From NCBI RefSeq assembly GCF_023806485.1, contig NZ_JAMSLR010000001.1:595836-659835 (forward strand): DNA of 64,000 bases. The letters run 5' to 3'. This DNA is from Thermalbibacter longus (GTDB lineage Bacteria > Chloroflexota > Chloroflexia > Thermomicrobiales > Thermomicrobiaceae). The translations under genes were made by a program, and so were the position numbers. Under the pieces are notes generated by a model that made no database searches, had not been told where the DNA came from, and saw only the letters and a list, made by a program, of their open reading frames with translations. Each line of letters opens with the position of its first letter. The stretch's first letter is position 1. This document shows positions 1-64,000 of the stretch, piece after piece.

Positions 1-648
1 CACTGCGCGCGAGAGGAGCGTCTTGCCGGTTCCGGGCGGGCCGACGAGCAGCACGCCCCGCGGGATTCGCGCGCCGAGCGAGGCGAACTTCTCGGGGTAC
101 TTGAGGAACTCGACGATCTCAGCCAGCTCCTCCTTCGCCTCTTCGACTCCGGCCACATCATCGAAGGTCACTGTCGGACGGTTGCTGGTAAAGACGCGCG
201 CCCGGCTCTTCCCGAAGGACATAGCCTGGTTGTTCGTCCCCTGAGCCTGTCGCATCATGAAGACGAAGACGCCGATCAGGAAGAGCGTGGGCAGGATGAA
301 CGTGAGCGCGCTCAACCAGCTACCCCACTGGCTGGCCGGATTGACCCGGAGCTCGAAGTCTCCTGCCTGAACGCCGAATTCCTTGAGTACGTCATAGATG
401 TTCGTGTTCGGCGGGAGCGTCGTCGTGCGAATCTCTTCCGATCCAACGTAGTGCACCTGCACCTCGTTGGAGTTCTCGGTCATGACGAGCTGCTCGACCT
501 TACCCGCCTTGATGTCGGCGGCGACATCGGCCATGTTGATGCGCCGGCCGCTGCTTCCGCTGTTGACGAAAGTAAACCAAACGGCAACGACTGCGATGAT
601 CAAAATCATCCACACAAAGCCGTTGCGCAACCACTTGTTGTCGGACAT
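1..648 (-). CDS. ftsH: ATP-dependent zinc metalloprotease FtsH, N-terminal part
   Basis: Membrane-anchored AAA+ protease that degrades misfolded and regulatory membrane proteins. Only the first 216 codons lie in the window; the gene runs off the left edge still in frame. Visible in order: a short cytoplasmic start, TM1 (about residues 8-25), the extracytoplasmic FtsH-extracellular domain, TM2 (about 115-135), the linker with conserved [14 protein letters not shown] and the Walker A motif GPPGTGKT near residue 205. The start ATG (646-648) is preceded by GGAGGT at 655-660, 6 bases away. It follows tilS-hprT on the same strand with a 240-base gap, the usual tilS-hpt-ftsH order in bacteria. The AAA remainder and the HEXXH protease domain are outside the window, so catalytic completeness cannot be judged. 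Confidence 0.95.
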
Positions 649-725
649 AGAGCGACCTCCGCGTGCCACGTTCGCTCGTCCCCGCAATCCAGCCCGCAGA
701 ACGCGGCGATCACTGGGGCGCTTCG

Positions 726-731
726 ATTATA
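726..731 (-). promoter_or_regulatory. Possible -10 box upstream of ftsH
   Basis: On the minus strand a perfect TATAAT sits about 80 bases upstream of the ftsH ATG. No convincing -35 hexamer is present at 16-18 bases, so it may be an activator-dependent promoter or chance. The 649-888 gap otherwise shows no gene. Confidence 0.35.
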
Positions 732-888
732 ACAGACACATCCCGCTCACTATTGTCGGGTGCCGATCGGAGGCCAGCGACGCAAGAAGCCGCGCCACAC
801 CGGCCAATTCAGGCGTCCGCTAGAAGGCGCCTGAACCCTCAGGTCGCACGAAAACGTCTCTTCGCACGCGGGCGAGGGTTACAGAGAG

Positions 889-2880
889 CTACTGTCCGCG
901 ATAGACCGCGACAAACGGCAGGTTTCGGAACTTTCCTGCGACGTCCAGCCCATAGCCGACGACGAACTCGTCCGGGATGTCGAAGCCGACCCAATCGATC
1001 GGCACCTCGAGCGCGCCTGCCTTCTGCTTGCGCAGCAAGGCCACCACCTTGAAGCTCGCCGGATTGCGGCGCCGCAGAACGTCGCTCAGATACTTCAGCG
1101 TCAGGCCGCTGTCGACGATGTCTTCTACCAGCAGAATATGCTCACCTTCGATGGGGCGGTCGAGATCCTTGATGATCCGCACGACTCCGGAAGTGACGGT
1201 AGCCTGGCCGTAGCTGGAGACGGCCATGAAGTCGATGCTGAGCGGGATCGGCATGTGGCGGACCAGATCGGCCATGAAAACGAAGGCGCCCGTGAGCACG
1301 CCGATCAGGAGTGGCCGCTTTCCCTGGTAGTAGCCAGTGATCTCTTGCCCTAGCTCGCCAACACGCCGTTGCAGTGTCTCCTCATCGATGAGCACCCGCT
1401 CGAGGCCGAGCTTCTCGGCCAGCACGCGATCGTCCTGCACCGTGAACCCTCTCTCCCTCGTTGTGAGTCCCACTGGCTCCCGCACCAGCTCAACCTCGAT
1501 CAGTCCTTGCGGGTGCGAGAACGACCTCCCCATCAGCCCGCCGATCCACCAGACGACGCGACCGTCGGCCAGCAACGGCAACCAGTCGCGCAGGTAGGCC
1601 GGCACCTTCCGGTTCACTAGCCAGTCCTGCAGGCGAACCGGCGGCCGATCCGGGCTCAGCAGCAGCCGGTCCCCAGGTCGCCGTGTTCGCAGGACCCAGC
1701 CCTCGACCGCGGTCCGATAACGGAGGCGCCAGCGGTTGCCCAGAGCGATCTCCGCACTCCCGACCAGATCGATGGACGTGCCCGGCTCGAGGAGAGGCAC
1801 ACCGGACTCCCGGCGGAGCGCCTCCTCTAGCCTCCCCGCCGGCCCGATCGTGGCGGCATTGTACTCGATGATCGCCTCCCAGCCGCGGCCGAGTTCGATT
1901 CTCGTTCCGACCCGACCTCGCTCCGCGCCTGTCCGCAGGGCCTCCAGCCGTTCGAAGGTGGGAACGAGCTGCTCGTCGCTGGCGCGCAGCACCGCCGCGA
2001 TCAGCACTCGCCGCTGGATCGCGAGCGGCAGGCTCGCCAGACCTGCCCGGTCGACACGCGCCACGGTCCCCTCATGCCTGACCAGGATGGCCGCCTGCTG
2101 GGCCGCCTCCGCTTCCAGGCAGGCTGCATCGTCCTGCAGCACTTCGGCGACCCGCGCGATGACCTCGGTCGCGCCGGGAGAGATCTGCTCCAAGAGGGGC
2201 ATAACTTGGTGCCGTAGCCGGTTGCGCCGGTACTCCAGTTGCCAGTTGGTTGGGTCTTCGACCGGCGTGAGTCCGAGCGCTGCCAGGCACGCCGTCACGG
2301 CTTCGCGCCGAAGCCCGAGCAGTGGGCGCAGGATGGTGAGCTCGATTACATCATGGCCGGTAGGATCCAACCGAACCCGTCGCCGGGTGATCGGTCGCAT
2401 GCCCGCCAGTCCCTCGAGGCTGGCGCCGCGGAGCAGCCGGAGCAATACCGTCTCTGCCTGGTCATCGCGGGTGTGGGCGACCGCGACCCAGGACGTGCCG
2501 TGCCTCCGGGCCAGCCGGCCGAGCGCGGCGTAGCGTGCCGCGCGCGCGGCTGCCTCCGTCCCCTCGCTGGGATACTCGGGCCAGGCCGCCACGTCCACCT
2601 GCTCTACTTCGACCGAGACGCCGATGTCTGACCCGAGCGCCAGCGCGCGCTCTGCGTCGCGGGCGGAGTCCGGTCTCAACTGGTGATCGACGTGTAGAGC
2701 GACGACGTGAGGGCCGCGTCCCTGCCGTTCCAGCGTGGCCAGCCCCCAGAGCAGCGCCAGCGAGTCGGGTCCTGCGGAAAAGCCGGCCACGACCGTGTCT
2801 CCCGACGCCAGGCCCGCGTCTCGCAGCCGGTTCGCGATCTCTTCGAGAAGCGTGCTGGCAGCGGCCGGGGGATCAGTCAT
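889..2880 (-). CDS. tilS-hprT: Fused tRNA(Ile)-lysidine synthase / hypoxanthine phosphoribosyltransferase
   Basis: A 663-residue two-enzyme fusion. The N-terminal ~470 residues are TilS, which converts C34 of tRNA-Ile(CAU) to lysidine using ATP. The PP-loop motif is SAGPDS at residues 35-40 (a G-to-A variant of SGGxDS), with AHTRDDQAETVLLRLLRG further on and the C-terminal TilS domain (RRPGDR near 395). Residues ~485-663 are a purine-salvage phosphoribosyltransferase: the PRPP loop reads VEDIVDSGLTL near 585, preceded by the LIGVLTGAF segment. There is no stop or frameshift between the halves, so this is a true fusion of genes that are usually separate neighbours. The start ATG at 2880 has AGGAG 8 bases upstream. 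A tRNA with anticodon CAT lies about 100 bases upstream on the same strand. The fusion is a known arrangement in some lineages. Confidence 0.95.
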   Translation of the reverse strand: MTDPPAAASTLLEEIANRLRDAGLASGDTVVAGFSAGPDSLALLWGLATLERQGRGPHVVALHVDHQLRPDSARDAERALALGSDIGVSVEVEQVDVAAWPEYPSEGTEAAARAARYAALGRLARRHGTSWVAVAHTRDDQAETVLLRLLRGASLEGLAGMRPITRRRVRLDPTGHDVIELTILRPLLGLRREAVTACLAALGLTPVEDPTNWQLEYRRNRLRHQVMPLLEQISPGATEVIARVAEVLQDDAACLEAEAAQQAAILVRHEGTVARVDRAGLASLPLAIQRRVLIAAVLRASDEQLVPTFERLEALRTGAERGRVGTRIELGRGWEAIIEYNAATIGPAGRLEEALRRESGVPLLEPGTSIDLVGSAEIALGNRWRLRYRTAVEGWVLRTRRPGDRLLLSPDRPPVRLQDWLVNRKVPAYLRDWLPLLADGRVVWWIGGLMGRSFSHPQGLIEVELVREPVGLTTRERGFTVQDDRVLAEKLGLERVLIDEETLQRRVGELGQEITGYYQGKRPLLIGVLTGAFVFMADLVRHMPIPLSIDFMAVSSYGQATVTSGVVRIIKDLDRPIEGEHILLVEDIVDSGLTLKYLSDVLRRRNPASFKVVALLRKQKAGALEVPIDWVGFDIPDEFVVGYGLDVAGKFRNLPFVAVYRGQ

Positions 2881-2978
2881 GAGGGCTGCTCCTGGCAGTG
2901 GTGATGCCGTGAGGCGCGCTTAGTCCTAAATGATAGATGGCCGGCAATGCCGGCCACTGGGATCGCTCGTCTTTCAGG

Positions 2979-3050
2979 TGCCGGTGGGCGGATTCGAACC
3001 ACCAACCAAGGGCTTATGAGTCCCCTGCTCTGCCATTGAGCTACACCGGC
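2979..3050 (-). tRNA. tRNA with CAT anticodon (tRNA-Met, or tRNA-Ile2)
   Basis: A 72-base cloverleaf: 7-bp acceptor stem (GCCGGTG/CACCGGC), discriminator A, D-arm GCTC/GAGC, anticodon loop CTCATAA (anticodon CAT), and a T-arm with GGTTCGAATCC. CCA is not encoded (the genome continues CCT). Base pair 1-72 is G-C, so it is not the initiator tRNA. The 31-39 pair in the anticodon stem is a non-canonical A-G. Elongator Met and lysidine-modified Ile2 cannot be told apart by anticodon alone; acceptor bases 4-5 are G-G here, unlike the C-C that E. coli TilS prefers, which favours Met. Confidence 0.93.
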
Positions 3051-3067
3051 CCAACCTCCAGCGGGAT

Positions 3068-3097
3068 AGTGTAGCAATCACGGGCGTGGGACGTCAA
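3068..3097 (-). promoter_or_regulatory. Sigma70-type promoter for tRNA(CAT) and perhaps tilS-hprT-ftsH
   Basis: On the minus strand TTGACG (3097-3092) and TACACT (3073-3068) are separated by 18 bases, placing the transcription start just upstream of the tRNA. Read-through could also feed tilS-hprT, since no obvious terminator lies between. Confidence 0.7.
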
Positions 3098-3135
3098 CTG
3101 CCGAGGATGACGCTGGCTTCGCCCCGGGGAGGGGT

Positions 3136-3164
3136 TTGACCGGTGAGCGCGTCCGTGGTAGTAT
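3136..3164 (+). promoter_or_regulatory. Sigma70-type promoter for membrane protein-tetR pair
   Basis: TTGACC at 3136-3141 and TAGTAT at 3159-3164 with a 17-base spacer, about 40 bases upstream of the chosen start at 3214. Confidence 0.75.
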
Positions 3165-3166
3165 AC

Positions 3167-3180
3167 ATCAAGTGCTTGAT
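3167..3180. promoter_or_regulatory. Inverted-repeat operator, probable TetR binding site
   Basis: ATCAAG-TG-CTTGAT is a perfect 6+2+6 palindrome starting two bases after the -10 box, where a bound repressor would block transcription initiation. The second gene of the operon encodes a TetR regulator, so autoregulation is the simplest reading. Confidence 0.55.
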
Positions 3181-3213
3181 TGATATGTGGATCCTCTTGA
3201 ACGGAGGTCAGGC

Positions 3214-3756
3214 GTGACGCGGGCCCAACAGCTCCTCCTCGCGACGCTGGCGGTGAGCTGGTATAACGTGGCGGTCATCTGGCTCATGCAAATTCTGATC
3301 TACCCGTCCTGGGCGTTCATCCCCAGTGCCGACTTCGGCCAGGCGCAGGGCGACCACTTCGTGCGTCTCTTCATCGTGGTCTTCCCGCAGGCCACCCTCG
3401 CGACACTGAGCGCGCTCGCGCTGCTGCGCTGGCGCCCGCCGGGAATTCGCAGAGCCGCGCTCCGGCTCGGGCTCGGTATCCAGCTCTCTCTCTGGCTCTT
3501 GACCGCGCTGCTCTGGGGCCGCTGGCAGGGACAGATCGCGCTGGGCGATGCCCCGCCCGGGAGTCTCGGGCCGGCCAACGTCGAGCTGTATCATCTCCTG
3601 GTGGCCACCCACTGGCTCCGGGTCGGGCTGATAACGGCCTATGGCATCCTGGTCTTCTGGATGGCCTATCGGAGCTTCAGCCGGCCTCGAACCGTAGAAG
3701 TCGACGCGCATGGAGGGGCCCTCGTTCCAGGAGAACCGCGACCGGTGGAAGGCTGA
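3214..3756 (+). CDS. Small integral membrane protein of unknown function
   Basis: 180 residues with four predicted membrane segments (about residues 5-28, 55-78, 85-107 and 135-160). The GTG start at 3214 is chosen because GGAGGT lies at 3203-3208, just upstream; an in-frame GTG at 3187 would place this ribosome binding site inside the gene. I recognise no catalytic motif and cannot name a family with confidence. It shares a promoter and operator with the downstream tetR gene (3-base gap), so it is probably the regulator's target. Confidence 0.8.
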   Translation: MTRAQQLLLATLAVSWYNVAVIWLMQILIYPSWAFIPSADFGQAQGDHFVRLFIVVFPQATLATLSALALLRWRPPGIRRAALRLGLGIQLSLWLLTALLWGRWQGQIALGDAPPGSLGPANVELYHLLVATHWLRVGLITAYGILVFWMAYRSFSRPRTVEVDAHGGALVPGEPRPVEG

Positions 3757-3759
3757 GGG

Positions 3760-4383
3760 GTGAACCGCCGTTCGATGGAGGGGCAACGATCGCGCGGCGC
3801 GAGGGCCGACCGGCGCCGGGAATTGATTCGCATCGCTTACCACCAGCTCGCGGAGCGCGGGTTCGAGGGCCTGCGCGTGCGCGACGTTGCCAACGCCGCC
3901 GGAGTGAACATCGCGACCCTCCACTACTATTTCCCGACGAAAGAAGCCCTGATCTACGCGGTGATCGGATATCTCGCGGAGCAGTTCCAGGTACCGGCAG
4001 CGGAGCCGGTTTCTGGCGAGAATGTCTCCGCGCTCGAGGAGCTGCGCTGGGAGTTCGCTGATCTGCGGGAGCGCATCCGCACCGCTCCGGAGCAGATCGC
4101 TGTCCTGGCCGAGCTGCACGCGCGGGCCCGGCGAGACCCGAATCTCGCCGCCGCGCTCCGTGGGCTCGACGCCGGCTGGCAGGGCTACCTGGCGAGCATC
4201 ATCGAGCGGGGGATCCGGGAAGGGATCTTTCGCAGCGACGTGGAGCCCTTCCAGGCAGCCGAAGCGATTGTCGCCCAGATGAAAGGCATCGGCTACCAGC
4301 TCCTCTCCGATCCCGACCCTGTCCGCGCTGATCGGTTAGTGGCCGAGCTGGCCGAGCAGGTCGAGCGCTGGCTTCGCCACTGA
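3760..4383 (+). CDS. TetR-family transcriptional regulator
   Basis: 207 residues. The N-terminal TetR helix-turn-helix is clear (about residues 20-65, with GFEGLRVRDVANAAGVN followed by LHYYFPTKEAL). The C-terminal ligand-binding domain is unspecific. GTG at 3760 lies 3 bases after the previous stop with GGAAGG upstream, so translation is coupled; an ATG at 3775 is an alternative start without a visible ribosome binding site. It probably represses its own operon through the palindrome at 3167-3180. The ligand is unknown. Confidence 0.9.
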   Translation: MNRRSMEGQRSRGARADRRRELIRIAYHQLAERGFEGLRVRDVANAAGVNIATLHYYFPTKEALIYAVIGYLAEQFQVPAAEPVSGENVSALEELRWEFADLRERIRTAPEQIAVLAELHARARRDPNLAAALRGLDAGWQGYLASIIERGIREGIFRSDVEPFQAAEAIVAQMKGIGYQLLSDPDPVRADRLVAELAEQVERWLRH

Positions 4384-4505
4384 CGGCCGGACGGTTGCAC
4401 TCGCCATCATCCTGTGGTGGACTGAATTACGGTAGCTATCACGCGTAGTGGTTCGAGCCCCGGGGTCTCGTTGACTCACACCGGTAACGGCGTCGGTAAG
4501 CCTGG

Positions 4506-5177
4506 TTGAGCGACTGGGTTCAGGGTGAACTGGCACCTCCGGCGACGCCCGAGGCACCGCCTCGCGTGCACTCTGAACTGCACGTCTACGATCTGGCTCG
4601 GCGCACCGAGCGCATCCTCTCGACGAACCTCCCAACTTACCCGGTCGTCTTCCGGTGGCCGTACCTGATCTGGTCCGAGCTACAGGCTCCTGGCCAGCGC
4701 GGGCAGCTCGTCATGGTGGACGCCCAAACCGGCGCACCCGTGCCGCTGCCGGCGCCGCTCGCCGCGCACCAGCGACACGTCGTCTGGCTGGCGACCAGTC
4801 CGGATCTGCTCGCATGGAGCGACGGCCGAACGCTGCGGGTCTGGCGGCCGGGACATCCTGAAGCTCAGGCGATCTTCCAAAAGCGGAGCAGAACCGATGA
4901 CGATGCCATCCAGTTCCTGACGATCGCCGGGCCGCTGGTCTCCTGGCAGCCGCCGGCGCGCCCTCCGATCGTGGCCGACACGCGGAGCGGCAGCGTGACC
5001 GAGATGCCTGGCCACAGTGAGGGCTTCGGCGACCTGCTCCTCGTCCTCATCCCGAGCCGCCAGGGGCCGCCGGAGATGGATCCGGTTTTCGACCACCTCT
5101 TCGCGCCGCCCGACCTAGTGCGCCTCGTACCGGTCGCCGCCCTGCCTCCGCTGCCGGGCTGCGAAGGCGGCCCGTAG
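4506..5177 (+). pseudogene. C-terminal remnant of a beta-propeller-like protein
   Basis: An open frame of about 223 codons whose composition looks coding: repeated units such as LHVYDLARRTERIL, PYLIWSE and LLAWSDGRTLRVW resemble blades of a TolB/WD-type beta-propeller. The only available start is a TTG at 4506, six bases after an in-frame TAA, and there is no ribosome binding site or signal peptide. Secreted propeller proteins are normally much longer at the N-terminus, so I read this as a 5'-truncated gene. It could still be a short expressed protein. The 4384-4505 interval before it contains nothing I can identify. Confidence 0.45.
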
Positions 5178-5390
5178 ACCGGCTGTATCCCAGCCTCACC
5201 GGCTGCTCAGTGGCTTCCCCGCCTTTGGTGGCGCAGTAGAGCTCGCCGGATCCCGCGCATCGCAGCCGTGGAGGTGGTCGCGCGTCGCCGTCCTCGGCTG
5301 GCCTGGAGTGCCAGAACGCGCTCGCGGGACCGACCAATCCCTCGCTATACTGTCCGCAGCGTCAGTACGGGGAGATTGGAGGTCTGCTGG

Positions 5391-5900
5391 ATGACCGCCC
5401 GACCGCCGACCTTCGTCCGCGAGCGCCCGCGCGGCCTGCTGCGGCTCTTCCTGGCCATGCCGCCGAAACTCTACCATGGCCCATTCGCGCGCCTGCTCGC
5501 CTGGCGCTGCGTGATGCTCCTGACCACTACCGGCCGGAAGACTGGGCTGCCCCGGACCACGGCCGTCAGCTTCATGCCGTTCGCGGATCGCTGGATCATC
5601 TTTAGCGGCTTCGGAATCCACTCGAACTGGTACCGGAATATCCTCGCCCACTCGGAGGTGACCGTCCGGATCGGCAACCGGCGCTGGCGCGCGACCGCCC
5701 ACGTAGTGGAGGACCCGGCGCGCCGGCGCGAGCTGATGCTTCGCATGCGCGACTACTCGCGGCGCTGCGGGCCGCCGATCGCCCTGCGGCCGCTGCTGCG
5801 CGCGCTGCGTCTCTTCGACTACGACGCCGAGATTGCCCTGGCGGTCGCCCACGCAGAGGAGCTGCCCGTCGTCGAGATCGTTCCCCACACGCGGCTCTGA
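5391..5900 (+). CDS. Deazaflavin (F420)-dependent nitroreductase-family protein
   Basis: 169 residues of the Ddn/DUF385 split beta-barrel family, which in actinobacteria bind F420 and reduce quinones or nitro compounds. Diagnostic segments are LLTTTGRKTGLPRTT (about residues 43-57) and the GIHSNWYRNILAH block typical of the family. The ATG at 5391 is chosen because GGAGGT (5378-5383) lies 7 bases upstream; the frame is open further upstream but without family homology. A TATACT hexamer at 5346-5351 may be its -10 box. It is flanked by unrelated genes, so it is probably monocistronic. F420 dependence is a family inference. Confidence 0.88.
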   Translation: MTARPPTFVRERPRGLLRLFLAMPPKLYHGPFARLLAWRCVMLLTTTGRKTGLPRTTAVSFMPFADRWIIFSGFGIHSNWYRNILAHSEVTVRIGNRRWRATAHVVEDPARRRELMLRMRDYSRRCGPPIALRPLLRALRLFDYDAEIALAVAHAEELPVVEIVPHTRL

Positions 5901-6042
5901 GCGCTGCGCCGTGGCACAAATCCTGACCTAGCCACTGGGGTATCATTGAAGGCCGGTTCCATCGTAACGGCCCTGAACCGTTGACAGCTGGTGCACCCAC
6001 GTTGAACACGATCCGACAAACGACTTCGACTGGAGGATGACG

Positions 6043-8874
6043 ATGTCCAACCCACTCAAGCAGCTCGGCGCGTACGGCCAGAGCTTCTGGCTCGATTTTC
6101 TGAGCCGCCCGATGATCACCTCGAGCGAGCTCGCACGGCTAATCGAGGATGACGGCCTTCGCGGCGTTACCTCGAACCCGACGATCTTCGACAAAGCGAT
6201 CGGCAGCACTGACGAGTACGACGAGGAGATCGTCGAGCTGGCCGCGCGCGGGCTCTCGAGCGAAGCGATCTTCGAGGCGCTCGCAGTCCACGACGTTCAG
6301 AAGGCCTGCGATCTGCTCCGGCTGGTCTACGAGGCCGCCGATGGGCAGGATGGGTTCGTCTCGCTCGAGCTGCCACCCGATCTGGCCTACGACACCGAGG
6401 GGTCGATCCGCGAAGCGCGGCGGCTCTTCGCGTTGATCGATCGCCCCAACGCGATGATCAAAGTGCCCGGCACGCCCCAGGGGATCCCGGCCATCGAGCA
6501 GCTCATCGCCGATGGCGTCAACGTCAACATCACACTGCTCTTCTCGATCCAGAACTACGAGCAGGTGATGGAGGCCTATCTGCGCGGTGTGGAGCGGCGG
6601 GCCGAGCTCGGGCTGGCCGTCAACCGGATCGCCTCGGTGGCCAGCTTCTTCGTCAGCCGGGTCGATACGGAAGTCGACCGCCGGCTGGACGAGCTGATCG
6701 CGCAGACCGAGAGCCCTGAGCGGCGGGCACGGCTCGAGGCGCTCAAGGGCAAGGTCGCGATCGCCAACGCGAAGATCGCGTACCAGCGCTTCAAGCGCGT
6801 GTTCCTCGAGGGCGAGCGATTCAAGCGGCTACAGGAGCGTCACGGCGCCCGCATCCAGCGACCGCTCTGGGCTAGCACTAGCACCAAGAACCCGGCCTAC
6901 AGCGACGTCATGTACGTCGAGCACCTGATCGGCCCCTACACGGTGCAGACGATGGCTCCGGTGACGGTCGAGGCGTACCGCGACCATGGCCAGCCGCGGC
7001 CGAACACGGTCGAGGAGGGCGTGGAGGAGGCCGAGCAGACGTTGGCTGCTCTCGCCGAGGTCGGCATCAACTACGACGAGGTGACCGAGCTCCTGCAGCG
7101 GCAGGGAGTAGACCTGTTCGCCGAGTCGTACCGGAGCCTTATGCGCCGGATCGACGAGAAGCGTCGGCAGCTCGCCGTCGCGATCGAAGGGAGGGCGAGC
7201 CAGCTCGGCCCTTTTGATCGTGACGTCCGGGCCACCGCCGAGCGGCTAGTCCGGCAGAGGGTCATCGAGCGGCTGTGGGCGCGCGACCCGAGCATCTGGA
7301 GCCAGGATCCAACCGTGCAGCGAGCAATCGCCGAGCGGCTGGGCTGGCTGGCGGTTCACGAGACAATGCTCGAGCGGGTAGGCGAGCTGGAGGCGCTGAC
7401 CGAAGAGGTGCGCCAGGCCGGCTTCCGGCAGGCGGTGCTGCTCGGAATGGGTGGGAGCAGCCTGGCACCCGAGGTCTTCCAGCGGGTGTTCGGCAACGAG
7501 GCCCGATCACCTGAGCTAATCGTGCTGGACACCACCAATCCGGATACCATCGCTCGCCTCGAGCGGGAGCTTGATCTCGACCGCACGCTCTTCATCGTGA
7601 GCTCGAAGTCCGGCACCACCATCGAGACGACGAGCCTGTATCGCTACTGGTACAGCAGGCTGGCCGAGCGCAAGGGCGAGGCTGCCGCCCGGCACTTCAT
7701 CGCCATTACCGATCCGGGCACACCGCTCGCGCGGGAGGCTCAGGAGCAGGGCTTCCGGCGTCTCTTCCTGAACCCGCCCGATATCGGCGGGCGCTACTCG
7801 GCGCTCTCCTATTTCGGCCTCGTGCCAGCTGCGGTGATCGGCCTGCCGGTGCGGGCACTGCTCGAGCCGGCACAGCAGATGGTCGAGCGCCTGCGGGCCG
7901 AGCGGATCGACAACCCAGGGCTCTGGTTCGGCGCAGCGCTCGCCCAGCTCGCCGAGGCCGGCCGCGACAAGGTCACCTTCATCACCGAGCCGGGGCTGGC
8001 CAGCCTGGGCGACTGGCTCGAGCAGCTTCTGGCCGAGAGTACGGGCAAGCAGGAGACGGGCCTGATACCGATCGTCGGCGAGCCGCACCTGGCTCCGGAC
8101 GGGTACGGGGCTGACCGCGTCTTCGTCGGCATCGACCTGGCGCTACAGCCGCACCCGCAGACTGAGGCGCTGCTGGACGCGCTGGCCGCGGTCGGCCATC
8201 CGGTGCTGCGCTCGCGGCTCTGGAATACCTGGGAGCTGGGCGCCGAGTTCCTCCGCTGGGAGGTGGCGACAGCGGTCGCCGGGGCACTCCTCGGCATCAA
8301 CCCGTTCGACGAGCCGAACGTGCAGGAGAGCAAGGATCGAACCGGCCGGCTGCTCGACGGGTTTGTCAAGACCCGCGAGCTGACGACGCCGCCGCCGACC
8401 GCGGCCAGCGAGCTCGTGCTGGCGAGTGGAGTCACGGCCACCAGCGTGCCCGAGGCGATCGAGCGCTTCCTGGGTGAGGTGCGGCACGGTGGTTACCTGG
8501 CGCTGCTAGCGTTCGCCGATCCGACGCAGGAAGTGGATCGACGGCTCCAAGAAGCGCGCCGGCTGCTGCTCGAGCGCCTGGGGGTCGCGACGACGCTCGG
8601 TTACGGGCCGCGCTACCTCCACTCTATCGGCCAGCTCTACAAGGGCGGGCCAGCGGGCGGGGCGTTCTTGCTGATCGTGGTGGAGCCGCGGGCAGATCTC
8701 CCGATTCCCGAAGTACCGTATACCTTCCGTACGCTCTTCCTGGCGCAGGCGTTCGGGGACTACCAGGCGCTGGCCGACCGTGGCAAGCCGGTCCTGCTCC
8801 TACGGATCAGCGGTGACCCCGTCCACGGGCTGGACTGGCTGCTCCAGCACCTGGTCACCGCAGCGGCGCGCTGA
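6043..8874 (+). CDS. tal-pgi: Fused transaldolase / glucose-6-phosphate isomerase
   Basis: 943-residue bifunctional enzyme. Residues ~1-365 are transaldolase (sedoheptulose-7-P + glyceraldehyde-3-P to erythrose-4-P + fructose-6-P); the Schiff-base lysine is K140 in AMIKVPGTPQG. Residues ~390-943 are phosphoglucose isomerase, with GMGGSSLAPEV and FIVSSKSGTTIET (sugar-phosphate binding) and NVQESKDRTGRLLDGF. The ATG at 6043 is used because GGAGG (6032-6036) directly abuts the alternative ATG at 6037. It is the first gene of the oxidative pentose phosphate operon (gnd, zwf, opcA-like and pgl follow), so the fusion joins the pathway's two fructose-6-P/glucose-6-P recycling steps. The fusion is known in several bacterial groups. 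Confidence 0.96.
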   Translation: MSNPLKQLGAYGQSFWLDFLSRPMITSSELARLIEDDGLRGVTSNPTIFDKAIGSTDEYDEEIVELAARGLSSEAIFEALAVHDVQKACDLLRLVYEAADGQDGFVSLELPPDLAYDTEGSIREARRLFALIDRPNAMIKVPGTPQGIPAIEQLIADGVNVNITLLFSIQNYEQVMEAYLRGVERRAELGLAVNRIASVASFFVSRVDTEVDRRLDELIAQTESPERRARLEALKGKVAIANAKIAYQRFKRVFLEGERFKRLQERHGARIQRPLWASTSTKNPAYSDVMYVEHLIGPYTVQTMAPVTVEAYRDHGQPRPNTVEEGVEEAEQTLAALAEVGINYDEVTELLQRQGVDLFAESYRSLMRRIDEKRRQLAVAIEGRASQLGPFDRDVRATAERLVRQRVIERLWARDPSIWSQDPTVQRAIAERLGWLAVHETMLERVGELEALTEEVRQAGFRQAVLLGMGGSSLAPEVFQRVFGNEARSPELIVLDTTNPDTIARLERELDLDRTLFIVSSKSGTTIETTSLYRYWYSRLAERKGEAAARHFIAITDPGTPLAREAQEQGFRRLFLNPPDIGGRYSALSYFGLVPAAVIGLPVRALLEPAQQMVERLRAERIDNPGLWFGAALAQLAEAGRDKVTFITEPGLASLGDWLEQLLAESTGKQETGLIPIVGEPHLAPDGYGADRVFVGIDLALQPHPQTEALLDALAAVGHPVLRSRLWNTWELGAEFLRWEVATAVAGALLGINPFDEPNVQESKDRTGRLLDGFVKTRELTTPPPTAASELVLASGVTATSVPEAIERFLGEVRHGGYLALLAFADPTQEVDRRLQEARRLLLERLGVATTLGYGPRYLHSIGQLYKGGPAGGAFLLIVVEPRADLPIPEVPYTFRTLFLAQAFGDYQALADRGKPVLLLRISGDPVHGLDWLLQHLVTAAAR

Positions 8875-8910
8875 GCGGTCGTGACGCGAGCAGTGGGGAG
8901 TAGAGAGCAG

Positions 8911-9831
8911 ATGGAGCTGGCAATCGTCGGCTTGGGTCGCATGGGCGGCAACATGGTAAAGCGGCTGCTGCGTGACGGCCATCGCGTGGTGGCCTATAAC
9001 CGCAGCCCGGGACCGGTGCGCGAGGCCGAGGCGGCCGGCGCGATCGGCGCCTACAGCCTGGAAGAAGTCGTGGAACGGCTGAGCCCGCCACGGGTGGTTT
9101 GGTTAATGGTGCCGGCCGGGGAGCCGACCGAGCAGATGGTCGAGCGGTTCGCGGCGCTGCTGGGTTCCGGCGATATCCTGATCGATGGTGGCAACTCCTA
9201 CTGGAAGGACTCGGTGCGGCGCGCCGAGTGGTTGCGCGAGCGCGGCATTCAGTTCCTCGACGTCGGGACCAGCGGTGGCATCTGGGGGTTGGAGCTCGGC
9301 TACTGCCTGATGATCGGCGGCGAGGAGGCGGCGTTCCGGATCGTGGAGCCAGCCTTCCGCACGCTGGCCCCCGAGAACGGCTATCGACACGTGGGGCCGA
9401 GCGGCGCCGGCCACTTCGCCAAGATGGTCCACAACGGTATCGAATACGGCCTGATGCAGGCCTACGCTGAGGGCTTCGAGATATTGCAGGCATCACCCTA
9501 CAAGTATGACCTCTCTGGGCTGGCCAACCTCTGGAACCATGGCAGCGTCATTCGCTCCTGGCTGCTGGAGCTCGCCGAGCGGGCATTCCGTCGAGACCCC
9601 CGGCTGGAGTCGATTCGAGGCTATGTCGAAGATTCCGGTGAGGGCCGCTGGACGGTGCTGACCGCCATCGAGGAGGATGTTCCGGCCCCGGTAATCACGC
9701 TCTCGCTGCAGATGCGGTTCCGCTCGCGCCAGGCGGACTCGTTCGCCGCCAAGGTAGCGGCTGCGCTGCGCCGCGAGTTCGGTGGGCATGCCGTGGTGAC
9801 AGCCGAGACGACGCATGACGAGGACACCTAG
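8911..9831 (+). CDS. gnd: 6-phosphogluconate dehydrogenase (decarboxylating), short form
   Basis: 306 residues. Oxidises 6-phosphogluconate to ribulose-5-P and CO2. The N-terminal Rossmann motif is GLGRMGGN (residues 7-14), followed by the DGGNSYWKDS substrate segment, DVGTSGG and catalytic KMVHNGIEYG. Length fits the short, often NAD-preferring GndA/YqeC class rather than the 470-residue form. ATG 8911 gives the family-typical MELAIVGLGRMG start; an in-frame GTG at 8881 would add an unsupported extension. It lies 36 bases after tal-pgi and 12 before zwf. Confidence 0.94.
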   Translation: MELAIVGLGRMGGNMVKRLLRDGHRVVAYNRSPGPVREAEAAGAIGAYSLEEVVERLSPPRVVWLMVPAGEPTEQMVERFAALLGSGDILIDGGNSYWKDSVRRAEWLRERGIQFLDVGTSGGIWGLELGYCLMIGGEEAAFRIVEPAFRTLAPENGYRHVGPSGAGHFAKMVHNGIEYGLMQAYAEGFEILQASPYKYDLSGLANLWNHGSVIRSWLLELAERAFRRDPRLESIRGYVEDSGEGRWTVLTAIEEDVPAPVITLSLQMRFRSRQADSFAAKVAAALRREFGGHAVVTAETTHDEDT

Positions 9832-9843
9832 CCGGAGGTGCGC

Positions 9844-11391
9844 ATGACGCGCTCGACGACGCTTCTCAATCCCCTCCGCGAGGGACTGCGCCTCGAACGA
9901 ATCCCTGACCCCTGTGTCATGGTTATCTTCGGCGCCTCGGGCGATCTGACCCGGCGCAAGCTGATGCCAGCGCTGTACAACCTGGCCTATGATGGGCTGT
10001 TGCCGCCCGGTTTCTCGATCGTCGGGTACGCTCGCCGGCCCATGAGCGACGACGAGTTCCGGGCTTCCATGCGCAAGGCGGTCGAGCGCTTCTCCCGGCG
10101 CCAGCCGATCGACGAGGGTGTTTGGGAGGCGTTCGCGAGCGGCATCTTTTACTTCGAAGCCGATTTTGCCGATGAACACGCCTATCCGAAGCTGGGCGAG
10201 CTGCTGGAGCGCATCGACCGCGCGCGTGGGACCGGAGGCAACCGGATCTTTTACCTTGCGACGCCACCCGATGCGTACGAGCTTATCGCGGAGCGCCTCG
10301 GTGAGGCGGGCCTGGCCCAGCCAGCGGATCGCGATTCCTGGGTCCGTTTGATCGTGGAGAAACCGTTTGGCCGGGACCTCCAGAGTGCCATCGAGCTGAA
10401 CGAGCACCTGCTCCGCTTTTTCCGCGAGGACCAGATCTACCGCATCGACCATTACCTCGGGAAAGAGACGGTGCAGAACATCCTGGCGCTCCGCTTCGCC
10501 AATACGATCTTCGAACCGATATGGAACCGCACCTACATCGACCACGTGCAGATCACCGTGGCAGAGAGCATCGGGATCGAGGATCGCGGTGGCTACTACG
10601 ACCGGGCAGGCGCGCTGCGCGACATGGTGCAGAACCACATGCTGCAGCTTCTGAGCGTGATTGCGATGGAGCCGCCGATCGCCTTCGAAGCCGATCCGGT
10701 GCGTGATGAGAAGGTCAAGGCGCTGCGCGCGATCCGGCCGATCCGGCCGGATGAGGTCGACGAATACACGGTGCGCGGTCAGTACGGGCCAGGCTTCATC
10801 GGCGGCCAGCCGGTTCCCGGCTACCGCCAGGAGCCGAGGGTCGATCCGAACTCGCAGACCGAGACCTACGTGGCGCTCAAGCTGTTCATCGACAACTGGC
10901 GCTGGGCCGATGTTCCCTTCTACCTGCGCACCGGGAAGCGGCTCCCCCGCCGGGTCACCGAGATCGCGCTCCAGTTCAAGCAGGTGCCGCACCGGCTCTT
11001 CACTGGCCCCGCTGCGGCTGGGCTGGAGCCGAACGCACTAGTGATCCGGATCCAGCCGGATGAGGGAGTCTCGCTCAACATCGCGGCCAAGGCGCCCGGG
11101 CCGCGGGTGCGTCTGCGGACGGTGAGCATGGGGTTTCTCTACGGTACCTCGTTCCTGGTCCAGGCGCCGGATGCCTACGAGCGCTTGCTGCTGGACTGCA
11201 TGCTCGGCGACTCGACGCTGTTCACCCGGCGCGACGAGACCGAGGCCGCCTGGTTGCCGATCACTCAGATCCTGCAGGGCTGGGCCGAGGAGCTACCGCC
11301 GCTCTTTCCGAATTACGATGCCGGCTCCTGGGGTCCGCCTGAGGCCGAGGAGTTCATCGCGCGCGATGGCCGGCGCTGGCGACGGCCCTAG
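9844..11391 (+). CDS. zwf: Glucose-6-phosphate 1-dehydrogenase
   Basis: 515 residues. First step of the oxidative pentose phosphate pathway: glucose-6-P to 6-phosphogluconolactone. Key segments are the N-terminal dinucleotide motif FGASGDLTRRKLMPALYNL, EKPFGRDL, the catalytic signature IDHYLGKETVQNI, and RGGYYDRAGALRDMVQNH. Length is normal for the family. ATG 9844 is preceded by GGAGGTG (9834-9840); a GTG at 9838 overlaps that site and is less likely. The gene follows gnd closely and precedes the OpcA-like gene. Confidence 0.97.
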   Translation: MTRSTTLLNPLREGLRLERIPDPCVMVIFGASGDLTRRKLMPALYNLAYDGLLPPGFSIVGYARRPMSDDEFRASMRKAVERFSRRQPIDEGVWEAFASGIFYFEADFADEHAYPKLGELLERIDRARGTGGNRIFYLATPPDAYELIAERLGEAGLAQPADRDSWVRLIVEKPFGRDLQSAIELNEHLLRFFREDQIYRIDHYLGKETVQNILALRFANTIFEPIWNRTYIDHVQITVAESIGIEDRGGYYDRAGALRDMVQNHMLQLLSVIAMEPPIAFEADPVRDEKVKALRAIRPIRPDEVDEYTVRGQYGPGFIGGQPVPGYRQEPRVDPNSQTETYVALKLFIDNWRWADVPFYLRTGKRLPRRVTEIALQFKQVPHRLFTGPAAAGLEPNALVIRIQPDEGVSLNIAAKAPGPRVRLRTVSMGFLYGTSFLVQAPDAYERLLLDCMLGDSTLFTRRDETEAAWLPITQILQGWAEELPPLFPNYDAGSWGPPEAEEFIARDGRRWRRP

Positions 11392-11475
11392 CGGCGTGCT
11401 CACGGGCGATGGAGCCGCCACGAGGCACCCTCCGGCCAGCGAAGCAAGGGCGGTTGCCAGGAAGGACTCAATGGC

Positions 11476-12663
11476 ATGGCTGAGCTGCAAACGAGCCGTC
11501 TAATCCCTCGCGGTGCGGGGATGACCATCGACGTCGACGCGATCGAGCGCGAGCTGGCCGATCTCTGGCGCAGTTCGGGCCGGTTCGACGCGCGCGGCGT
11601 CGAGGTTGCGCTCAGCCGTACCAGCGTCCTGACCCTCTTCGTCTATGCATCCGACGCGGCGAGGGCCGAGCAGGCGAGGGAGCTGATCGATCAACTCTCG
11701 AGCGAGCACCCGTCGCGGGTGGTGTTGCTGACCGGCCAGGATCCTGGCATTCCAGGACAGGACCAGTCGGCGACTGAAGTGAGTATCCAGTGCAAGCTCG
11801 GGGTCGCCGAGCGATACGCCCCATGTTACGAGCAGATCGCGATCACCCTGCCGGCCGACGGGCTGGACTTGTTGCCGAGCCTCTTGATCCCGCTGACCTT
11901 GCCGGACTTGCCTTCGTTCCTCTGGTGGTGCGGCCCGGCCCCGCTCCAGGACCGCCGCTTCGCCAGGATAGCCCGAGCCGTTGACCGTGTCATCCTGGAC
12001 TCGCTCGACTTCGCCCGCCCGGTGCGCGACCTCGTGCATACCCGGCGACTGCACGACCAGCTCAAACCGGTCGACACCATCGTCTCCGATCTCAACTGGG
12101 CGCGCATCGCGCCGTGGCAGGAGATGACGGCGCGCGTTTTCGATCTGCCGCACTGCCGCTGGGCGCTAGACGCTATCACCGATGTCTGGGTGGTCTCGGG
12201 GCGCTACGAGCATCTGCCGCCCAACCCGTCACAGGCCCTTCTCTTTCTCGGGTGGATGGGCAGCCGGCTCGGCTGGGAGTTCGACGATGCCGTTTCCCGG
12301 CCGGATGGCTGCTGTATCTCGATGAGCGACGCGAACGGGCAGCGAATTGAGTGGAATCTCTGTTTCGAGCCGTACGCCGCGCGCCTCCACGGCCACATGC
12401 TCTCGGTCCAGTTCCAGGCACGCCGGGATAGCGAGCAGGCAACCTTCACCATTGCTCGCGGTGGTCTCGATCGAGCGACAGTGAAGCTGAGTGCTCACAA
12501 CCGGCAGCAACAGCTCCTCGATTATGCTTTCCACCATGCGCTGTTCGACCTACGACGGCTTCTGGTGCGCGAGTTCCAGGCCCTGGCGGCCGATCCCCTC
12601 TACGAGGCTGCCCTGGCCGAGGCCGAGGGCCTGGCGCGCTCGGTCGAGCCATGGTTGATCTGA
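11476..12663 (+). CDS. opcA: OpcA-like glucose-6-phosphate dehydrogenase assembly protein
   Basis: 395 residues. In cyanobacteria and actinobacteria OpcA allosterically activates or helps assemble Zwf. The call rests on position directly after zwf and on the OpcA-like layout: an N-terminal domain with VLTLFVYASD, a central LPDLPSFLWW segment, and a C-terminal domain with the FLGWMGSRLGW segment. ATG 11476 has AAGGA 9 bases upstream. It sits between zwf and pgl as in actinobacterial operons. There is no enzymatic motif, consistent with a regulatory subunit. Confidence 0.85.
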   Translation: MAELQTSRLIPRGAGMTIDVDAIERELADLWRSSGRFDARGVEVALSRTSVLTLFVYASDAARAEQARELIDQLSSEHPSRVVLLTGQDPGIPGQDQSATEVSIQCKLGVAERYAPCYEQIAITLPADGLDLLPSLLIPLTLPDLPSFLWWCGPAPLQDRRFARIARAVDRVILDSLDFARPVRDLVHTRRLHDQLKPVDTIVSDLNWARIAPWQEMTARVFDLPHCRWALDAITDVWVVSGRYEHLPPNPSQALLFLGWMGSRLGWEFDDAVSRPDGCCISMSDANGQRIEWNLCFEPYAARLHGHMLSVQFQARRDSEQATFTIARGGLDRATVKLSAHNRQQQLLDYAFHHALFDLRRLLVREFQALAADPLYEAALAEAEGLARSVEPWLI

Positions 12664-12718
12664 CGGGCTATGCGATAGCCGGTTACCGACGGTCCGGTTC
12701 ACTTAGCCGGGAGGCACC

Positions 12719-13474
12719 ATGCGCGAACAGCGATTCCAGATCGTCGTCCTGCCAGATGCTGAGGCAGTGGCCGACTCGGCCACCCGTCGAACGGTGGAGG
12801 TCGCGCGCAAAGCGATCGCCGAGCGGGGCAGGTGCGTGATCGCGCTCTCCGGCGGCTCGACGCCCCGAGCGCTCTACCAGCGGCTCGCTGAGCCACCCAC
12901 GCGCGACGAGATCGAGTGGAGCCGGATTCATCTCTTCTGGGGGGACGAGCGTGCTGTACCCCCTGACCACCCGGAGAGCAATTATCGGATGGCTAGGGAA
13001 GCGATGCTCGATCGCTTGCCGATCCCACCTGGCAACGTGCATCGTGTCCTCGCCGAACTCGGACCAGAAGAAGCTGCGGAACGGTACGAGGCTGATTTGC
13101 GACAGGTCTTCGGCGTTCGCGCTGGCGAGGTTCCGGAGTTCGACTTGATCCTCCTCGGGATCGGTGCTGATGGGCATACGGCCTCGCTCTTCCCGCACAC
13201 CGCCGCACTAGCCGTGCGCGACCGGCTTGTGGTGGCGAATGCTGTGCCGCAGCTCGGCACGACCCGGATTACGCTCACCGCGCCAGTGCTCCAGGCAGCC
13301 CGGTGGGTACTGGTGCTGGCGACCGGACCGGACAAGGCTGAGGCGGTGGCTCGCGCGATCGAGGGCACCGAGGACGTCGACGAGACCCCAGCTCAGCTCC
13401 TGAGGCATGCCCGTGGCCAGGTCACCTGGCTGCTCGATGGGGCTGCCGCCGGGCGGCTGGCGAGCGCTCGATAG
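12719..13474 (+). CDS. pgl: 6-phosphogluconolactonase
   Basis: 251 residues. Hydrolyses 6-phosphogluconolactone to 6-phosphogluconate, completing the oxidative branch with zwf and gnd upstream. Family motifs: ALSGGSTPRALYQRLA (phosphate loop, about residues 42-57), WGDERAVPPDHPESNYRMA, and LGIGADGHTASLFP with the conserved GxDGH-type element. ATG 12719 follows GGGAGG by 6-7 bases. Confidence 0.95.
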   Translation: MREQRFQIVVLPDAEAVADSATRRTVEVARKAIAERGRCVIALSGGSTPRALYQRLAEPPTRDEIEWSRIHLFWGDERAVPPDHPESNYRMAREAMLDRLPIPPGNVHRVLAELGPEEAAERYEADLRQVFGVRAGEVPEFDLILLGIGADGHTASLFPHTAALAVRDRLVVANAVPQLGTTRITLTAPVLQAARWVLVLATGPDKAEAVARAIEGTEDVDETPAQLLRHARGQVTWLLDGAAAGRLASAR

Positions 13475-13507
13475 CCTCGGTAGGTGTGCCGCCGTGGAGG
13501 TGGACCC

Positions 13508-14560
13508 ATGCCGGTTGTGAGGCACGAGCGTCTGGTTGCGTTCGCTGCCGCGGTCTACGAGGCCGCGGGCGCGTCGCCGGAGCACGCGGCGATCGTGGCG
13601 CGCCACCAGGTCGGCGCGAACCTGGCTGGCCACGACTCGCACGGGGTGCGCCTCCTGCCCAACTACGTCGCCGCGATCGAGCGTGGACACCTCGACCCAG
13701 CAGCCCGACCGGCCGTGATCAGCGAGACGGGCGCGACCCTCTTCGTCTCGGGCAACTGGGGCTTCGGCCAGGTAGTCTCCGAGTGGACGATGGAGCGTTG
13801 CATCGCGATGGCGCGCGAGACCCGAGTCGCGGCGGCCGTAGTGCGGGAGCAGGGACATGTCGGCCGGCTGGCCGACTACCCGATGATGGCGGCAAGGGAC
13901 GGTCTGATCGGTATCATGCTCTGCGACTCCGGGCAGGCCCCCAAGCAAGTTGCCCCCTTTGGTGGTCGCGAGGCACGGCTCGGGACGAACCCGATTTCGA
14001 TCGCTTTTCCGAGCGACCTGGAAGCCCCACTCGTGATCGACATGGCGACGAGCGCCGTCGCGCTGGGCAAACTCGACCTGGCCCGGGCTCGCCGCCACCG
14101 GATCCCTCTGGGCTGGATCCTCGACCGCGATGGGCGGCCGACGACTGACCCCGATGACTTCTACGCCGGTGGCGTCATGCTGCCGCTCGGGGGAGGGGAA
14201 GGTCACAAGGGGTACGGGCTGTCGGTCGCTGTCGAGATCCTCGCCGCCCTTCTGCCGGGGCTGGGCTTCGGTGTCGACCCGCTTGGCCGGCACAATGACG
14301 GGGCCTTCATGCTGGTCGTCGACCCGAGCGCGTTCCGGCCGCTCGACGACTTCAAGGCCGAGGTCGCCGCCTTTGCCCGCTATCTGAAGGCGACACCTCC
14401 GGCCGAGGGCTTCATCGAGGTGCTTTATCCAGGCGAACCTGAGTACCGGACGCAGCAACAGCGGCGCCAGAACGGCATTCCGATCGACGACGCGATCTGG
14501 AGCGAGCTCCAGGCCACCGGTTCGCGTTACGGCGTGCCGTTACCCGACGCGACGAGATGA
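13508..14560 (+). CDS. Malate/L-lactate dehydrogenase family (Ldh2) oxidoreductase
   Basis: 350 residues of the Ldh2/YlbC fold, a family of NAD(P)-dependent 2-hydroxyacid dehydrogenases (malate, L-lactate, sulfolactate, ureidoglycolate) distinct from the Rossmann-type enzymes. Visible: GHDSHGVRLLPNYV with catalytic His, the GTNPISIAFPS segment, DMATSAVA, and GGEGHKGYGLS. ATG 13508 is supported by GGAGGTGG just upstream; the earlier in-frame GTG at 13484 is not. It lies 33 bases after pgl and probably ends the operon. The substrate cannot be set from sequence alone. Confidence 0.88.
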   Translation: MPVVRHERLVAFAAAVYEAAGASPEHAAIVARHQVGANLAGHDSHGVRLLPNYVAAIERGHLDPAARPAVISETGATLFVSGNWGFGQVVSEWTMERCIAMARETRVAAAVVREQGHVGRLADYPMMAARDGLIGIMLCDSGQAPKQVAPFGGREARLGTNPISIAFPSDLEAPLVIDMATSAVALGKLDLARARRHRIPLGWILDRDGRPTTDPDDFYAGGVMLPLGGGEGHKGYGLSVAVEILAALLPGLGFGVDPLGRHNDGAFMLVVDPSAFRPLDDFKAEVAAFARYLKATPPAEGFIEVLYPGEPEYRTQQQRRQNGIPIDDAIWSELQATGSRYGVPLPDATR

Positions 14561-14685
14561 GCCACCGCGCTTGGCTGTCGTCAGGGATTTCCTGACCGGA
14601 TGGGGTCGCGCGCTGTTCTATGATCTCGATCGGAGTGGATAGCCCGGCGGGCCGTTCCGGCCTGCAAGCGAGAGCATGTGTAGGC

Positions 14686-15096
14686 GTGGAGACCTGGCTG
14701 CCCATCCTCAATACGACCTTGATCGCCATCAGCGGGCTGGCCGCAGCGACCGGCTACCTGTGCATTCGCCAGCGCAAAGTCGAGGCCCACAAGTGGGCCA
14801 TGTTGACGGCGACGACCTTCGCCGCGCTCTTCCTCGTCGTGTATGTCGCGCGTTACCTGCTGCTCGGTAGCAAGCTCTATACCGGCGAGGGTGCAGTCCG
14901 CGTCGTCTACTTCGCTATCCTGATCTCGCATACGATCCTGGCGACGATCCTGGGGCCGATGGTGCTGGTGACGATTTACCGGGCGTTGACCCGGCAGTTT
15001 CGGCGCCACCGGCGGATCGCCCGTCTCACACTGCCCGTCTGGCTCTACGTGGCGGTCACTGGCTGGATCATCTACCTCATGCTCTACACGCTATGA
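14686..15096 (+). CDS. DUF420-family membrane protein
   Basis: About 136 residues with four transmembrane helices and conserved His residues in VEAHKWAM and ILISHTILAT, as in DUF420/YozB proteins, which are often found near cytochrome oxidase assembly genes. The frame is open back to an ATG at 14620, but the residues before GTG 14686 are not hydrophobic or family-like, so I start at 14686; neither start has a strong ribosome binding site. Followed 13 bases later by the phosphatase-like gene. The molecular role is unknown. Confidence 0.75.
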   Translation: METWLPILNTTLIAISGLAAATGYLCIRQRKVEAHKWAMLTATTFAALFLVVYVARYLLLGSKLYTGEGAVRVVYFAILISHTILATILGPMVLVTIYRALTRQFRRHRRIARLTLPVWLYVAVTGWIIYLMLYTL

Positions 15097-15109
15097 AGGA
15101 ACCGTGGGG

Positions 15110-16243
15110 ATGCGGCGCAAGACCGTCCTGATCTGCCTCGACGGCCTCGACCCGGATTACCTCGAGACGGCGCGCACCCCGACGCTCGATGCGATCGCCC
15201 GTGCCGGCTTCTTCACTATAGGCCGGGCTGTCCTGCCTTCGGTGACCAATGTCAACAACGTCTCGATCCTCACCGGTTCCTTCCCGGAGACGCACGGTAT
15301 CGCCAGCAACTATTGGTACGACCCGGTCACGGGCCAGGGGCAGTTCATCGAGACAGCAGAGTACCTGCGCGCTCCGACGGCGCTCGAGCGCGCTGCTCAG
15401 GCTGGACTGCGGACGGCGCTGCTGGTGACGAAGGAGAAGCTCCTGCGTCTGCTCGGCCGCGGGGCGACGGTCGCCTTCTCAGCCGAGCGCCTGCCAGCCG
15501 AGGCGATCGAGGCGGTCGGCGAGCCGGCTGGCATCTACTCGTCGGAGATCGACTACTGGCAGCTCCGCGCCCTGCACTGGGTGCTCCGGGCGTACGATCC
15601 CGACCTGACCTATTGCAGCACGACCGACTACGTGATGCACAGGCACGGCCCTGGATCGGCCGAGGCGATCCGCCACATCGAGACGCTCGACGCGCTGTTG
15701 GGCGACCTGCTGGCGGCGTTTCCGGAGCACCAGGTTTTGATCACCGCCGACCACGGCATGCGGGACAAGACAGTCGGGCTCGATCTGGTGGCGTTGCTGG
15801 GCGGGTATGGCATCCGCGCGGCTTTCGTCTCGCCGATCAAGGATCGCTACGTCGTCCATCACAGTAACATGGGCGGCGCCGGGTACCTCTACCTTGCTGC
15901 CGGACAGGTGGCTGATGCCATCGAGCTCCTGCGGGAGACCGCAGGGATCGAGGCCGTGTACAGTCGGGAAGAGGCGGTCGACCGCTTCCGGCTACCGGCA
16001 GACCGGATCGGAGACCTGTTCGTTCTGGCGACCACGGAGACAGTCCTCGTGGAGCCCGGTTCGACCGGCTCGACCAGGGCCTCCGTTCGCCTCCGCACGC
16101 ACGGTGGATTGCACGAGACGCGCGTACCGATCTGGGGCTACCGCGCTGAGGCATCGAGGGAGCAGTTCGCCTGGAACCTGGATATTGTGCGGCTCCTCGA
16201 CTTGCCTGGGTCACGGGAGTCGCGAGCAGCAACGCCGTCTTGA
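15110..16243 (+). CDS. Alkaline-phosphatase-superfamily hydrolase (phosphonoacetate hydrolase / nucleotide pyrophosphatase-like)
   Basis: 377 residues. Metal-binding features of the superfamily are present: CLDGLDPDYL near the N-terminus (Asp ligand), SVTNVNNVSILTGSFPETHGI (nucleophilic Thr/Ser region), DYVMHRHGPGS and ITADHGM (Asp-His ligands). The NVNNVSIxTGxFPxxHGI pattern is closest in my memory to phosphonoacetate hydrolase PhnA, but no phosphonate genes are nearby. ATG 15110 has AAGGAA 9 bases upstream; a GTG at 15104 is also possible. No signal peptide, so cytoplasmic. The exact substrate is unknown. Confidence 0.82.
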   Translation: MRRKTVLICLDGLDPDYLETARTPTLDAIARAGFFTIGRAVLPSVTNVNNVSILTGSFPETHGIASNYWYDPVTGQGQFIETAEYLRAPTALERAAQAGLRTALLVTKEKLLRLLGRGATVAFSAERLPAEAIEAVGEPAGIYSSEIDYWQLRALHWVLRAYDPDLTYCSTTDYVMHRHGPGSAEAIRHIETLDALLGDLLAAFPEHQVLITADHGMRDKTVGLDLVALLGGYGIRAAFVSPIKDRYVVHHSNMGGAGYLYLAAGQVADAIELLRETAGIEAVYSREEAVDRFRLPADRIGDLFVLATTETVLVEPGSTGSTRASVRLRTHGGLHETRVPIWGYRAEASREQFAWNLDIVRLLDLPGSRESRAATPS

Positions 16244-16289
16244 CTGGACGTAACCTTCTGTCGGCCGGCTAAGAACGAGAGGCCAACCG

Positions 16290-17279
16290 TTGAACGAGAT
16301 CGCGGGTACACGAGGCGTCCGATCGGTTCCCCAGCCGGATTTCGCGGCTCCGCGGGTAGCGGGGCAGGCGGAGGCGATCGTTGTCCGCGATCTCGTCAAG
16401 CGCTACGGTGAACGCGTCGCCGTGGACGGCCTGACCTTCACGATCGGCCGAGGGGAGATTTTCGCGCTCCTCGGTCCGAACGGAGCGGGCAAGACCACGA
16501 CCATCGAAATCCTTGAGGGATACCGTACGGCCGACGAGGGCGAGGTACGCGTGTTGGGGCTCGATCCGCGTCGGGACGCCGCCGAGCTCCGGCGACGTAT
16601 CGGGGTGATGCTCCAGAGCGGCGGCATCTACCCGACTGTGACGCCGATCGAATTCCTGGATCTATTGAGTCACTTCTACGACGAGGCCGAGGATCCTCGG
16701 GAGCTGATCCGGTTGGTGGGCCTGGAAGAGGTTGCGCGGGTGCGGTACCGGCAGCTCTCCGGCGGCCAGCAACGACGCCTAGCACTGGCGGCGGCGCTGG
16801 TTGGGAAGCCGGAATTGCTCTTTCTGGACGAGCCGACCACCGGCATGGATCCGCAGGCCCGCCGGCTGACCTGGTCTTTGGTATCCTCGCTGCGCGAGCG
16901 CGGAATCACGGTGCTCCTGACCACCCACTTCATGGAGGAGGCAGAGCGGCTGGCTGACCGAGTCGCCATCATCGACCACGGCCGGCTCGTCGCCCTCGCC
17001 ACGCCGCAGGAGCTGACACATTCCGAAACCGACGAGGTGCAGTTCACCGGTCCGGCCGGTCTCGACGTTACCGCCCTGCGGTCGTTGCCCTCAGCGTTGG
17101 ATGCGCGCGAGGCCCAGCCGGGACGGTACGTGATTCATACGAAGCGGCCGGCGGATCTCCTGTCCGAGCTGACGACCTGGGCGCGCGATGCCGGTGTGCT
17201 GCTGGTGGAGATCCGAGTCGGCCACGAGTCGCTGGAAGAGGTCTTCCTGCGGTTGACTGGCCATGAGCTACGAGAGTGA
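16290..17279 (+). CDS. ABC transporter ATP-binding protein
   Basis: 329 residues. Energises the ABC-2 exporter encoded just downstream. Walker A GPNGAGKTT at residues ~62-70, Q-loop MLQSGG, signature LSGGQQRR, Walker B LLFLDEPTTGMDP and switch histidine TTHFMEEAE. A 30-residue N-terminal tail precedes the conserved domain; TTG 16290 is preceded by GAGAGG. The C-terminal ~85 residues form the accessory domain seen in drug or polysaccharide export ATPases. The cargo is unknown. Confidence 0.93.
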   Translation: MNEIAGTRGVRSVPQPDFAAPRVAGQAEAIVVRDLVKRYGERVAVDGLTFTIGRGEIFALLGPNGAGKTTTIEILEGYRTADEGEVRVLGLDPRRDAAELRRRIGVMLQSGGIYPTVTPIEFLDLLSHFYDEAEDPRELIRLVGLEEVARVRYRQLSGGQQRRLALAAALVGKPELLFLDEPTTGMDPQARRLTWSLVSSLRERGITVLLTTHFMEEAERLADRVAIIDHGRLVALATPQELTHSETDEVQFTGPAGLDVTALRSLPSALDAREAQPGRYVIHTKRPADLLSELTTWARDAGVLLVEIRVGHESLEEVFLRLTGHELRE

Positions 17280-17349
17280 GGCGCGCTCATTGGCTGGCTG
17301 GCTTGGTTGTAACTCGGGTGGCCGGAAGCGGGGATAGGAGAGCGCACGA

Positions 17350-18075
17350 GTGGAGGCACTACTGGCGCAGGCCCGGATGGAGCTGCTGCTGACTATACGC
17401 CGCGCCGAGGGCGTGCTGATCACCCTGGTGGTGCCGGCGGTACTGCTCGTCTTCTTCGCCTCGCTCGGGATCGCGCCGCCGGAGTACGCTCGGCCAGTCG
17501 ACTTCCTGCTGCCGGGCATGCTGGCACTGGCGGTGATGTCCACCGGGCTGGTGAGCCTGGGAATCCGTACCGCTTACGAGCGCAGCTACGGCGTGCTCAA
17601 GCGTTTGGGCAGCACGCCGCTGGGCCGAGGAAGGCTGCTGGGCGCGAAGGTGATCTCAGTCGTGGCCGTCGTAGCCGCGGAGATCGCTCTCTTACTCGCG
17701 ATCGCCGCCATTGGCTACGACTGGCGACCGGGCGGGTCCCTCCTCTGGGCTCTCCTCGCGCTCGTCCTCGGCACGGCTACATTCTCCAGCATCGGGCTGC
17801 TTCTGGCGGGAACCCTGCGGGCGGAGACCACGCTCGCCGCTGCCAACGGTCTCTATCTTCTGCTGCTCCTGCTAGGCGGCATCGTCTGGCCGGTCGAGCG
17901 TCTGCCCGGCCCGCTAGGCCTCGTGGGCCTGTTGCTACCGTCCAACGCGTTGGCCGAGGCCTTGCGGCTCAGCCTCGGACCGCAGCCGGTGGCTCCGCTG
18001 CCCCAGCTCTTCGCCCTTCTCCTCTGGTGTGCGGGCGTCTTGGTGCTAGCCTCGCGGACCTTCCGGTGGGAGTGA
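17350..18075 (+). CDS. ABC-2 type transporter permease
   Basis: 241 residues with six hydrophobic segments and the family start (RMELLLTIRRAEGVLITLVVP) followed by FLLPGMLALAVMSTGLVSLG and RSYGVLKRLGSTPLGR, the cytoplasmic loop typical of ABC-2 permeases. GTG 17350 follows AGGAGAG. Pairs with the ATPase at 16290 (70-base gap). It ends convergently with the minus-strand gene at 18107. Confidence 0.9.
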   Translation: MEALLAQARMELLLTIRRAEGVLITLVVPAVLLVFFASLGIAPPEYARPVDFLLPGMLALAVMSTGLVSLGIRTAYERSYGVLKRLGSTPLGRGRLLGAKVISVVAVVAAEIALLLAIAAIGYDWRPGGSLLWALLALVLGTATFSSIGLLLAGTLRAETTLAAANGLYLLLLLLGGIVWPVERLPGPLGLVGLLLPSNALAEALRLSLGPQPVAPLPQLFALLLWCAGVLVLASRTFRWE

Positions 18076-18106
18076 GCGGTCCCGGGGTGGGACTCGCGAT
18101 GCCGCC

Positions 18107-18526
18107 TCAGGTGGTGAGCAGGCCGATTCCGAGCGAGACGACGCCAACGGCCAGCGAGACCGCGCCGGCGTACACCAGGACGATGAGCCGGTTCGGCGCG
18201 TTGACGCCGCGACCGGCCGACGACAGGAAAAAGCCGGCGGACATGAGGATGGCCGCGACCCAGATTCCGTTGCGGGCGAAGATGGCGAGCCAGCCGCTCA
18301 GCTCGGCAGCGTCAGCGAGGATCTGACACACGAGCGCCAGGGTCACGAGCACGCCAGCGTGGGCATGTCCGGCCCGGGCGAACGCCTGTTGGAAAGCTGT
18401 CATCGGATGGCGGCCGCGCAGGACTCGCAACAAGAGCAGCCCACCGGACTCGATAGTGACGATCGTCAACAGGATCAGCCCGGCAGTTGCGCGTGTTTCC
18501 GCTGACAATGACAGTGGTGTGTCCAC
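18107..18526 (-). CDS. Small four-helix membrane protein, divergent from a TetR gene
   Basis: 139 residues, almost entirely four transmembrane helices. The GTG start at 18526 is chosen because GGAGGT (18536-18531) lies 4 bases upstream; the longer open frame would run through the promoter region. I recognise no family. Its promoter shares the -35 region with the divergent tetR gene at 18643 and is covered by two operator-like palindromes, so it is probably the regulator's target. Confidence 0.78.
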   Translation of the reverse strand: MDTPLSLSAETRATAGLILLTIVTIESGGLLLLRVLRGRHPMTAFQQAFARAGHAHAGVLVTLALVCQILADAAELSGWLAIFARNGIWVAAILMSAGFFLSSAGRGVNAPNRLIVLVYAGAVSLAVGVVSLGIGLLTT

Positions 18527-18572
18527 GGAGACCTCCTTCGCGTGCGCTGCACCTGCGACGGCACCATCCGAT

Positions 18573-18620
18573 CTAGACAGTGACAAGATACCAGGGCGCG
18601 ACGAACTTGTCAATGACAAG
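18573..18620. promoter_or_regulatory. Divergent promoter pair with two TetR-type operators
   Basis: Plus strand: TTGTCA (18608-18613), 17 bases, TATGCT (18631-18636), putting the start point at about the ATG of the tetR gene (leaderless mRNA). Minus strand: TTGACA (18613-18608), 17 bases, TATCTT (18590-18585), reading into the membrane protein gene. The two -35 boxes are the same six base pairs. Operator 1, CTTGTCA-A-TGACAAG at 18606-18620, is a perfect palindrome over that shared -35. Operator 2, CTAGACA-G-TGACAAG at 18573-18587, is imperfect and covers the minus-strand -10. Centres are 33 bp apart. Confidence 0.8.
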
Positions 18621-18642
18621 ATCGATCTGTTATGCTGGGGAC

Positions 18643-19251
18643 ATGAGAAAGCGAGCAACAGCGCCTATTCGGGCCCATCCCTACCATCACGGCAACCTCC
18701 GGCGCGCGCTCCTCGACGCCGCGCTCGAGTCGATCGCCGCGGCTGGGCCAGCCGCCCTCAGCCTGCGCGAGCTGGCGCGTCGGGTCGGCGTATCGCACGC
18801 CGCGCCAGCCCACCACTTCGGCGATAAGGCGGGGCTGTTGACGGCGCTGGCGACCGAGGGCTACCGGCTGCTGGCCGCGACGCTCCGCGAAGCCTGGGAA
18901 CGAACCGGGAACTTTCTCGACGTCGGCGTCGCCTACGTCCGCTTCTCGATCGAGCACCGTCCGTACGTGGCCGTCATGTTCCGCCCCGAGCTGTATCGCG
19001 CCGGTGACCCCGCGCTGGTGGAAGCGAGGCAGGCGGCGAGCGAGCTGCTCTACGGGCCACTGAGGCAGCTCGCTCGTGATGATCCGGCTCTCGACCCGCT
19101 ACGAGCTGGCTTGGCTGCCTGGTCGCTCGCTCATGGGTTCGCCGAGCTGTGGACCACCGGTGCCCTGCCGCCCGAGCTGGGAGACGATCTGGAGCAAGCG
19201 GCGCGCGACGTGCTTGCCTACCTCTTCCGGCCCGTGCCGCCCAGCGGCTGA
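18643..19251 (+). CDS. TetR-family transcriptional regulator
   Basis: 202 residues. The HTH is at about residues 15-60 (PAALSLRELARRVGVSHAA, then HHFGDKAGLLTAL). The C-terminal part resembles the TetR_C_33/WHG class (ELYRAGDP, HGFAELWTTGALP). ATG 18643 is chosen because the promoter's predicted start point falls on it; the earlier ATG at 18580 would lie upstream of the promoter. It probably represses itself and the divergent membrane protein gene through the two palindromes between them. Confidence 0.9.
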   Translation: MRKRATAPIRAHPYHHGNLRRALLDAALESIAAAGPAALSLRELARRVGVSHAAPAHHFGDKAGLLTALATEGYRLLAATLREAWERTGNFLDVGVAYVRFSIEHRPYVAVMFRPELYRAGDPALVEARQAASELLYGPLRQLARDDPALDPLRAGLAAWSLAHGFAELWTTGALPPELGDDLEQAARDVLAYLFRPVPPSG

Positions 19252-19309
19252 GCATGAGCACCCGCGCGTATTCCCGCTGCGCCGTACCGGGAGACGCCGA
19301 CCGATCTCG

Positions 19310-20131
19310 TCAGTTCTCGATCGGCGCGAAGAGCTCGGTGATGGGGAGCGCGCGGATCGTGTCCAGATCCATTGCCGGGAGTGGACCCGGCGCTAGGGCG
19401 AGCCAGCGTTCCCCGTGTTCGAAGGCGATTCGCTTCGCTGGGTCGACGCGGAGACGACCCGATCCGAAGGTCGCCCCGGTCAGGGCTTGCAGCGTGTCGG
19501 CCAGGTGGGCGAGTTCCGGGGCGAGGCTGATGGTGACGATGAGCGCGTCATCCTTGGGGCGAATGCCCCACAGCTCGTGCAGATGTTGGATGAGCCGGGC
19601 GCCGGCGACGACCCATGGACAACACTCGCCGTGGAAGTTCGCGGCCTCCCGCTCGAACTCTGCCAGTCGCTCCGGGCCGGTGAGGTCGATCAGATAGCGA
19701 TCTCGCGAGCTACGAGCCGAGAAGATGCAGTCCCAGCTCACCGAGTAGCGTTTGATATCCAGCACCGGTGTCCCGTCGATCAACTCCAACGGGTCGACGA
19801 CGAGGCGATTCCGCTCGATGGCGAGGAGCCAGCAGGCGCTCAGCGAGAGCAGGTTGGGCCGCGCCACCGAGCGCAGGCCGAAGACTCCGCGCCGGCGCCG
19901 GGTTGGCTCGTACTCGGGGCGGACAAGTTGTAGCCGGTGGCGGTCCCCCTCGTGTAGCCAGCCTATCACCCAGATGTGCGAGTTTTCCTCGATTCGCAGT
20001 AGTCCGTCTTCGAATTCCGGGAAGATCTCGATTTCGGCCCGGATGCCTTGCGGCGGCATCAGCCGCCGGTCGGCGATACGCGAGCGCACGACGCCGATGG
20101 GATAGACGTCGAAGCGATCTTCCTGCAACAC
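19310..20131 (-). CDS. TrmO/TsaA-like domain fused to FmdE-like domain
   Basis: 273 residues, two domains. Residues ~1-145 resemble the TrmO/TsaA (YaeB) beta-barrel that N6-methylates t6A37 in tRNA: YPIGVVRSR at the start, SHIWVIGWLHEGDRH, GVFGLRSVARPN, and VLDIKRY at the end. The usual RPNPIGLS reads RPNLLSLS, so SAM-site residues may be altered. Residues ~155-250 resemble FmdE (formylmethanofuran dehydrogenase-associated): FHGECCPWVVAGARL and LTGATFGSGRL, where FmdE normally has FHGHxCPG and tGcTxGkgnL, so some metal-binding Cys/His are missing. GTG 20131 is chosen for AGGAGAGG six bases upstream. No methanofuran genes are nearby. Function unknown; the enzyme may be repurposed. Confidence 0.7.
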   Translation of the reverse strand: MLQEDRFDVYPIGVVRSRIADRRLMPPQGIRAEIEIFPEFEDGLLRIEENSHIWVIGWLHEGDRHRLQLVRPEYEPTRRRRGVFGLRSVARPNLLSLSACWLLAIERNRLVVDPLELIDGTPVLDIKRYSVSWDCIFSARSSRDRYLIDLTGPERLAEFEREAANFHGECCPWVVAGARLIQHLHELWGIRPKDDALIVTISLAPELAHLADTLQALTGATFGSGRLRVDPAKRIAFEHGERWLALAPGPLPAMDLDTIRALPITELFAPIEN

Positions 20132-20308
20132 GGCAATCCTCTCCTGCCGTGCAATTTGCCAGCTCATCGGCAGGCCCGGCGCCCATAGCGGGCACGTAGG
20201 CGAATGGCAGGCACGGCGTGGCCGCTCCCGCCGCAGGCCCGGGAGTCCTCGGGCCGGCGACTCCTCGGGCATCCGTTCACCTTATGTGGTTAAGTGTACT
20301 CATGGACA

Positions 20309-20563
20309 TCAGGAGCCATCGGGCGCTGGTGCAGCGCTCGAGTCGGCGAGCCGCCGGAGTGCCTCAGCGAGATCGAACTGGGCGTGATGGACACGATAAA
20401 TCTCGCGCCCATCCAGTTCGATCACCACATACACGGTGCCTACTCGGACCTCGACGCCAGGGCGGTCGGGATGGGTCAAGATCGCGATCGCCGATGTCTC
20501 GTACGCGGTGCGGAATCCCCGGCTGCGGAGGGCTTCGACGATATCTTCATGCGTGCCGTCCAT
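20309..20563 (-). CDS. Small hypothetical protein
   Basis: 84 residues, soluble, with a mix of helix and strand (EALRSRGFRTAYETS, VEVRVGTVYVVIELDGREI). ATG 20563 has GAGGGGA 7 bases upstream; longer in-frame starts exist but lack one. I do not recognise a family. It lies upstream of, and on the same strand as, the TrmO/FmdE fusion (177-base gap), so co-transcription is possible. Confidence 0.55.
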   Translation of the reverse strand: MDGTHEDIVEALRSRGFRTAYETSAIAILTHPDRPGVEVRVGTVYVVIELDGREIYRVHHAQFDLAEALRRLADSSAAPAPDGS

Positions 20564-20806
20564 GGGCATTCCCCTCGTTTGGAGTCTCGCTGTACGGGTC
20601 TCCATCGATCTTCCGGGCCGTCGATAGGCAAAGGGAGCTGCTCGCGAGCCGTGCCTCGCAGTAGGTTGCAGCGTGCCGAGAGTCCGGCACATCGTGTAGG
20701 TCCAGGCTACAATGGTACGAGGGGCAAGCTGATCACGTGTGGCTCCGTTCTAGCGGTTGCATGAATTGGCTTGAGTGACAGGACGCCGAAGACTATTGGA
20801 GCCTCC

Positions 20807-21322
20807 ATGACCGAGCAGGCAACGAGCGAGACAGCACCAGAGATCACCACCGAGTTTACCGAGATCGAGATGCGATGCGTGCCTTGTAATGCCTCGTGGA
20901 GCGCGCCGGTGGCGCGCCGGGTGAACGTGGCGACCCATCCCGATGCCCGGCTGGGGATCTTGTTGAAGACGATGCACCGCACCGCCTGTCCCCTCTGCAA
21001 GACCCCGAAGGAAATCGATACAATCTTCGACTACTACGACCCGGAGCGGAAGCTGGTTGTCCAGGTGCGCCCGTCCTGGGAAATTCACGCCGGGGGAGGG
21101 GAAGACTGGTACTGGGCGCGCTACGAGGATCTGGTCTTGAAGTACGCAAACTACGATGTGCGGGTCGATGTCGTCTTCGGCTTCGACGAGATGATCGAAA
21201 AGTACTTGGGAGGCCAGGAAGCGGTGAAGGTGGCGCAACGGGAGTGGCGGGCACGGCGCGAGCAGGCGGGTTCCGGTCAACCTCCCGAGGGGCCAGGGAC
21301 GGACGATGTGCGGAACGCCTGA
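20807..21322 (+). CDS. CpXC zinc-finger domain protein
   Basis: 171 residues. Two Cys pairs (MRCVPCN near residue 25 and ACPLCKTP near 63) bracket a short domain as in the CpXC family, followed by a domain with aromatic, acidic segments (EDWYWARYEDLVLKY). Cytoplasmic, probably zinc-binding; biological role unknown. ATG 20807 follows GGAG by 5 bases, and an upstream TTG at 20771 is not supported. Followed 45 bases later by another hypothetical gene on the same strand. Confidence 0.75.
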   Translation: MTEQATSETAPEITTEFTEIEMRCVPCNASWSAPVARRVNVATHPDARLGILLKTMHRTACPLCKTPKEIDTIFDYYDPERKLVVQVRPSWEIHAGGGEDWYWARYEDLVLKYANYDVRVDVVFGFDEMIEKYLGGQEAVKVAQREWRARREQAGSGQPPEGPGTDDVRNA

Positions 21323-21367
21323 GTGCCGGTTGGTGACCGCAGACTCCTTGTGAATCGAGGAGGGGCG

Positions 21368-21826
21368 ATGGTCGAGTCGCGACTTCCGGTACCACTCTCC
21401 CGGTCAGAGGTAGCAACCGATACCTGGCCGCCCCGGCTTCGTCGGTGGGAGTGGGCCCGCTACCCTGCAGCGCGGGCACTGGCCGGAATGAGTGCCGAGC
21501 TTGCGCCGGACCTGATTCGACTGGCCCGCCGCGCTCTGCGGAGCCGTTCACGAGCGTTGCGACGGCAAGAGGCGAGCGACACGCTGGCGAGTACGGAGCT
21601 GACCATTACCGAGGTACGGATCAAGGTGCTCGGTTCGGCACAAGAGCTCATGATGCATAAGACCAGCATCTGGACCACACCGCTCCGTGATGACACGTCC
21701 CACGCCCCAGCCGTACGCCGAATCGGACTGGGGTTGGTCGGGTTGGCGGGCGCCCTGGTTCTCCTCAGGCTGGCAAGCGGCCGCCGGCTGGCGCAGTTGC
21801 CTCTGCCGCGCCGCTTGCCACAGTGA
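21368..21826 (+). CDS. Hypothetical protein with C-terminal membrane helix
   Basis: 152 residues: an Arg-rich, helical N-terminal half and one transmembrane segment near residues 120-138 (GLGLVGLAGALVLLRLA) followed by a basic tail. ATG 21368 has GAGGAGGGG just upstream. No family recognised. Probably co-transcribed with the CpXC gene; ends 32 bases before the convergent L25 gene. Confidence 0.6.
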   Translation: MVESRLPVPLSRSEVATDTWPPRLRRWEWARYPAARALAGMSAELAPDLIRLARRALRSRSRALRRQEASDTLASTELTITEVRIKVLGSAQELMMHKTSIWTTPLRDDTSHAPAVRRIGLGLVGLAGALVLLRLASGRRLAQLPLPRRLPQ

Positions 21827-21857
21827 CATCGCTCGCACCGCGAACTGCGCTGCGACC

Positions 21858-22514
21858 TTACTCCTCCTCGACAGGTTCCGCGCCTTCCTCGACCGCGGCT
21901 GGGCGATCGCCGATCTCCTCTGCCAGCTCCGCCTCCGGCGCTGCTACCTCCTCGGCCTCGATCATGCCCGCCTCGACGACGGCAATGACATCATCAGGCG
22001 CCGTGACGAGCTCGACCCCTTCAGGGAGCGGAAGCTCACCGGCGTGGATCGCGAGCCGTTCAGGGCTGAACAGGCTCAGGTCGATTTCGATCTGGTGCGG
22101 GATCCGTTCTGGCAGCGCCCTGATCTCCACTTCTGGCTTCGCGTAGGTGACGACACCATCGACGCCCGCCGGGAGCGTGCCTACGCCGACGACCGGAACG
22201 AGCGCCACGATCGGCCGTCGCAGATCAGGCGCGTAGAACTCGACGTTCAGGAGCTGGCGAGTGACCGGGTGCCGCTCCGTCTCCCGGATGAAGACAGTGA
22301 ATGTCCGGCCGTCGACGAGGAGATCGACCAGCGTCGTGGAGCCAGCGCGCTGGTACACCCGGTCGAATTCCTGCGCGTCGACGCTGATCGGAACGGGGCT
22401 ATCAACGACCGGGCCATAGACGACTCCGGGAGCCAGTCCCTGGCGCCGTAGCCTCTTGACTTGCTTGCCAACGATTGTACGAGGCATTCCCTTCAGCTCC
22501 GGGTGTTCTGCCAT
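21858..22514 (-). CDS. rplY: 50S ribosomal protein L25 / general stress protein Ctc
   Basis: 218 residues, the two-domain TL5/CTC form that binds 5S rRNA. N-terminal L25 domain (about residues 5-90): GKQVKRLRRQGLAPGVVYG and LLNVEFYAPD; C-terminal beta domain (about 95-185) with VDGVVTYAKPEVEI and HQIEIDLS, then a long acidic tail of Glu/Ala as in other thermophile CTC proteins. ATG 22514 is preceded by GGGAGG. A candidate promoter lies at 22624-22653. Confidence 0.93.
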   Translation of the reverse strand: MAEHPELKGMPRTIVGKQVKRLRRQGLAPGVVYGPVVDSPVPISVDAQEFDRVYQRAGSTTLVDLLVDGRTFTVFIRETERHPVTRQLLNVEFYAPDLRRPIVALVPVVGVGTLPAGVDGVVTYAKPEVEIRALPERIPHQIEIDLSLFSPERLAIHAGELPLPEGVELVTAPDDVIAVVEAGMIEAEEVAAPEAELAEEIGDRPAAVEEGAEPVEEE

Positions 22515-22623
22515 CTTGTCCTCCCGTCGCGTTTCCCCGAGTGCGAGCGGTGGTGCGACCCCTGTACCTGCGCGATGCGCGTGTCGTGAGGCGGATACAT
22601 CGCGCTCGCTATGCCATCCTGGT

Positions 22624-22653
22624 AGCCTAGCACGTTGCCCGCGCTTCAGGCAA
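22624..22653 (-). promoter_or_regulatory. Candidate promoter for rplY
   Basis: Minus strand TTGCCT (22653-22648), 18 bases, TAGGCT (22629-22624) with TG two bases before the -10 (extended -10). The start point would be about 105 bases upstream of the rplY ATG. The remaining 22515-22942 gap holds a 7-bp hairpin, GGCAAGG/CCTTGCC at 22737-22756, of unknown role and no gene. Confidence 0.5.
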
Positions 22654-22942
22654 ACTGTGATGTCGGCGCGTGACATGAGGACGGCGAGGCGCCTGGCCCG
22701 GTGCTTGCGAGTGTGTTATGGTCAAAGTGTAGAACCGGCAAGGATCGCTCCTTGCCGCGTTGAATTGCAAGAAACGGTGACGGCAGGAGCAGGGGTCGGG
22801 TGAGGATGACGACGTAAACGACGAGTGCACTCGATGCTCATCCCGCCTGGTAGGACCAATTTGCCCCCTCGATTAGCCGCTTCGTACCAGACCCCTCTGC
22901 CGGAAACTCATATGCTTAGCGGCAATGGGGAGAGCCGTAGCG

Positions 22943-23464
22943 ATGACGATAAGGGCAGACCAGGCAATGATCACTGGTCATCAAGCGGAAGCCACCGACC
23001 CGGCGACTCTGGCACATCTTGTTCTCCAACTGTGCACCTCGCTCCAATTACTGACGGTTGTGGCCCATCGTGGTGGGCCTGAGCTGCCGCCGCGCCAGCG
23101 GGTAACCTTGCAGTTGCTCGTTGCCAGTGGCCCGGCCCGGGTCTCCGATCTGGCCCAGCAAATCGGCGTCTCGAATCCCACGATGACCGGCATCCTGGAC
23201 CGGCTCGAGGCGCGCGGGCTGATCGTCCGTGAGCGCGATCTACGCGACCGGCGGGTAACGATCGTTCGCGCGACGGCATCGGGGGCGGCGCTGATTACGC
23301 GTGAGGCTGCCCCGTTCCCGAACCTGCGCCGGGCGCTCGATCGCCTCGACGAGCCGGAGCGGGTCGAAGTGGCCCGGAGCTTACAGTTGCTTATCGGCGC
23401 CATCTCGACCGAGCTCCCTGGCCGGGCGCCGTCGGTGAAAGAAGCGGACGATCGGGCGCGCTAG
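22943..23464 (+). CDS. MarR-family transcriptional regulator
   Basis: 173 residues with the winged-helix domain of MarR proteins: LPPRQRVTLQLLVASG, then VSDLAQQIGVSNPTMTGILDRLEARGLI (recognition helix, about residues 70-97) and RERDLRDRRVTIVRAT (wing). ATG 22943 has GGGGAGAG about 10 bases upstream; ATG 22925 is an alternative. The stop overlaps the stop of the convergent MFS gene by 4 bases. Target unknown. Confidence 0.88.
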   Translation: MTIRADQAMITGHQAEATDPATLAHLVLQLCTSLQLLTVVAHRGGPELPPRQRVTLQLLVASGPARVSDLAQQIGVSNPTMTGILDRLEARGLIVRERDLRDRRVTIVRATASGAALITREAAPFPNLRRALDRLDEPERVEVARSLQLLIGAISTELPGRAPSVKEADDRAR

Positions 23465-24687
23465 CTCGCGTCGCGAGATCCGCCCAGCGTACCCAGCAGG
23501 ATCACCGGCCCGGCTGTGGCACTCAGGAGGCCACTGATCAGGAACGGCAGTGGAGAAGCTATGCCGGCCCAACTCGCGAGGAGACCGCTGAGGGTGGCTC
23601 CGACGATGACGCCTATTGAGTAGAGCGCGTAGAAGAGCCCGAAGGCTGATCCTCGCTCTGGAGGCGCGCTCGATTCTACGACGAGTGCGCTAGCCGAGGG
23701 GAAGAGCAGGCCGAAGCCGAGCCCAAAGCTGGTCATCCCGAGCACGAGTGCGGGGCGCGCGAGCCCGAGTGCCAATGTGAGCAGGCCGAGACCGACGAGC
23801 AGCAGTCCGAGTCCCAGCGGCCTGCTGCGCCCTCGGCGGTCGCTGTAGCGGGTGAGCGGACTTGCCATTACCAGGGCGGCCACCAAGGCATAGATGCTGA
23901 AGGCCAATCCTCGTTGGGCTGCTGTTCCTCCACCCACCTCGATCGCCAGCGGCAGGTGTGTGACCAGGAAGCCCAGGCTGACCGTGAAGGTCAGAATTGT
24001 GGCATAGGCCAGTGCCAGTCGCGGCCGGCGCGCCAGCGTGAGGTAGCGGTCCACGCTGTGGGATCGTTCAGCCTTGGAAGGCGCAGCCGGCTCAGCGTGC
24101 ACACGTCGCAACGCCAACCAGGTAACCGGCACTGCCAGGGCCATCAACGCGGCATCGGCCAGGAAGACTGGCTCGTAGCCGAGACGGTCCTGGAGCACTC
24201 CTGCCAGCGGGGGAGCCACCATTGCAGCGATCGCGATCAGGGCGCCATTGATCCCCATCGCGCGAGCGCGCTCATCCGGGGCGGTTAGGTCCCCGATGAG
24301 CGCAAATGCTCCGGGCGCCAGGGTAGCGACGGCGAGCCCGTGCAATAGCCGAACGATGATGAGCTGGTAGGCGTCGCGTACCATCGTGTAGGCGGCCAGG
24401 ACGAGCGCGGTGCCGAGTAGCGCGAGTACGAGGGGTCTTGCCCGCCCGAACCGGTCGAGCAACATGCCCGCGCCGATGTTGCCGGCGAGGTTCGCGATCG
24501 AGTAGCTGGCGACAATGAAGCCAGTGAGCGCAGGCGCGGCCCCTAGCCATTCGGCGTAGGGTGCGGCCAGCGGATACTGTACGAAGAGATCGAAGAAAGC
24601 GACGAAGACGACGAGACGCGCTGCCCAGAGGGCCCGCGCTGCTGCGACTGGCGAGCGAGCGGCAATACTCGCTTGTGGCTCGCGCAT
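23461..24687 (-). CDS. MFS transporter
   Basis: 408 residues with 12 predicted membrane segments. The motif-A-like loop DRFGRARPLVLAL lies after helix 2 and ALIGDLTAPDERARAMGI in the helix 4-5 region; the second half repeats the pattern with RYSDRRGRSRPLGLG. It looks like a drug-efflux-type proton antiporter, but the substrate cannot be set. No clear ribosome binding site is seen at ATG 24687. It is divergent from a TetR gene at 25071 across a 383-base gap that carries that gene's promoter and operator; regulation of this transporter by that TetR is a reasonable inference. Confidence 0.88.
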   Translation of the reverse strand: MREPQASIAARSPVAAARALWAARLVVFVAFFDLFVQYPLAAPYAEWLGAAPALTGFIVASYSIANLAGNIGAGMLLDRFGRARPLVLALLGTALVLAAYTMVRDAYQLIIVRLLHGLAVATLAPGAFALIGDLTAPDERARAMGINGALIAIAAMVAPPLAGVLQDRLGYEPVFLADAALMALAVPVTWLALRRVHAEPAAPSKAERSHSVDRYLTLARRPRLALAYATILTFTVSLGFLVTHLPLAIEVGGGTAAQRGLAFSIYALVAALVMASPLTRYSDRRGRSRPLGLGLLLVGLGLLTLALGLARPALVLGMTSFGLGFGLLFPSASALVVESSAPPERGSAFGLFYALYSIGVIVGATLSGLLASWAGIASPLPFLISGLLSATAGPVILLGTLGGSRDAS

Positions 24688-25002
24688 ACCGGCCGAGTCC
24701 CGATGGAACGCCTCCAGGTAGAGGCCGCAGGACGTTCCCTGCTGGTCCAGCTCGCCGAGTGGGAGCTGGCATCGTTAGCGTACGACAGGAAATCCCTCTT
24801 GTCCTCGCCAAACAAGCGTGCGGCGCGAAGTAGATTCGAAGAGTGCCGGCTATTGCAGTCGTGCTATCATAGACCAAACACTTAGTCGATCCATGGATGA
24901 CGGCGGAATTGTGCGTGCAGAGCTAACGAACGAGGCAACGCGGGATATGCTAATGACCGGAACCGGCATTGAATATTGTGTGTTGCGTGACCAAACGGCC
25001 AG

Positions 25003-25038
25003 TTGACGTACGAGCAGACTTCCGCTATGATCATCATA
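25003..25038 (+). promoter_or_regulatory. Promoter with overlapping palindromic operator, tetR gene
   Basis: TTGACG (25003-25008), 17 bases, TATGAT (25026-25031). The -10 box is itself one arm of the perfect palindrome TATGAT-C-ATCATA (25026-25038), which suggests a repressor site that directly masks the -10. The rest of the 24688-25070 interval shows no gene; a 10-base palindrome ATCCATGGAT lies at 24888-24897 without clear meaning. Confidence 0.65.
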
Positions 25039-25070
25039 TAGGTGGGGAGACGTAGGGCAGGAGGGTAACC

Positions 25071-25649
25071 GTGGCTGTCATGCAGAGTCCAGCGCGTGAA
25101 CGAGTCAACGCAGTCGCTGAGCGATTGTTCGCTGAGCGCGGCTACAAGGCGGTGACGCTGCGCGACATCGCCCAGGAGCTGGGCATTCGCCAGGCATCGC
25201 TCTACTACCACTTCCCTGGTGGGAAGGAGGAGCTGTACGTCACGGTGACCGAGCGTGGACTCAATGCCCACGCTGAGGGCTTGAAGCAGGCGATCCGCGA
25301 TGCTGGTCCGCAGCTCGAGGCCCAGCTCCGAGCCGTCATGCAGTGGCTCGTGTCACACCCGCCGGTCGATCTCGCGCGTATGCTCCTGGCCGACTTCCCA
25401 GCGGTGTCGGAGGAGCATGCCAAGCGGCTGACCCAGCTTGCGGTCGAATCCCTGGTGCAGCCGATCGAGTCGATGATCGCGGCGGCACGCGAGCGCGGTG
25501 AGGCGCGCGTTGCGAACGAGCGGCTGGCGGCCGCGCTGGTGCTTTCTACCGCTGAAGGTATCATCGCGACATCGCGATTGACCAACCGTCAGCCCGACGA
25601 GCTGGTGGGCGAGGCGCTGGAGATCCTTTTGAGCGGGCTCCGGCGGTAG
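25071..25649 (+). CDS. TetR-family transcriptional regulator
   Basis: 192 residues. The HTH is unusually clear (residues ~10-52: LFAERGYKAVTLRDIAQELGIRQ, then YYHFPGGKEEL). The C-terminal domain has HPPVDLARMLLADFPAVS and resembles TetR_C_11-type regulators. GTG 25071 follows AGGAGGG by 5 bases. Divergent from the MFS transporter and upstream of the carotenoid operon (281-base gap with a hairpin), it could regulate either, as well as itself. Confidence 0.92.
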   Translation: MAVMQSPARERVNAVAERLFAERGYKAVTLRDIAQELGIRQASLYYHFPGGKEELYVTVTERGLNAHAEGLKQAIRDAGPQLEAQLRAVMQWLVSHPPVDLARMLLADFPAVSEEHAKRLTQLAVESLVQPIESMIAAARERGEARVANERLAAALVLSTAEGIIATSRLTNRQPDELVGEALEILLSGLRR

Positions 25650-25818
25650 GGGTCTGGACCGGAGCGGGACGCTCGCTTCACCTGGCCGAGCTGCACCAAG
25701 CCCCGAACGTTGGCCCGCACTCCGGTACCAGGTGCGGTCTGCGGTAGAAAGCGGAACCTCCAGCGAGTCCAGCACCAGGCTCCGGTGATTGGCTTCGTTT
25801 AGGCCAGCCTGGTTATTA

Positions 25819-25863
25819 GACACGGCCTGCCTGCCCCGGCCTATCGGGACGGGCGGCCGTGTC
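25819..25863 (+). terminator. Strong hairpin between tetR and the carotenoid operon
   Basis: GACACGGCC (25819-25827) pairs perfectly with GGCCGTGTC (25855-25863), with further G/C pairing inside. It lies 170 bases after the tetR stop. There is no U-run, so it may be a terminator of tetR transcription or a leader structure for the carotenoid genes. A TATACT at 25888-25893 just after it could be the operon's -10 box. Confidence 0.5.
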
Positions 25864-25930
25864 TCGTCCCAGGAGGCGGGGATAAGCTATACTCCGTGGC
25901 AACGAGTGTGGTCACAACCGGAGCCTACTT

Positions 25931-26940
25931 ATGATTAGGTTGAATACCCTCGCGGCGAGAGCCTCCATTGTTGGCCAGCGGTGCTTCGTGGCGCTCCGAC
26001 TCCTCGGGTGGACACCCGTCGTCTCGCCCCGCGTCACGCCTTCATGCCCAGGCGCTTCCGCGCGATATGCCACAGTTATGCGAAACCACGCCCGAACCTT
26101 CTCGTTCGCCAGCGCGTTTCTCCCCGCTGCCGTTCGAGACGACATCGCCGTCCTCTACGCCTTCTTCGCACGCTCGATGATCTCGTCGACGAGACACCGG
26201 TGGCCCTCCACGCCGAGGTTCGACGCGAGCTCCTCGCCTGGCGCCGCTGGTTCCTGTGCTTGCAGCCCGGCGCGGCACCTAGAGAGCCCCTGGGAAGTGA
26301 CCTCGCCACGCTTATCGCATCGTATCGGATCGACCGGGCTCACTTCTTGGACTTCCTGGAGGGCCTGTTCACCGACCTGGAGCATCGACCGGTGCCTGAC
26401 ACCATCGCGCTCTTGCGATACTGCTACTGCGTTGCCTCAACCGTCGGGCTCGCGATGGCACCCATTCTCGGGGCAACCTCCCGGCCTGCTCTCCGGGCTG
26501 CCCGCGACCTCGGCATCGCGATGCAGTTGACGAACATCGTTCGCGATGTCGGCGAAGATCTGCGGCGGGGCCGGCTCTACCTGCCGCTCGAGGATCTGCG
26601 CCGGTTCGATTGCTCTCCCGATCATCTCCTCAACTTGCTGCATGCCGGCCGCGGGCCTGACGACCGTTTCCGCGCGCTCATGCGCTTCGAAATCATCCGC
26701 GCCGACGCCTACTACGATCGCGCCCTCCAAGGCATCGGCTTGCTGCCGGTCGAGACGCAGATCGGCATTCGGACTGCCGCGCACGCCTACCGTCGCATTC
26801 TCAGGCAGGTCGAGCGGAACGATTACGATACCTTGCGGCTCCGGGCGGCAACAACGGTTGATCAAAAGATCATCGACCTGTGCCGCGCGTTCTGGACGTC
26901 GCTCGCGCTCGCCGCGTCCGATCATGGGGAGGAACGATGA
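25931..26940 (+). pseudogene. crtB: Phytoene/squalene synthase, frameshifted
   Basis: Condenses two GGPP to phytoene, the first carotenoid step. The first part (HARTFSFASAFLPAAVRDDIAVLYAFF) is in one frame and the rest, starting RTLDDLVDETP, in the next. Joining them at about 26167 restores the DDxxDE-type metal site, and later the second Asp motif, NIVRDVGEDLRRGRLYLP, is intact. Restoring one C at TTCTTCGCAC would give a continuous protein, so this is a 1-base deletion or a sequencing error. The start is uncertain: ATG 25931 has GGAG 9 bases upstream, and ATG 26079 is also possible. The 3' end overlaps the hydrolase start by 4 bases (ATGA). Confidence 0.85.
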
Positions 26941-27770
26941 CGGCGCTCCCTGCGACGCACCTCTTCGCCGGACCAGAACACCAGGCATTCGCGCTGCCTG
27001 GTACCACTCCATTTGTGCTAGCGATACACGGGTTTATGGGCACGCCGGCAGAACTTCGTCCTCTGGCTCACTCGCTCGCAGACCTGGGGGCAGCCGTGAC
27101 CGCGCCACTGCTTCCCGGGTTCGGCAATGAGGTGCAGCGGCTTTCCACCGTCACGGCCAAGGAGTGGCTCGATTGCGCGCTGCAGAGCTGGCAGCAGGTG
27201 CGCGCTCGCTCGAACGGCGCTGCAGTCCTGCTCGGTTTCTCAATGGGCGCAGCGATCGCCGTCCAGATCGCAGCGCTCGCGCCGCCGGAGCGGCTCGTGC
27301 TGATCGCGCCCTTTACACGACTCCTGCCTGGCGATTGGCGCGTTCCGTTCTTGCCTCTCGCCCGGCGCGTGGTCAAGGAGCTTCGGCCATTCGCCAACGC
27401 CGATTTTGGGAACCCGTCGACACGAAAGGTGTTCGAGGCCATGAATCCGGCTCTCGACCTCGACGATCCCACCGTCCAAGCGGCTCTCCGTGAGGTGCGC
27501 CTGCCTCTTTCCGCTCTGGATGAGCTGCGCAAGACCGGCCAGGGCGCCCTGCGGGCGGCCCGACACGTGCGATGCCCGGTGCTCGTGATTCAAGGGTTCG
27601 ACGATCGGACGGTGCCGCCGTGGACGACACGGAGACTCGTCGAACGCTTCGCCGGTCGCGTCACGCTGATCGAGGTGCCTGGCGACCACCAGCTCGTCCG
27701 ACTCGATCACCCCAGTGCTGAGCTGGCCTTCCGGCTCATCGGCCAGTACGTAACGGGAGGACTGGCATGA
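26937..27770 (+). CDS. Alpha/beta hydrolase in the carotenoid operon
   Basis: 277 residues. Serine-hydrolase fold: oxyanion segment AIHGFMGTPAEL near residue 30, nucleophile elbow GFSMGAA (about 99-105), acid in FDDRTVPP and histidine in GDHQLVRLDHP. It resembles the carboxylesterase Est30/monoacylglycerol lipase group. The start overlaps crtB (ATGA) and GGGGAGG lies before it. Every gene of this operon overlaps the next by 4 bases, so it probably works in carotenoid modification or turnover, perhaps on carotenoid acyl esters; that role is inferred from position only. Confidence 0.88.
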   Translation: MTALPATHLFAGPEHQAFALPGTTPFVLAIHGFMGTPAELRPLAHSLADLGAAVTAPLLPGFGNEVQRLSTVTAKEWLDCALQSWQQVRARSNGAAVLLGFSMGAAIAVQIAALAPPERLVLIAPFTRLLPGDWRVPFLPLARRVVKELRPFANADFGNPSTRKVFEAMNPALDLDDPTVQAALREVRLPLSALDELRKTGQGALRAARHVRCPVLVIQGFDDRTVPPWTTRRLVERFAGRVTLIEVPGDHQLVRLDHPSAELAFRLIGQYVTGGLA

Positions 27771-28922
27771 TCCGGCACGCTTGGACGCTGCTCGCCTGGC
27801 TCCAGTGCGTAGCCCTGCTCGCGGTCGTCCGGCGACTCGCGTGGAGCGCTCTCAACCGACGGGCACTCGCCGACTGCCTGCATGCAGACATCGCCCAGAG
27901 GGTCACCGTCATCGTACCCGTGCTGAACGAGCAAGCGCGGCTCGCCCCGTGCCTGGAGGGACTCATCCAGAGCGGTGACGAAGTGGCCGAAATCGTGGTC
28001 GTGGATGGCGGCTCCGATGACCGCACCGCTCAGCTCGTGCTGGCATATGCGGCCCGCGACGGGCGGGTACGCCTGATCTCCGCTGCGCCGATACCGCACG
28101 GGTGGAATGGGAAATCCTGGGGGCTGGAGGCCGGCTGGCAAGCCCGTTCGCGCTCCGCGTCCTGGGTACTGACCGTCGACGCCGATGTCCGTCCGTCGCC
28201 GAACATGGTCCGCACTCTGCTGGCGACCGCGCGGCGTGACAACTTGCAGGCGGTTAGTCTCGCGCCCATGCAGGCGCTCGGGGGGGGATCGGCTGAGGTG
28301 GCTACTCCACCCAGCGATGCTCGCCTCGCTGGTCTACCGCTTCGGCATCCCGGGGACGACGGTGCACCGCCCTGCCGACGTGCTCGCCAACGGCCAGGTG
28401 ATGCTACTCCATGAGCATCTTCTCGACGAGATCGGTGGCTTCGCAGCGGTCGCGACCGCGAACGCCGAGGACGTCGCCCTCGCGCGGCGAATCGTCGCCG
28501 ACGGTCGGCCCTTCGGATTCTTCGAGGCCAGGGAAGCCGCTTCGGTCAAGATGTATCGCAGCGGCGTCGAAGTTTGGCGTGGCTGGCCGCGTTCTCTGGC
28601 GCTAGCGGATGGGCAGTCTCGGCTGCGCACGAATCTGCAGCTCTCGCTGATGTTGCTCGCGCAGGGACTGCCACTTCCGATCTGCCTGCTCAAGCTGTTC
28701 GGGCGGGCTCTGCCTCGCCCTCTGTTCGAAGTGAACCTGGCGCTGCTGGCCGTGCGGCTCGGCGTGCTGGCCGGCATGCGCAGGGCCTATCTGAATCGCC
28801 GGTGGTGGTACTGGCTCTCACCGCTCGCCGATCTGCCGGTGCTCATCGAGATCTGGCGACGCGCCGCAAGACGCCGCCATAGCTGGCGTGGCAGGACGAT
28901 CCTGGTAGGAGGCATGCAATGA
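27767..28922 (+). pseudogene. GT2 glycosyltransferase (CruG-like), frameshifted at a G8 run
   Basis: A family 2 membrane-associated glycosyltransferase split over two frames. Frame 1 (from ATG 27767) carries VTVIVPVLNEQARL, VVDGGSDDRT and LTVDADVRPSP (nucleotide-sugar and metal sites). Frame 2 continues with RLRWLLHPAMLASLVYRFG, EIGGFAAVATANAEDVALARRI and the C-terminal membrane helices. The frames meet at a run of eight G (28280-28287); seven G would give a continuous reading (QALGGDRLRWLL), about 385 residues in all. The partner next door is a CruF-type hydratase, matching the cyanobacterial cruF/cruG pairing, so it probably glycosylates the 2' hydroxyl of a carotenoid. The frameshift may be real, phase-variable or an error. 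Confidence 0.82.
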
Positions 28923-30496
28923 ACCGGGTTGCGTGGTGGGCATTGGCTGCTCATCTCGCCACGATGGCGTTCGGCCTGGCCGGGCTGACGATCGCTATGC
29001 GGCGTCCAGATCTCTGGTCGCACAGCCAGGTGGCGGCCGACGTCTACGCGTTCGGCACACGCTACGCTGGTGCGGTGCAGATCATTCTGGCCGCGGTCGC
29101 CGTGCTCGCGTTCGGTATCGCGAAGCTGGGGCTGAGGCGAACGGCGATCTTCTTCGGCTGCGCGACCACGCTGTCCTTGGCGTCGGAGCTCATCGGCACC
29201 GGTACCGGATGGCCGTTCGGCAACTACAGCTATACCTCTGGTCTTGGCTACAAGATTCTCGATCGAGTTCCCTTTACGATCCCGCTCTCCTGGTTCTACA
29301 TGGGTCTGGCGAGCTACCTGATCGGAATCGAGCTTTTTCGGGCTCTGAAGGGACGCCTCGGGGTGGCAGTCCGGCTGCTGGCGGGCGTCTGGCTACTCGT
29401 GGTCTGGGATCTCGTGCTCGACCCGGCGATGGCGCATGAGACGTTGTCGGCGCGCTTTTGGGTCTGGCACGAGACTGGCCCGTACCACGGGATGCCGCTC
29501 CAGAACTTCGCCGGTTGGGCCTTCACCGCGCTCGCCTTCATGGGACTCAGCCGGCTGCTGTGGCGAAGCGATCCGGCACTGACTGGGAGGCCGCTGTTCC
29601 CGGTCGTCGTCTATCAGGCAAACCTCGCGTTCGCCGTCGTCCTCTGCGCGAGCGTCGGGTTGTGGTCTGCGATCGCGCTCGGCCTCGCTGCTGGCGGCTT
29701 GCCCGCGTTGGTACCGCTCATCGGAGCGCGAGAACGGCGAACCAGCCGAGCACACAGGAATCCTCGCTCGCGCCGAGCCGTGGATCTCGCCTTGCGCCTC
29801 GGCGCCGGTGTCGTCTTGCGCGGGTGGCAGATCAGCGTTTCGAACGTGGATCGGCTGCTGCCCAGTGGCCCTGCCGTGCTGGCGGTGCGCCACGAACATC
29901 ACCTCTATGACGCTTGTGCCCTGATTGTGGCCTCATCTCGCCCACTTCGCTTTGTCGTCGCGCTCGACTGGGTGGGAACGCGCTGGCAGCGGTTCGTGAT
30001 GGAGCGACTCTGCGATTGGGCCCGCTGGCCGGTCATCCTCCGGCCGCAACGCTTTCAGCTTCCGGATCCCCCGGCGGTCTACATTAAGGAAGAAGTCCAG
30101 CGATATCTCGTCGGTGGACTGCGCGAGGCGTTGAACCGGCTCGCCGAAGGGGAGATCGTGGTCGTCTTCCCCGAGGGATTCCCGGTTGTCGATCCCCACA
30201 CGCCGGGCGCGCGTGATCGACTCGGTCATGCCTTCCACCCCGGGGTCGTTTGGGTGGCCTGCCAGGCCGCAAGGAGATGCGGCGTCCCCATTCCGGTGGT
30301 GCCGGTGGGGCTACGCTACGACCCCTTTGGTAACAAGAAAGTCGAAGTGCAGTTCGGCCCGCCGATCTTCGTCAACGAGACGGCTGACCAGAAAGCCGCC
30401 CTGGCTGCCATCGAGGCGGAGGTGCGCGCGCTCTCGGCGCCTGCGCCAGAGCCGGCCTACACGTACGGCACCTACTCAGGGGAGGGCGGTCGATGA
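28919..30496 (+). CDS. cruF: CruF-type carotenoid 1',2'-hydratase fused to a PlsC-type acyltransferase
   Basis: 525 residues, two domains. Residues ~1-265 are the DUF422/CruF integral membrane domain with about seven helices and the conserved TGWPFGNYSYTSGLGYKI and VWDLVLDPAM segments; CruF hydrates the end of acyclic or monocyclic carotenoids. Residues ~285-525 are an acyltransferase: HEHHLYD (the HX4D catalytic motif, about 323-329) and VVFPEGFP (about 419-426). The pairing implies one protein that makes the tertiary-OH carotenoid and may acylate the sugar added by the neighbouring glycosyltransferase, giving a glycoside ester. ATG 28919 overlaps the upstream stop. The fused form is unusual in my experience; the acyl acceptor is inferred. 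Confidence 0.86.
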   Translation: MNRVAWWALAAHLATMAFGLAGLTIAMRRPDLWSHSQVAADVYAFGTRYAGAVQIILAAVAVLAFGIAKLGLRRTAIFFGCATTLSLASELIGTGTGWPFGNYSYTSGLGYKILDRVPFTIPLSWFYMGLASYLIGIELFRALKGRLGVAVRLLAGVWLLVVWDLVLDPAMAHETLSARFWVWHETGPYHGMPLQNFAGWAFTALAFMGLSRLLWRSDPALTGRPLFPVVVYQANLAFAVVLCASVGLWSAIALGLAAGGLPALVPLIGARERRTSRAHRNPRSRRAVDLALRLGAGVVLRGWQISVSNVDRLLPSGPAVLAVRHEHHLYDACALIVASSRPLRFVVALDWVGTRWQRFVMERLCDWARWPVILRPQRFQLPDPPAVYIKEEVQRYLVGGLREALNRLAEGEIVVVFPEGFPVVDPHTPGARDRLGHAFHPGVVWVACQAARRCGVPIPVVPVGLRYDPFGNKKVEVQFGPPIFVNETADQKAALAAIEAEVRALSAPAPEPAYTYGTYSGEGGR

Positions 30497-32043
30497 GGGA
30501 TGTCATCGTGATCGGAGCTGGCCTCGGTGGACTGGCCTGCGCCGTACGCCTGCAGGCCGCCGGCCTGCGCGTCTGCATCGTCGAGGGGTGTGAGACGCCT
30601 GGAGGTCGGGCGGGGGTCTTCGAGCGGGATGGGTATCGGTTCGATACTGGCCCCACGCTGATCACGGCACCCAGTCTCTTGCGCGAGCTGTGGGCGTGTG
30701 CGGGTCGTTCGCTCGACGATGACCTCACGCTGGTACGGCTCGAGCCGTATTACCGGATCGTGTTCGCGGATGGCCGGTGGTTCGACTACTGGGGCGACAG
30801 CGAGCGCGACGAAGCCGAGATCGCGCGCTTCTCGGAACGCGATGTCCGCGGATACCGGGCCTTTCTGGCTGCTACCGAAGCGATTTACAAGCGAGCGTTC
30901 CTGGATCTGGCAGGACAGCCCTTCGACCGGTTCGGAGACTTCCTGCGCATTTTGCCCCAACTCCTAAGGCTGCGGGCGCACGAGAGCGTCTACCGGTTCG
31001 TCTCGCGCTACTTTACTCACCCGCAGCTCCGGATGGTCTTCTCCTTTCACCCGCTCTTCATCGGCGGAAATCCGCTGCGAGCCAGCGCTATCTACGGCAT
31101 GATCCCGTACCTCGAGCGGCAGGGAGGAGTCTTCTTCGCCGTAGGTGGGATGGGTCGGGTGGTTGGTGCGCTGGCTGACCTGTTCCTCGACCTCGGCGGT
31201 GAGATCCGCTATGGAGCGCCGGTCGAGCGGCTACTGCTCTCGGCCCGACGCGTCGACGGCGTGCGTCTCGCGGGAGGCGAGGAACTCCGTGCTCGTGCGG
31301 TAGTCTCCAACGCCGACGTAGCGACGACCTACCTGCGCCTGCTCCCTGGCGAAGCGCAGGCAGGCCTGTGGCGACAGTGGTTGCGCCGGGCAAGATACTC
31401 GATGAGCTGTTATCTCCTGTACCTTGGCCTGCACAAGCGGCATCCACTGCTGCGACACCACACGATCTTCATGCCCTCTGACTACGAAGCCCATATCCGC
31501 GAGCTCTTCAACGGTGACGGCATCTTGTCCGAGCTCGCGTTCTACCTGCACGCGCCTGCGCGCACCGATCCGAGCTTTGCCCCGCCGGGGGCTGAGAGCC
31601 TCTACGTGTTGACGCCGGTTCCCCACCTGGGTAAGGCAGGCGGCTGGTCGCAAGAGAGGACCGCGCACCTCCGAGCACGCGTGCTGTCTACCTTGAGCTA
31701 TCTGCATGGTCTCCAGGGAATCGACCGCGAGGCTGTCGTCTTCGAGGAGCGGACACCGCTCGACTTTGCCGAGCGTTTGGGCGCTCATCTCGGGGCGGCG
31801 TTCTCACTGGAGCCCGTGCTCGGGCAGTCAGCCTACTTTCGACCGCACAATCGCGGGGCAGTGCCGGGGCTTTACCTGGTCGGCGCTGGGACGCATCCGG
31901 GCGCCGGCATTCCTGGAGTGCTGCTCTCGGCACGGATTACCAGCCGGCTGGTGCTCGAGGACCTAGCTATGAGTCGTAAGGCCGTCGTCGCGCCCGTCGA
32001 ACGACTGCTCGTCGAGCCGACCGGTGGGAGGGGACGACGGTGA
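30493..32043 (+). CDS. crtI: CrtI-type phytoene desaturase
   Basis: 516 residues. FAD-dependent desaturase that adds double bonds to phytoene. The N-terminal dinucleotide motif is VIGAGLGGLACAVRLQAAG (residues 5-23) with EGCETPGGRAG, then YRFDTGPTLITAP; the C-terminal FAD motif is YLVGAGTHPGAGIPGVLLS (about 460-478), the classic CrtI signature. It could be a full phytoene desaturase or one of the related carotenoid desaturases or ketolases. ATG 30493 overlaps the cruF stop (ATGA). Confidence 0.93.
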   Translation: MRDVIVIGAGLGGLACAVRLQAAGLRVCIVEGCETPGGRAGVFERDGYRFDTGPTLITAPSLLRELWACAGRSLDDDLTLVRLEPYYRIVFADGRWFDYWGDSERDEAEIARFSERDVRGYRAFLAATEAIYKRAFLDLAGQPFDRFGDFLRILPQLLRLRAHESVYRFVSRYFTHPQLRMVFSFHPLFIGGNPLRASAIYGMIPYLERQGGVFFAVGGMGRVVGALADLFLDLGGEIRYGAPVERLLLSARRVDGVRLAGGEELRARAVVSNADVATTYLRLLPGEAQAGLWRQWLRRARYSMSCYLLYLGLHKRHPLLRHHTIFMPSDYEAHIRELFNGDGILSELAFYLHAPARTDPSFAPPGAESLYVLTPVPHLGKAGGWSQERTAHLRARVLSTLSYLHGLQGIDREAVVFEERTPLDFAERLGAHLGAAFSLEPVLGQSAYFRPHNRGAVPGLYLVGAGTHPGAGIPGVLLSARITSRLVLEDLAMSRKAVVAPVERLLVEPTGGRGRR

Positions 32044-33035
32044 ACCACGTAGTCGGAAGGCGTGCTGCCATGGAGAAGGCATCAGGTCGGCGTCGCATCG
32101 TGCTCGCGGAGGTGATGGGGTTCTGCTGGGGCGTGCGCCGCGCGCTCGACATCGTGCGACAGGCGTCTCGCGAGGGCGGGTCGATCGCGGCGCTCGGCGA
32201 CATCATCCATAATCCCCACGTCGTCCAGGAGTTGCGGAACGACGGTATCGAACCGGTTGAATCGATCGCCGATGCTCATGCGGCCAAGTTTCACCGCGTG
32301 GCGATCACCGCGCACGGTGCCGGGCCCAGCAAGCGGGCGCAGGCTGAGTCGCTGGGCCTGGAGGTGATCGATACGACCTGTCCCCTGGTGATGAAGGTAC
32401 AGCGTCTCGCGACGCGGCTGGTGCGCGAGGGATACTTCCTGGTGATCTTCGGTGATTGTAACCATCCCGAGGTGCGTGGAGTCCTCGAGTGGGCTGACAC
32501 GAGCCGTGCCGTCGTCGCTAAGCGCTCGTCCGATTTGCCCTGGACAGCGCCGCGTGGAAATGGTCAGGGCCCGTGCCCGCCGCGCAAGGTGGCGTTGATC
32601 TCGCAGACGACCAAGCAGACGGAGCCGTTTCTCTCCTTCGCTCAGGAACTTGCCAGCCTGATCCTGCCGCACGGCGGAGAACTGCGGGTGGTGAACACGA
32701 TCTGTCAACCGACCTGGGAGCGACAGGAGGCGCTTCGCGAGCTTGCGCGGCAGGTCGATCTGGTTTTAGTGATCGGCGGGCGCAAGAGCTCGAACACCGC
32801 GCGCCTCGTCGAGGTCGGGCGCGCATGTAACGTGCCCAGCTACCAGATCGAAGGCCCCGCCGAGTTGCGTTCGGACTGGTTCGAGGGCGTGCAGACGGTC
32901 GGGCTCAGTGCCGGTGCCTCTACCCCAGATGTCGTCATTTTGGAGACGATCCAGGCGCTGGTCGAGCGCGGCTTCGACCCCCCGGCGCGACTGTGGCGCT
33001 TAGACGACCCGGATGTCGACGATTTCGCCGAGTAA
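32040..33035 (+). CDS. ispH: 4-hydroxy-3-methylbut-2-enyl diphosphate reductase
   Basis: 331 residues. Last step of the MEP pathway: HMBPP to IPP and DMAPP. The three cluster-binding cysteines are visible in GFCWGVRRALD, DTTCPLVMKVQ and NTICQPTWERQ; IHNPHVVQEL and the central HPEVRG motif carry conserved His. It supplies isoprenoid precursors to the operon's carotenoid genes. GTG 32040 overlaps the crtI stop and is preceded by GGGAGGGG; ATG 32070 is a shorter alternative with a weaker ribosome binding site. Confidence 0.95.
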   Translation: MNHVVGRRAAMEKASGRRRIVLAEVMGFCWGVRRALDIVRQASREGGSIAALGDIIHNPHVVQELRNDGIEPVESIADAHAAKFHRVAITAHGAGPSKRAQAESLGLEVIDTTCPLVMKVQRLATRLVREGYFLVIFGDCNHPEVRGVLEWADTSRAVVAKRSSDLPWTAPRGNGQGPCPPRKVALISQTTKQTEPFLSFAQELASLILPHGGELRVVNTICQPTWERQEALRELARQVDLVLVIGGRKSSNTARLVEVGRACNVPSYQIEGPAELRSDWFEGVQTVGLSAGASTPDVVILETIQALVERGFDPPARLWRLDDPDVDDFAE

Positions 33036-33166
33036 GCGTGCTGCCGGGTCGCCGTCGATCGCTGAACCGGTGGTAGACTGGTTCCGAGACGGCAACCGGG
33101 TGTGCCTGCGATGGCGAGACGACCTGCGGTGGATCTGGGAGCGCCGGATTCCAGAGGGGAAGCGGG

Positions 33167-36127
33167 ATGCGCGCGAGGCATCGTGAGCATGGAGCTGGGA
33201 CTGATCCGGCTCTGAGGGAACTGGAGCAAGAGCTACGCTGGCGGCTCGAGGGGGAGGTGCGCTTCGACCTCTACAGCCGGATGCTCTACAGCACCGACGC
33301 CTCGAACTATCAGATCGAGCCACTCGGCGTCGTGATCCCGAAGACGTACGACGATGTCCGCTGGACGATCGAGCTCGCGGCGAAGCACCAGACGCCGATC
33401 CTGCCACGAGGCGGTGGGAGCAGTCTCGCCGGACAGGCCGTGGGCCGAGCCCTCGTCATCGACACGTCCAAGTATCTCAACCAGCTCCTGGAAGTGGATC
33501 CGGTGGCTCGGGTCGCCCGAGTCCAGCCGGGGATCGTGGTCAACCAGCTCAACGCCAAGCTGCGCAAGTACGGCCTGATGTTCGGCCCGGATCCCGCCAG
33601 CGCCGACCGTGCCACGATCGGAGGGGCGATCGGCAACAATGCCTCGGGTTCCCACTCCATCCTGTATGGCATGACCTCTGATCATGTCATCGCCGCACAT
33701 ACGATTCTCTCAGACGGGACAGAGATCATCTTTCAGGAGTTCAAGCCGGACGAGCTGGCAGCCCGTGCCCAGCTCTCGACACGCGAGGGCCAGCTCTACC
33801 GCGACTTGCTGGCTCTGCGGGATCGCTATGCCGACGCGATCGAGCGCGAGTACCCGCGCCACTGGCGGCGGGCCAGCGGCTACGGCCTCAAGGAGCTGCT
33901 GCGCGAGGACGTGAATTTCGCGCGGCTACTGGCCAGCTCCGAGGGCACGCTCGCGTTCGGCCTCGAGTACACGCTGAACCTGGTGCCACGCCCGACCCGC
34001 ACCGCGCTCGTCCTGCTCCAGTTCGACGACCTGGTACTGTCGATGGAGGCGGTGCCGCTCATCCTCGAGTGTGAACCGTCCGCCGTCGAGCTGATGGACG
34101 GACTGCTCATCTCGCTGACCCGGAAGCAGCCGGGCTTCGCTTCCCAGATCGCCTTCATCCAGGGGGAGCCGCAGGCCATCCTGACGGTCGAGTTCTACGG
34201 CGAGAGTGAAGCTGAGCTCGCCGCGAAGGTCGAGCGACTGCAGCAACATCTGACCCGGCACGGGGTCGTGCAAGATCCCATCCCGGTCTTCGACCCCGCG
34301 CGCCAAGCCGACGTCTGGTCGGTGCGCAAAGCTGGGCAAGGCTTGCTCATGAGCATGCGCGGCGACGCGAAGCCGATCGCCTGCATCGAAGATGTGTCCG
34401 TGCCGGTCGAGCATCTGGCCGAGTACGTGCGCGAGATCTTGCGGCTGGTCGCCGAGAACGGCACCACCGCGGCATTCTACGCCCACGCTAGCGCCGGCTG
34501 CCTCCACGTGCGGCCGCTGGTCAACCTCAAGTCAGTCGATGGTGTCCGCACGATGCGGGCGCTGACCGAGGGGGCGCTGGAGCTCGCCATTCGCTTCGGC
34601 GGCGTGATGAGCGGCGAGCACGGCGACGGTCTGGCCCGGGGTGAGCTGAACGAGCGCCTCTTCGGGCCGACGCTGTATCGCTGCATGAAGGAGCTGAAGG
34701 CGATCTTCGATCCGGCCGGCTTGATGAACCCGGGCAAGATCGTCGATTGCCCGCCGATGGATCAGAACCTGCGCTACGGCCCGGACTACCGCACGGTGGA
34801 CATCAAGACGTACCTGAGCTTCGAGCGCGATGGTGGCTTCGCGCGCGCGATCGAGATGTGCAACGGCGCTGGCGTCTGCCGCAAGCTCGGCGCCGGAACG
34901 ATGTGCCCGTCCTACATTGCCACGCGCGACGAGAAGGACACGACCCGGGCGCGCGCTAATGCCTTGCGGGCGGCGCTGGCTGGCCGGGTGCTGAGCCCGC
35001 AGCATTTCACCGATCCCCGCACGTATGAGGTGCTCGACCTGTGTCTCGCCTGCAAGGCGTGCAAGACTGAGTGCCCGTCCAGCGTCGACATGGCGAAGAT
35101 CAAGACCGAGTTCCTGGCGCACTACTACCGTGCCCACGGCACGCCGCTGCGCGCTCGGGCATTCGGCAATATTCATCTGATCAACAGGCTCGGCTCGCGG
35201 GTCGCTCCGTTTGCCAACCTAGCGGCTCGCAGCCCACTGGGTCGCCTGGGCAAGCGGGCGCTCGGCGTGCATCCCGAGCGCGAGCTCCCGCGCTTCGCCC
35301 GCGTGCCGTTCGACCGCTGGTTCCGCGAGCGGCCCGCGCCGGCTGGAGACGCAGTTCGTGGCCCGGTGGTGTACTTCCACGACACCTTCACCACGTACAA
35401 CTACCCGGAGATCGGCCGCGCGGCGGTGCGGGTGCTCGAAGCCGCCGGATACAGCGTAACCATTGTCGAGCGGCGGGCCTGCTGCGGACGCCCGATGCTC
35501 TCCAAAGGCCTGGTCGAGGGCGCTCGCCGGCTAGCGCGCGCCAACGTCGAATCGCTGGCGCCGTACGCTCGGGCCGGCATCCCGATCGTCGGCACCGAGC
35601 CGAGCTGCATCCTGACCCTGCGCGACGAGTATCAAGACCTTCTGCCTGGCCACCCCGACGTCGAGGTCGTGGCCCGGAACAGTTTCATGATCGACGAGTT
35701 CCTGGCCCAGCAGCTCGAGCGAGGTGAGCTGTCGCTGCCCTGGCGCGAGGAGCCGGGGCCGAAGGTGTTGTTCCACGGGCACTGCCACCAGAAGGCACTC
35801 ATCGGCGTCAAGCCGTCGCTCGCGGTATTGAGGGCGGCCGGCTGTACGGTCGAGGAGAGCGGCGCCGGCTGCTGCGGCATGGCCGGCTCCTTCGGGTACG
35901 AGGCGGAACACTACGAGATCTCGCGCAAGATCGGGGCGGAGCGACTCTTCCCGAAGGTAGAGGAGCAGCCGCCTGACGTGCTCATCGCGGTGGCCGGCGT
36001 GTCATGCCGCGAGCAGATCGGTCACTTTACCGGCCGCCGTCCGCTGCACTTGGTCGAAGTGCTGGCCGCGCGTCTCGCCCTCGCGGCACACCCAGCGGGA
36101 GTGGCAGTGAGGGCCGCGGCCGACTGA
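33167..36127 (+). CDS. FAD-linked oxidase with 4Fe-4S and CCG domains (D-lactate/glycolate dehydrogenase-like)
   Basis: 986 residues, a GlcD-GlcF-type fusion. FAD_binding_4 domain (about residues 45-275; PRGGGSSLAGQAVG and GPDPASADRATIGGAIGNNASG), FAD-oxidase C-terminal domain (about 290-545; ISGEHGDG-like segment VMSGEHGDGLARG), two 4Fe-4S clusters (CNGAGVCRKLGAGTMCP from C565; CLACKACKTECP from C626) and two CCG electron-transfer domains (CCGRP at 772 and AGCCGMAG at 902). The architecture matches quinone-linked 2-hydroxyacid dehydrogenases; the substrate (D-lactate, glycolate, D-2-hydroxyglutarate) is not fixed by sequence. ATG 33167 follows GGGGAAGCGGG. It appears monocistronic or leads the small gene at 36143. 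Confidence 0.92.
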   Translation: MRARHREHGAGTDPALRELEQELRWRLEGEVRFDLYSRMLYSTDASNYQIEPLGVVIPKTYDDVRWTIELAAKHQTPILPRGGGSSLAGQAVGRALVIDTSKYLNQLLEVDPVARVARVQPGIVVNQLNAKLRKYGLMFGPDPASADRATIGGAIGNNASGSHSILYGMTSDHVIAAHTILSDGTEIIFQEFKPDELAARAQLSTREGQLYRDLLALRDRYADAIEREYPRHWRRASGYGLKELLREDVNFARLLASSEGTLAFGLEYTLNLVPRPTRTALVLLQFDDLVLSMEAVPLILECEPSAVELMDGLLISLTRKQPGFASQIAFIQGEPQAILTVEFYGESEAELAAKVERLQQHLTRHGVVQDPIPVFDPARQADVWSVRKAGQGLLMSMRGDAKPIACIEDVSVPVEHLAEYVREILRLVAENGTTAAFYAHASAGCLHVRPLVNLKSVDGVRTMRALTEGALELAIRFGGVMSGEHGDGLARGELNERLFGPTLYRCMKELKAIFDPAGLMNPGKIVDCPPMDQNLRYGPDYRTVDIKTYLSFERDGGFARAIEMCNGAGVCRKLGAGTMCPSYIATRDEKDTTRARANALRAALAGRVLSPQHFTDPRTYEVLDLCLACKACKTECPSSVDMAKIKTEFLAHYYRAHGTPLRARAFGNIHLINRLGSRVAPFANLAARSPLGRLGKRALGVHPERELPRFARVPFDRWFRERPAPAGDAVRGPVVYFHDTFTTYNYPEIGRAAVRVLEAAGYSVTIVERRACCGRPMLSKGLVEGARRLARANVESLAPYARAGIPIVGTEPSCILTLRDEYQDLLPGHPDVEVVARNSFMIDEFLAQQLERGELSLPWREEPGPKVLFHGHCHQKALIGVKPSLAVLRAAGCTVEESGAGCCGMAGSFGYEAEHYEISRKIGAERLFPKVEEQPPDVLIAVAGVSCREQIGHFTGRRPLHLVEVLAARLALAAHPAGVAVRAAAD

Positions 36128-36142
36128 GATCGGCGGTGAACC

Positions 36143-36565
36143 ATGCCGGTAGGATCGTCCCCGCAGTCAAGGCTGGCGTTGCCAGCGCAGCTTATCCAGG
36201 CGTTCCTGCGCCAGGCCGGCCTGCCGGAGCGCTCGGACGCGCGACTTGCGCGGCCGGATACTCTCATGGATCTACGGGCCGCGCTCGGTGCCCGGCGCGA
36301 GCTGGGGGAGGATTACGAAGAGCTGGTCGTCGAGCGTTTCTTGCAGCAGATCGAGCGCACGATCGACGCGCGCGTCGAGCAGCGGCTGGCCGAGTATGAG
36401 CGGCGCCGTCGGCGAGTCGCGTGGGTCACCATGCCGCGGCTGATCCTGCTGCTGGCATTCGCCATCCCACTGACCGCCATCGGCGGTGCGACCGCTGGCT
36501 TGCCCGGCATACTAGCAGCCTGGGCTGGGGTGCTGGCGCTGCACTTTCTGAGTTGGCGGCGCTGA
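36143..36565 (+). CDS. Hypothetical protein with C-terminal membrane hairpin
   Basis: 140 residues. The N-terminal ~90 residues are soluble and charged (LGARRELGEDYEELVVERFL, ERTIDARVEQRLAEYERR, probably a helical coiled region), then two transmembrane helices (about 94-110 and 113-132). The layout, with a small cytosolic helical part and a membrane anchor, is common in proteins of unknown function near the end of operons. It follows the FAD/Fe-S gene by 15 bases and ends 7 bases before the convergent dnaA stop. Confidence 0.65.
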   Translation: MPVGSSPQSRLALPAQLIQAFLRQAGLPERSDARLARPDTLMDLRAALGARRELGEDYEELVVERFLQQIERTIDARVEQRLAEYERRRRRVAWVTMPRLILLLAFAIPLTAIGGATAGLPGILAAWAGVLALHFLSWRR

Positions 36566-36572
36566 GCGGGAC

Positions 36573-37958
36573 TCAGCCCCCGTAGAGTCGCTCGCGGACG
36601 GCGAGCACTTCGCCGCGGAGCTGGCCATCGTTCTGGAGCTGCTGCTCGATCTTCTCGATCCCGTGCAGCACAGTCGTGTGGTCGCGCCCGCCCAGCCGCT
36701 GGCCGATCTCGACCAGTGACAGCCCGAGCTCCTCGCGCATGAGGTACATCGCCACTTGCCGGGGGACGACCACATCTCGCCGCCGGGCAGGCCCCACCAG
36801 CTCTGGCACAGTGACCCGGTACTGCTGGCTGACTGCATCGATGACCGCCTCGGGCGTGAGCTGCTGGCGGCGAGCCTCGGCATGGGAGTCGGTGAGCGCT
36901 TCCACTGCAAGATCCAGCGTGATCGACCGGTGGTAGAGCTGGGCCAATGCCACGATGCGGTTGAGCGCGCCCTCGAGCTCCCGGATGTTGCTCTCGATCT
37001 TGCGGGCCACGTACTCGAGAACGTCGTCCGGCACGCGCACGCCGAGTTCGCGGCCTTTCTCGGCTAGAATCGCTTGACGGGTCTCCAGGTCGGGCGCCTG
37101 GATATCGGCCAGCAGGCCACCCTCGAAGCGCGAGCGCAGGCGATCGGCGAGGTTGTGGATGGCCTTCGGCGGCCGATCGCTCGAGATCACGATCTGCTTG
37201 CCAGCCTGGTAGAGTGCATTGAAGGTGTGGAAGAACTCCTCCTGCGTGCTCTCCTTGCCAGCGATGAACTGGATGTCGTCGATCATGAGAATGTCGATCG
37301 TCCGATAGCGGTTGCGGAACTCATCCGTGCGCTGCTGGCGGATGGCATGGATCAGGTCGTTGGTAAAGGTCTCCGACGAGACATAACGAACCTTGAGCTG
37401 CGGGCGGCGCGCGAGTGCCCGGTGACCGATGGCATGCAACAGGTGAGTCTTTCCCAGGCCGACGCCACCATAGATGAAGAGCGGGTTGAACTTGTCGGCC
37501 GGGCGGTCGGCGACTGCCATGGCTGCCGCGTGGGCGAGGCGATTGTTTGCGCCCACCACGAACTTCTCGAACGTGTAGCGCGGGTTCAGGCCGTGTTCCG
37601 GAGTGACGGTGAGCTCGAGCTGGCGAGACGATGGTGTCGGTGGCGCCTCGAGTTCGGCCACGGCGGTTCGCCGAGCCTGGCGGCGCGGGGTGGGGTGAAG
37701 CGCCGGCCGGTCGCTGTTGAGTACCGCGAACTGAACGGCCACCGGACGGCCGGTAATGAGCGAGAGCGTCTCCTGAATGGGAGCGGCGAACTTGCTGCGC
37801 AATTGCTCGACGGCGAAGCTGTTAGGCGCTCCGATGGTCGCGCAGTCGTCCTCGAAGGAGATCAGTTCGGTATTCCTGAGCCAGGTCTCATAGTTAGCTC
37901 GGGAAACGCGCGTCTCGAGATCGCTGAGCGCAACTTGCCAGATCTGCTTCGCCTGCAT
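36573..37958 (-). CDS. dnaA: Chromosomal replication initiator protein DnaA
   Basis: 461 residues. Domain I (about 1-85, WQVALSDLETRVSRANYETWL), a short variable domain II, AAA+ domain III (about 120-340; Walker A YGGVGLGKTHLLHA, Walker B ILMIDDIQFIAGKE) and DNA-binding domain IV with the DnaA signature GGRDHTTVLHGIEKIE. ATG 37958 is chosen for GGAGGA 6 bases upstream; the longer open frame upstream includes the promoter. No dnaN, recF or gyrB follows; the downstream neighbour is a convergent hypothetical gene, so the gene is separated from the classic dnaA-dnaN order. Confidence 0.97.
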   Translation of the reverse strand: MQAKQIWQVALSDLETRVSRANYETWLRNTELISFEDDCATIGAPNSFAVEQLRSKFAAPIQETLSLITGRPVAVQFAVLNSDRPALHPTPRRQARRTAVAELEAPPTPSSRQLELTVTPEHGLNPRYTFEKFVVGANNRLAHAAAMAVADRPADKFNPLFIYGGVGLGKTHLLHAIGHRALARRPQLKVRYVSSETFTNDLIHAIRQQRTDEFRNRYRTIDILMIDDIQFIAGKESTQEEFFHTFNALYQAGKQIVISSDRPPKAIHNLADRLRSRFEGGLLADIQAPDLETRQAILAEKGRELGVRVPDDVLEYVARKIESNIRELEGALNRIVALAQLYHRSITLDLAVEALTDSHAEARRQQLTPEAVIDAVSQQYRVTVPELVGPARRRDVVVPRQVAMYLMREELGLSLVEIGQRLGGRDHTTVLHGIEKIEQQLQNDGQLRGEVLAVRERLYGG

Positions 37959-38020
37959 TGCCGGTCCTCCGCGGCCGCCCGGCCTTCTTCCGGATGTGTA
38001 CGTACATATCCGTACGGGTG

Positions 38021-38049
38021 ATCGTAGCACGTGGCCCTCATGACGACAA
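38021..38049 (-). promoter_or_regulatory. Sigma70-type promoter for dnaA
   Basis: Minus strand TTGTCG (38049-38044), 17 bases, TACGAT (38026-38021), giving a leader of about 55 bases. The leader contains repeated GTAC tetramers. I searched 37959-38490 by eye for TTATNCACA DnaA boxes on both strands and found none. Confidence 0.65.
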
Positions 38050-38079
38050 GATGTGTCTCGCCGGCACGCCGAAAACGCA

Positions 38080-38104
38080 GAGCCGGGCCCAAATGACCCG
38101 GCTC
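38080..38104 (-). terminator. Hairpin with short U-run upstream of the dnaA promoter
   Basis: GAGCCGGG/CCCGGCTC (8 bp, 9-base loop). Read on the minus strand it is followed by TGCG and TTTT, like a weak intrinsic terminator that would shield the dnaA promoter from read-through. The rest of the 37959-38490 gap shows no gene. Confidence 0.4.
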
Positions 38105-38490
38105 GTGCGCGGGAAGGGGAGGGGTGGAGCGGTTCTCGCTCCTGCTGGAGGACTGGACGGAGTCCGGATCGACCGGTCTCCACTCATATATACGTCAGCG
38201 GGCCCGCAATGGTTCCCACCGGAAAGTGAACGTTGCTTCAAAGTCATAGCCGCCCAGCGAGGCTAGGGGTTGCCGCGAAGGCACGGAATGTCAACATGCG
38301 AACTGGTTCGGGTCATACAACTGGTCCGCTATCCGACCTCTGGCCGGGTTGGGCTCCTCGGCGCCAGACGCGGAGGGGATCGTGATCATTCCCAGAGCAT
38401 TCCATGGAGAGGGGCACACCTTCGTTCGGGACGAGTGAATGATCGTCGTCAACGGGTCGTGCTACACTGCGCTGGTTGGAGGTGCAGTCG

Positions 38491-38982
38491 ATGCGTGAGC
38501 AGCGCCAGAGGCTGACCGAACGGCTGTTGGAGAACCTGCGACTCGTGATCCAGGCGCTCCACGCAACCAGCTCGCGGCAATGGATGGAACTGGAGCTGAC
38601 CACCGCGCAGTTGAGGATGCTCTTCACGCTTGCTACTGCACAGCCGGCAACCGTGGGCGAGTTGGCAGAGCGGCTCGACATCAGCGGCCCGACGGCGAGC
38701 CATCTGGTGGATCGGCTGGTGCAAGCCGGGCTGGTGAGCCGGGCGGAAGATCCCGCCGACCGCCGTCGCACGCTCGTGCGACTGACCGCAGCCGGGGATG
38801 ACCTGACCCGCCGTCTGCGGCAAGGGAACCGCGAAGCCCTGCTGCCGCTTCTCGAGCGACTCGCTCTCGAAGACCTCGAATCCCTCGACCGCGGCCTGGC
38901 CGCGCTCGCGCAGGCGGCGAAGGACTCGGGCCTCGCCTCGCCGGAGCTGGAACGAGGCGTCAGGGACACAGGTACGCGATGA
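38491..38982 (+). CDS. MarR-family transcriptional regulator
   Basis: 163 residues. Winged-helix domain at residues ~35-110: LTTAQLRMLFTLATAQ, TVGELAERLDISGPTASHLVDRLVQAGLV (recognition helix) and RAEDPADRRRTLVRLT (wing). ATG 38491 has GGAGGT 6-7 bases upstream. A TACACT hexamer at 38463-38468 may be its -10. The target is unknown; the following 338 bases (38983-39320) contain only non-coding-looking frames. Confidence 0.9.
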   Translation: MREQRQRLTERLLENLRLVIQALHATSSRQWMELELTTAQLRMLFTLATAQPATVGELAERLDISGPTASHLVDRLVQAGLVSRAEDPADRRRTLVRLTAAGDDLTRRLRQGNREALLPLLERLALEDLESLDRGLAALAQAAKDSGLASPELERGVRDTGTR

Positions 38983-39320
38983 CCGGGGAGCCCTCGGCGA
39001 GCGCTGGCCACGGTCAACTTTGCCCACCGGCTGTGCGTGATTCGGTCGCATCGGGGTTGCACTGGGGTTATCCTCGGGAAGGCGTTCGGCGCGCTCAGTG
39101 CCGCCACGCGGAGCTCCAGGCGACACTCGTGTTGCTCGCGCCCTCAGGTGCCGGGATGGAGCACGGCGGAGCTGACCGGAGCGCCTCGAAGCGCTCAGGA
39201 TGAGCTAGGCCCGAGGCCTGGTGGGATCAGGACGCGACGAAACGCCACGACGCTGTGCCCGCGCTGAAGACCTCTCCGCTGAAGGTGCACAGAGGACAAA
39301 GAGATGGACCCTGCTCGACG

Positions 39321-39740
39321 ATGGGAACGACGAGACGGCGCCGTCTGCAAAGGCACGCGATCGAGGTCTGGCGCGAGCGGGCGCGCAGGCTCAAGCTCGA
39401 GGCCTATCGACTGTACCTGGTGGGCCGGGATCCTCGGGTGCCGTGGTATGCCCGTGTCATGGCGCTCGGTATCGCCGCCTACGTGCTAAGCCCGATCGAT
39501 CTGATCCCGGACTTCATCCCGGTGCTCGGACATCTGGACGACCTCGTCCTCGTGCCACTGCTGGTAGTGCTGGTGATCCGGATGATCCCCCGAGAGGTCC
39601 TCGCCGAGAGCCAGGTGAGCGCGGAGGCACGGCTGGCGCAGGGGCGGGGCGTGGGCTGGATCGGCGCAGGCCTGATAGTCGCGAGTTGGCTCGCGCTCGC
39701 CGCGCTCGTAGCTCTGCTCACCTTCAGGCTTTTCCGCTGA
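39321..39740 (+). CDS. DUF1232 (YkvA-type) membrane protein
   Basis: 139 residues. The DUF1232 signature is clear: ALGIAAYVLSPIDLIPDFIPVLGHLDDL (residues ~51-78), a short hydrophobic segment ending with the conserved Pro/Asp-rich turn, then a second hydrophobic stretch and a C-terminal transmembrane helix (about 115-135). The family is widespread and its function unknown. The start is uncertain: ATG 39321 matches the onset of coding-like sequence, but no strong ribosome binding site is visible and a GTG at 39255 is in frame. Confidence 0.75.
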   Translation: MGTTRRRRLQRHAIEVWRERARRLKLEAYRLYLVGRDPRVPWYARVMALGIAAYVLSPIDLIPDFIPVLGHLDDLVLVPLLVVLVIRMIPREVLAESQVSAEARLAQGRGVGWIGAGLIVASWLALAALVALLTFRLFR

Positions 39741-39845
39741 GGTCACCCGAACCGAGGGCCGGCAGCGCGAGTACCAGCACGCAGTTTTCTTAGCCGCTGG
39801 GAGAAACCGTCCGGCGTAGTGCCTCTGAGCCGGCGAGGATCACTC

Positions 39846-40220
39846 TCAGTCGACGACGAGTTCGCCGGCCATCCCCGCTTCCTTGTGGCCTGGAATCTCA
39901 CACGTGACGTCATAGGTTCCGGGGGTGGCGATGGTAAGGCTGCCCTTCACTGTCTGCCCCGGGCCCGCGTGCAGGTGAAAATCCACACCGTGCACCTCGA
40001 ACTCGTGCTCGACCGCGCCCTGGTTCTCGAGGATGACCGTGATCGGTCGACCCGCCTGAACCTGGATTGCTGCCGGTTCGAACGCGAACTCGCGTGCTAC
40101 TACACGAACCTCGGTCGACTCGCCAGTTGGAGCAGCCCGGTTCGGGGCTATACATGCGGCAGTCACGACGACCAAGACCGCCGCCGTGGCCAGCATCGCG
40201 AGGACAGGGCGTGCGCGCAT
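39846..40220 (-). CDS. Cupredoxin-domain lipoprotein
   Basis: 124 residues. A signal peptide (MRARPVLAMLATAAVLVV) ends in a lipobox VTAAC with the lipidation cysteine at residue ~22. The rest is one plastocyanin/azurin-like domain; the type 1 copper ligands are recognisable as His in VEHEFEVHG and Cys-His-Met in CEIPGHKEAGM near the end. It is an exported electron carrier or copper-binding protein, anchored to the membrane outer face. ATG 40220 has GGAGGT upstream. It is isolated, with no oxidase genes next to it. Confidence 0.86.
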   Translation of the reverse strand: MRARPVLAMLATAAVLVVVTAACIAPNRAAPTGESTEVRVVAREFAFEPAAIQVQAGRPITVILENQGAVEHEFEVHGVDFHLHAGPGQTVKGSLTIATPGTYDVTCEIPGHKEAGMAGELVVD

Positions 40221-40396
40221 CGGGCACCTCCGCAACGCGATTCCTCTTCTCTCGTGACAAGGCTGGAGGAGCGACGACGTGCTCTGCCACGCCCTAATGG
40301 GTGGTCTCGGAACCACCCGACGGGGTAGTGCGCAGGCTCGCGCCGGCCGACCGGTAGGAAGCAGCCAGGCCAACCGGCAGGTCGAGCCTGTGGCTC

Positions 40397-40426
40397 TTGA
40401 CACGAGGTCACACAGCATGCTAGTAT
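40397..40426 (+). promoter_or_regulatory. Strong promoter with no gene immediately downstream
   Basis: TTGACA (40397-40402), 18 bases, TAGTAT (40421-40426). The predicted start point is about 40433, at the head of a run of hairpins and roughly 450 bases upstream of the next credible start codon (40885). Confidence 0.75.
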
Positions 40427-40432
40427 GTACGT

Positions 40433-40553
40433 GCGGTCCCGATGAGATCGCTCTCGGGTCCGGCGCAACGGTCAGCCAACGCTGACCGGCCCTGGCCCAA
40501 CCGGGAAGCCGGGAGGGCCCACGCCAGAGGTCGCGGCGCCTGGCTTATGCCAG
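40433..40553 (+). ncRNA. Candidate structured RNA (leader or small RNA), unassigned
   Basis: Four consecutive hairpins begin right after the promoter. H1: CCCGA-T-GAG(ATCG)CTC-TCGGG at 40438-40458. H2: GGTCAGC(CAAC)GCTGACC at 40470-40487. H3: GGCCCT with an inner CCGG(GAAG)CCGG closing on AGGGCC at 40488-40519. H4: CTGGC(TTAT)GCCAG at 40540-40553. No open frame in this span has a start and ribosome binding site. I compared it from memory with cobalamin, SAM, TPP, GEMM, T-box, guanidine, ZTP, SRP and RNase P consensus elements and could not match it. It could be a long 5' leader of the MFS gene at 40885 or an independent RNA; a TTTTTT run at 40617-40622 might mark a 3' end but lacks a clear terminator stem. 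The span 40554-40884 holds nothing else I can identify. Confidence 0.5.
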
Positions 40554-40884
40554 CTCCGCGGGCCAATGGGACGCGACAGGGCGGCGCTGGGCACTGGGGT
40601 GGCTCGTCGGGATCGTCTTTTTTGGCGAGGCCGCTGGTGTTGGATTGCCCGGCCGCTCGGATGCTCGACGGGTCTTTGGGGGCTCCTCGCCAGTGGACCG
40701 ATTGGTCCGGACCATGCTCTCGCGACCCGCTCGTGAGGCGCCAGCATCGGCGAGGCGACTGCTCCTTCCTCGACGGCGGTGCGGTATTCCTCAGGGGCTT
40801 CTCGGTGCCCCGCGAGCAGTCAAGTGCCGGGTTCGGTGAAGGGTGTCGATATCGGGTCGCCCCGAAGGGTTATCAGGAGCACCT

Positions 40885-42186
40885 ATGCCGTCAGGTCACC
40901 CTTCGCCTTACCGCGCAGCCATCCGGTCCTACTACCTGCTTGCCGGCGGCGCCGCGTTTTGCTACGCCCTCGCCTTCACGGTCAGCAGCGTATACCGGAT
41001 CGAGTGGGCACGACTCGATCCGCTTCAGCTCGTGCTGGTCGGCACGGCGCTCGAACTCACGATCTTTCTCGCCGAGGTGCCCACGGGCGCTCTCGCCGAC
41101 CTGCGTGGCCGTCGGCTGTCGATCCTGGTCGGCCTCGTGTTCGTAGGCTTCGGCTTCCTGCTCGAAGGCGCAATGCCGGTCTTCGCGACCATCGTCCTGG
41201 CACAGGTGCTCTGGGGAATCGGCTACACCTTCACGAGTGGCGCTGACAGGGCCTGGATCGTGGATGAAGTGGGGGAGGATCTCGTTGCACCGGTCTTCTT
41301 GCGCGCAGCTCAAGCGGCCCAGGTCGGTGCCCTCACCGGGATCGTCCTCAGCGCGCTTCTCGCGAGTCTTCGCCTCAACCTGCCTATCCTGGCCTCCGGG
41401 GTGCTCTTCCTCGCGCTGGCCTCGGCGCTCCGGTGGCTGATGCCGGAGCGGCGGTTCCAGCCTGGCGCCCACGATGGAGGTGCCGCCTGGGCTGTGTTCC
41501 GAACCACGTTGACCAGGGGCTTGCAGGTGACGCGTCGTCATCCCGTCTTGCTCTTACTGCTCGGGGTTGGCGCTCTCTGGGGCCTGGCCAGCGAGGGGTT
41601 CGACCGGCTCTGGGCATTGCATCTCCTCCAGGAGGTTACCCTGCCCACCATCGGCCCGCTGGCTCCGGTCGCCTGGTTCGGCGTGATCCAGGCAGTGACG
41701 CTGGTGCTCAGCCTCGTGGTAACCGAGCTGACCCGGCGGCGGCTCGAAACCGGCTCCTACGCCGCGATCGCCCGGGCGCTCACGCTGCTAACGGGGCTGC
41801 AGTTCGTCGCCATGCTCACCTTTGCCGCCTCGGGCCAGCTCCCGCTGGCTCTCATGAGCTACTGGTCAGTCATGCTGCTTCGCCAGGTGACCGAGCCGCT
41901 GTACGCCGCCTTGATCAACCACGGCGTACCATCGACCGTCCGCGCGACGGTGCTCTCGATCAGTAGCCAGTCCGACGCGCTCGGCCAGATTGCTGGTGGG
42001 CCGCTGATCGGCCTCGTTGGACTGCACATCTCGGTTCGGGCAGCACTGGGCACCTCCGCTGCCGCGCTGGTTCCGGCTTTGGTCACGCTAGTGCTGGTCA
42101 CGCGACGACAGAGGGCATTGTTGCCCGGCTCGACCGTCGAGTGCGTCGCAGAGACGGCGCGGGCCGCGGAGGATGCGGCCAGCTAA
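40885..42186 (+). CDS. MFS transporter
   Basis: 433 residues with 12 predicted membrane segments; motif-A-like GALADLRGRRLSILVG lies after helix 2 (about residues 65-80) and the second half carries VTELTRRRLETGSY. It resembles drug/antibiotic efflux MFS proteins of the tetracycline-resistance-like type with a long amphipathic linker. ATG 40885 has AGGAG 6 bases upstream. It is preceded by the candidate structured RNA and followed by a palindrome and glnA. Substrate unknown. Confidence 0.85.
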   Translation: MPSGHPSPYRAAIRSYYLLAGGAAFCYALAFTVSSVYRIEWARLDPLQLVLVGTALELTIFLAEVPTGALADLRGRRLSILVGLVFVGFGFLLEGAMPVFATIVLAQVLWGIGYTFTSGADRAWIVDEVGEDLVAPVFLRAAQAAQVGALTGIVLSALLASLRLNLPILASGVLFLALASALRWLMPERRFQPGAHDGGAAWAVFRTTLTRGLQVTRRHPVLLLLLGVGALWGLASEGFDRLWALHLLQEVTLPTIGPLAPVAWFGVIQAVTLVLSLVVTELTRRRLETGSYAAIARALTLLTGLQFVAMLTFAASGQLPLALMSYWSVMLLRQVTEPLYAALINHGVPSTVRATVLSISSQSDALGQIAGGPLIGLVGLHISVRAALGTSAAALVPALVTLVLVTRRQRALLPGSTVECVAETARAAEDAAS

Positions 42187-42196
42187 GAAGGGCTCG

Positions 42197-42217
42197 ATTT
42201 GTGCACTGAGCACAAAT
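42197..42217. promoter_or_regulatory. Perfect 8+5+8 inverted repeat upstream of glnA
   Basis: ATTTGTGC-ACTGA-GCACAAAT, AT-rich in a GC-rich region, between the MFS stop and glnA. It could be an operator controlling glnA (about 120 bases upstream of its start) or a weak terminator of the MFS gene. The AT-rich symmetry favours a protein-binding site. I do not recognise it as a known GlnR/NtcA box. Confidence 0.45.
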
Positions 42218-42339
42218 TTCTCGCGTGATTTGGGATACCTGCCCATAGGTGCATCGTCAGAGCCGCCGTATGCTTCTTGCTTGGGGGTTCGACCCCACTC
42301 GGTGGTATCGATACGGTGTAGCAGGGTAAGGAGGTCACC

Positions 42340-43713
42340 TTGGTGGTCGACACGACGGTCATCGGCCGCCGGGCGCCCGCCCCATCGGCGGACGAGGTGC
42401 TGGCGCGAGCCGAAGAAGAGCGCGTCGAGTTCGTCAGCCTGCAATTTACGGACATCATGGGGATCGTCAAGAACGTGGTGATCCCCGTCGAAGTGTTCCC
42501 GCACGTCATCGAAGAGGGCCAGTGGTTCGACGGCTCGTCGATCGAAGGGTTCGCCCGCATCGCTGAGAGCGACATGTACTTGATGCCGGATCTGTCGACC
42601 TTTGCGGTCATCCCCTGGGAGCGTGGCACCGGCACGACAGCTCGGGTCATCTGCTGGGTCTACAATCCCAATGGTGATCTCTTCCCCGGTGATCCCCGCG
42701 TCGTTCTGCTGCGCCAGCTCGAGCGCGCCGCCAAGCTCGGCTTCGTCTACAACACGGGGCCCGAGCTGGAGTTCTTCCTCTTCCGTAGAGAGAATGGCCG
42801 CATTGCGCCCCTCCCGCACGACCAGGGGAGCTACTTCGATCTCACGACGGATCTCGCCGCATCCGTCCGCAAGGACATGATCAGGGCACTCGAGGCTTTC
42901 GGGATCAAGGTCGAGGCCGGTCACCACGAGGTCGCCGTCGGCCAACACGAGATCGACTTCGAATACGCTGACGCGCTCACGACCGCCGACAACGCGATTA
43001 CGTTCAAGTACACCCTGAAGGCAGTGGCGCAGCAGCACGACCTGCACGCCACCTTTATGCCGAAGCCGATTCAGGGCATCAACGGCTCCGGCATGCACAC
43101 GCACCAGAGCCTGGCCTGGCTCGAGAGCGGTGCCAATGCCTTCGTCGACACCAGCGACCCATACGGGCTCTCGGAGCTCGCCAAGCGGTTCATCGCTGGG
43201 CAGCTCTACCATGCGCGTGGTATGTGCGCGGTGCTGGCGCCGCTGGTGAACTCCTACAAGCGGCTGGTGCCAGGCTACGAGGCACCGGTCTACATTAGCT
43301 GGGCGCGGCAGAACCGGTCGGCGCTGATCCGGGTGCCGGCAGTGCGCGCCGGACGGCTTCAGGCAACCCGCATCGAGCTGCGCTGCCCCGATCCGTCGGC
43401 GAACCCGTATCTCGCCTATGCCGTCATGCTGGCTGCCGGGCTGGACGGCATCGAGCGCGAGCTGCCGCTGCCGGAGCCGATCGAGGAGAACGTCTACCAC
43501 TTCACCGAGGAGGATCTCCGGCGGCGCAACGTCGGCGTGCTGCCGTCGACGCTGGGTGAGGCCATCGCCGAACTCGAGCGCGACGAGGTCGTTCGGGAGG
43601 CGCTAGGCGAGCACGTCTTCGAGCGCCTGGTCGAGGCGCAGAAGCGTGACTGGGATGCTTTCCGGCAGTACGTGACACCCTGGGAGCTGGATCGCTATCT
43701 CGAGATCTACTAG
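42340..43713 (+). CDS. glnA: Glutamine synthetase, type I (alpha-like)
   Basis: 457 residues. ATP-dependent synthesis of glutamine from glutamate and ammonia. Key sites: WFDGSSIEGFARI, EFFLF (metal-binding Glu), KPIQGINGSGMHTHQSL (ATP-binding) and NPYLAYAVMLAAG. Near the C-terminus the type I-beta adenylylation Tyr motif is absent (VYHFTEEDLRRRNVGVLPSTLGEAI instead), which points to the feedback-regulated I-alpha class. TTG 42340 or GTG 42343 follows AAGGAGGT (42328-42335). An AT-rich palindrome lies upstream and a strong hairpin downstream. Confidence 0.96.
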   Translation: MVVDTTVIGRRAPAPSADEVLARAEEERVEFVSLQFTDIMGIVKNVVIPVEVFPHVIEEGQWFDGSSIEGFARIAESDMYLMPDLSTFAVIPWERGTGTTARVICWVYNPNGDLFPGDPRVVLLRQLERAAKLGFVYNTGPELEFFLFRRENGRIAPLPHDQGSYFDLTTDLAASVRKDMIRALEAFGIKVEAGHHEVAVGQHEIDFEYADALTTADNAITFKYTLKAVAQQHDLHATFMPKPIQGINGSGMHTHQSLAWLESGANAFVDTSDPYGLSELAKRFIAGQLYHARGMCAVLAPLVNSYKRLVPGYEAPVYISWARQNRSALIRVPAVRAGRLQATRIELRCPDPSANPYLAYAVMLAAGLDGIERELPLPEPIEENVYHFTEEDLRRRNVGVLPSTLGEAIAELERDEVVREALGEHVFERLVEAQKRDWDAFRQYVTPWELDRYLEIY

Positions 43714-43735
43714 GCCACGCCTGAAGCACGGGCCA

Positions 43736-43771
43736 GAGACGGGGGCAGGCGATGCTGGCTGCCCCCGTCTC
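43736..43771. terminator. 13-bp hairpin terminator between convergent genes
   Basis: GAGACGGGGGCAG (43736-43748) and CTGCCCCCGTCTC (43759-43771) pair perfectly across a 10-base loop. It sits 22 bases after glnA and 36 before the convergent hypothetical gene, so it can serve both. There is no U-run, as often in GC-rich genomes. Confidence 0.75.
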
Positions 43772-43807
43772 CGCTTGCTGGAGACGTCCTCTAGCGGGTC
43801 GCTGGCT

Positions 43808-44086
43808 TCACTCTGGAGAACGGGTCTCCTCGGCCGCCTGCTTGGCGAGCTTGCGCCGGAACTCGTGAACTTCGCGCTCGAAGCCTTCGTACTGGAACGT
43901 CACGCGGGATTGGTTATTCGCGTCAGCTCGAATGTCCAGCTCGACGAAGCCGCGGACGTCCTCGAACCGCAGCCGGCCGCCCTCATCGCTCATCAGGTTC
44001 ATACCCAGACCACCCGGTCCGAAGAACTTGCGCGCTCGCTCGGCTATCTCTTCTGGGCGCAGTCGAAACGGATGTGTCTCTGCCAT
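43808..44086 (-). CDS. Conserved-looking small soluble protein
   Basis: 92 residues: a helical N-terminus (RLRPEEIAERARKFFGPGGLGMNL), a beta-rich middle (LRFEDVRGFVELDIRADANNQ) and a basic helical C-terminus. ATG 44086 has GGAGGG just upstream. I do not recognise a family. It stands alone on the minus strand; the 283 bases upstream (44087-44369) contain no identifiable gene. Confidence 0.65.
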   Translation of the reverse strand: MAETHPFRLRPEEIAERARKFFGPGGLGMNLMSDEGGRLRFEDVRGFVELDIRADANNQSRVTFQYEGFEREVHEFRRKLAKQAAEETRSPE

Positions 44087-44369
44087 GGTCCCCTCCATCC
44101 CGCTGATCGAAAGCCCTCGAAGGCATTGCGGGGCCCTGATCGACACCGCGCTCGTAGCTGGTAGCCGCTGTTGTCAATGCAGTCAACGGGCTCACACCAT
44201 CTTGCTACTCCGATCGAAGAGACCGGGCCGTTCGCAGCCCGGCGTCCACGTGGCCGGAGTGCGCGGGATGCTTCTCCCACAGCATGGTACTCGGAGCGGC
44301 GGCGCGAGGCGAGCTGACAACTTTCGGGCACGCGCGGCCCCGGCATCGATCTGCGCCGGACTGAGCATC

Positions 44370-45956
44370 TCAGCGAGAAAACCGCCTTTGGTTGCTCTCG
44401 TCTGGTGTGGCGTGTGGCACGCTTGGTTTCGAGCTCTTCACAGCTCTGGGATCCCGTCGCGCGTAGCCTGTCGAGCTTCCTGTCCACCGCACGTACAGGG
44501 GGTCCACGACCTCGTCGAGCGGATAGATCGGTCGCCGGAGACAACGGAAGGGGAAGCGGGAGAGGTCTACGCTCCCGAGTCCCGGCGTGTCCACGTCGAT
44601 CGAGTGCTTCGTGATGGACGCATATCCCCCGCGCCAGCGCACGGCCGCCTTGACGACGATGATCTTCTGCTTCTCCGAATCGATTCCGACCGATTTGAGC
44701 TGCTGCAGGTCTCCTGGCGCTGTCTTGCGCGAGGTCAGTACCAGGTTGATCCCCTCCACCCGCACCACCGCCGTCGGCCCCATGCTGGCCGGTACGCCGG
44801 CGTTCTCCGGTCCCTCGTGCACGAACTCCCCGTCGCACAGCAGCCGTACCCGCCCGCGGATCGGCACTGGCCGGCCGTGCAGGTCGTCGGTTTTGCCACC
44901 GACCGTCGTCTCGACCATGCCCCCTACCCCGACGGCGAAGGCCGCGGCCACTGCCTCCGGGTCGGCGATGACGACGGTGGCCTCGCGGGCGCCCTGCGCC
45001 AGCAGCTCGGCCAGCAACACGGTGCCGTCGCCTGACGAACCGCCACCGATGTTGTCGCCGACGTCCACGAGCACCACCGGCCCCTCGGGATAGCCGATCG
45101 CCTCGGCTACGGCCTCTTTGGGCGGCACGTTCCGCACGCGAAACTCCTCGCGCAGCGACCATGCGAGAGCGGCGATCTCACTCGCGATACGCTCCGCCTC
45201 CGCAGGGTCGCCGTCGGTAATGGCTAGGACGCTCATCCCCGCGGTCGCAACGTCGGCGTAGGGGAAGCCCCCGGCGATCGTGATGGAGAGCGCTGCTCCT
45301 GTCCGCTCCAGCCCGAAGGCTCGCTCGAACAGCGTCTTCATCGGCGGGCGCTCGGTGTACATCGCTTGCGGCACCGGCAGGAGCGGCGTTTTGACGAGCA
45401 TCATCGCAGGCTGGATTTGCCCTTCGATCGTTGCCACCAGGAGCGACACTGCCTCTCGAGCCCGCTCGGCGGCGTCCACGTGCGGGTAGGTGTCGTAGCC
45501 CACCACGACGGTCGAGCCCGCGACCATCTCCGGGCCGATATTGGCGTGGAGGTCGAGCGTCACCGCTACCGGCAGCTCAGGCCCGATGATGGCTCGCACT
45601 CGGCGGACGACCTCGGCCTCGGCATCCGGATAGCCGTCGGCCACCATCGCTCCGTGCAGGGTCAGGACGATTCCGTCAGCGGGCAACGCCGCCTCGATCC
45701 GCATCACGAGCTCGTCGAGCAGTGACTCGAACGCCTCTCGCTCGACGAGTCCACTGGGCGTAGCGTGGGCGAAGAGTGTCGGGACGAGGTCGATGCCGCG
45801 CTCGCGACAGGCGTCCAGCACGCCGCCGAGCGAGTGGTTGGTACCGGCGTACGCCCAGAGCTGGTCACCGCGCGCAACGGTGAACGAGTCGAGCGTCGTC
45901 GGGACGGAAGCGAAGGTGTGCGTCTCGTGCATGATCCCGCCAGTCACGAGGCGCAT
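44370..45956 (-). CDS. M81-family metallopeptidase (MlrC-like)
   Basis: 528 residues. The family includes MlrC, which cleaves linearised microcystin peptides, and many uncharacterised homologues. N-terminal GGIMHETHTFA (a zinc-ligand His-Glu-x-His region), LTLHGAMVADGYPDAEAEV, DLHANIGPEM (zinc ligand), GYDTYPHVDAAERA and the C-terminal domain with DNIGGGSSGDGT are all present. ATG 45956 starts 4 bases after the IclR stop with GGAGGG upstream. Last gene of the aminotransferase-IclR-peptidase operon. The natural substrate is unknown; an amino-acid or beta-amino-acid-containing peptide is likely by family. Confidence 0.88.
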   Translation of the reverse strand: MRLVTGGIMHETHTFASVPTTLDSFTVARGDQLWAYAGTNHSLGGVLDACRERGIDLVPTLFAHATPSGLVEREAFESLLDELVMRIEAALPADGIVLTLHGAMVADGYPDAEAEVVRRVRAIIGPELPVAVTLDLHANIGPEMVAGSTVVVGYDTYPHVDAAERAREAVSLLVATIEGQIQPAMMLVKTPLLPVPQAMYTERPPMKTLFERAFGLERTGAALSITIAGGFPYADVATAGMSVLAITDGDPAEAERIASEIAALAWSLREEFRVRNVPPKEAVAEAIGYPEGPVVLVDVGDNIGGGSSGDGTVLLAELLAQGAREATVVIADPEAVAAAFAVGVGGMVETTVGGKTDDLHGRPVPIRGRVRLLCDGEFVHEGPENAGVPASMGPTAVVRVEGINLVLTSRKTAPGDLQQLKSVGIDSEKQKIIVVKAAVRWRGGYASITKHSIDVDTPGLGSVDLSRFPFRCLRRPIYPLDEVVDPLYVRWTGSSTGYARRDPRAVKSSKPSVPHATPDESNQRRFSR

Positions 45957-45960
45957 ACGT

Positions 45961-46752
45961 TCAACCCTCCACCGGCTCGGGGATGCGCCCGCCGATCGCC
46001 TGGCTGACGGCGAGCGAGGCATCCTTGACCGCTGCTCGTATCTCATCCGCCCGGGGGCCTGCTAGCCGAACAGCGGGCCCGGAGATGCTGATCGCCGCGA
46101 CGACGCGCCCCTGATGGTCGAAGACCGGCGCCCCGAAGCAGCAGGCACCCTCCTCGTTCTCCTCATGGTCTTCGGCCACGCCGCTCGCGCGCACGCGCTC
46201 GAGCTCGAGCCGCAGCGCCTCCGGGTCAGTGATCGTGTTCGGCGTCCGCTGTGGCAGGGGCCGCTGGAGGTGCCGGTCGAGCTCGGACTGGGGCAGGTAG
46301 GCCAGGATCGCCTTGCCCAGAGAGGTCGAGTGGGGGTAGTCGCGGGCACCGACCCGCGCGGCCATCCGCAGGCCATGGTCGCTCTCGATCATGTCGATGT
46401 AGACAATCTGACCGTTGTCGAGCACCGCGAGGTTGACGGTCTCGCGGAAGCGGCGGTGAAGTTCCTCGAGAGCCGGCCGGGCCACATGCCGAAGGTCGAT
46501 GGCACCGGTCGAGCGCTCGCCCAGGTAGGCCAGCCGCGTGCCCAGCCGGTACTGTCCGGTGATCGGGTCACGAGCCACGTAGCCGCGCTCCTCCAGGGTC
46601 TTCAGGATGCGGAATGCCGCCGACGGAGTAGTGCCCACGCGGCGCGCCAGCTCGGTGGGCCCGAGTGGCCGTTTCCCGTCAGCCAGTGCCTCGAGGATGT
46701 CCAGGGTCCGAAGGACGACGGCGATGGTGTAGTCCCGCGTCTTCTGGCCCAT
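45961..46752 (-). CDS. IclR-family transcriptional regulator
   Basis: 263 residues. N-terminal winged HTH (about 8-70: VLRTLDILEALADGKRPLGPTELARRVGTTPSAAFRILKTLEERGYV) and the C-terminal effector domain (about 85-255: AVLDNGQIVYIDMIES, LGKAILAYLP, AAISISGP). ATG 46752 lies 9 bases after the aminotransferase stop, so it is within an operon with its probable targets. It likely binds the palindrome at 48096-48112. Confidence 0.93.
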   Translation of the reverse strand: MGQKTRDYTIAVVLRTLDILEALADGKRPLGPTELARRVGTTPSAAFRILKTLEERGYVARDPITGQYRLGTRLAYLGERSTGAIDLRHVARPALEELHRRFRETVNLAVLDNGQIVYIDMIESDHGLRMAARVGARDYPHSTSLGKAILAYLPQSELDRHLQRPLPQRTPNTITDPEALRLELERVRASGVAEDHEENEEGACCFGAPVFDHQGRVVAAISISGPAVRLAGPRADEIRAAVKDASLAVSQAIGGRIPEPVEG

Positions 46753-46761
46753 CTACGCCTC

Positions 46762-48102
46762 CTACTGTCGCGCCAGCTCCCGGGCGACCGTCTCGATGAC
46801 GTTCAGCGCGTGGTCGAGGCAGTCATCGTCATGGGCCAAGGAGAAGCCTGCGTGACCGGGTAGCCCCAGGTAGGCATGGAAGTAAAGCCCGCGTTTCAGA
46901 CATCCCAGCACGAAGCGCCGGTGTAGCGCCTCATCGCTCGCGACTGCCTCCGCCCAGGTCACGACGGGCTCCCGCCGGCCGAAGTACAACCCGAAGCGGG
47001 CTCCCAGCCCTTGGATTCGGGCCGGTATGCCCGCCCGGTCGAAGATGCTCTGCGCCTCGTCGTAGAAACGCGCGGCCCGCCGGCCCAGTTCGACGTACAC
47101 CCCTGGCGATTCGAGGGCTTCGAGCGTGGCCCGGGCCGCCAGCACACCTAGGAGCTGGCCAGTATATGTCCCGCTGTGGGCGACGGGGCCAGCAGGGGAG
47201 AGGTGTTCCATCAGGTCGGCTCGCCCGCAGATTGCTGCCAGCGGCAGTCCGCTGGCCAGCGCTTTGGCGAGCGTGCAGAGGTCGGGGGTCACCCCGTAGA
47301 ACTCCTGTGCGCCGCCGAGCGCCATTCGGAACCCGGAGAGGACTTCGTCGAAGATCAGCACGATCCCCTCTTCCTGCGTGCGCTGCCGCAGGTGAGCCAG
47401 AAACCCGGGCAGCGGCGGGATGCAGCCAGCGTTGTAATGGACTGGCTCGCAGATGACCGCCGCCACTTCACCCCGGTGGCGGGCGAGCGCGCGATCGAAG
47501 GCATCAGGATCGTTCCAAGGCACGATCACCAAGTCCTGTCCGTAGGTGTCCGGCACACCTCCCGACGCCGGCACTGGTACGTCCGAGCCGGTTCCTTCGG
47601 CTGCGCGAAAGAGAAACGGCTCGGCCAGGCCGTGGAAGTGACCGGCGAACGTGAGGAGCTTGCGGCGTCCGGTCACGTGGCGGGCCAGGCGTACCGCGAC
47701 CAGGTTGGCCTCGGTCCCGGTGACCGCGAAGCGCACCCGCTCGGCGCAGGGGATGACCCGGCAGAGCGTCGTGGCCAGGCTCACATGATGCTCGGTCTCG
47801 GAAGCGGTCAGGATCCCGGCCGCGAGTCCCAATTGCACGGCTCTGTTCACGGCTGGGTGGCCATGGCCGAGCAGAACAGCGCCGTTGGCCATGTTGAAAT
47901 CGAGGTAACGCTTGCCCTCTAAGTCGTAGAGATACGGCCCCTCGGCGCGGGTGGCATAGAACGGGCGGCCCAGGTAAGGGTGCCAGCGTAGCCCGGCGGT
48001 AACGCCTCCCGCGAGCGATTGCCGCGCCTCGGCATAGAGCTGTCCAGCGGCCGTCGGGCTGACCTGGCCCACGAGCGCCCCCATCCCGTCGAGGTATTTC
48101 AT
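46762..48102 (-). CDS. Class III aminotransferase (glutamate-1-semialdehyde aminomutase-like)
   Basis: 446 residues. PLP-dependent fold: phosphate-binding GTEANLVAVRLARH (about residues 125-138), IFDEVLSGFR (Asp for pyridine N) and the Schiff-base Lys in LAKALASGLPLAAICG. Close in type to GSA aminomutase and beta-amino-acid aminotransferases, but context (IclR, M81 peptidase, no heme genes) argues for catabolism rather than heme synthesis. The start is placed at ATG 48102, 25 bases downstream of the predicted transcription start; a longer frame to 48135 would overlap the -10 box. ATG 48084 is another option. First gene of the operon. Confidence 0.85.
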   Translation of the reverse strand: MKYLDGMGALVGQVSPTAAGQLYAEARQSLAGGVTAGLRWHPYLGRPFYATRAEGPYLYDLEGKRYLDFNMANGAVLLGHGHPAVNRAVQLGLAAGILTASETEHHVSLATTLCRVIPCAERVRFAVTGTEANLVAVRLARHVTGRRKLLTFAGHFHGLAEPFLFRAAEGTGSDVPVPASGGVPDTYGQDLVIVPWNDPDAFDRALARHRGEVAAVICEPVHYNAGCIPPLPGFLAHLRQRTQEEGIVLIFDEVLSGFRMALGGAQEFYGVTPDLCTLAKALASGLPLAAICGRADLMEHLSPAGPVAHSGTYTGQLLGVLAARATLEALESPGVYVELGRRAARFYDEAQSIFDRAGIPARIQGLGARFGLYFGRREPVVTWAEAVASDEALHRRFVLGCLKRGLYFHAYLGLPGHAGFSLAHDDDCLDHALNVIETVARELARQ

Positions 48103-48112
48103 TGAATGAAAT
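48096..48112. promoter_or_regulatory. IclR-type palindromic operator over the start codon
   Basis: ATTTCATT-G-AATGAAAT, a perfect 17-base palindrome of the TTTCAxxxxTGAAA type typical of IclR regulators. It lies about 15-31 bases downstream of the predicted start point and includes the proposed ATG, so bound protein would block elongation or initiation. Confidence 0.7.
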
Positions 48113-48133
48113 ATGTATCCACTAGCTGAACTC

Positions 48134-48161
48134 ATTATACTGACCTAAAGGATCGTGTCAA
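48134..48161 (-). promoter_or_regulatory. Consensus sigma70 promoter for the aminotransferase-IclR-M81 operon
   Basis: Minus strand TTGACA (48161-48156), 16 bases, TATAAT (48139-48134), both hexamers perfect. The adjacent 48162-48491 interval shows no credible gene and nothing else I can identify. Confidence 0.88.
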
Positions 48162-48491
48162 GTCGCCGCGGGGCGTCGAACCGCACTCCATATACCAGTG
48201 CTCGTACTCGACGCGGGCATAGGGCTGAAGGCTGGCGCGTGGCGACCGGTGGATCGCTCAGACAAAGCTCCGTGGACAGCCGACCTCGGACGGGGCACGG
48301 CAGGCGGGGGCTACCTGTGAGCACCGGGCATCTCGGGCGACAGTGGCCTAGGGGCAGCCAGGTCACCGAGCGGTCGGACGCGCGCGGTCGATTTCAGGCA
48401 CAATCGTCTGAGGCACTCGATAGAGGGTGCCCCGAGATGCTCGCGATTCCGTCGTCGGGGGCATCCGGCTCTGCAAGAAGCGAGGCAAGTC

Positions 48492-49856
48492 GTGTCTTCG
48501 TTGCCACTCGTCGCCATCGTCGGCCGACCCAACGTGGGGAAGTCGACGCTCTTTAACCGGATCATCGGGCAGCGCCGCGCGATAGTCGAAGACCTGCCAG
48601 GTACGACCCGCGACCGCCTCTACGGCGAGGCGGAATGGGGTGGCATACGCTTTGGACTGTTCGATACCGGTGGCCTCCTCTCCGAGGAGGAGATCCAAGC
48701 GTCCACGCAGCGAGAGATTTCCAAGGCCACGAGGGAGCAAGCCGAGCTTGCGCTTGAGCAAGCCGACCTCATCCTCTTCCTGGTAGACGCGTCAGCGGGA
48801 TTAACCGCTGGCGACTGGGAAGTCGCCGAACTCCTGCGCCGGTCGACCAAGCCTGTGCTCCTGGTGGCGAACAAGGCGGAATCGCGCGAACGCCAGCTCG
48901 ACGCGGTGCAGTTCTACGAACTGGGCCTAGGCGATCCGATCACCGTCTCGGCCGCGCACGGCGTGGGCGTCGGCGATCTGCTGGACGAAATCGTCCGGCG
49001 GCTCCCGCGCGTTGAGCCACCCCTCGAGGTCGATCAGCCCAAGATCGCGATCGTCGGCCGGCCGAATGTCGGCAAGTCAGCTCTGCTCAACGCGATCCTC
49101 GGTCAGCCGCGGCAGATCGTTTCGCCCGTGCCTGGCACGACCCGTGATGCGGTCGATACCCAGATCGTCTGGAAGGGGCAGCCGGTTACCCTGATCGACA
49201 CCGCCGGCATCAGGAGACCGGGACGGATCGAGCGCGGAGTGGAGCGCTACAGCGTGATGCGGGCCCGGCGAGCGATCGAACGCTGCGATGCGGCGATCCT
49301 GGTCGTCGACGCGAGTGAGCCATACACCGCGCAGGATCAGCACGTGGCTGGAGCGATTTTGGACGCTCGCAAGGGCGTCGTCGTGGCAGTCAACAAGTGG
49401 GACCTCTTCCAGCATATGGAGGGGGCTGAGGAGGCCTATCGCGAGGAGGCACAAGAGACGTTCGACTTCATGCCCTGGGCTCCGCTGGTCTTTACCTCGG
49501 CGCTAACTGGCCTGAACATCGAACAAGTCATGGACTTGGCACTGCTGGTGGTGGCGGAGCGGTCTCGGCGCATCCCGACAGCCGAGTTGAATCGACTGCT
49601 CCGTGACGCCGTCCAGCGTCACCCGCCCCCGTCCAAGCCCGGAAAGTGGGTCAAGTTCTACTACGCGACTCAGGCTGGCGTGAACCCGCCGACCTTCGTC
49701 TTCTTCTGCCGCAATGCTGATGGCGTTCATTTCTCCTACAAGCGGTATCTGGAAAATACCATTCGCCGGGAATACGGCTTCATCGGCACTCCGATCGAGC
49801 TGATCTTCCGGGAGCGCTCCCGGCGCGAAGCGGAGGAGTCGAGACGGAGGAGATAG
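48492..49856 (+). CDS. der: Ribosome biogenesis GTPase Der (EngA)
   Basis: 454 residues. Double G-domain GTPase needed for 50S assembly. G1: GRPNVGKST near residue 12, DTGG near 57, NKAE near 127; G2: GRPNVGKSA near 187, DTAG near 237, NKWD near 302. The C-terminal KH-like domain ([22 protein letters not shown]) is complete. GTG 48492 gives [14 protein letters not shown]. Followed by a strong hairpin and then glyA. Confidence 0.96.
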
Positions 49857-49862
49857 CCCGCT

Positions 49863-49914
49863 CCCCAGCGACGGACCTCGCGTGCCTGGCGCAGGCAGCG
49901 AGCGAGGGCTGGGG
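49863..49914 (+). terminator. Nested hairpin after der
   Basis: Outer stem CCCCAGC/GCTGGGG (49863-49869 and 49908-49914) encloses CTCGC-G-TGCCTG(GCG)CAGGCA-GCGAG (49877-49902). Starts 6 bases after the der stop; no U-run. Confidence 0.55.
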
Positions 49915-50014
49915 TGGGGGGCACGTTGTCGAGCGACACCCCTGCTGCGGCTGTGCTAGACTGCCGCACGAATACCTGTGCCCCAGGCGTGAAGCGATAG
50001 GAGGGTTGCACTGG

Positions 50015-51292
50015 ATGGACAATATGCTGTGGGACTGGGACCCGGAGATCGCCGAAGCGATTGCGCGCGAGGAACGGCGCCAGCTCAGTACGATCGAGCT
50101 GATCGCGTCGGAGAACTTCACCAGCCCGGCGGTCATGGCAGCGGTAGGATCGATCCTTACGAACAAGTACGCGGAGGGATACCCCGGCAAGCGCTACTAT
50201 GGGGGCTGCGAGTACGTCGACCGGGCGGAAGAGCTGGCGATCGAACGCGCGAAGCGACTCTTCGGAGCCCAGCATGTCAACGTGCAGCCGCACTCGGGGG
50301 CACAGGCGAATATGGCGGCCATGCTGGCGGTTCTACAGCCCGGCGATCGAATCATGGGCTTGAGCTTGCAGCAGGGTGGCCACTTGACCCACGGCATGCA
50401 GGTCAACTTCTCCGGTCGCCTGTTCGAGCCGCACTTCTATACCCTGCATCCGGAAAGCGAGTTGTTGGACTACGACCTCATCCGGCAACAGGTTCGCGAG
50501 GTGCGACCCAAGTTGATCATCGCCGGGTACAGCGCGTACTCGCGGACGATCGACTTCGCGCGTTTCCGTGAGATCGCGGACGAGGTGGGCGCGATCCTGA
50601 TGGCCGACATCGCGCACATCGCCGGCATCGTCGCGGCAGGGCTTCACCCGAGCCCTGTCGGAGCCGCTCAGATCGTGACCACGACGACGCACAAGACGCT
50701 GCGCGGGCCGCGTGGCGGCATGATCCTCTGCGACGAGGAGTATGCGTCGGCCATCGACAAGACTGTATTCCCTGGCACCCAGGGTGGGCCACTCATGCAT
50801 ATCATCGCGGGCAAGGCCGTGGCCTTCGGCGAGGCACTCAAGCCGGCGTTTCGGGACTATATCGAGCGTGTCCTGGAGAATGCCCGGGTTCTGGCCGAGA
50901 CGTTGCAAGCCGAGGGCTTCCGAATCGTGTCTGGGGGTACCGACAACCATCTGATGCTGGTTGATCTAACCCCGCTCGGCATCAGCGGGCGTAAGGCGGA
51001 GCGGGCGCTCGACGCCGTCGGCATCACCGTGAACAAGAACGCGATCCCGAACGATCCGCGGCCACCGGCACAGGCCAGTGGGATCCGGCTGGGCACTCCA
51101 GCTATGACCACGCGCGGCTTCGGGCCTGAGGAGATGCGGTTGACTGGCCGGCTGATCGCCAGGGTTCTGCGCAATCCGGACGACGAGGGGGTACGCGAGC
51201 GCGTCCGAGGCGAGGTGAGCGAGCTAGTGGGGCAGTTCCCGCTGCCCGGCGCGCCGAGACTGAGTGTGGTCGAGCAGGCGGCGCAGGACTAG
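50015..51292 (+). CDS. glyA: Serine hydroxymethyltransferase
   Basis: 425 residues. PLP enzyme: serine + THF to glycine + 5,10-methylene-THF. Family landmarks: [44 protein letters not shown], the PLP Lys in [14 protein letters not shown] and [18 protein letters not shown] 50015 lies 10 bases after AGGAGG (49999-50004); a TTG at 50006 abuts that site. Upstream is der; downstream, 18 bases away, a WecA-like gene. Confidence 0.97.
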
Positions 51293-51310
51293 CCTGCGAC
51301 GGGTCAGGCG

Positions 51311-52408
51311 ATGGAGCGGGCGCTGATCGCATTGGTGACCGGGATCGTCAGCGCGGGGGTGACGGCGTTGGCCGTGCCCCGGTTGATTCGCGTTGCCGAG
51401 CGCTACGACGCCCTCAGTTACCCGACCGAGGAGCGCTGGGTGCACCAGAGACCGGTGGCACGTATCGGCGGGGTCGCGATGTTCCTCGGTTTCACTGCGG
51501 GCATCGCTCTCACGTTTAGCCTACCCGTGGAGCGATTCCCGGTCGAGGTGGAGCGGATCGCGCTGCTGCTCGCCGGCGCGGCGATCGTCGTCGGCACCAT
51601 CCTCTATGATGACCTGTTCGGGATGTCGCCATTTACGAAGCTGGGCTGCCAGCTCCTGGCCGCCGCCGTAGTCATCGTACCCCGCCTGCGGGGGCCAGAG
51701 CACGGGCTGGTCATCGAGCAGTTCAACAATCCGTTCGGTGGCGTTGTGGTGTTACCGATCGGGCTGGCGATCGCCTTCACGTTCTTCTGGATCGCCGGGA
51801 TGATGAACACCCTGAACTGGGTGGATGGGTTGGATGGCCTGGCTGGGGTGGTCACCCTGGTTGCCTCCGCTGTCCTGTTCATCCACACGTTCTTCCGCCC
51901 GGCGGGCAACCCTCAGTTCACCATCTCCCTGCTAGCGGTCGCACTCGGCGCGGTAGTCATCGGCTTCCTGCCGTACAACTGGCATCCCTCCCGGATCATC
52001 ATGGGGGACTGCGGCGCCATGTTTCTCGGATACACGCTGGCCGTGGTCGCGATCATCGGTGGGGCGAAGATCGCGACTGCTCTGCTGGCACTCTGGCTCC
52101 CGATCCTAGACGTCGCCTGGTTGATCCTCTATCGCATCCTCAATGGTCGCTCGCCCCTGGTCGCCGATCGGGGCCACCTGCACCACCGGCTGCTGGACCT
52201 CGGGTGGTCGCAGCAACGAATCGTCCTGCTCTTCGGTGCCATCTCTGCCGGATTCGGGGCGGCCGCGTTACTGATCCCGGCACCGGTTTATAAGCTAGTA
52301 ACGCTCATCGTGGCCGGTCTGGTCGGGCTGGCGCTGCTGGCAGCGCTGGCACGCTATCGGCCTGAACAACCTGCGGGTTCGGTCGCTGAAGTGAGCCGGA
52401 GGCTCTAG
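51311..52408 (+). CDS. Undecaprenyl-phosphate GlcNAc-1-phosphate transferase-like (WecA/TagO family)
   Basis: 365 residues with about ten membrane segments. Transfers a sugar-1-phosphate to undecaprenyl phosphate, starting polysaccharide or wall-polymer synthesis. Signature elements: EERWVHQRPVARIGGVAMFLGF at the start, the DDLFGM aspartate pair, MNTLNWVDGLDGLAG, MGDCGAMFLGY and the HLHHRLLDLGWS histidine loop that separates WecA from MraY. ATG 51311 follows glyA by 18 bases. Confidence 0.92.
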   Translation: MERALIALVTGIVSAGVTALAVPRLIRVAERYDALSYPTEERWVHQRPVARIGGVAMFLGFTAGIALTFSLPVERFPVEVERIALLLAGAAIVVGTILYDDLFGMSPFTKLGCQLLAAAVVIVPRLRGPEHGLVIEQFNNPFGGVVVLPIGLAIAFTFFWIAGMMNTLNWVDGLDGLAGVVTLVASAVLFIHTFFRPAGNPQFTISLLAVALGAVVIGFLPYNWHPSRIIMGDCGAMFLGYTLAVVAIIGGAKIATALLALWLPILDVAWLILYRILNGRSPLVADRGHLHHRLLDLGWSQQRIVLLFGAISAGFGAAALLIPAPVYKLVTLIVAGLVGLALLAALARYRPEQPAGSVAEVSRRL

Positions 52409-52412
52409 GACG

Positions 52413-52850
52413 ATGCCGATCTACGAGTACCGCTGCCTGGCGTGTCGTCGGCGCTTCAGCGTGTTCTATCGCTCGTTCAGCGCGGTCTCGGAGACCGCCA
52501 TCTGCCCGCGCTGCGGCGCCACACGTGTGGAGCGGCTCATCTCCCGGGTGACCGTGCTGCGTGGCCAATCAGGCGATGGCGACTTCGAGGACGCGGACGA
52601 CTCCTTCGACGAGGAACTGGCGGATGGGGACGAAGATTGGCCGCCGCTCGACGAGGAGGGTATCCCTGACACGGATGATCCGCGAGAGCTGGCGCAATGG
52701 ACGCGGCGCATGAGCGCGGAACTCGGCGAGCCACTCGATCCCGCGCTCGACCAGGCACTAACCGATCTCGAGCGAGGAGCCGACCCCGACGAGGTCTTCG
52801 AGCGGCTAGAGTCCGAGCCCCCGCCCGAAGCGCCGAGCGAGACTGCGTGA
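52413..52850 (+). CDS. FmdB-type zinc-ribbon protein with acidic tail
   Basis: 145 residues. The N-terminal ~45 residues are the FmdB regulatory zinc ribbon (MPIYEYRCLACRRRF, then ICPRCGATRVERLIS; four Cys in two CxxC pairs). The rest is strongly acidic (DFEDADDSFDEELADGDED) and probably disordered. ATG 52413 starts 4 bases after the WecA-like stop, so it is probably in the same operon. Function of the family is unclear; it is not the same domain as FmdE at 19310. Confidence 0.82.
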   Translation: MPIYEYRCLACRRRFSVFYRSFSAVSETAICPRCGATRVERLISRVTVLRGQSGDGDFEDADDSFDEELADGDEDWPPLDEEGIPDTDDPRELAQWTRRMSAELGEPLDPALDQALTDLERGADPDEVFERLESEPPPEAPSETA

Positions 52851-52861
52851 GATAGCCCGGC

Positions 52862-53047
52862 TTACTGGAGCAACAGGTCGAACTTCGGCTGATGGGGCTC
52901 TCGGTGGGGCCAGACCCGATCGACCGCGTGCGTAAGATGATCACGCTGGCTGGCGACGACCAGCCCGAGCAGTAATCCGCCGACTCCGCCCATCGCGAGC
53001 CCGAGCACCAGCCAGCGCCATCCGCTTTTGACCGCGCGGTAGCTCAC
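52862..53047 (-). CDS. Small single-span membrane protein
   Basis: 61 residues: one transmembrane helix (residues ~10-33, WLVLGLAMGGVGGLLLGLVVA) and a polar C-terminus. GTG 53047 has GAGAGGG just upstream and begins 15 bases after the rsfS stop, so it is probably co-transcribed with rsfS. No family recognised. Confidence 0.55.
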   Translation of the reverse strand: MSYRAVKSGWRWLVLGLAMGGVGGLLLGLVVASQRDHLTHAVDRVWPHREPHQPKFDLLLQ

Positions 53048-53062
53048 CGCCCTCTCGCACTT

Positions 53063-53434
53063 CTACTGGATGACCAGAACCCGCTGGGCATCGGCCCAGC
53101 GCTCTTCGAGCCGGTAGAAGGCGCGCTGCTCGGGGGTGAAGAGGTGGATCAGCACGCTCCCGTAATCGAGCACTACCCAGCCAGACTCCGCCTCGCCTTC
53201 CTTGCGGGCCGGCTCGACCCCGGCCTCGCTGAGCGCCTCGAGGATGCGGAAGTTCATGGCGCGGAGCTGACGCGTATTGTCGGCAGTGCAGATGACGAAA
53301 AGATCGAAGAATGGCGTCAGATGCTGAAGGTCGAGCACCTGGACGTCGGTTGCGAGTGCGTCGGCCGCGGTCTCGGCAGCGAGCTTGGCGATTTCGACGG
53401 CGCTCAGCGTTACCTCCTGCTGTACTCGAACCAT
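53063..53434 (-). CDS. rsfS: Ribosomal silencing factor RsfS (Iojap/DUF143)
   Basis: 123 residues. Binds L14 and blocks subunit joining in starved cells. Typical segments: DVQVLDLQHLTPFFDLFVICTADNTRQLRAM, GWVVLDYGSVLIHLFTPEQRAFYRLEERW. ATG 53434 is chosen for GAGAGGTG 5 bases upstream; a GTG at 53440 would overlap that site. Transcribed from the promoter at 53580-53608 together with the tRNA upstream. Confidence 0.94.
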   Translation of the reverse strand: MVRVQQEVTLSAVEIAKLAAETAADALATDVQVLDLQHLTPFFDLFVICTADNTRQLRAMNFRILEALSEAGVEPARKEGEAESGWVVLDYGSVLIHLFTPEQRAFYRLEERWADAQRVLVIQ

Positions 53435-53482
53435 GGACACCTCTCGAAATCACGAGTGCTCCACAGCGCAGATGCTGCGGGC

Positions 53483-53557
53483 TGGTGGGCCTGGTAGGAT
53501 TCGAACCTACGACCTTGAGGTTATGAGCCCCTTGCTCTGCCGCTGAGCTACAGGCCC
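53483..53557 (-). tRNA. tRNA with CAT anticodon (tRNA-Met or tRNA-Ile2)
   Basis: 75 bases including an encoded CCA. Acceptor GGGCCTG/CAGGCCC, discriminator A, D-stem GCTC/GAGC, anticodon loop CTCATAA, T-arm GTAGG(TTCGAAT)CCTAC. Pair 1-72 is G-C, so not the initiator. Acceptor bases 4-5 are C-C, the state E. coli TilS prefers in tRNA-Ile2, so this copy is the better Ile2 candidate; the other CAT tRNA is at 2979. Confidence 0.93.
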
Positions 53558-53579
53558 AAAACGCATCCGCTGCAATCAC

Positions 53580-53608
53580 ATTGTAGCTGGCTGAAGGTCG
53601 CTCGGCAA
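53580..53608 (-). promoter_or_regulatory. Promoter for tRNA(CAT)-rsfS
   Basis: Minus strand TTGCCG (53608-53603), 17 bases, TACAAT (53585-53580), 22 bases upstream of the tRNA 5' end. Confidence 0.65.
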
Positions 53609-53737
53609 GAATCAGCGCGCTGCGCTCGGTCCGAGAAATGGGCGTACGAACGCACGCCGCGGTAAATCGAGAGCTGGCCTGCGAGGGACGACGTACCAGG
53701 GAGTGTTACCATTTGCGCGGGAATCCGGAGGTCGGGA

Positions 53738-55192
53738 GTGAGCCTCGAGGCGCAGCCATCTGTCGAGCGCCAGCAGCAGCGAGCAGGGCGGGAACAGGGG
53801 CCGGATAAGCGTAAACGATCTGGCCGGCGTATCGTCGTGCCCGGACTCGCACTGGTACTCCTGATCGGCCCGTCCGGTTCCGGTAAGAGCACCTTCGCTC
53901 GCCGCCACTTCAAGCTGACCGAAGTGCTCTCTTCGGATTTCTTCCGCGCGCTCGTCTCTGACGACGAGGCGGATCAGACGGCATCGCGCGATGCCTTCGA
54001 GGTGCTGTACCTGGTGGCGGAGAAACGGTTGCGTCGGGGTCGCCTAACTGTCGTCGATGCCACGAATACGACAGCCGAGGCCCGTTCCCGCTTGCTCGAG
54101 CTGGCGCAGCGCTATCATGTACCGGCAGTGGCGATCGTCTTCGATCTCCCACCGGAGATCTGCCTCCAGCGCGACGCGCAGCGACCGGGACGACGCGTCG
54201 GGCAGGACGTTATTGCCCGGCAGTTCGGCCAGCTCCAGACGAACCGCCAGCGGATCCGCGAGGAGCCATTCGTCTACCGGTACTGGCTGCGTAGCCCCGA
54301 GGACATCGACGAGGCGATCGTCGAGCGACGGCCACTGAGGTGCGACAAGCGCCTGTGGCGTGGCCCGCTCGATATCGTCGGCGATGTCCACGGTTGCTTC
54401 GCGGAGTTGTGCGACTTGCTCGGGAGCCTCGGCTATCGCGTCGAGCGGGTGGAGAAGACGACAGGCGAGCCGGGCTTCCGGGTGTCGCACCCTGAAGGGC
54501 GACGGCTCGTCTTCATCGGTGATCTGGTCGATCGTGGTCCAGATACCCCCTCGGTTCTAAGACTGGTGATGGATGCGGTCGGGCGTGGGCGAGCGCTCTG
54601 CGCGCTCGGCAATCACGACCGCAAGCTCATGCGCTATCTCGAGGGGCAAGAGGTCAAGATTGCGCACGGCTTCGAGAGGACACTGGAGCAGCTAGCAGGC
54701 GAGCCGGAGGCGTTTCGCCGCCGGGTACTGCGATTCCTCCAGCGATTGTCGAGCCACTATGTGCTAGATGGCGGCCGGCTGGTGGTCGCCCATGCCGGGC
54801 TACCGGAGGAGTATCACGGCCGCTGCTCGCCCACAGTGCGACGTGTCGCTCTCTTCGGCGTGACGACCGGCCAGCGCGATGAACGAGGGTTGCCGGTGCG
54901 AGTGAACTGGGCGCTGTCCTATCGCGGTCGCGCGCTGGTCGTCTATGGACATACCCCGGTGCAAGAGGCTATCTGGATCAACCGCACCATCAACATCGAC
55001 ACCGGCTGTGTCTTCGGTAACAAGCTGACCGCCCTGCGCTACCCGGAACTGGAGCTGGTCGCGGTGCCGGCACGGGAGGTCTACTACCCCGCGCCGCGCT
55101 CGCTGCTGACACCCGAGGACTTGCAGCGCCCGCTGCTGGTCCCGGCAGCCGATGAGATGCTCCCAGAGGAAGTGGCTGCCAACGGGCAATAG
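53738..55192 (+). CDS. Pnkp-like polynucleotide 5'-kinase / 3'-phosphatase without ligase domain
   Basis: 484 residues. Kinase domain (about 30-200): P-loop LIGPSGSGKSTFARRHF (residues ~41-57), SSDFFRALVSDDEADQTAS, VVDATNTTAEARSRLL. Phosphatase domain (about 205-460), calcineurin-like: DIVGDVHGCFAEL, VFIGDLVDRGPDTPS, LGNHDRKLM, VVAHAGLPEEYHG, VYGHTPV, NIDTGCVFG. In the bacterial Pnkp/Hen1 RNA-repair system these two domains are followed by a ligase domain in a protein of about 870 residues; here the gene stops after the phosphatase and no hen1 is adjacent. GTG 53738 has GGAGG 6 bases upstream. It may repair RNA ends with a ligase encoded elsewhere, or act as a standalone phosphatase. Confidence 0.85.
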   Translation: MSLEAQPSVERQQQRAGREQGPDKRKRSGRRIVVPGLALVLLIGPSGSGKSTFARRHFKLTEVLSSDFFRALVSDDEADQTASRDAFEVLYLVAEKRLRRGRLTVVDATNTTAEARSRLLELAQRYHVPAVAIVFDLPPEICLQRDAQRPGRRVGQDVIARQFGQLQTNRQRIREEPFVYRYWLRSPEDIDEAIVERRPLRCDKRLWRGPLDIVGDVHGCFAELCDLLGSLGYRVERVEKTTGEPGFRVSHPEGRRLVFIGDLVDRGPDTPSVLRLVMDAVGRGRALCALGNHDRKLMRYLEGQEVKIAHGFERTLEQLAGEPEAFRRRVLRFLQRLSSHYVLDGGRLVVAHAGLPEEYHGRCSPTVRRVALFGVTTGQRDERGLPVRVNWALSYRGRALVVYGHTPVQEAIWINRTINIDTGCVFGNKLTALRYPELELVAVPAREVYYPAPRSLLTPEDLQRPLLVPAADEMLPEEVAANGQ

Positions 55193-55474
55193 AAGAGCTC
55201 CTCGGTGACCTCATTCGCTGTTTCATCCGGGCGCACCTGAGAGACTTCTGGCTTCTCCGGGTAGTTGACCGGTGCGGGTCGTGATGTTCCAGCAGGCCAG
55301 ACGCGGGTGTGGCGAACGTCGCCGCAGGAATAGTTGGCCGGGTATGGCGTTTTCAACACCAGCGGGTCGCTGGTAACCGAAGGTTCCGTTCCCGCCAGAC
55401 CGGTGCGAGTGGCCGCGCGGTGACGTCCGGGCCCTCCAGGGGGTACCACTGTGCGGCTGAGAGAGGGGGATCAG

Positions 55475-56065
55475 ATGGACTTCGTCGAGGTCGTCCGCAA
55501 GCGGCGCATGGTGCGGCACTTCAAGCCCGATCCGTTCGCGAGGGAATCGCTGGAGCGGATCCTCGACCTGGCACGGCGGGCACCGAGCGCTGGCTACACG
55601 CAGGGGCAGTCGTTCCTCGTGGTCACGGTTCCAGAGCGCCGCCGTGCGGTTGCCGAGGCCTGTGACGAGTCGTTCGAGGTCGAGCTGTATGGCTATCCCT
55701 GGATTTCGGAGGCCCCGGTGCAGATCCTCGCGTGCACCAGTGAGGCGGCGTACCGTTTTGGCCACCGTGATCCGGAGGAGCTACCGCAGGACGGAAGCGA
55801 GATCCAGTGGCCGGTACCGTACTGGTACTTCGACCTCGGATGCTCAGTGATGTTGATCCTTTTGGCTGCGGTAAACGAAGGCCTGGCCGCCGGATATGCC
55901 CGGGTGATCGACGTGCCGCGGCTGCGCGAGCTACTCGGTATTCCGGAAGACGTCATCCCAGTGGGCGTGATTCCCATCGGCTACCCGGATCGCGATGTTC
56001 CCTCGCCCTCGCTCCGGCGTGGTCGCAAGCCGGCGAGCGAGGTCATCCACTGGGAACGCTGGTGA
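55475..56065 (+). CDS. Nitroreductase-family flavoprotein
   Basis: 196 residues of the FMN-dependent NfsB/FRP-type family: VVRKRRMVRHFKPDP near the N-terminus, ARRAPSAGYTQGQ (FMN-binding), a WYFDLGCSVMLILLAAVNEGLAAGYARVIDV-like central block and GVIPIGYPDRD. ATG 55475 follows GGGGGA. It lies near F420-type genes, so it may also use a deazaflavin, but that is inference. The 55193-55474 gap before it shows nothing I can identify. Confidence 0.85.
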   Translation: MDFVEVVRKRRMVRHFKPDPFARESLERILDLARRAPSAGYTQGQSFLVVTVPERRRAVAEACDESFEVELYGYPWISEAPVQILACTSEAAYRFGHRDPEELPQDGSEIQWPVPYWYFDLGCSVMLILLAAVNEGLAAGYARVIDVPRLRELLGIPEDVIPVGVIPIGYPDRDVPSPSLRRGRKPASEVIHWERW

Positions 56066-56197
56066 AGTAGGGAAAGTAGCTAGGTGGCTGGTTGTCCAGG
56101 CGCCCGTTGTACTGCCAGCCGGGGATCGCGTTCATCCGCTGCGGTCGATCCAAGGCTGGTTCTTACTGCTACTGGCTGTGTGACGAGGCATGACGGT

Positions 56198-56294
56198 GGC
56201 GAGGGCGCATGGGAGTCGAACCCACCGGCGAGGCTCGTCACCCCGCCCAACGGTTTTGAAGACCGCGCAGGCCACCGGGCCCGATCCGCCCTCA
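56198..56294 (-). tRNA. selC: Selenocysteine tRNA, anticodon TCA
   Basis: A 97-base tRNA including CCA: an extended acceptor stem starting GAGGGCG (7 perfect pairs with CGCCCTC; the eighth pair is G-G), a 6-bp D-stem CGGGCC(CGGT)GGCCTG, anticodon loop CTTCAAA, a long variable arm GGCGGGG(TGACGAG)CCTCGCC, T-arm GTGGG(TTCGACT)CCCAT and discriminator G with encoded CCA. Length, 6-bp D-stem, long variable arm and TCA anticodon are diagnostic of tRNA-Sec. No selA, selB, selD or obvious selenoprotein lies in the window. Confidence 0.95.
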
Positions 56295-56935
56295 TGCCTC
56301 CTATACCAGTATGGCCACTCAGTACGCCGATGCGCAAGCTGCGGATGCTTCAGGCGGCTGCCCCCTGCAGCGCCATCCATTCCCGCGTGAGAAGGACGTC
56401 ATGCCCAGGGGAACTAGTCTATTCTCGGGACAATACTTTTCCCCACGCGAGGATAGGGCACCCTTGGCAACGCTGCGCAGGCCACGTGCGACCCGCCGGT
56501 GATGCAGCCAACCGGCGTGGGTTGAGAGCGCCCGATATCCCGGGGGTAGGGAAGGAGAGCGCGCGGTCTCTCTAGACCAGTTCTCCCGCGCTCCCAGTAG
56601 CTGGAATTACGCGCATAAACCGCGCGACGCTGTGCACCAGGCCAGTGGACGCGCGATGCCGCAACTGCATCCGGCTCGGTCCGCGTTCGGGTTCCCCGTG
56701 GCACCACGAGAACCGAAGGCAAGACCTCTGTCCTCGATCTGCTTGGTTCGTCTTCTGTGCTGTGCAAGAGTTATGTCAGGTCTGGATGTCTGGTGGCAGG
56801 GCTTCGCTGGACATCAGGCAGGTCCGTCGGGTCGAGCAGCGTTGGATCTCGTAGCCTGGAGCCCCGCGCTAGCTCGGCACCTGTAGGCCGGAAACGCTCA
56901 CAGGCCACGCCTGGATGAAAGGGGAGACTTGGACG
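56295..56935. other. Non-coding interval with three hairpins
   Basis: About 640 bases without a credible gene between selC and the LLM oxidoreductase. Three stem-loops are visible: GGGGAA/TTCCCC at 56408-56444; ACCC-GCCGGT/ACCGGC-GT-GGGT at 56491-56522; GAGCGCG/CGCGCTC enclosing GGTCT(CTCT)AGACC at 56557-56593. Open frames across it lack start signals and coding-like composition. It may hold a small RNA or the leader of the downstream gene; I could not match a known family. Confidence 0.4.
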
Positions 56936-57895
56936 ATGGTACAGCTCGGCTACGCGCTCTCCAGCGAAGAGCATCCCCCGAACGACCTGGTACGCTACGC
57001 GCGCGCTGCAGAGGACGCTGGATTCTCCTTCGCGCTGATCTCCGATCACTACCATCCTTGGACTGACCGGCAGGGTCAGAGCCCGTTCGTTTGGTCCGTC
57101 ATCGGCGGCATCGCACAAGCGACCGAGCGGCTGCGGCTCGGTACTGGCGTGACATGCCCGACCTTTCGGATGCATCCGGCGATCATCGCGCAGGCCGCCG
57201 CGACCTCCGCGGCGATGATGCCTGGTCGGTTCTTCCTCGGTGTGGGGTCCGGCGAGGCGCTCAACGAGCACATCGTCGGTCTGCGCTGGCCGTCCGCCGC
57301 GGTACGGCAAGACATGCTGGTGGAGGCGATCGAGATCATGTGCCTGCTCTGGCAAGGTAGTTTTCAGAGCTACGATGGCGAGTATTTCCTCGTCGAAGAA
57401 GCCCGCATCTACACGTTGCCGGAGACACCACCCGAGATCATGATCGCCGCTGCTGGCCCTCGTGCCGCGACGATCGCAGGGCAACTGGGCGACGGGCTAA
57501 TAGTGACGGCGCCGAAGGCTGCACTGGTTCGACAATTCGAGCAGTCTGGCGGCACGGGCAGGCCCCGAATCGGCCAGGTGACCGTCTGCTGGGCCCAGGA
57601 CGAAGCACAGGCTCGCCGCACCGCGCTCGAGTACTGGCCGAACGCTGCCCTCCCAGGACAGCTCGGTCAGGAACTCCCGCTGCCACGACACTTCGAGCAG
57701 GCGACTGAGCTCGTCAGCGAAGAACAGATCGCGAGCGCGATCGTCTGCGGACCGGATCCGGAGAAGCACGCGCAGGCCATTCAGGAGTACGTAGATGCTG
57801 GTTGCGACCACGTCTACGTCCATCAGGTGGGCCCGGATCAGGAGGGCTTTCTCGACTTCTACCGCAGGGAGATCCTCCCCCGCTTCGGCGCCTGA
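56936..57895 (+). CDS. F420-dependent LLM-class oxidoreductase (FGD-like)
   Basis: 319 residues, TIM-barrel luciferase-like monooxygenase family. Segments: GYALSSEEHPPNDLVRYARAAEDAGF at the start, ISDHYHPWTDRQGQSPFVWSVIGG, GTGVTCPTFRMHPAIIAQAAAT and FLGVGSGEALNEH; this pattern fits the F420-dependent glucose-6-phosphate dehydrogenase-like subgroup (TIGR03557 type). ATG 56936 is preferred over ATG 56915 because GGGGAG lies between them. If it is FGD-like it would feed electrons from a sugar phosphate to F420, complementing the Ddn-like protein at 5391; the substrate is unproven. Confidence 0.88.
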   Translation: MVQLGYALSSEEHPPNDLVRYARAAEDAGFSFALISDHYHPWTDRQGQSPFVWSVIGGIAQATERLRLGTGVTCPTFRMHPAIIAQAAATSAAMMPGRFFLGVGSGEALNEHIVGLRWPSAAVRQDMLVEAIEIMCLLWQGSFQSYDGEYFLVEEARIYTLPETPPEIMIAAAGPRAATIAGQLGDGLIVTAPKAALVRQFEQSGGTGRPRIGQVTVCWAQDEAQARRTALEYWPNAALPGQLGQELPLPRHFEQATELVSEEQIASAIVCGPDPEKHAQAIQEYVDAGCDHVYVHQVGPDQEGFLDFYRREILPRFGA

Positions 57896-57955
57896 GCATC
57901 CGAGGAGGATCGCGAGAGGCAGCCCGCGCGGGAGCTCGCCGAGCTGCGGCGCCAG

Positions 57956-59016
57956 GTGATCCCAGGAGTCCGGACGATCGTGGTCCTGCACGCGAACGGG
58001 AGCGGCGACTTCGTCCTCGCGTTGCCGGCGCTCGAGGCGTTACCAGCGACGTATCCCGATCCCGAGATCGTGCTTCTGGGCAAGCCGTGCCATGCCGAGT
58101 CCCTGCGCGGCCGACCGGGCCCGGTCGATCGGGTCGTGGTCATGCCGCCATGCCCCGTGGTGACCGTGCCTCCGGACGCCCCCGACGACCCTGCCGAGCT
58201 CAGCCGGTTCGTCACGGCCCTTCAGACGGGGCGATTCGACCTGGCCATCCAGCGCCGCGGGGGCGGGCGAGACTCGAACCCGCTGAGTCACCGGCCCGGT
58301 GCCCGGCAGACCATTAGCCTGCGCGCATCGGACGCCTCGTCGATTGATTGCTGGATCCCATACGTTTACAACCAGTCGGAGATCTATCGCTATCTGGAGG
58401 TGGTCGCTTTGGCGGGTGCTCTTCCGGTCACGCTCGAGCCGCACGTGGTGGTCCTAGGCCGTGACCTAGCCGAGTCACTCGCGGTGCTCCCCAAGAGCGA
58501 TGATCCGCTCGTTCCCCTCCACCCGGGCCCGGACGCTCCTGATCGCCGCTGGGCGCCGGAGACGTTCGCAGCCACTGGGGACGCGCTGGCCGATGCCGGT
58601 GCTCGCGTGGTGGTGATCGGCACCGAGCTGGAACGACCGCTGGTTGAGCGGGTCCTGAGCACGATGGGACCGACAGCCGAAGACCTTGGCGGCAAGCTCT
58701 CGCTCGGCGGGCTAGTCGGGTTGCTGCCATGCTGCGATCTGGTCGTGCCCAATGACTCGGGTTCGGCCCACCTGGCCGCGGCCGTTGGAACACCGACGGC
58801 CTGCATCTTCTGGTGCCTGACCATGATGACCGCTGGGATCCCTGGCCGGAGACGACACCGGCCGGTCATCTCGTGGCAGGTAACCTGCACATCGTGCGGC
58901 ACCGATGTAGCCGAGGGTGGTGTCCCTGCGGGCGCTCGTTCGTGGCCAGCGTCCCGGTGGAGGATGTGGTTGAACCGGCGTTCGAGCTCTTGCGGAGCGC
59001 ACGAGACAGTGGATGA
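57956..59016 (+). pseudogene. GT9 (heptosyltransferase-type) glycosyltransferase, frameshifted near the 3' end
   Basis: About 353 residues when joined. GT-B fold of the ADP-heptose:LPS transferase family: VVLHANGSGDFVLALPALEAL at the start, a donor region with PLHPGPDAPDRRWAPETFA, and PNDSGSAHLAAAVGTPTACIF. After CTSCGTD (around 58906) the family's C-terminal Cys-rich end continues in the -1 frame as CSRGWCPCGRSFVASVPVEDVVEPAFELL, ending at 59016; the original frame instead runs on to 59182 with unrelated sequence. A 1-base deletion near 58906-58907 explains this. GTG 57956 is the most likely start; no good ribosome binding site is seen. Confidence 0.82.
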
Positions 59017-59050
59017 AAAAGATGGGCTGCCTGTGGGGGCAGGCAGCCCA
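59016..59050 (-). terminator. Intrinsic terminator for the minus-strand 79-residue gene
   Basis: TGGGCTGCCTG (59023-59033) pairs perfectly with CAGGCAGCCCA (59040-59050) around a 6-base loop. Read on the minus strand the stem is followed by ATC and TTTTT, a classical rho-independent terminator 50 bases after the stop codon of the gene at 59100. It may also end the plus-strand GT9 transcript. Confidence 0.88.
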
Positions 59051-59099
59051 CGGGGTCACAGGGGTAGCGGGGGAGGGTTGCGGAGGACGCGCTGGCTGA

Positions 59100-59339
59100 T
59101 TACGCCAGCCGCTGTGACAGCGCCGAGCGAAGCAAGTCGACGTCTTCGCGCGCCCGCTGTTGAATATGATCGAGCAGCGTGAGCACGTCCTGGTCGCCTG
59201 CGTCCTCGGCGTCGATCTTGTATTCCTCGATAGCCGCGATCTCCTCGAGCTGGTTATAGAGCAGCGCGAGCAGGTCGTAGGCGACGTTGGAGACGCCGCT
59301 AATCAGCTCCGAGCGTCGCTTCGCCTGTTCTTGTGCCAT
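59100..59339 (-). CDS. 79-residue helical protein of unknown function, autonomously transcribed
   Basis: Predicted all-helical, acidic and soluble (MAQEQAKRRSELISGVSN, then LLYNQLEEIAAIEEYKIDAEDAG and LTLLDHIQQRAREDVDLLR). ATG 59339 has AAAGGA upstream. The gene has its own perfect consensus promoter (59392-59419) and intrinsic terminator (59016-59050), predicting a strong ~370-base monocistronic mRNA. I do not recognise a family; the helical spacing suggests a small four-helix-type or coiled-coil protein. Confidence 0.78.
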   Translation of the reverse strand: MAQEQAKRRSELISGVSNVAYDLLALLYNQLEEIAAIEEYKIDAEDAGDQDVLTLLDHIQQRAREDVDLLRSALSQRLA

Positions 59340-59391
59340 GCGATGTCCTTTCCGAACCATAGCCGGATACTCGAGGGTCGGCGATGAGCTG

Positions 59392-59419
59392 ATTATACTA
59401 GACATAAATCACGTGTCAA
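59392..59419 (-). promoter_or_regulatory. Perfect consensus sigma70 promoter for the 79-residue gene
   Basis: Minus strand TTGACA (59419-59414), 16 bases, TATAAT (59397-59392). Both hexamers are exact, one of two such promoters in this window. Confidence 0.9.
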
Positions 59420-59531
59420 GTACCTCATTTCCCGGCGCTCTTCCTGCTGATGCGAGGGCGATCCCCGGTGAAGATGAGCGAGCTCAGTTGCAGGGATACG
59501 TTGGCCCGCTCGAGCGCAGCAGGAAGGTCCA

Positions 59532-60275
59532 TTACGGCCAGCTCGGCTCACCCAATGGCGTGACGATCACCTCCTGTACCACGGAGCTAGCGGGTTGTGT
59601 CACGGCGAAGAGAATCACGCGAGCCACGTCGGCGGGGTCCTGAAGGTTTTGCTCGTCCGGTAGAGGGACTCCCTGATCCAGGAATCGGTCGAAGAATCTA
59701 GTCCGCATTCCTCCGGGGATGATCGTCGTCACGCGGACGTTGTATGGTCTCCCCTCGACACTGAGGCTGCGGCTAAAGCCGAGCAGCCCCCACTTGGAGG
59801 CATGATACGCGCTCGCGTTCGCCCAAGCGCGAGTTGCCGCAGTGGAGGCGATGTTGACGATATGGCCACCACCCTGGCGCTTCATCACCGGCAGAGCCGC
59901 CTTGGCGACCAGAAACGGGCCACGCAGGTTGACAGCGATCACCCGATCCCATTGCTCGACCGTCATCTGCTCTATGGGGAGGGTGTAGTCGATCCCCGCA
60001 TTGTTGACGACTGCGTCCAGCCGGCCATAGTGCTGGACGATCATCTCGACGTTCTCCGCCACTGCGCGCGCGTCGCTGACGTCGCAGGGAAGTGCGATGC
60101 TCTCGGTGCCGGATGCCCGGAGTGTCTGGCTGACGCGTTTAGCGGAGTCTCCATCGAGGTCCAGGCACGCAACCGCCCAACCTTCCTGCGCGAAAACGTG
60201 GACTGTCGCCGCACCGAGACCGCTCCCGGCTCCGGTGATCAGGACGACCTTGTCTCGGCGACTCCTCGGGCTCAT
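59532..60275 (-). CDS. SDR-family oxidoreductase
   Basis: 247 residues. Classical short-chain dehydrogenase: cofactor motif TGAGSGLGA (residues 14-22), DxxD region LPCDVSDA, NNAG near 90, catalytic Ser in NIASTAA and YHASK (Tyr-xxx-Lys) near 154. The GG-G pattern and Asp after the second strand (ACLDLDGDS) suggest NAD(H) preference. ATG 60275 has AGGAGG upstream; the gene overlaps the GT2 gene by 4 bases (ATGA), so it is part of the glycosyltransferase operon and may make a modified sugar or polyol precursor. Confidence 0.9.
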   Translation of the reverse strand: MSPRSRRDKVVLITGAGSGLGAATVHVFAQEGWAVACLDLDGDSAKRVSQTLRASGTESIALPCDVSDARAVAENVEMIVQHYGRLDAVVNNAGIDYTLPIEQMTVEQWDRVIAVNLRGPFLVAKAALPVMKRQGGGHIVNIASTAATRAWANASAYHASKWGLLGFSRSLSVEGRPYNVRVTTIIPGGMRTRFFDRFLDQGVPLPDEQNLQDPADVARVILFAVTQPASSVVQEVIVTPLGEPSWP

Positions 60276-61216
60276 TGCGTGTCCTCCTGCTCTGGCCATC
60301 GATGAGACGCGCGCCAAGGCAGAGCCCCGGCAGTGCCAACAGGATTGGCTGACAGAAGCCGTAAGGGCTCGACTGCCCCTTCTGGGTGGACGTTGAACTC
60401 TTCGATGAGCTCTCTGAACAGTTCTGAGGCGTTCCGTTTCCGTTGCGGAACCGTCGTGGGCATTCCCAAATGATAGGTGCCGCTGGGCAGGATGCCGCAG
60501 CCGCCGTATTTGCGGATCAGCAGGAACTGTGCCACGACCTCCTCGCCGGCATGCTCAGGCGGCAATCGCTCCCACCAGGAAAAGCCGCCGACGCTCAGCA
60601 GCTTCGCCCGGTCATACAGGACGTTGGCCCCGCCGACCCAGGCCACCTTGTAACGTACGACTTGCCCACCCCGGCAGTAGAGGCGTTCCAGATGGAAGGG
60701 ATTACCGGCGTTGTTCACTTTGTGACGATCCCAGGGAAGCAGATCGGGCGTGAACGGCTCCGGGCGGACCGGCCCTTCCCACAGTTCGAAGTGGCGTAGT
60801 TCATGAGGCCGGTAATCGTCAAGAAACCACAGGCCGATGGCTGGACAGCCCACGAACCCGCATCCTTCCGACCGGATGACGTCGAACATGCGCTCCATGA
60901 CCGGCGGTTCGAGCAAGACGTCATCGTCGAGGAAGTGGACATAGGGAGCTCGACTCTGGTCCAGCAAGAACTGGCGGTGCTCGGCGAGGCCCCGGCGGGG
61001 TAGGTGCTGCAGGAGCGTCACTCGGTGACCGCGCAGTCGAAGCGCCTGCACCAGGGTCTGGATCTCGATATCGCCGAGGTAGTCCTGCTCCGGTTCGGTC
61101 TGGCTCGAGACGGTCACGTCGAAGTCGGTGAACGTCTGTCCGAGGAGGCTCGTCAGCACCACCGCCAGCCCGACTTTTCGACGGAAGGTGGGGATAAGGA
61201 CGTCAACCAATGCCAT
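60272..61216 (-). CDS. GT2-family glycosyltransferase
   Basis: 314 residues. GT-A fold: VDVLIPTFRRKVGLAVVL at the start, a metal-binding HFLDDDVLLEPPVM (DxD-type) near residue 110 and WVGGANVLYDRAKLLSVGGF further on. It probably adds a sugar during surface polysaccharide or glycoprotein synthesis. ATG 61216 follows GGAGGG; the 5' end overlaps the GT4 gene upstream by 14 bases. Specificity cannot be read from sequence. Confidence 0.86.
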   Translation of the reverse strand: MALVDVLIPTFRRKVGLAVVLTSLLGQTFTDFDVTVSSQTEPEQDYLGDIEIQTLVQALRLRGHRVTLLQHLPRRGLAEHRQFLLDQSRAPYVHFLDDDVLLEPPVMERMFDVIRSEGCGFVGCPAIGLWFLDDYRPHELRHFELWEGPVRPEPFTPDLLPWDRHKVNNAGNPFHLERLYCRGGQVVRYKVAWVGGANVLYDRAKLLSVGGFSWWERLPPEHAGEEVVAQFLLIRKYGGCGILPSGTYHLGMPTTVPQRKRNASELFRELIEEFNVHPEGAVEPLRLLSANPVGTAGALPWRASHRWPEQEDTQ

Positions 61217-62543
61217 GGGCAACCCTCCGGTGCAGACCATGTACCTTGGATAGTCGACGTGGGCGCTCGTCCACCCCTGGCGTGAGCGCCGGTGTCCCAG
61301 CCTCTGCCAGTACCTGCTCGTACACCAGGGCTGTTTGACGCGCAGCTCGTTCCCATGTGAACTCGCGCTCCACGCGCAGGCGAGCAGCGTCTCCCATTCG
61401 CGCGCGGAGGTTGGGTTCCACGAGCAGTTGCCCGAGGCGCCAGGCCAGAGCTTCAGGGTCGCGCGGAGGTACCAGAAATCCGGTTACTCCTGGCTGCACA
61501 GTGAACGCGATCCCGCCGACAGCGGAGCCGATGACGGGCCGACCGCATGCCATGGCTTCGAGCGGGGTCAGACCGAACGGCTCGTACCAGGGAGTGGTGA
61601 CGGCTACATCCCCAGCCCCGTAATACCAGGCAAGCTCGGATCGAGGTCGCCGCCCGGTGAAGATCACGCGGTCGATGATGCCGAGCTCGGCAGCCAGGCG
61701 CTGTAGCGCGCCGAGCTCCGGGGTGGCTTGCGGGTCGGGTTCGGGCGTCTCGCCGCCGACCACCAGCATGCGTGCGGGCTGCCCGAGCCGTCGCACCAGC
61801 AGCGCGACGGCCCGCAGGACATTCCGCACATCCTTCCGGGGTAGGATCCTGCCGACGTAGACGACCACCGGCTCCGACGGGTCGAGGCCGAGCCTAAGCC
61901 TTGCCTGGGCCTGATCGACCGGGTGGAATAACTCGGTGTCGACGCCGGCGGGCAGCATGGTGATCTGCTTGCAGCTCGCGCCGTAGCCGTGTATAAGCTC
62001 TTGCCGCTCAGCCGGACACTGCGCGATGAGCCGGTCTGCCTGCTGGACGATGGCGTGCTCTACCGCGAGGCGAGCAGGTGGGCTGGTGTCGGCTTCGCCC
62101 TGATGGCGACGCTTGGTCTGGCCCAGGGCGTGAAAGGTCTGCACCACCGGGATACCGAGTCGCCGTTTGAGCTCGAGCGCGACCCAGCCGGACATCCAGA
62201 AGTGGGCGTGGATCAGGTCGTACCAGGCGTGCTTCTCGGCCAGGAAGCGCAAGAAGGCATCGCGGAGCTCCGGCATCCAGCACCAGAGCTGATCTTTGGC
62301 AACAGGACACGGCGGTCCGGCGTCTAGATGCACGATGCGCACACCTGGAGCCCAATCGAGGATTACCGGCTGATCCGGTGAAGTCCGGCGGGTGAAGATG
62401 TCCACCGCGTAACCGAGACGGCTGAGTTGGCGGCTGAGGTCGTCCACGTAGACGTTCTGGCCCCCAGCGTCCTCGCCCCCGAGCGAAGCGGCCGGGCTCG
62501 CGTGTTCGCTGATGAACGCGATCCTTCTTACGTACTCGTGCAT
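61203..62543 (-). CDS. GT4-family glycosyltransferase
   Basis: 446 residues. GT-B fold: the acceptor-side GGEDAGGQNVYVDDLSRQL near the N-terminus, HAHFWMSGWVAL, VVYVGRILPRKDV and the EPFGLTPLEAM (E-x7-E) donor-binding motif near residue 335. The GGQNVYV start is typical of MshA/sucrose-phosphate-synthase-like members. ATG 62543 has AAAGGA upstream. Part of the minus-strand glycosyltransferase cluster. Confidence 0.9.
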   Translation of the reverse strand: MHEYVRRIAFISEHASPAASLGGEDAGGQNVYVDDLSRQLSRLGYAVDIFTRRTSPDQPVILDWAPGVRIVHLDAGPPCPVAKDQLWCWMPELRDAFLRFLAEKHAWYDLIHAHFWMSGWVALELKRRLGIPVVQTFHALGQTKRRHQGEADTSPPARLAVEHAIVQQADRLIAQCPAERQELIHGYGASCKQITMLPAGVDTELFHPVDQAQARLRLGLDPSEPVVVYVGRILPRKDVRNVLRAVALLVRRLGQPARMLVVGGETPEPDPQATPELGALQRLAAELGIIDRVIFTGRRPRSELAWYYGAGDVAVTTPWYEPFGLTPLEAMACGRPVIGSAVGGIAFTVQPGVTGFLVPPRDPEALAWRLGQLLVEPNLRARMGDAARLRVEREFTWERAARQTALVYEQVLAEAGTPALTPGVDERPRRLSKVHGLHRRVAHGIG

Positions 62544-62555
62544 GCTCTCGTCCTT

Positions 62556-63518
62556 TCAGGCCGGCACCGAGCTGCGCCCGGTGACCAACGCAACGGCTCG
62601 ATTCCAGTCGCGGATGAAGCGGTCGAGGTTGAAGCGCTCGCGAGCGGTCGCCCGGGCGCTCTCGCCCAGGCGCTTGGCCTCGGCTGGATGCTCGAGCAAG
62701 AAGCGCATCCGGTCGACCAACGTGCTCAGGTCACAGCTCACGAACCCGTTGCGCCCGTCCTCGATCACTGTCGGCAACTCGGTCGTAGCCAGCGCTACCA
62801 CCGGCATTCCGATCGTCATCGCCTCAATGACCGCGAGTGGCAGGCTCGTGTAGCGCATCGGGCTGAAGAGGAAGCGGTACCGGGCCACCAGCGCGTGCAG
62901 TTCGCGATAGGGGATGTCACCCAAGCCGCGGAATTCCTCGGTGCCCATGCCGATAGCGTCGAGTGGCACGGAGGAGCGCGCTTCCAGAAACAGGTCGTAG
63001 CCGGCGATGCGGGAGCGCCGCTGCATCCAGTTCGCGACCGTTACCCCCCGATGCAGCTCGCCTGAATAGCGGACAGCGGGGTCGATCGCCACAGCATGCT
63101 CGATGACGAGCGTCGAGCAGGGCCCGTTGTCCCACATCAGCCGGTTGTAGTGCGTCACGTGCACCAGCAGGACGTCGGGGTCATCGACCGGGTGGCGCGT
63201 GTGGACGGCATCCGGCTTCGGGGTGTTGTGCTCGAGGTAGATCTTCGGCAGGCGGCGCTGTCGCGGGCTCAGAATCTCGAACTGGTCCTCGAAGTAGTTT
63301 TTCGGTGTCTGGAAGATGATGAGATCGAGATCCAGCTCTTTCACCTGTTCCGCCGGGACCTCATGGACGTCGTCCGGCCAGTCGAACGTCGAACCGCGGC
63401 CGCCGTACCCCTCAGGCCGGTCGGGTTTTACTGGCAGGTACCATTCGTGCTCGGCCCTGACGAGGGCGTTGAGGTAACTCCCGTGCACATGCCAGGTAAG
63501 AATCCTCAGGCGATGCAT
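62556..63518 (-). CDS. GT4-like glycosyltransferase
   Basis: 320 residues, a shorter GT-B protein: ILTWHVHGSYLNALVRAEHEWYLPV at the N-terminus, a central HNTPKPDAVHTRHPVDDPDV block and the C-terminal SPMRYTSLPLAVIEAMTIGMPVVAL, a variant of the E-x7-E region. ATG 63518 follows GGGAGAG; its start overlaps the end of the GT9 gene by 13 bases. It is the third glycosyltransferase of this strand's cluster. Confidence 0.8.
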   Translation of the reverse strand: MHRLRILTWHVHGSYLNALVRAEHEWYLPVKPDRPEGYGGRGSTFDWPDDVHEVPAEQVKELDLDLIIFQTPKNYFEDQFEILSPRQRRLPKIYLEHNTPKPDAVHTRHPVDDPDVLLVHVTHYNRLMWDNGPCSTLVIEHAVAIDPAVRYSGELHRGVTVANWMQRRSRIAGYDLFLEARSSVPLDAIGMGTEEFRGLGDIPYRELHALVARYRFLFSPMRYTSLPLAVIEAMTIGMPVVALATTELPTVIEDGRNGFVSCDLSTLVDRMRFLLEHPAEAKRLGESARATARERFNLDRFIRDWNRAVALVTGRSSVPA

Positions 63519-64000
63519 CTTCTCTCTCCCATCTCCAGGAGTTGACCGGCCAGCTCGATCACGTGCTCGGCTTGAACGGATCGCAGGCAGCGGTGGTCGA
63601 TCGGGCACACCCAGTGCGGGCAGGGGCTGCAAGGAACGGGTTCCCGGATAATCCGGTGTCGCTCCCGGTCGAGCGGCGCCCAACGCCGGTAATCAGCCGG
63701 GCCGAAGATCGTGATACTCGGGGTATCGGTAGCGACAGCGAGATGGGCTGGTCCGGTGTCGTTGCTGATGAACAGGTCGAGCCTCTCGATCACGGCCGCG
63801 AGCCCACCGAGCGAGGTCTTCCCGGCTGCCACCAGCGGTGGAGCCGTCATCATGCGGGCGACGGACTCGACGAGTGGCAGCTCGCTCCGCGAGCCGGTCA
63901 GCACGATCAATGCGCCGAAGCGGCGAGCGAGCGTGTCCCCCACGGCGGCAAACCGCTCCGCGGGCCAGCGCCGGGCTGGGGCCCGCGCTCCAGCGTGGAG
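63506..64000 (-). CDS. GT9-family glycosyltransferase, C-terminal part
   Basis: 165 codons in the window; the gene starts beyond the right edge. ADP-heptose:LPS transferase type: RRWPAERFAAVGDTLARRFG, GLAAVIERLDLFISNDTGPAHLAVATDTPSI (donor-binding Asp-Thr/Gly) and a C-terminal Cys-rich CSPCPHWVCPIDHRCL segment. Related to but distinct from the frameshifted GT9 at 57956. Ends the window on the minus strand. Confidence 0.88.
   Translation of the reverse strand, partial: LHAGARAPARRWPAERFAAVGDTLARRFGALIVLTGSRSELPLVESVARMMTAPPLVAAGKTSLGGLAAVIERLDLFISNDTGPAHLAVATDTPSITIFGPADYRRWAPLDRERHRIIREPVPCSPCPHWVCPIDHRCLRSVQAEHVIELAGQLLEMGERRCIA

Follow-up and report, generated by a model that had tools for sequence, protein, structure and literature searches.

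A putative autonomous RNA gene of about 190 nucleotides in Thermalbibacter longus and its predicted RNA family

Introduction

What does a consensus promoter transcribe when it is followed by hairpins rather than by a gene? This question is raised by a locus in a 64,000-nucleotide stretch of the Thermalbibacter longus genome, the window analysed here. A sequence-only reading had proposed that an undescribed structured RNA starts there at about 40433, with four tandem stem-loops ending at 40553, and that it is either an independent RNA or the leader, roughly 450 bases long, of an efflux-type MFS transporter gene. Here we consider the extent and fold of this RNA, its conservation, its relatives within the order, the genes around it and the known RNAs that it resembles.

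Promoter, terminator and predicted fold

A promoter of the sigma70/sigmaA type lies on the plus strand where it had been proposed (40397–40426): a −35 TTGACA at 40397–40402, an 18-base spacer and a −10 TAGTAT at 40421–40426, with a TG before the latter (an extended −10). The pattern was found once, against 0.2 occurrences expected from shuffling. Folding of the sequence behind it moves the right-hand limit of the RNA well beyond 40553. The interval 40433–40560 folds at −74.1 kcal/mol (z = −3.9), and extending it to a T-run, TCTTTTTT, at 40616–40623 strengthens the signal; the full interval 40433–40623 folds at −124.4 kcal/mol (z = −6.8), and none of 300 shuffles is as low. We place the predicted RNA gene, which we call the A type, at 40433–40623 on the plus strand (about 190 nt), as homologues and covariation also indicate. 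Its ends are joined by a closing stem, P1, in which GCGGTCCCGATGAG at 40433–40446 pairs with CTCGTCGGGATCGT at 40603–40616; the pairing probability exceeds 0.999 in the full transcript. P1 and the T-run together form a putative intrinsic terminator, which a simple scan did not report because it permits short loops only.

The predicted fold inside P1 is multi-branched, and this changes the reading of the four hairpins. The first (40438–40458) dissolves in the full transcript, where its probability is about 1e-15 and its 5′ bases are engaged in P1; the others are arms of the larger fold. Helix P2 (40457–40466 with 40584–40593), in which 4 of 10 pairs are doubly changed among relatives, leads to a multi-branch junction. 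The second hairpin (40470–40487) is real and covarying: it corresponds to the 8-bp P3 (40469–40488), paired in 100% of alignment cells and with two doubly changed pairs. The third (40488–40519) survives only in part, as 40489–40493 pair instead with 40578–40582 to form helix P4 (96% of cells paired, no double change). What is left of it is arm P5 (40494–40497 with 40516–40519, one doubly changed pair), whose length differs among genera and whose inner hairpin occurs only in g1, the genus of the window. The fourth (40540–40553) stands as the tip of a longer arm, P6 (40524–40569), which is strongly conserved (GGTCGCGG ... CCGCGGGCC); 98.8% of its cells are paired, three of its pairs are doubly changed and the sequence is invariant in 12 of 17 pairs.

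Conservation in relatives

BLASTN against 60 related genomes found the element at 88–89% within the genus and at 68–78% in another two genera of its family. In the nearest relatives the alignment spans 40432–40625, and the sequence upstream has mostly diverged. A covariance model, R1, retrieved the A type from ten genomes, which belong to g1, g3 and g6 (E 1e-25 to 1e-34), and, elsewhere among 61 genomes of the order, nothing save one weak second hit in G014; E-values of this and the later model R3 are rough because their calibration was shortened. The A type is thus conserved in ten genomes and three genera while its flanks diverge. When the contigs of GTDB-220 were scanned with a sequence pattern, the A type turned up in Thermomicrobium, in Thermomicrobiaceae and in HRbin26/28 bins, with Thermomicrobium sp. 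CFH 73360 among the carriers, and otherwise in a single isolated Amycolatopsis match. No plasmid-borne copies were found.

Comparison of relatives for compensatory base changes had been suggested by the sequence-only reading, and such changes are present. Of the cells in the alignment of the ten sequences, 97.8% are paired, against 27–46% in slid controls; 15 pairs are doubly changed versus 9.0 in shuffles and 55 cells versus 18.9, with 0 of 500 shuffles reaching either value, in an alignment that was fitted to the model and somewhat favours the structure. RNAalifold on a MAFFT alignment returned identical helices and 14 doubly changed pairs. These results bear on another alternative, that the hairpins are chance inverted repeats of GC-rich DNA or that a coding region has been taken for RNA. 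The region is indeed GC-rich and a 234-codon open frame (40442–41146) crosses it; against this stand the folding z score, the compensatory changes, indels in relatives whose lengths are not multiples of three, and the conserved promoter and mostly U-rich ends described below. We give this alternative scarcely any credence, because covariation and the family evidence already refute it.

A wider RNA family

Weak R1 hits (the B type, E 4e-4 to 6e-3) pointed to further RNAs in g6 and in the Sphaerobacter-like genus g2, whose genome G004 we take to be that of Sphaerobacter thermophilus. These RNAs have a promoter, closing stem and U-run like those of the A type, and a different interior. Searching for the 3′ strand of P1 added members in g2, g4 and g6. 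A second model, R3, was built from these further RNAs, with no A-type sequences included. In g1, g2, g3, g4, g6 and a second family, f2, it found one to three members per genome, and in the other families of the order tested it found none. R3 also recovers the A type in five genomes (E 2.6e-7 to 4.7e-4), among them the window element, for which E is 2.6e-7 genome-wide and 4.6e-9 in the window (40432–40624). Run against 400 Chloroflexota genomes, R1 and R3 gave nothing significant outside family f1, under strict filters that weak relatives may escape; the f2 members came from the smaller search only, not from this one.

We compiled 39 members, 10 of the window type and 29 others. Every one of them has the promoter, with a score of 9–11 of 12 that about 1% of control windows match or exceed at its lower bound of 9, and 38 have TTGACA itself. 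The distance from the −35 to the stem anchor is nearly constant (38–41 bases) wherever the anchor was correctly located. The 14-bp P1 is likewise present in 39 of 39 and shows compensatory changes: several kinds of pair occur at positions 1, 4, 5, 6, 8 and 13, and position 11 is often mismatched. A U-rich 3′ end almost always follows P1; it is weak in a few members, such as that of G011 (GTGCGTCTTCG). Promoter, closing stem, P2 and junction are therefore the family-wide parts, and the arms vary by subfamily. By these comparisons the window RNA is one member of an uncatalogued RNA family with one to three copies per genome, known so far only from Thermomicrobium-like bacteria and near relatives.

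Several smaller features were observed along the way. The spacers of most members carry GGYCAC or GGGCAC about 4 bases after TTGACA, often with TGTGC before the −10; these may be an additional promoter element or operator half-sites. Some paralogues have a Shine-Dalgarno-like GGAGGUGA on the 3′ side (by eye), which is not universal. Three g6 loci (L141, L150 and L151) encode a predicted RNA, about 88 nt long, that has a stem like P1 (GGCCCCGACGAU/AUCGUCGGGGCC), a U-run and a weak R3 match and is possibly a miniature member.

Genes around the RNA

In agreement with the sequence-only reading, no credible gene lies in the interval of the hairpins; the MFS frame begins at a GTG (40843) or at the ATG that had been given as the next start (40885). 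The MFS transporter gene (PF07690) runs from either start to 42186 on the plus strand. It is intact between the RNA and glutamine synthetase only in the window's genome. At the same place the sister species G001–G003 have apparent remnants (judged by eye), and in other genera no MFS gene was seen between the RNA and glnA. Because the gene is interposed in one genome and seemingly left as remnants in its sisters, we conclude that the RNA is not an MFS leader and that the MFS gene is not functionally tied to it. The proposed leader of about 450 bases also conflicts with the putative terminator near 40623, with relatives in which the RNA persists and no MFS gene is intact, and with the paralogous RNAs, most of which have no co-directional gene downstream. 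The other reading offered at the outset, an independent RNA, gains from the same evidence: its own terminator, the relatives and the paralogues.

The next gene, a glutamine synthetase (42340–43713, plus strand; PF00120/PF03951), is the second of an ancestral tandem pair. One copy was found in the window's genome versus two in G002, G005, G008 and G011, which indicates that the first of the pair was lost in the former. Between the A type and glutamine synthetase in g3, g6 and the g1 sister species lies a palindrome, TTGTGC-N5/6-GCACAA; its operator-like counterpart in the window is TTGTGCACTGAGCACAA at 42199–42215. The g2 and g4 genomes, which have no A type, carry this palindrome ahead of glutamine synthetase too, so it belongs to the gene, and control of glnA is separate from the RNA. 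Found before glutamine synthetase genes across the family (window 42199–42215 and L005, L006, L055, L058 and L059), it is probably bound by a nitrogen regulator.

The A type in the relatives has a co-directional gene directly downstream; most other subfamilies do not. The downstream gene is convergent in g2 and g4, for the C type of g6, the second copy of g3 and one f2 member, and for the B type in G008, as judged from frames picked by a simple composition rule, under which individual gene calls may err. A co-directional nitrogen-assimilation gene follows the RNA in two subfamilies, the A type (glnA) and the second copy of g1 (gltB-like, by inspection). In the window's genome this second copy is at contig C1:456301–456497 (minus strand), and the gltB-like glutamate synthase gene follows some 0.8 kb downstream; one copy there and the other near glnA hint at a nitrogen link.

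Such surroundings could suggest a cis-acting attenuator or riboswitch in which P1 is a conditional terminator and a ligand (glutamine, for example) or a protein gates transcription of the nitrogen gene downstream, glnA in most relatives and gltB for the second copy of g1. It would account for the fact that the A type of g3, g6 and the g1 sister species invariably precedes glnA, for the gltB-like gene behind the second g1 copy and for a terminator built into the conserved fold. However, glnA is preceded by a separate operator palindrome, which lies downstream of the RNA and is found even where the A type is absent, and the window's genome keeps the RNA although an MFS gene is interposed and the first glnA is lost. 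No alternative antiterminator pairing was seen, in a search that was not systematic. Most other subfamilies face genes on the opposite strand, which makes a cis-leader role for the family unlikely, and we consider this cis-acting explanation improbable.

Comparison with known RNAs

The sequence-only reading had failed to match the RNA to any riboswitch or housekeeping RNA and had called for a covariance search against Rfam. That search agrees with it: the window RNA has no match at gathering score or at a relaxed E-value, and Rfam 15 gave no convincing match for any representative tested. (Elsewhere in the window, a selenocysteine tRNA, RF01852, is found at 56201–56293 on the minus strand with 75.3 bits.) Searches of the open-licence literature turned up no paper that describes these RNAs. 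Judged by Rfam 15 and that literature, the family is new; its general kind, an autonomous structured bacterial RNA gene, is known.

Individual candidates were rejected as follows. The glnA and Downstream-peptide motifs (RF01739 and RF01704), candidate glutamine riboswitches, occur near nitrogen-assimilation genes (PMC2864571), which the A type likewise adjoins. The window RNA differs from them in its length of about 190 nt, its own putative terminator and its paralogues mostly without a co-directional gene, and it does not match the Rfam model of a glnA-type glutamine riboswitch. A bacterial SRP RNA is discounted by the ordinary RF00169 found elsewhere in 11 of 11 genomes tested. Y RNAs have a conserved stem formed from both ends, a variable interior, several paralogues and a U-rich 3′ end. 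The present family shares all of these, a likeness drawn from general knowledge; it differs in that none of the f1 and f2 genomes searched has the TROVE domain of the Ro protein (PF05731), and in that the RNA has no Rfam match. The domain occurs in four f3/f4 genomes, where the RNA was not found.

With 6S RNA (RF00013) the window RNA has in common a length of about 190 nt, a strong promoter of its own, an end-to-end closing stem and a high degree of structure. Yet 6S RNA is a rod with a central bubble, whereas the window RNA is predicted to be multi-branched with three arms and sits in another genomic place; moreover, its relatives coexist with true 6S in sister genera. RF00013 has no match to the element in the window's genome or other A-type genomes, and a 6S model built for the order, R2, scores it at about 13 bits at most, which is noise level. 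We therefore reject a divergent 6S RNA.

A different possibility is that the A type is an RNA-polymerase-binding RNA that replaced 6S in the Thermomicrobium-like clade. Ms1 in actinobacteria, which is proposed to do the job of 6S RNA, provides a precedent (PMC9130861, PMC4191392). The order-tuned model finds 6S in 28 of 28 other genomes and in 0 of 13 genomes of g1, g3, g5 and g6, where RF00013 likewise finds none; the A type is present in 10 of these 13, and the remaining three are only 54–78% complete. 6S is missing from its usual place before holA: this site holds other sequence in g1 and g3, and no 6S was seen there in g6, where other frames were picked at some loci, for which the whole-genome search is the evidence. 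The strong housekeeping promoter would also fit such a role. Nevertheless, 6S loss and A-type gain on one branch amount to a single coincidence. The glutamine synthetase tree groups g1, g3 and g6 (support 99/99), so that loss and gain need one event each, and that they coincide is little proof. In g2, g4 and f2 other subfamilies occur alongside 6S, there is no 6S-like sequence match, and the predicted folds, a nearly continuous helix from P1 to P2 with three arms, show no large single-stranded central bubble. The window RNA resembles Ms1 in being a structured RNA of a lineage without detected 6S; the window family differs in having several paralogues, and its binding of RNA polymerase is hypothetical. 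Replacement of 6S by the A type is thus a minority reading, and one we think quite unlikely.

Discussion

The undescribed structured RNA proposed to start at about 40433 is borne out by conservation in relatives and covariation, by the conserved promoter and by a 3′ end that is U-rich in most members; it matches no Rfam family. At the level of sequence the locus has the marks of an autonomous small-RNA gene: its own promoter, a terminator-like end, a conserved fold, membership in a family and independence from the gene downstream. The A type persists in the window's genome despite loss of the adjacent glutamine synthetase gene and the interposed MFS gene. Our preferred reading, to which we assign a probability of about 0.72, is that 40433–40623 is an autonomous gene for a multi-branched RNA of about 190 nt that acts in trans.

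Under this autonomous-gene reading, transcription would start from a strong, housekeeping-type promoter at the first base of P1 or within one or two bases of it. P1 would form once its 3′ strand emerges, P1 and the U-run would end transcription, and termination would free a compact, multi-branched RNA. We infer that this RNA is transcribed, stable, abundant and protein-bound, and that its folded form works in trans. By conjecture, the stem and junction that all members share would serve as the platform on which one partner, most probably a protein, sits, and the arms would supply paralogue-specific roles. In a bolder form, which we regard as a long shot, the family would be a new class of multicopy RNA-protein machine peculiar to the Thermomicrobium/Sphaerobacter lineage and built on one platform of closing stem and junction with swappable arms; its A type would have replaced 6S as a global transcription regulator in the clade that lost 6S.

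It is uncommon for a multicopy family of structured RNAs to combine conserved ends with variable arms. Because the RNA is well bounded by promoter, stem and U-run, its expression, its partner and the effect of a knock-out lend themselves to direct tests, for which cultivable relatives could in principle be used. The coincidence with 6S loss, in turn, yields a concrete hypothesis on how this lineage may cope without the 6S regulator.
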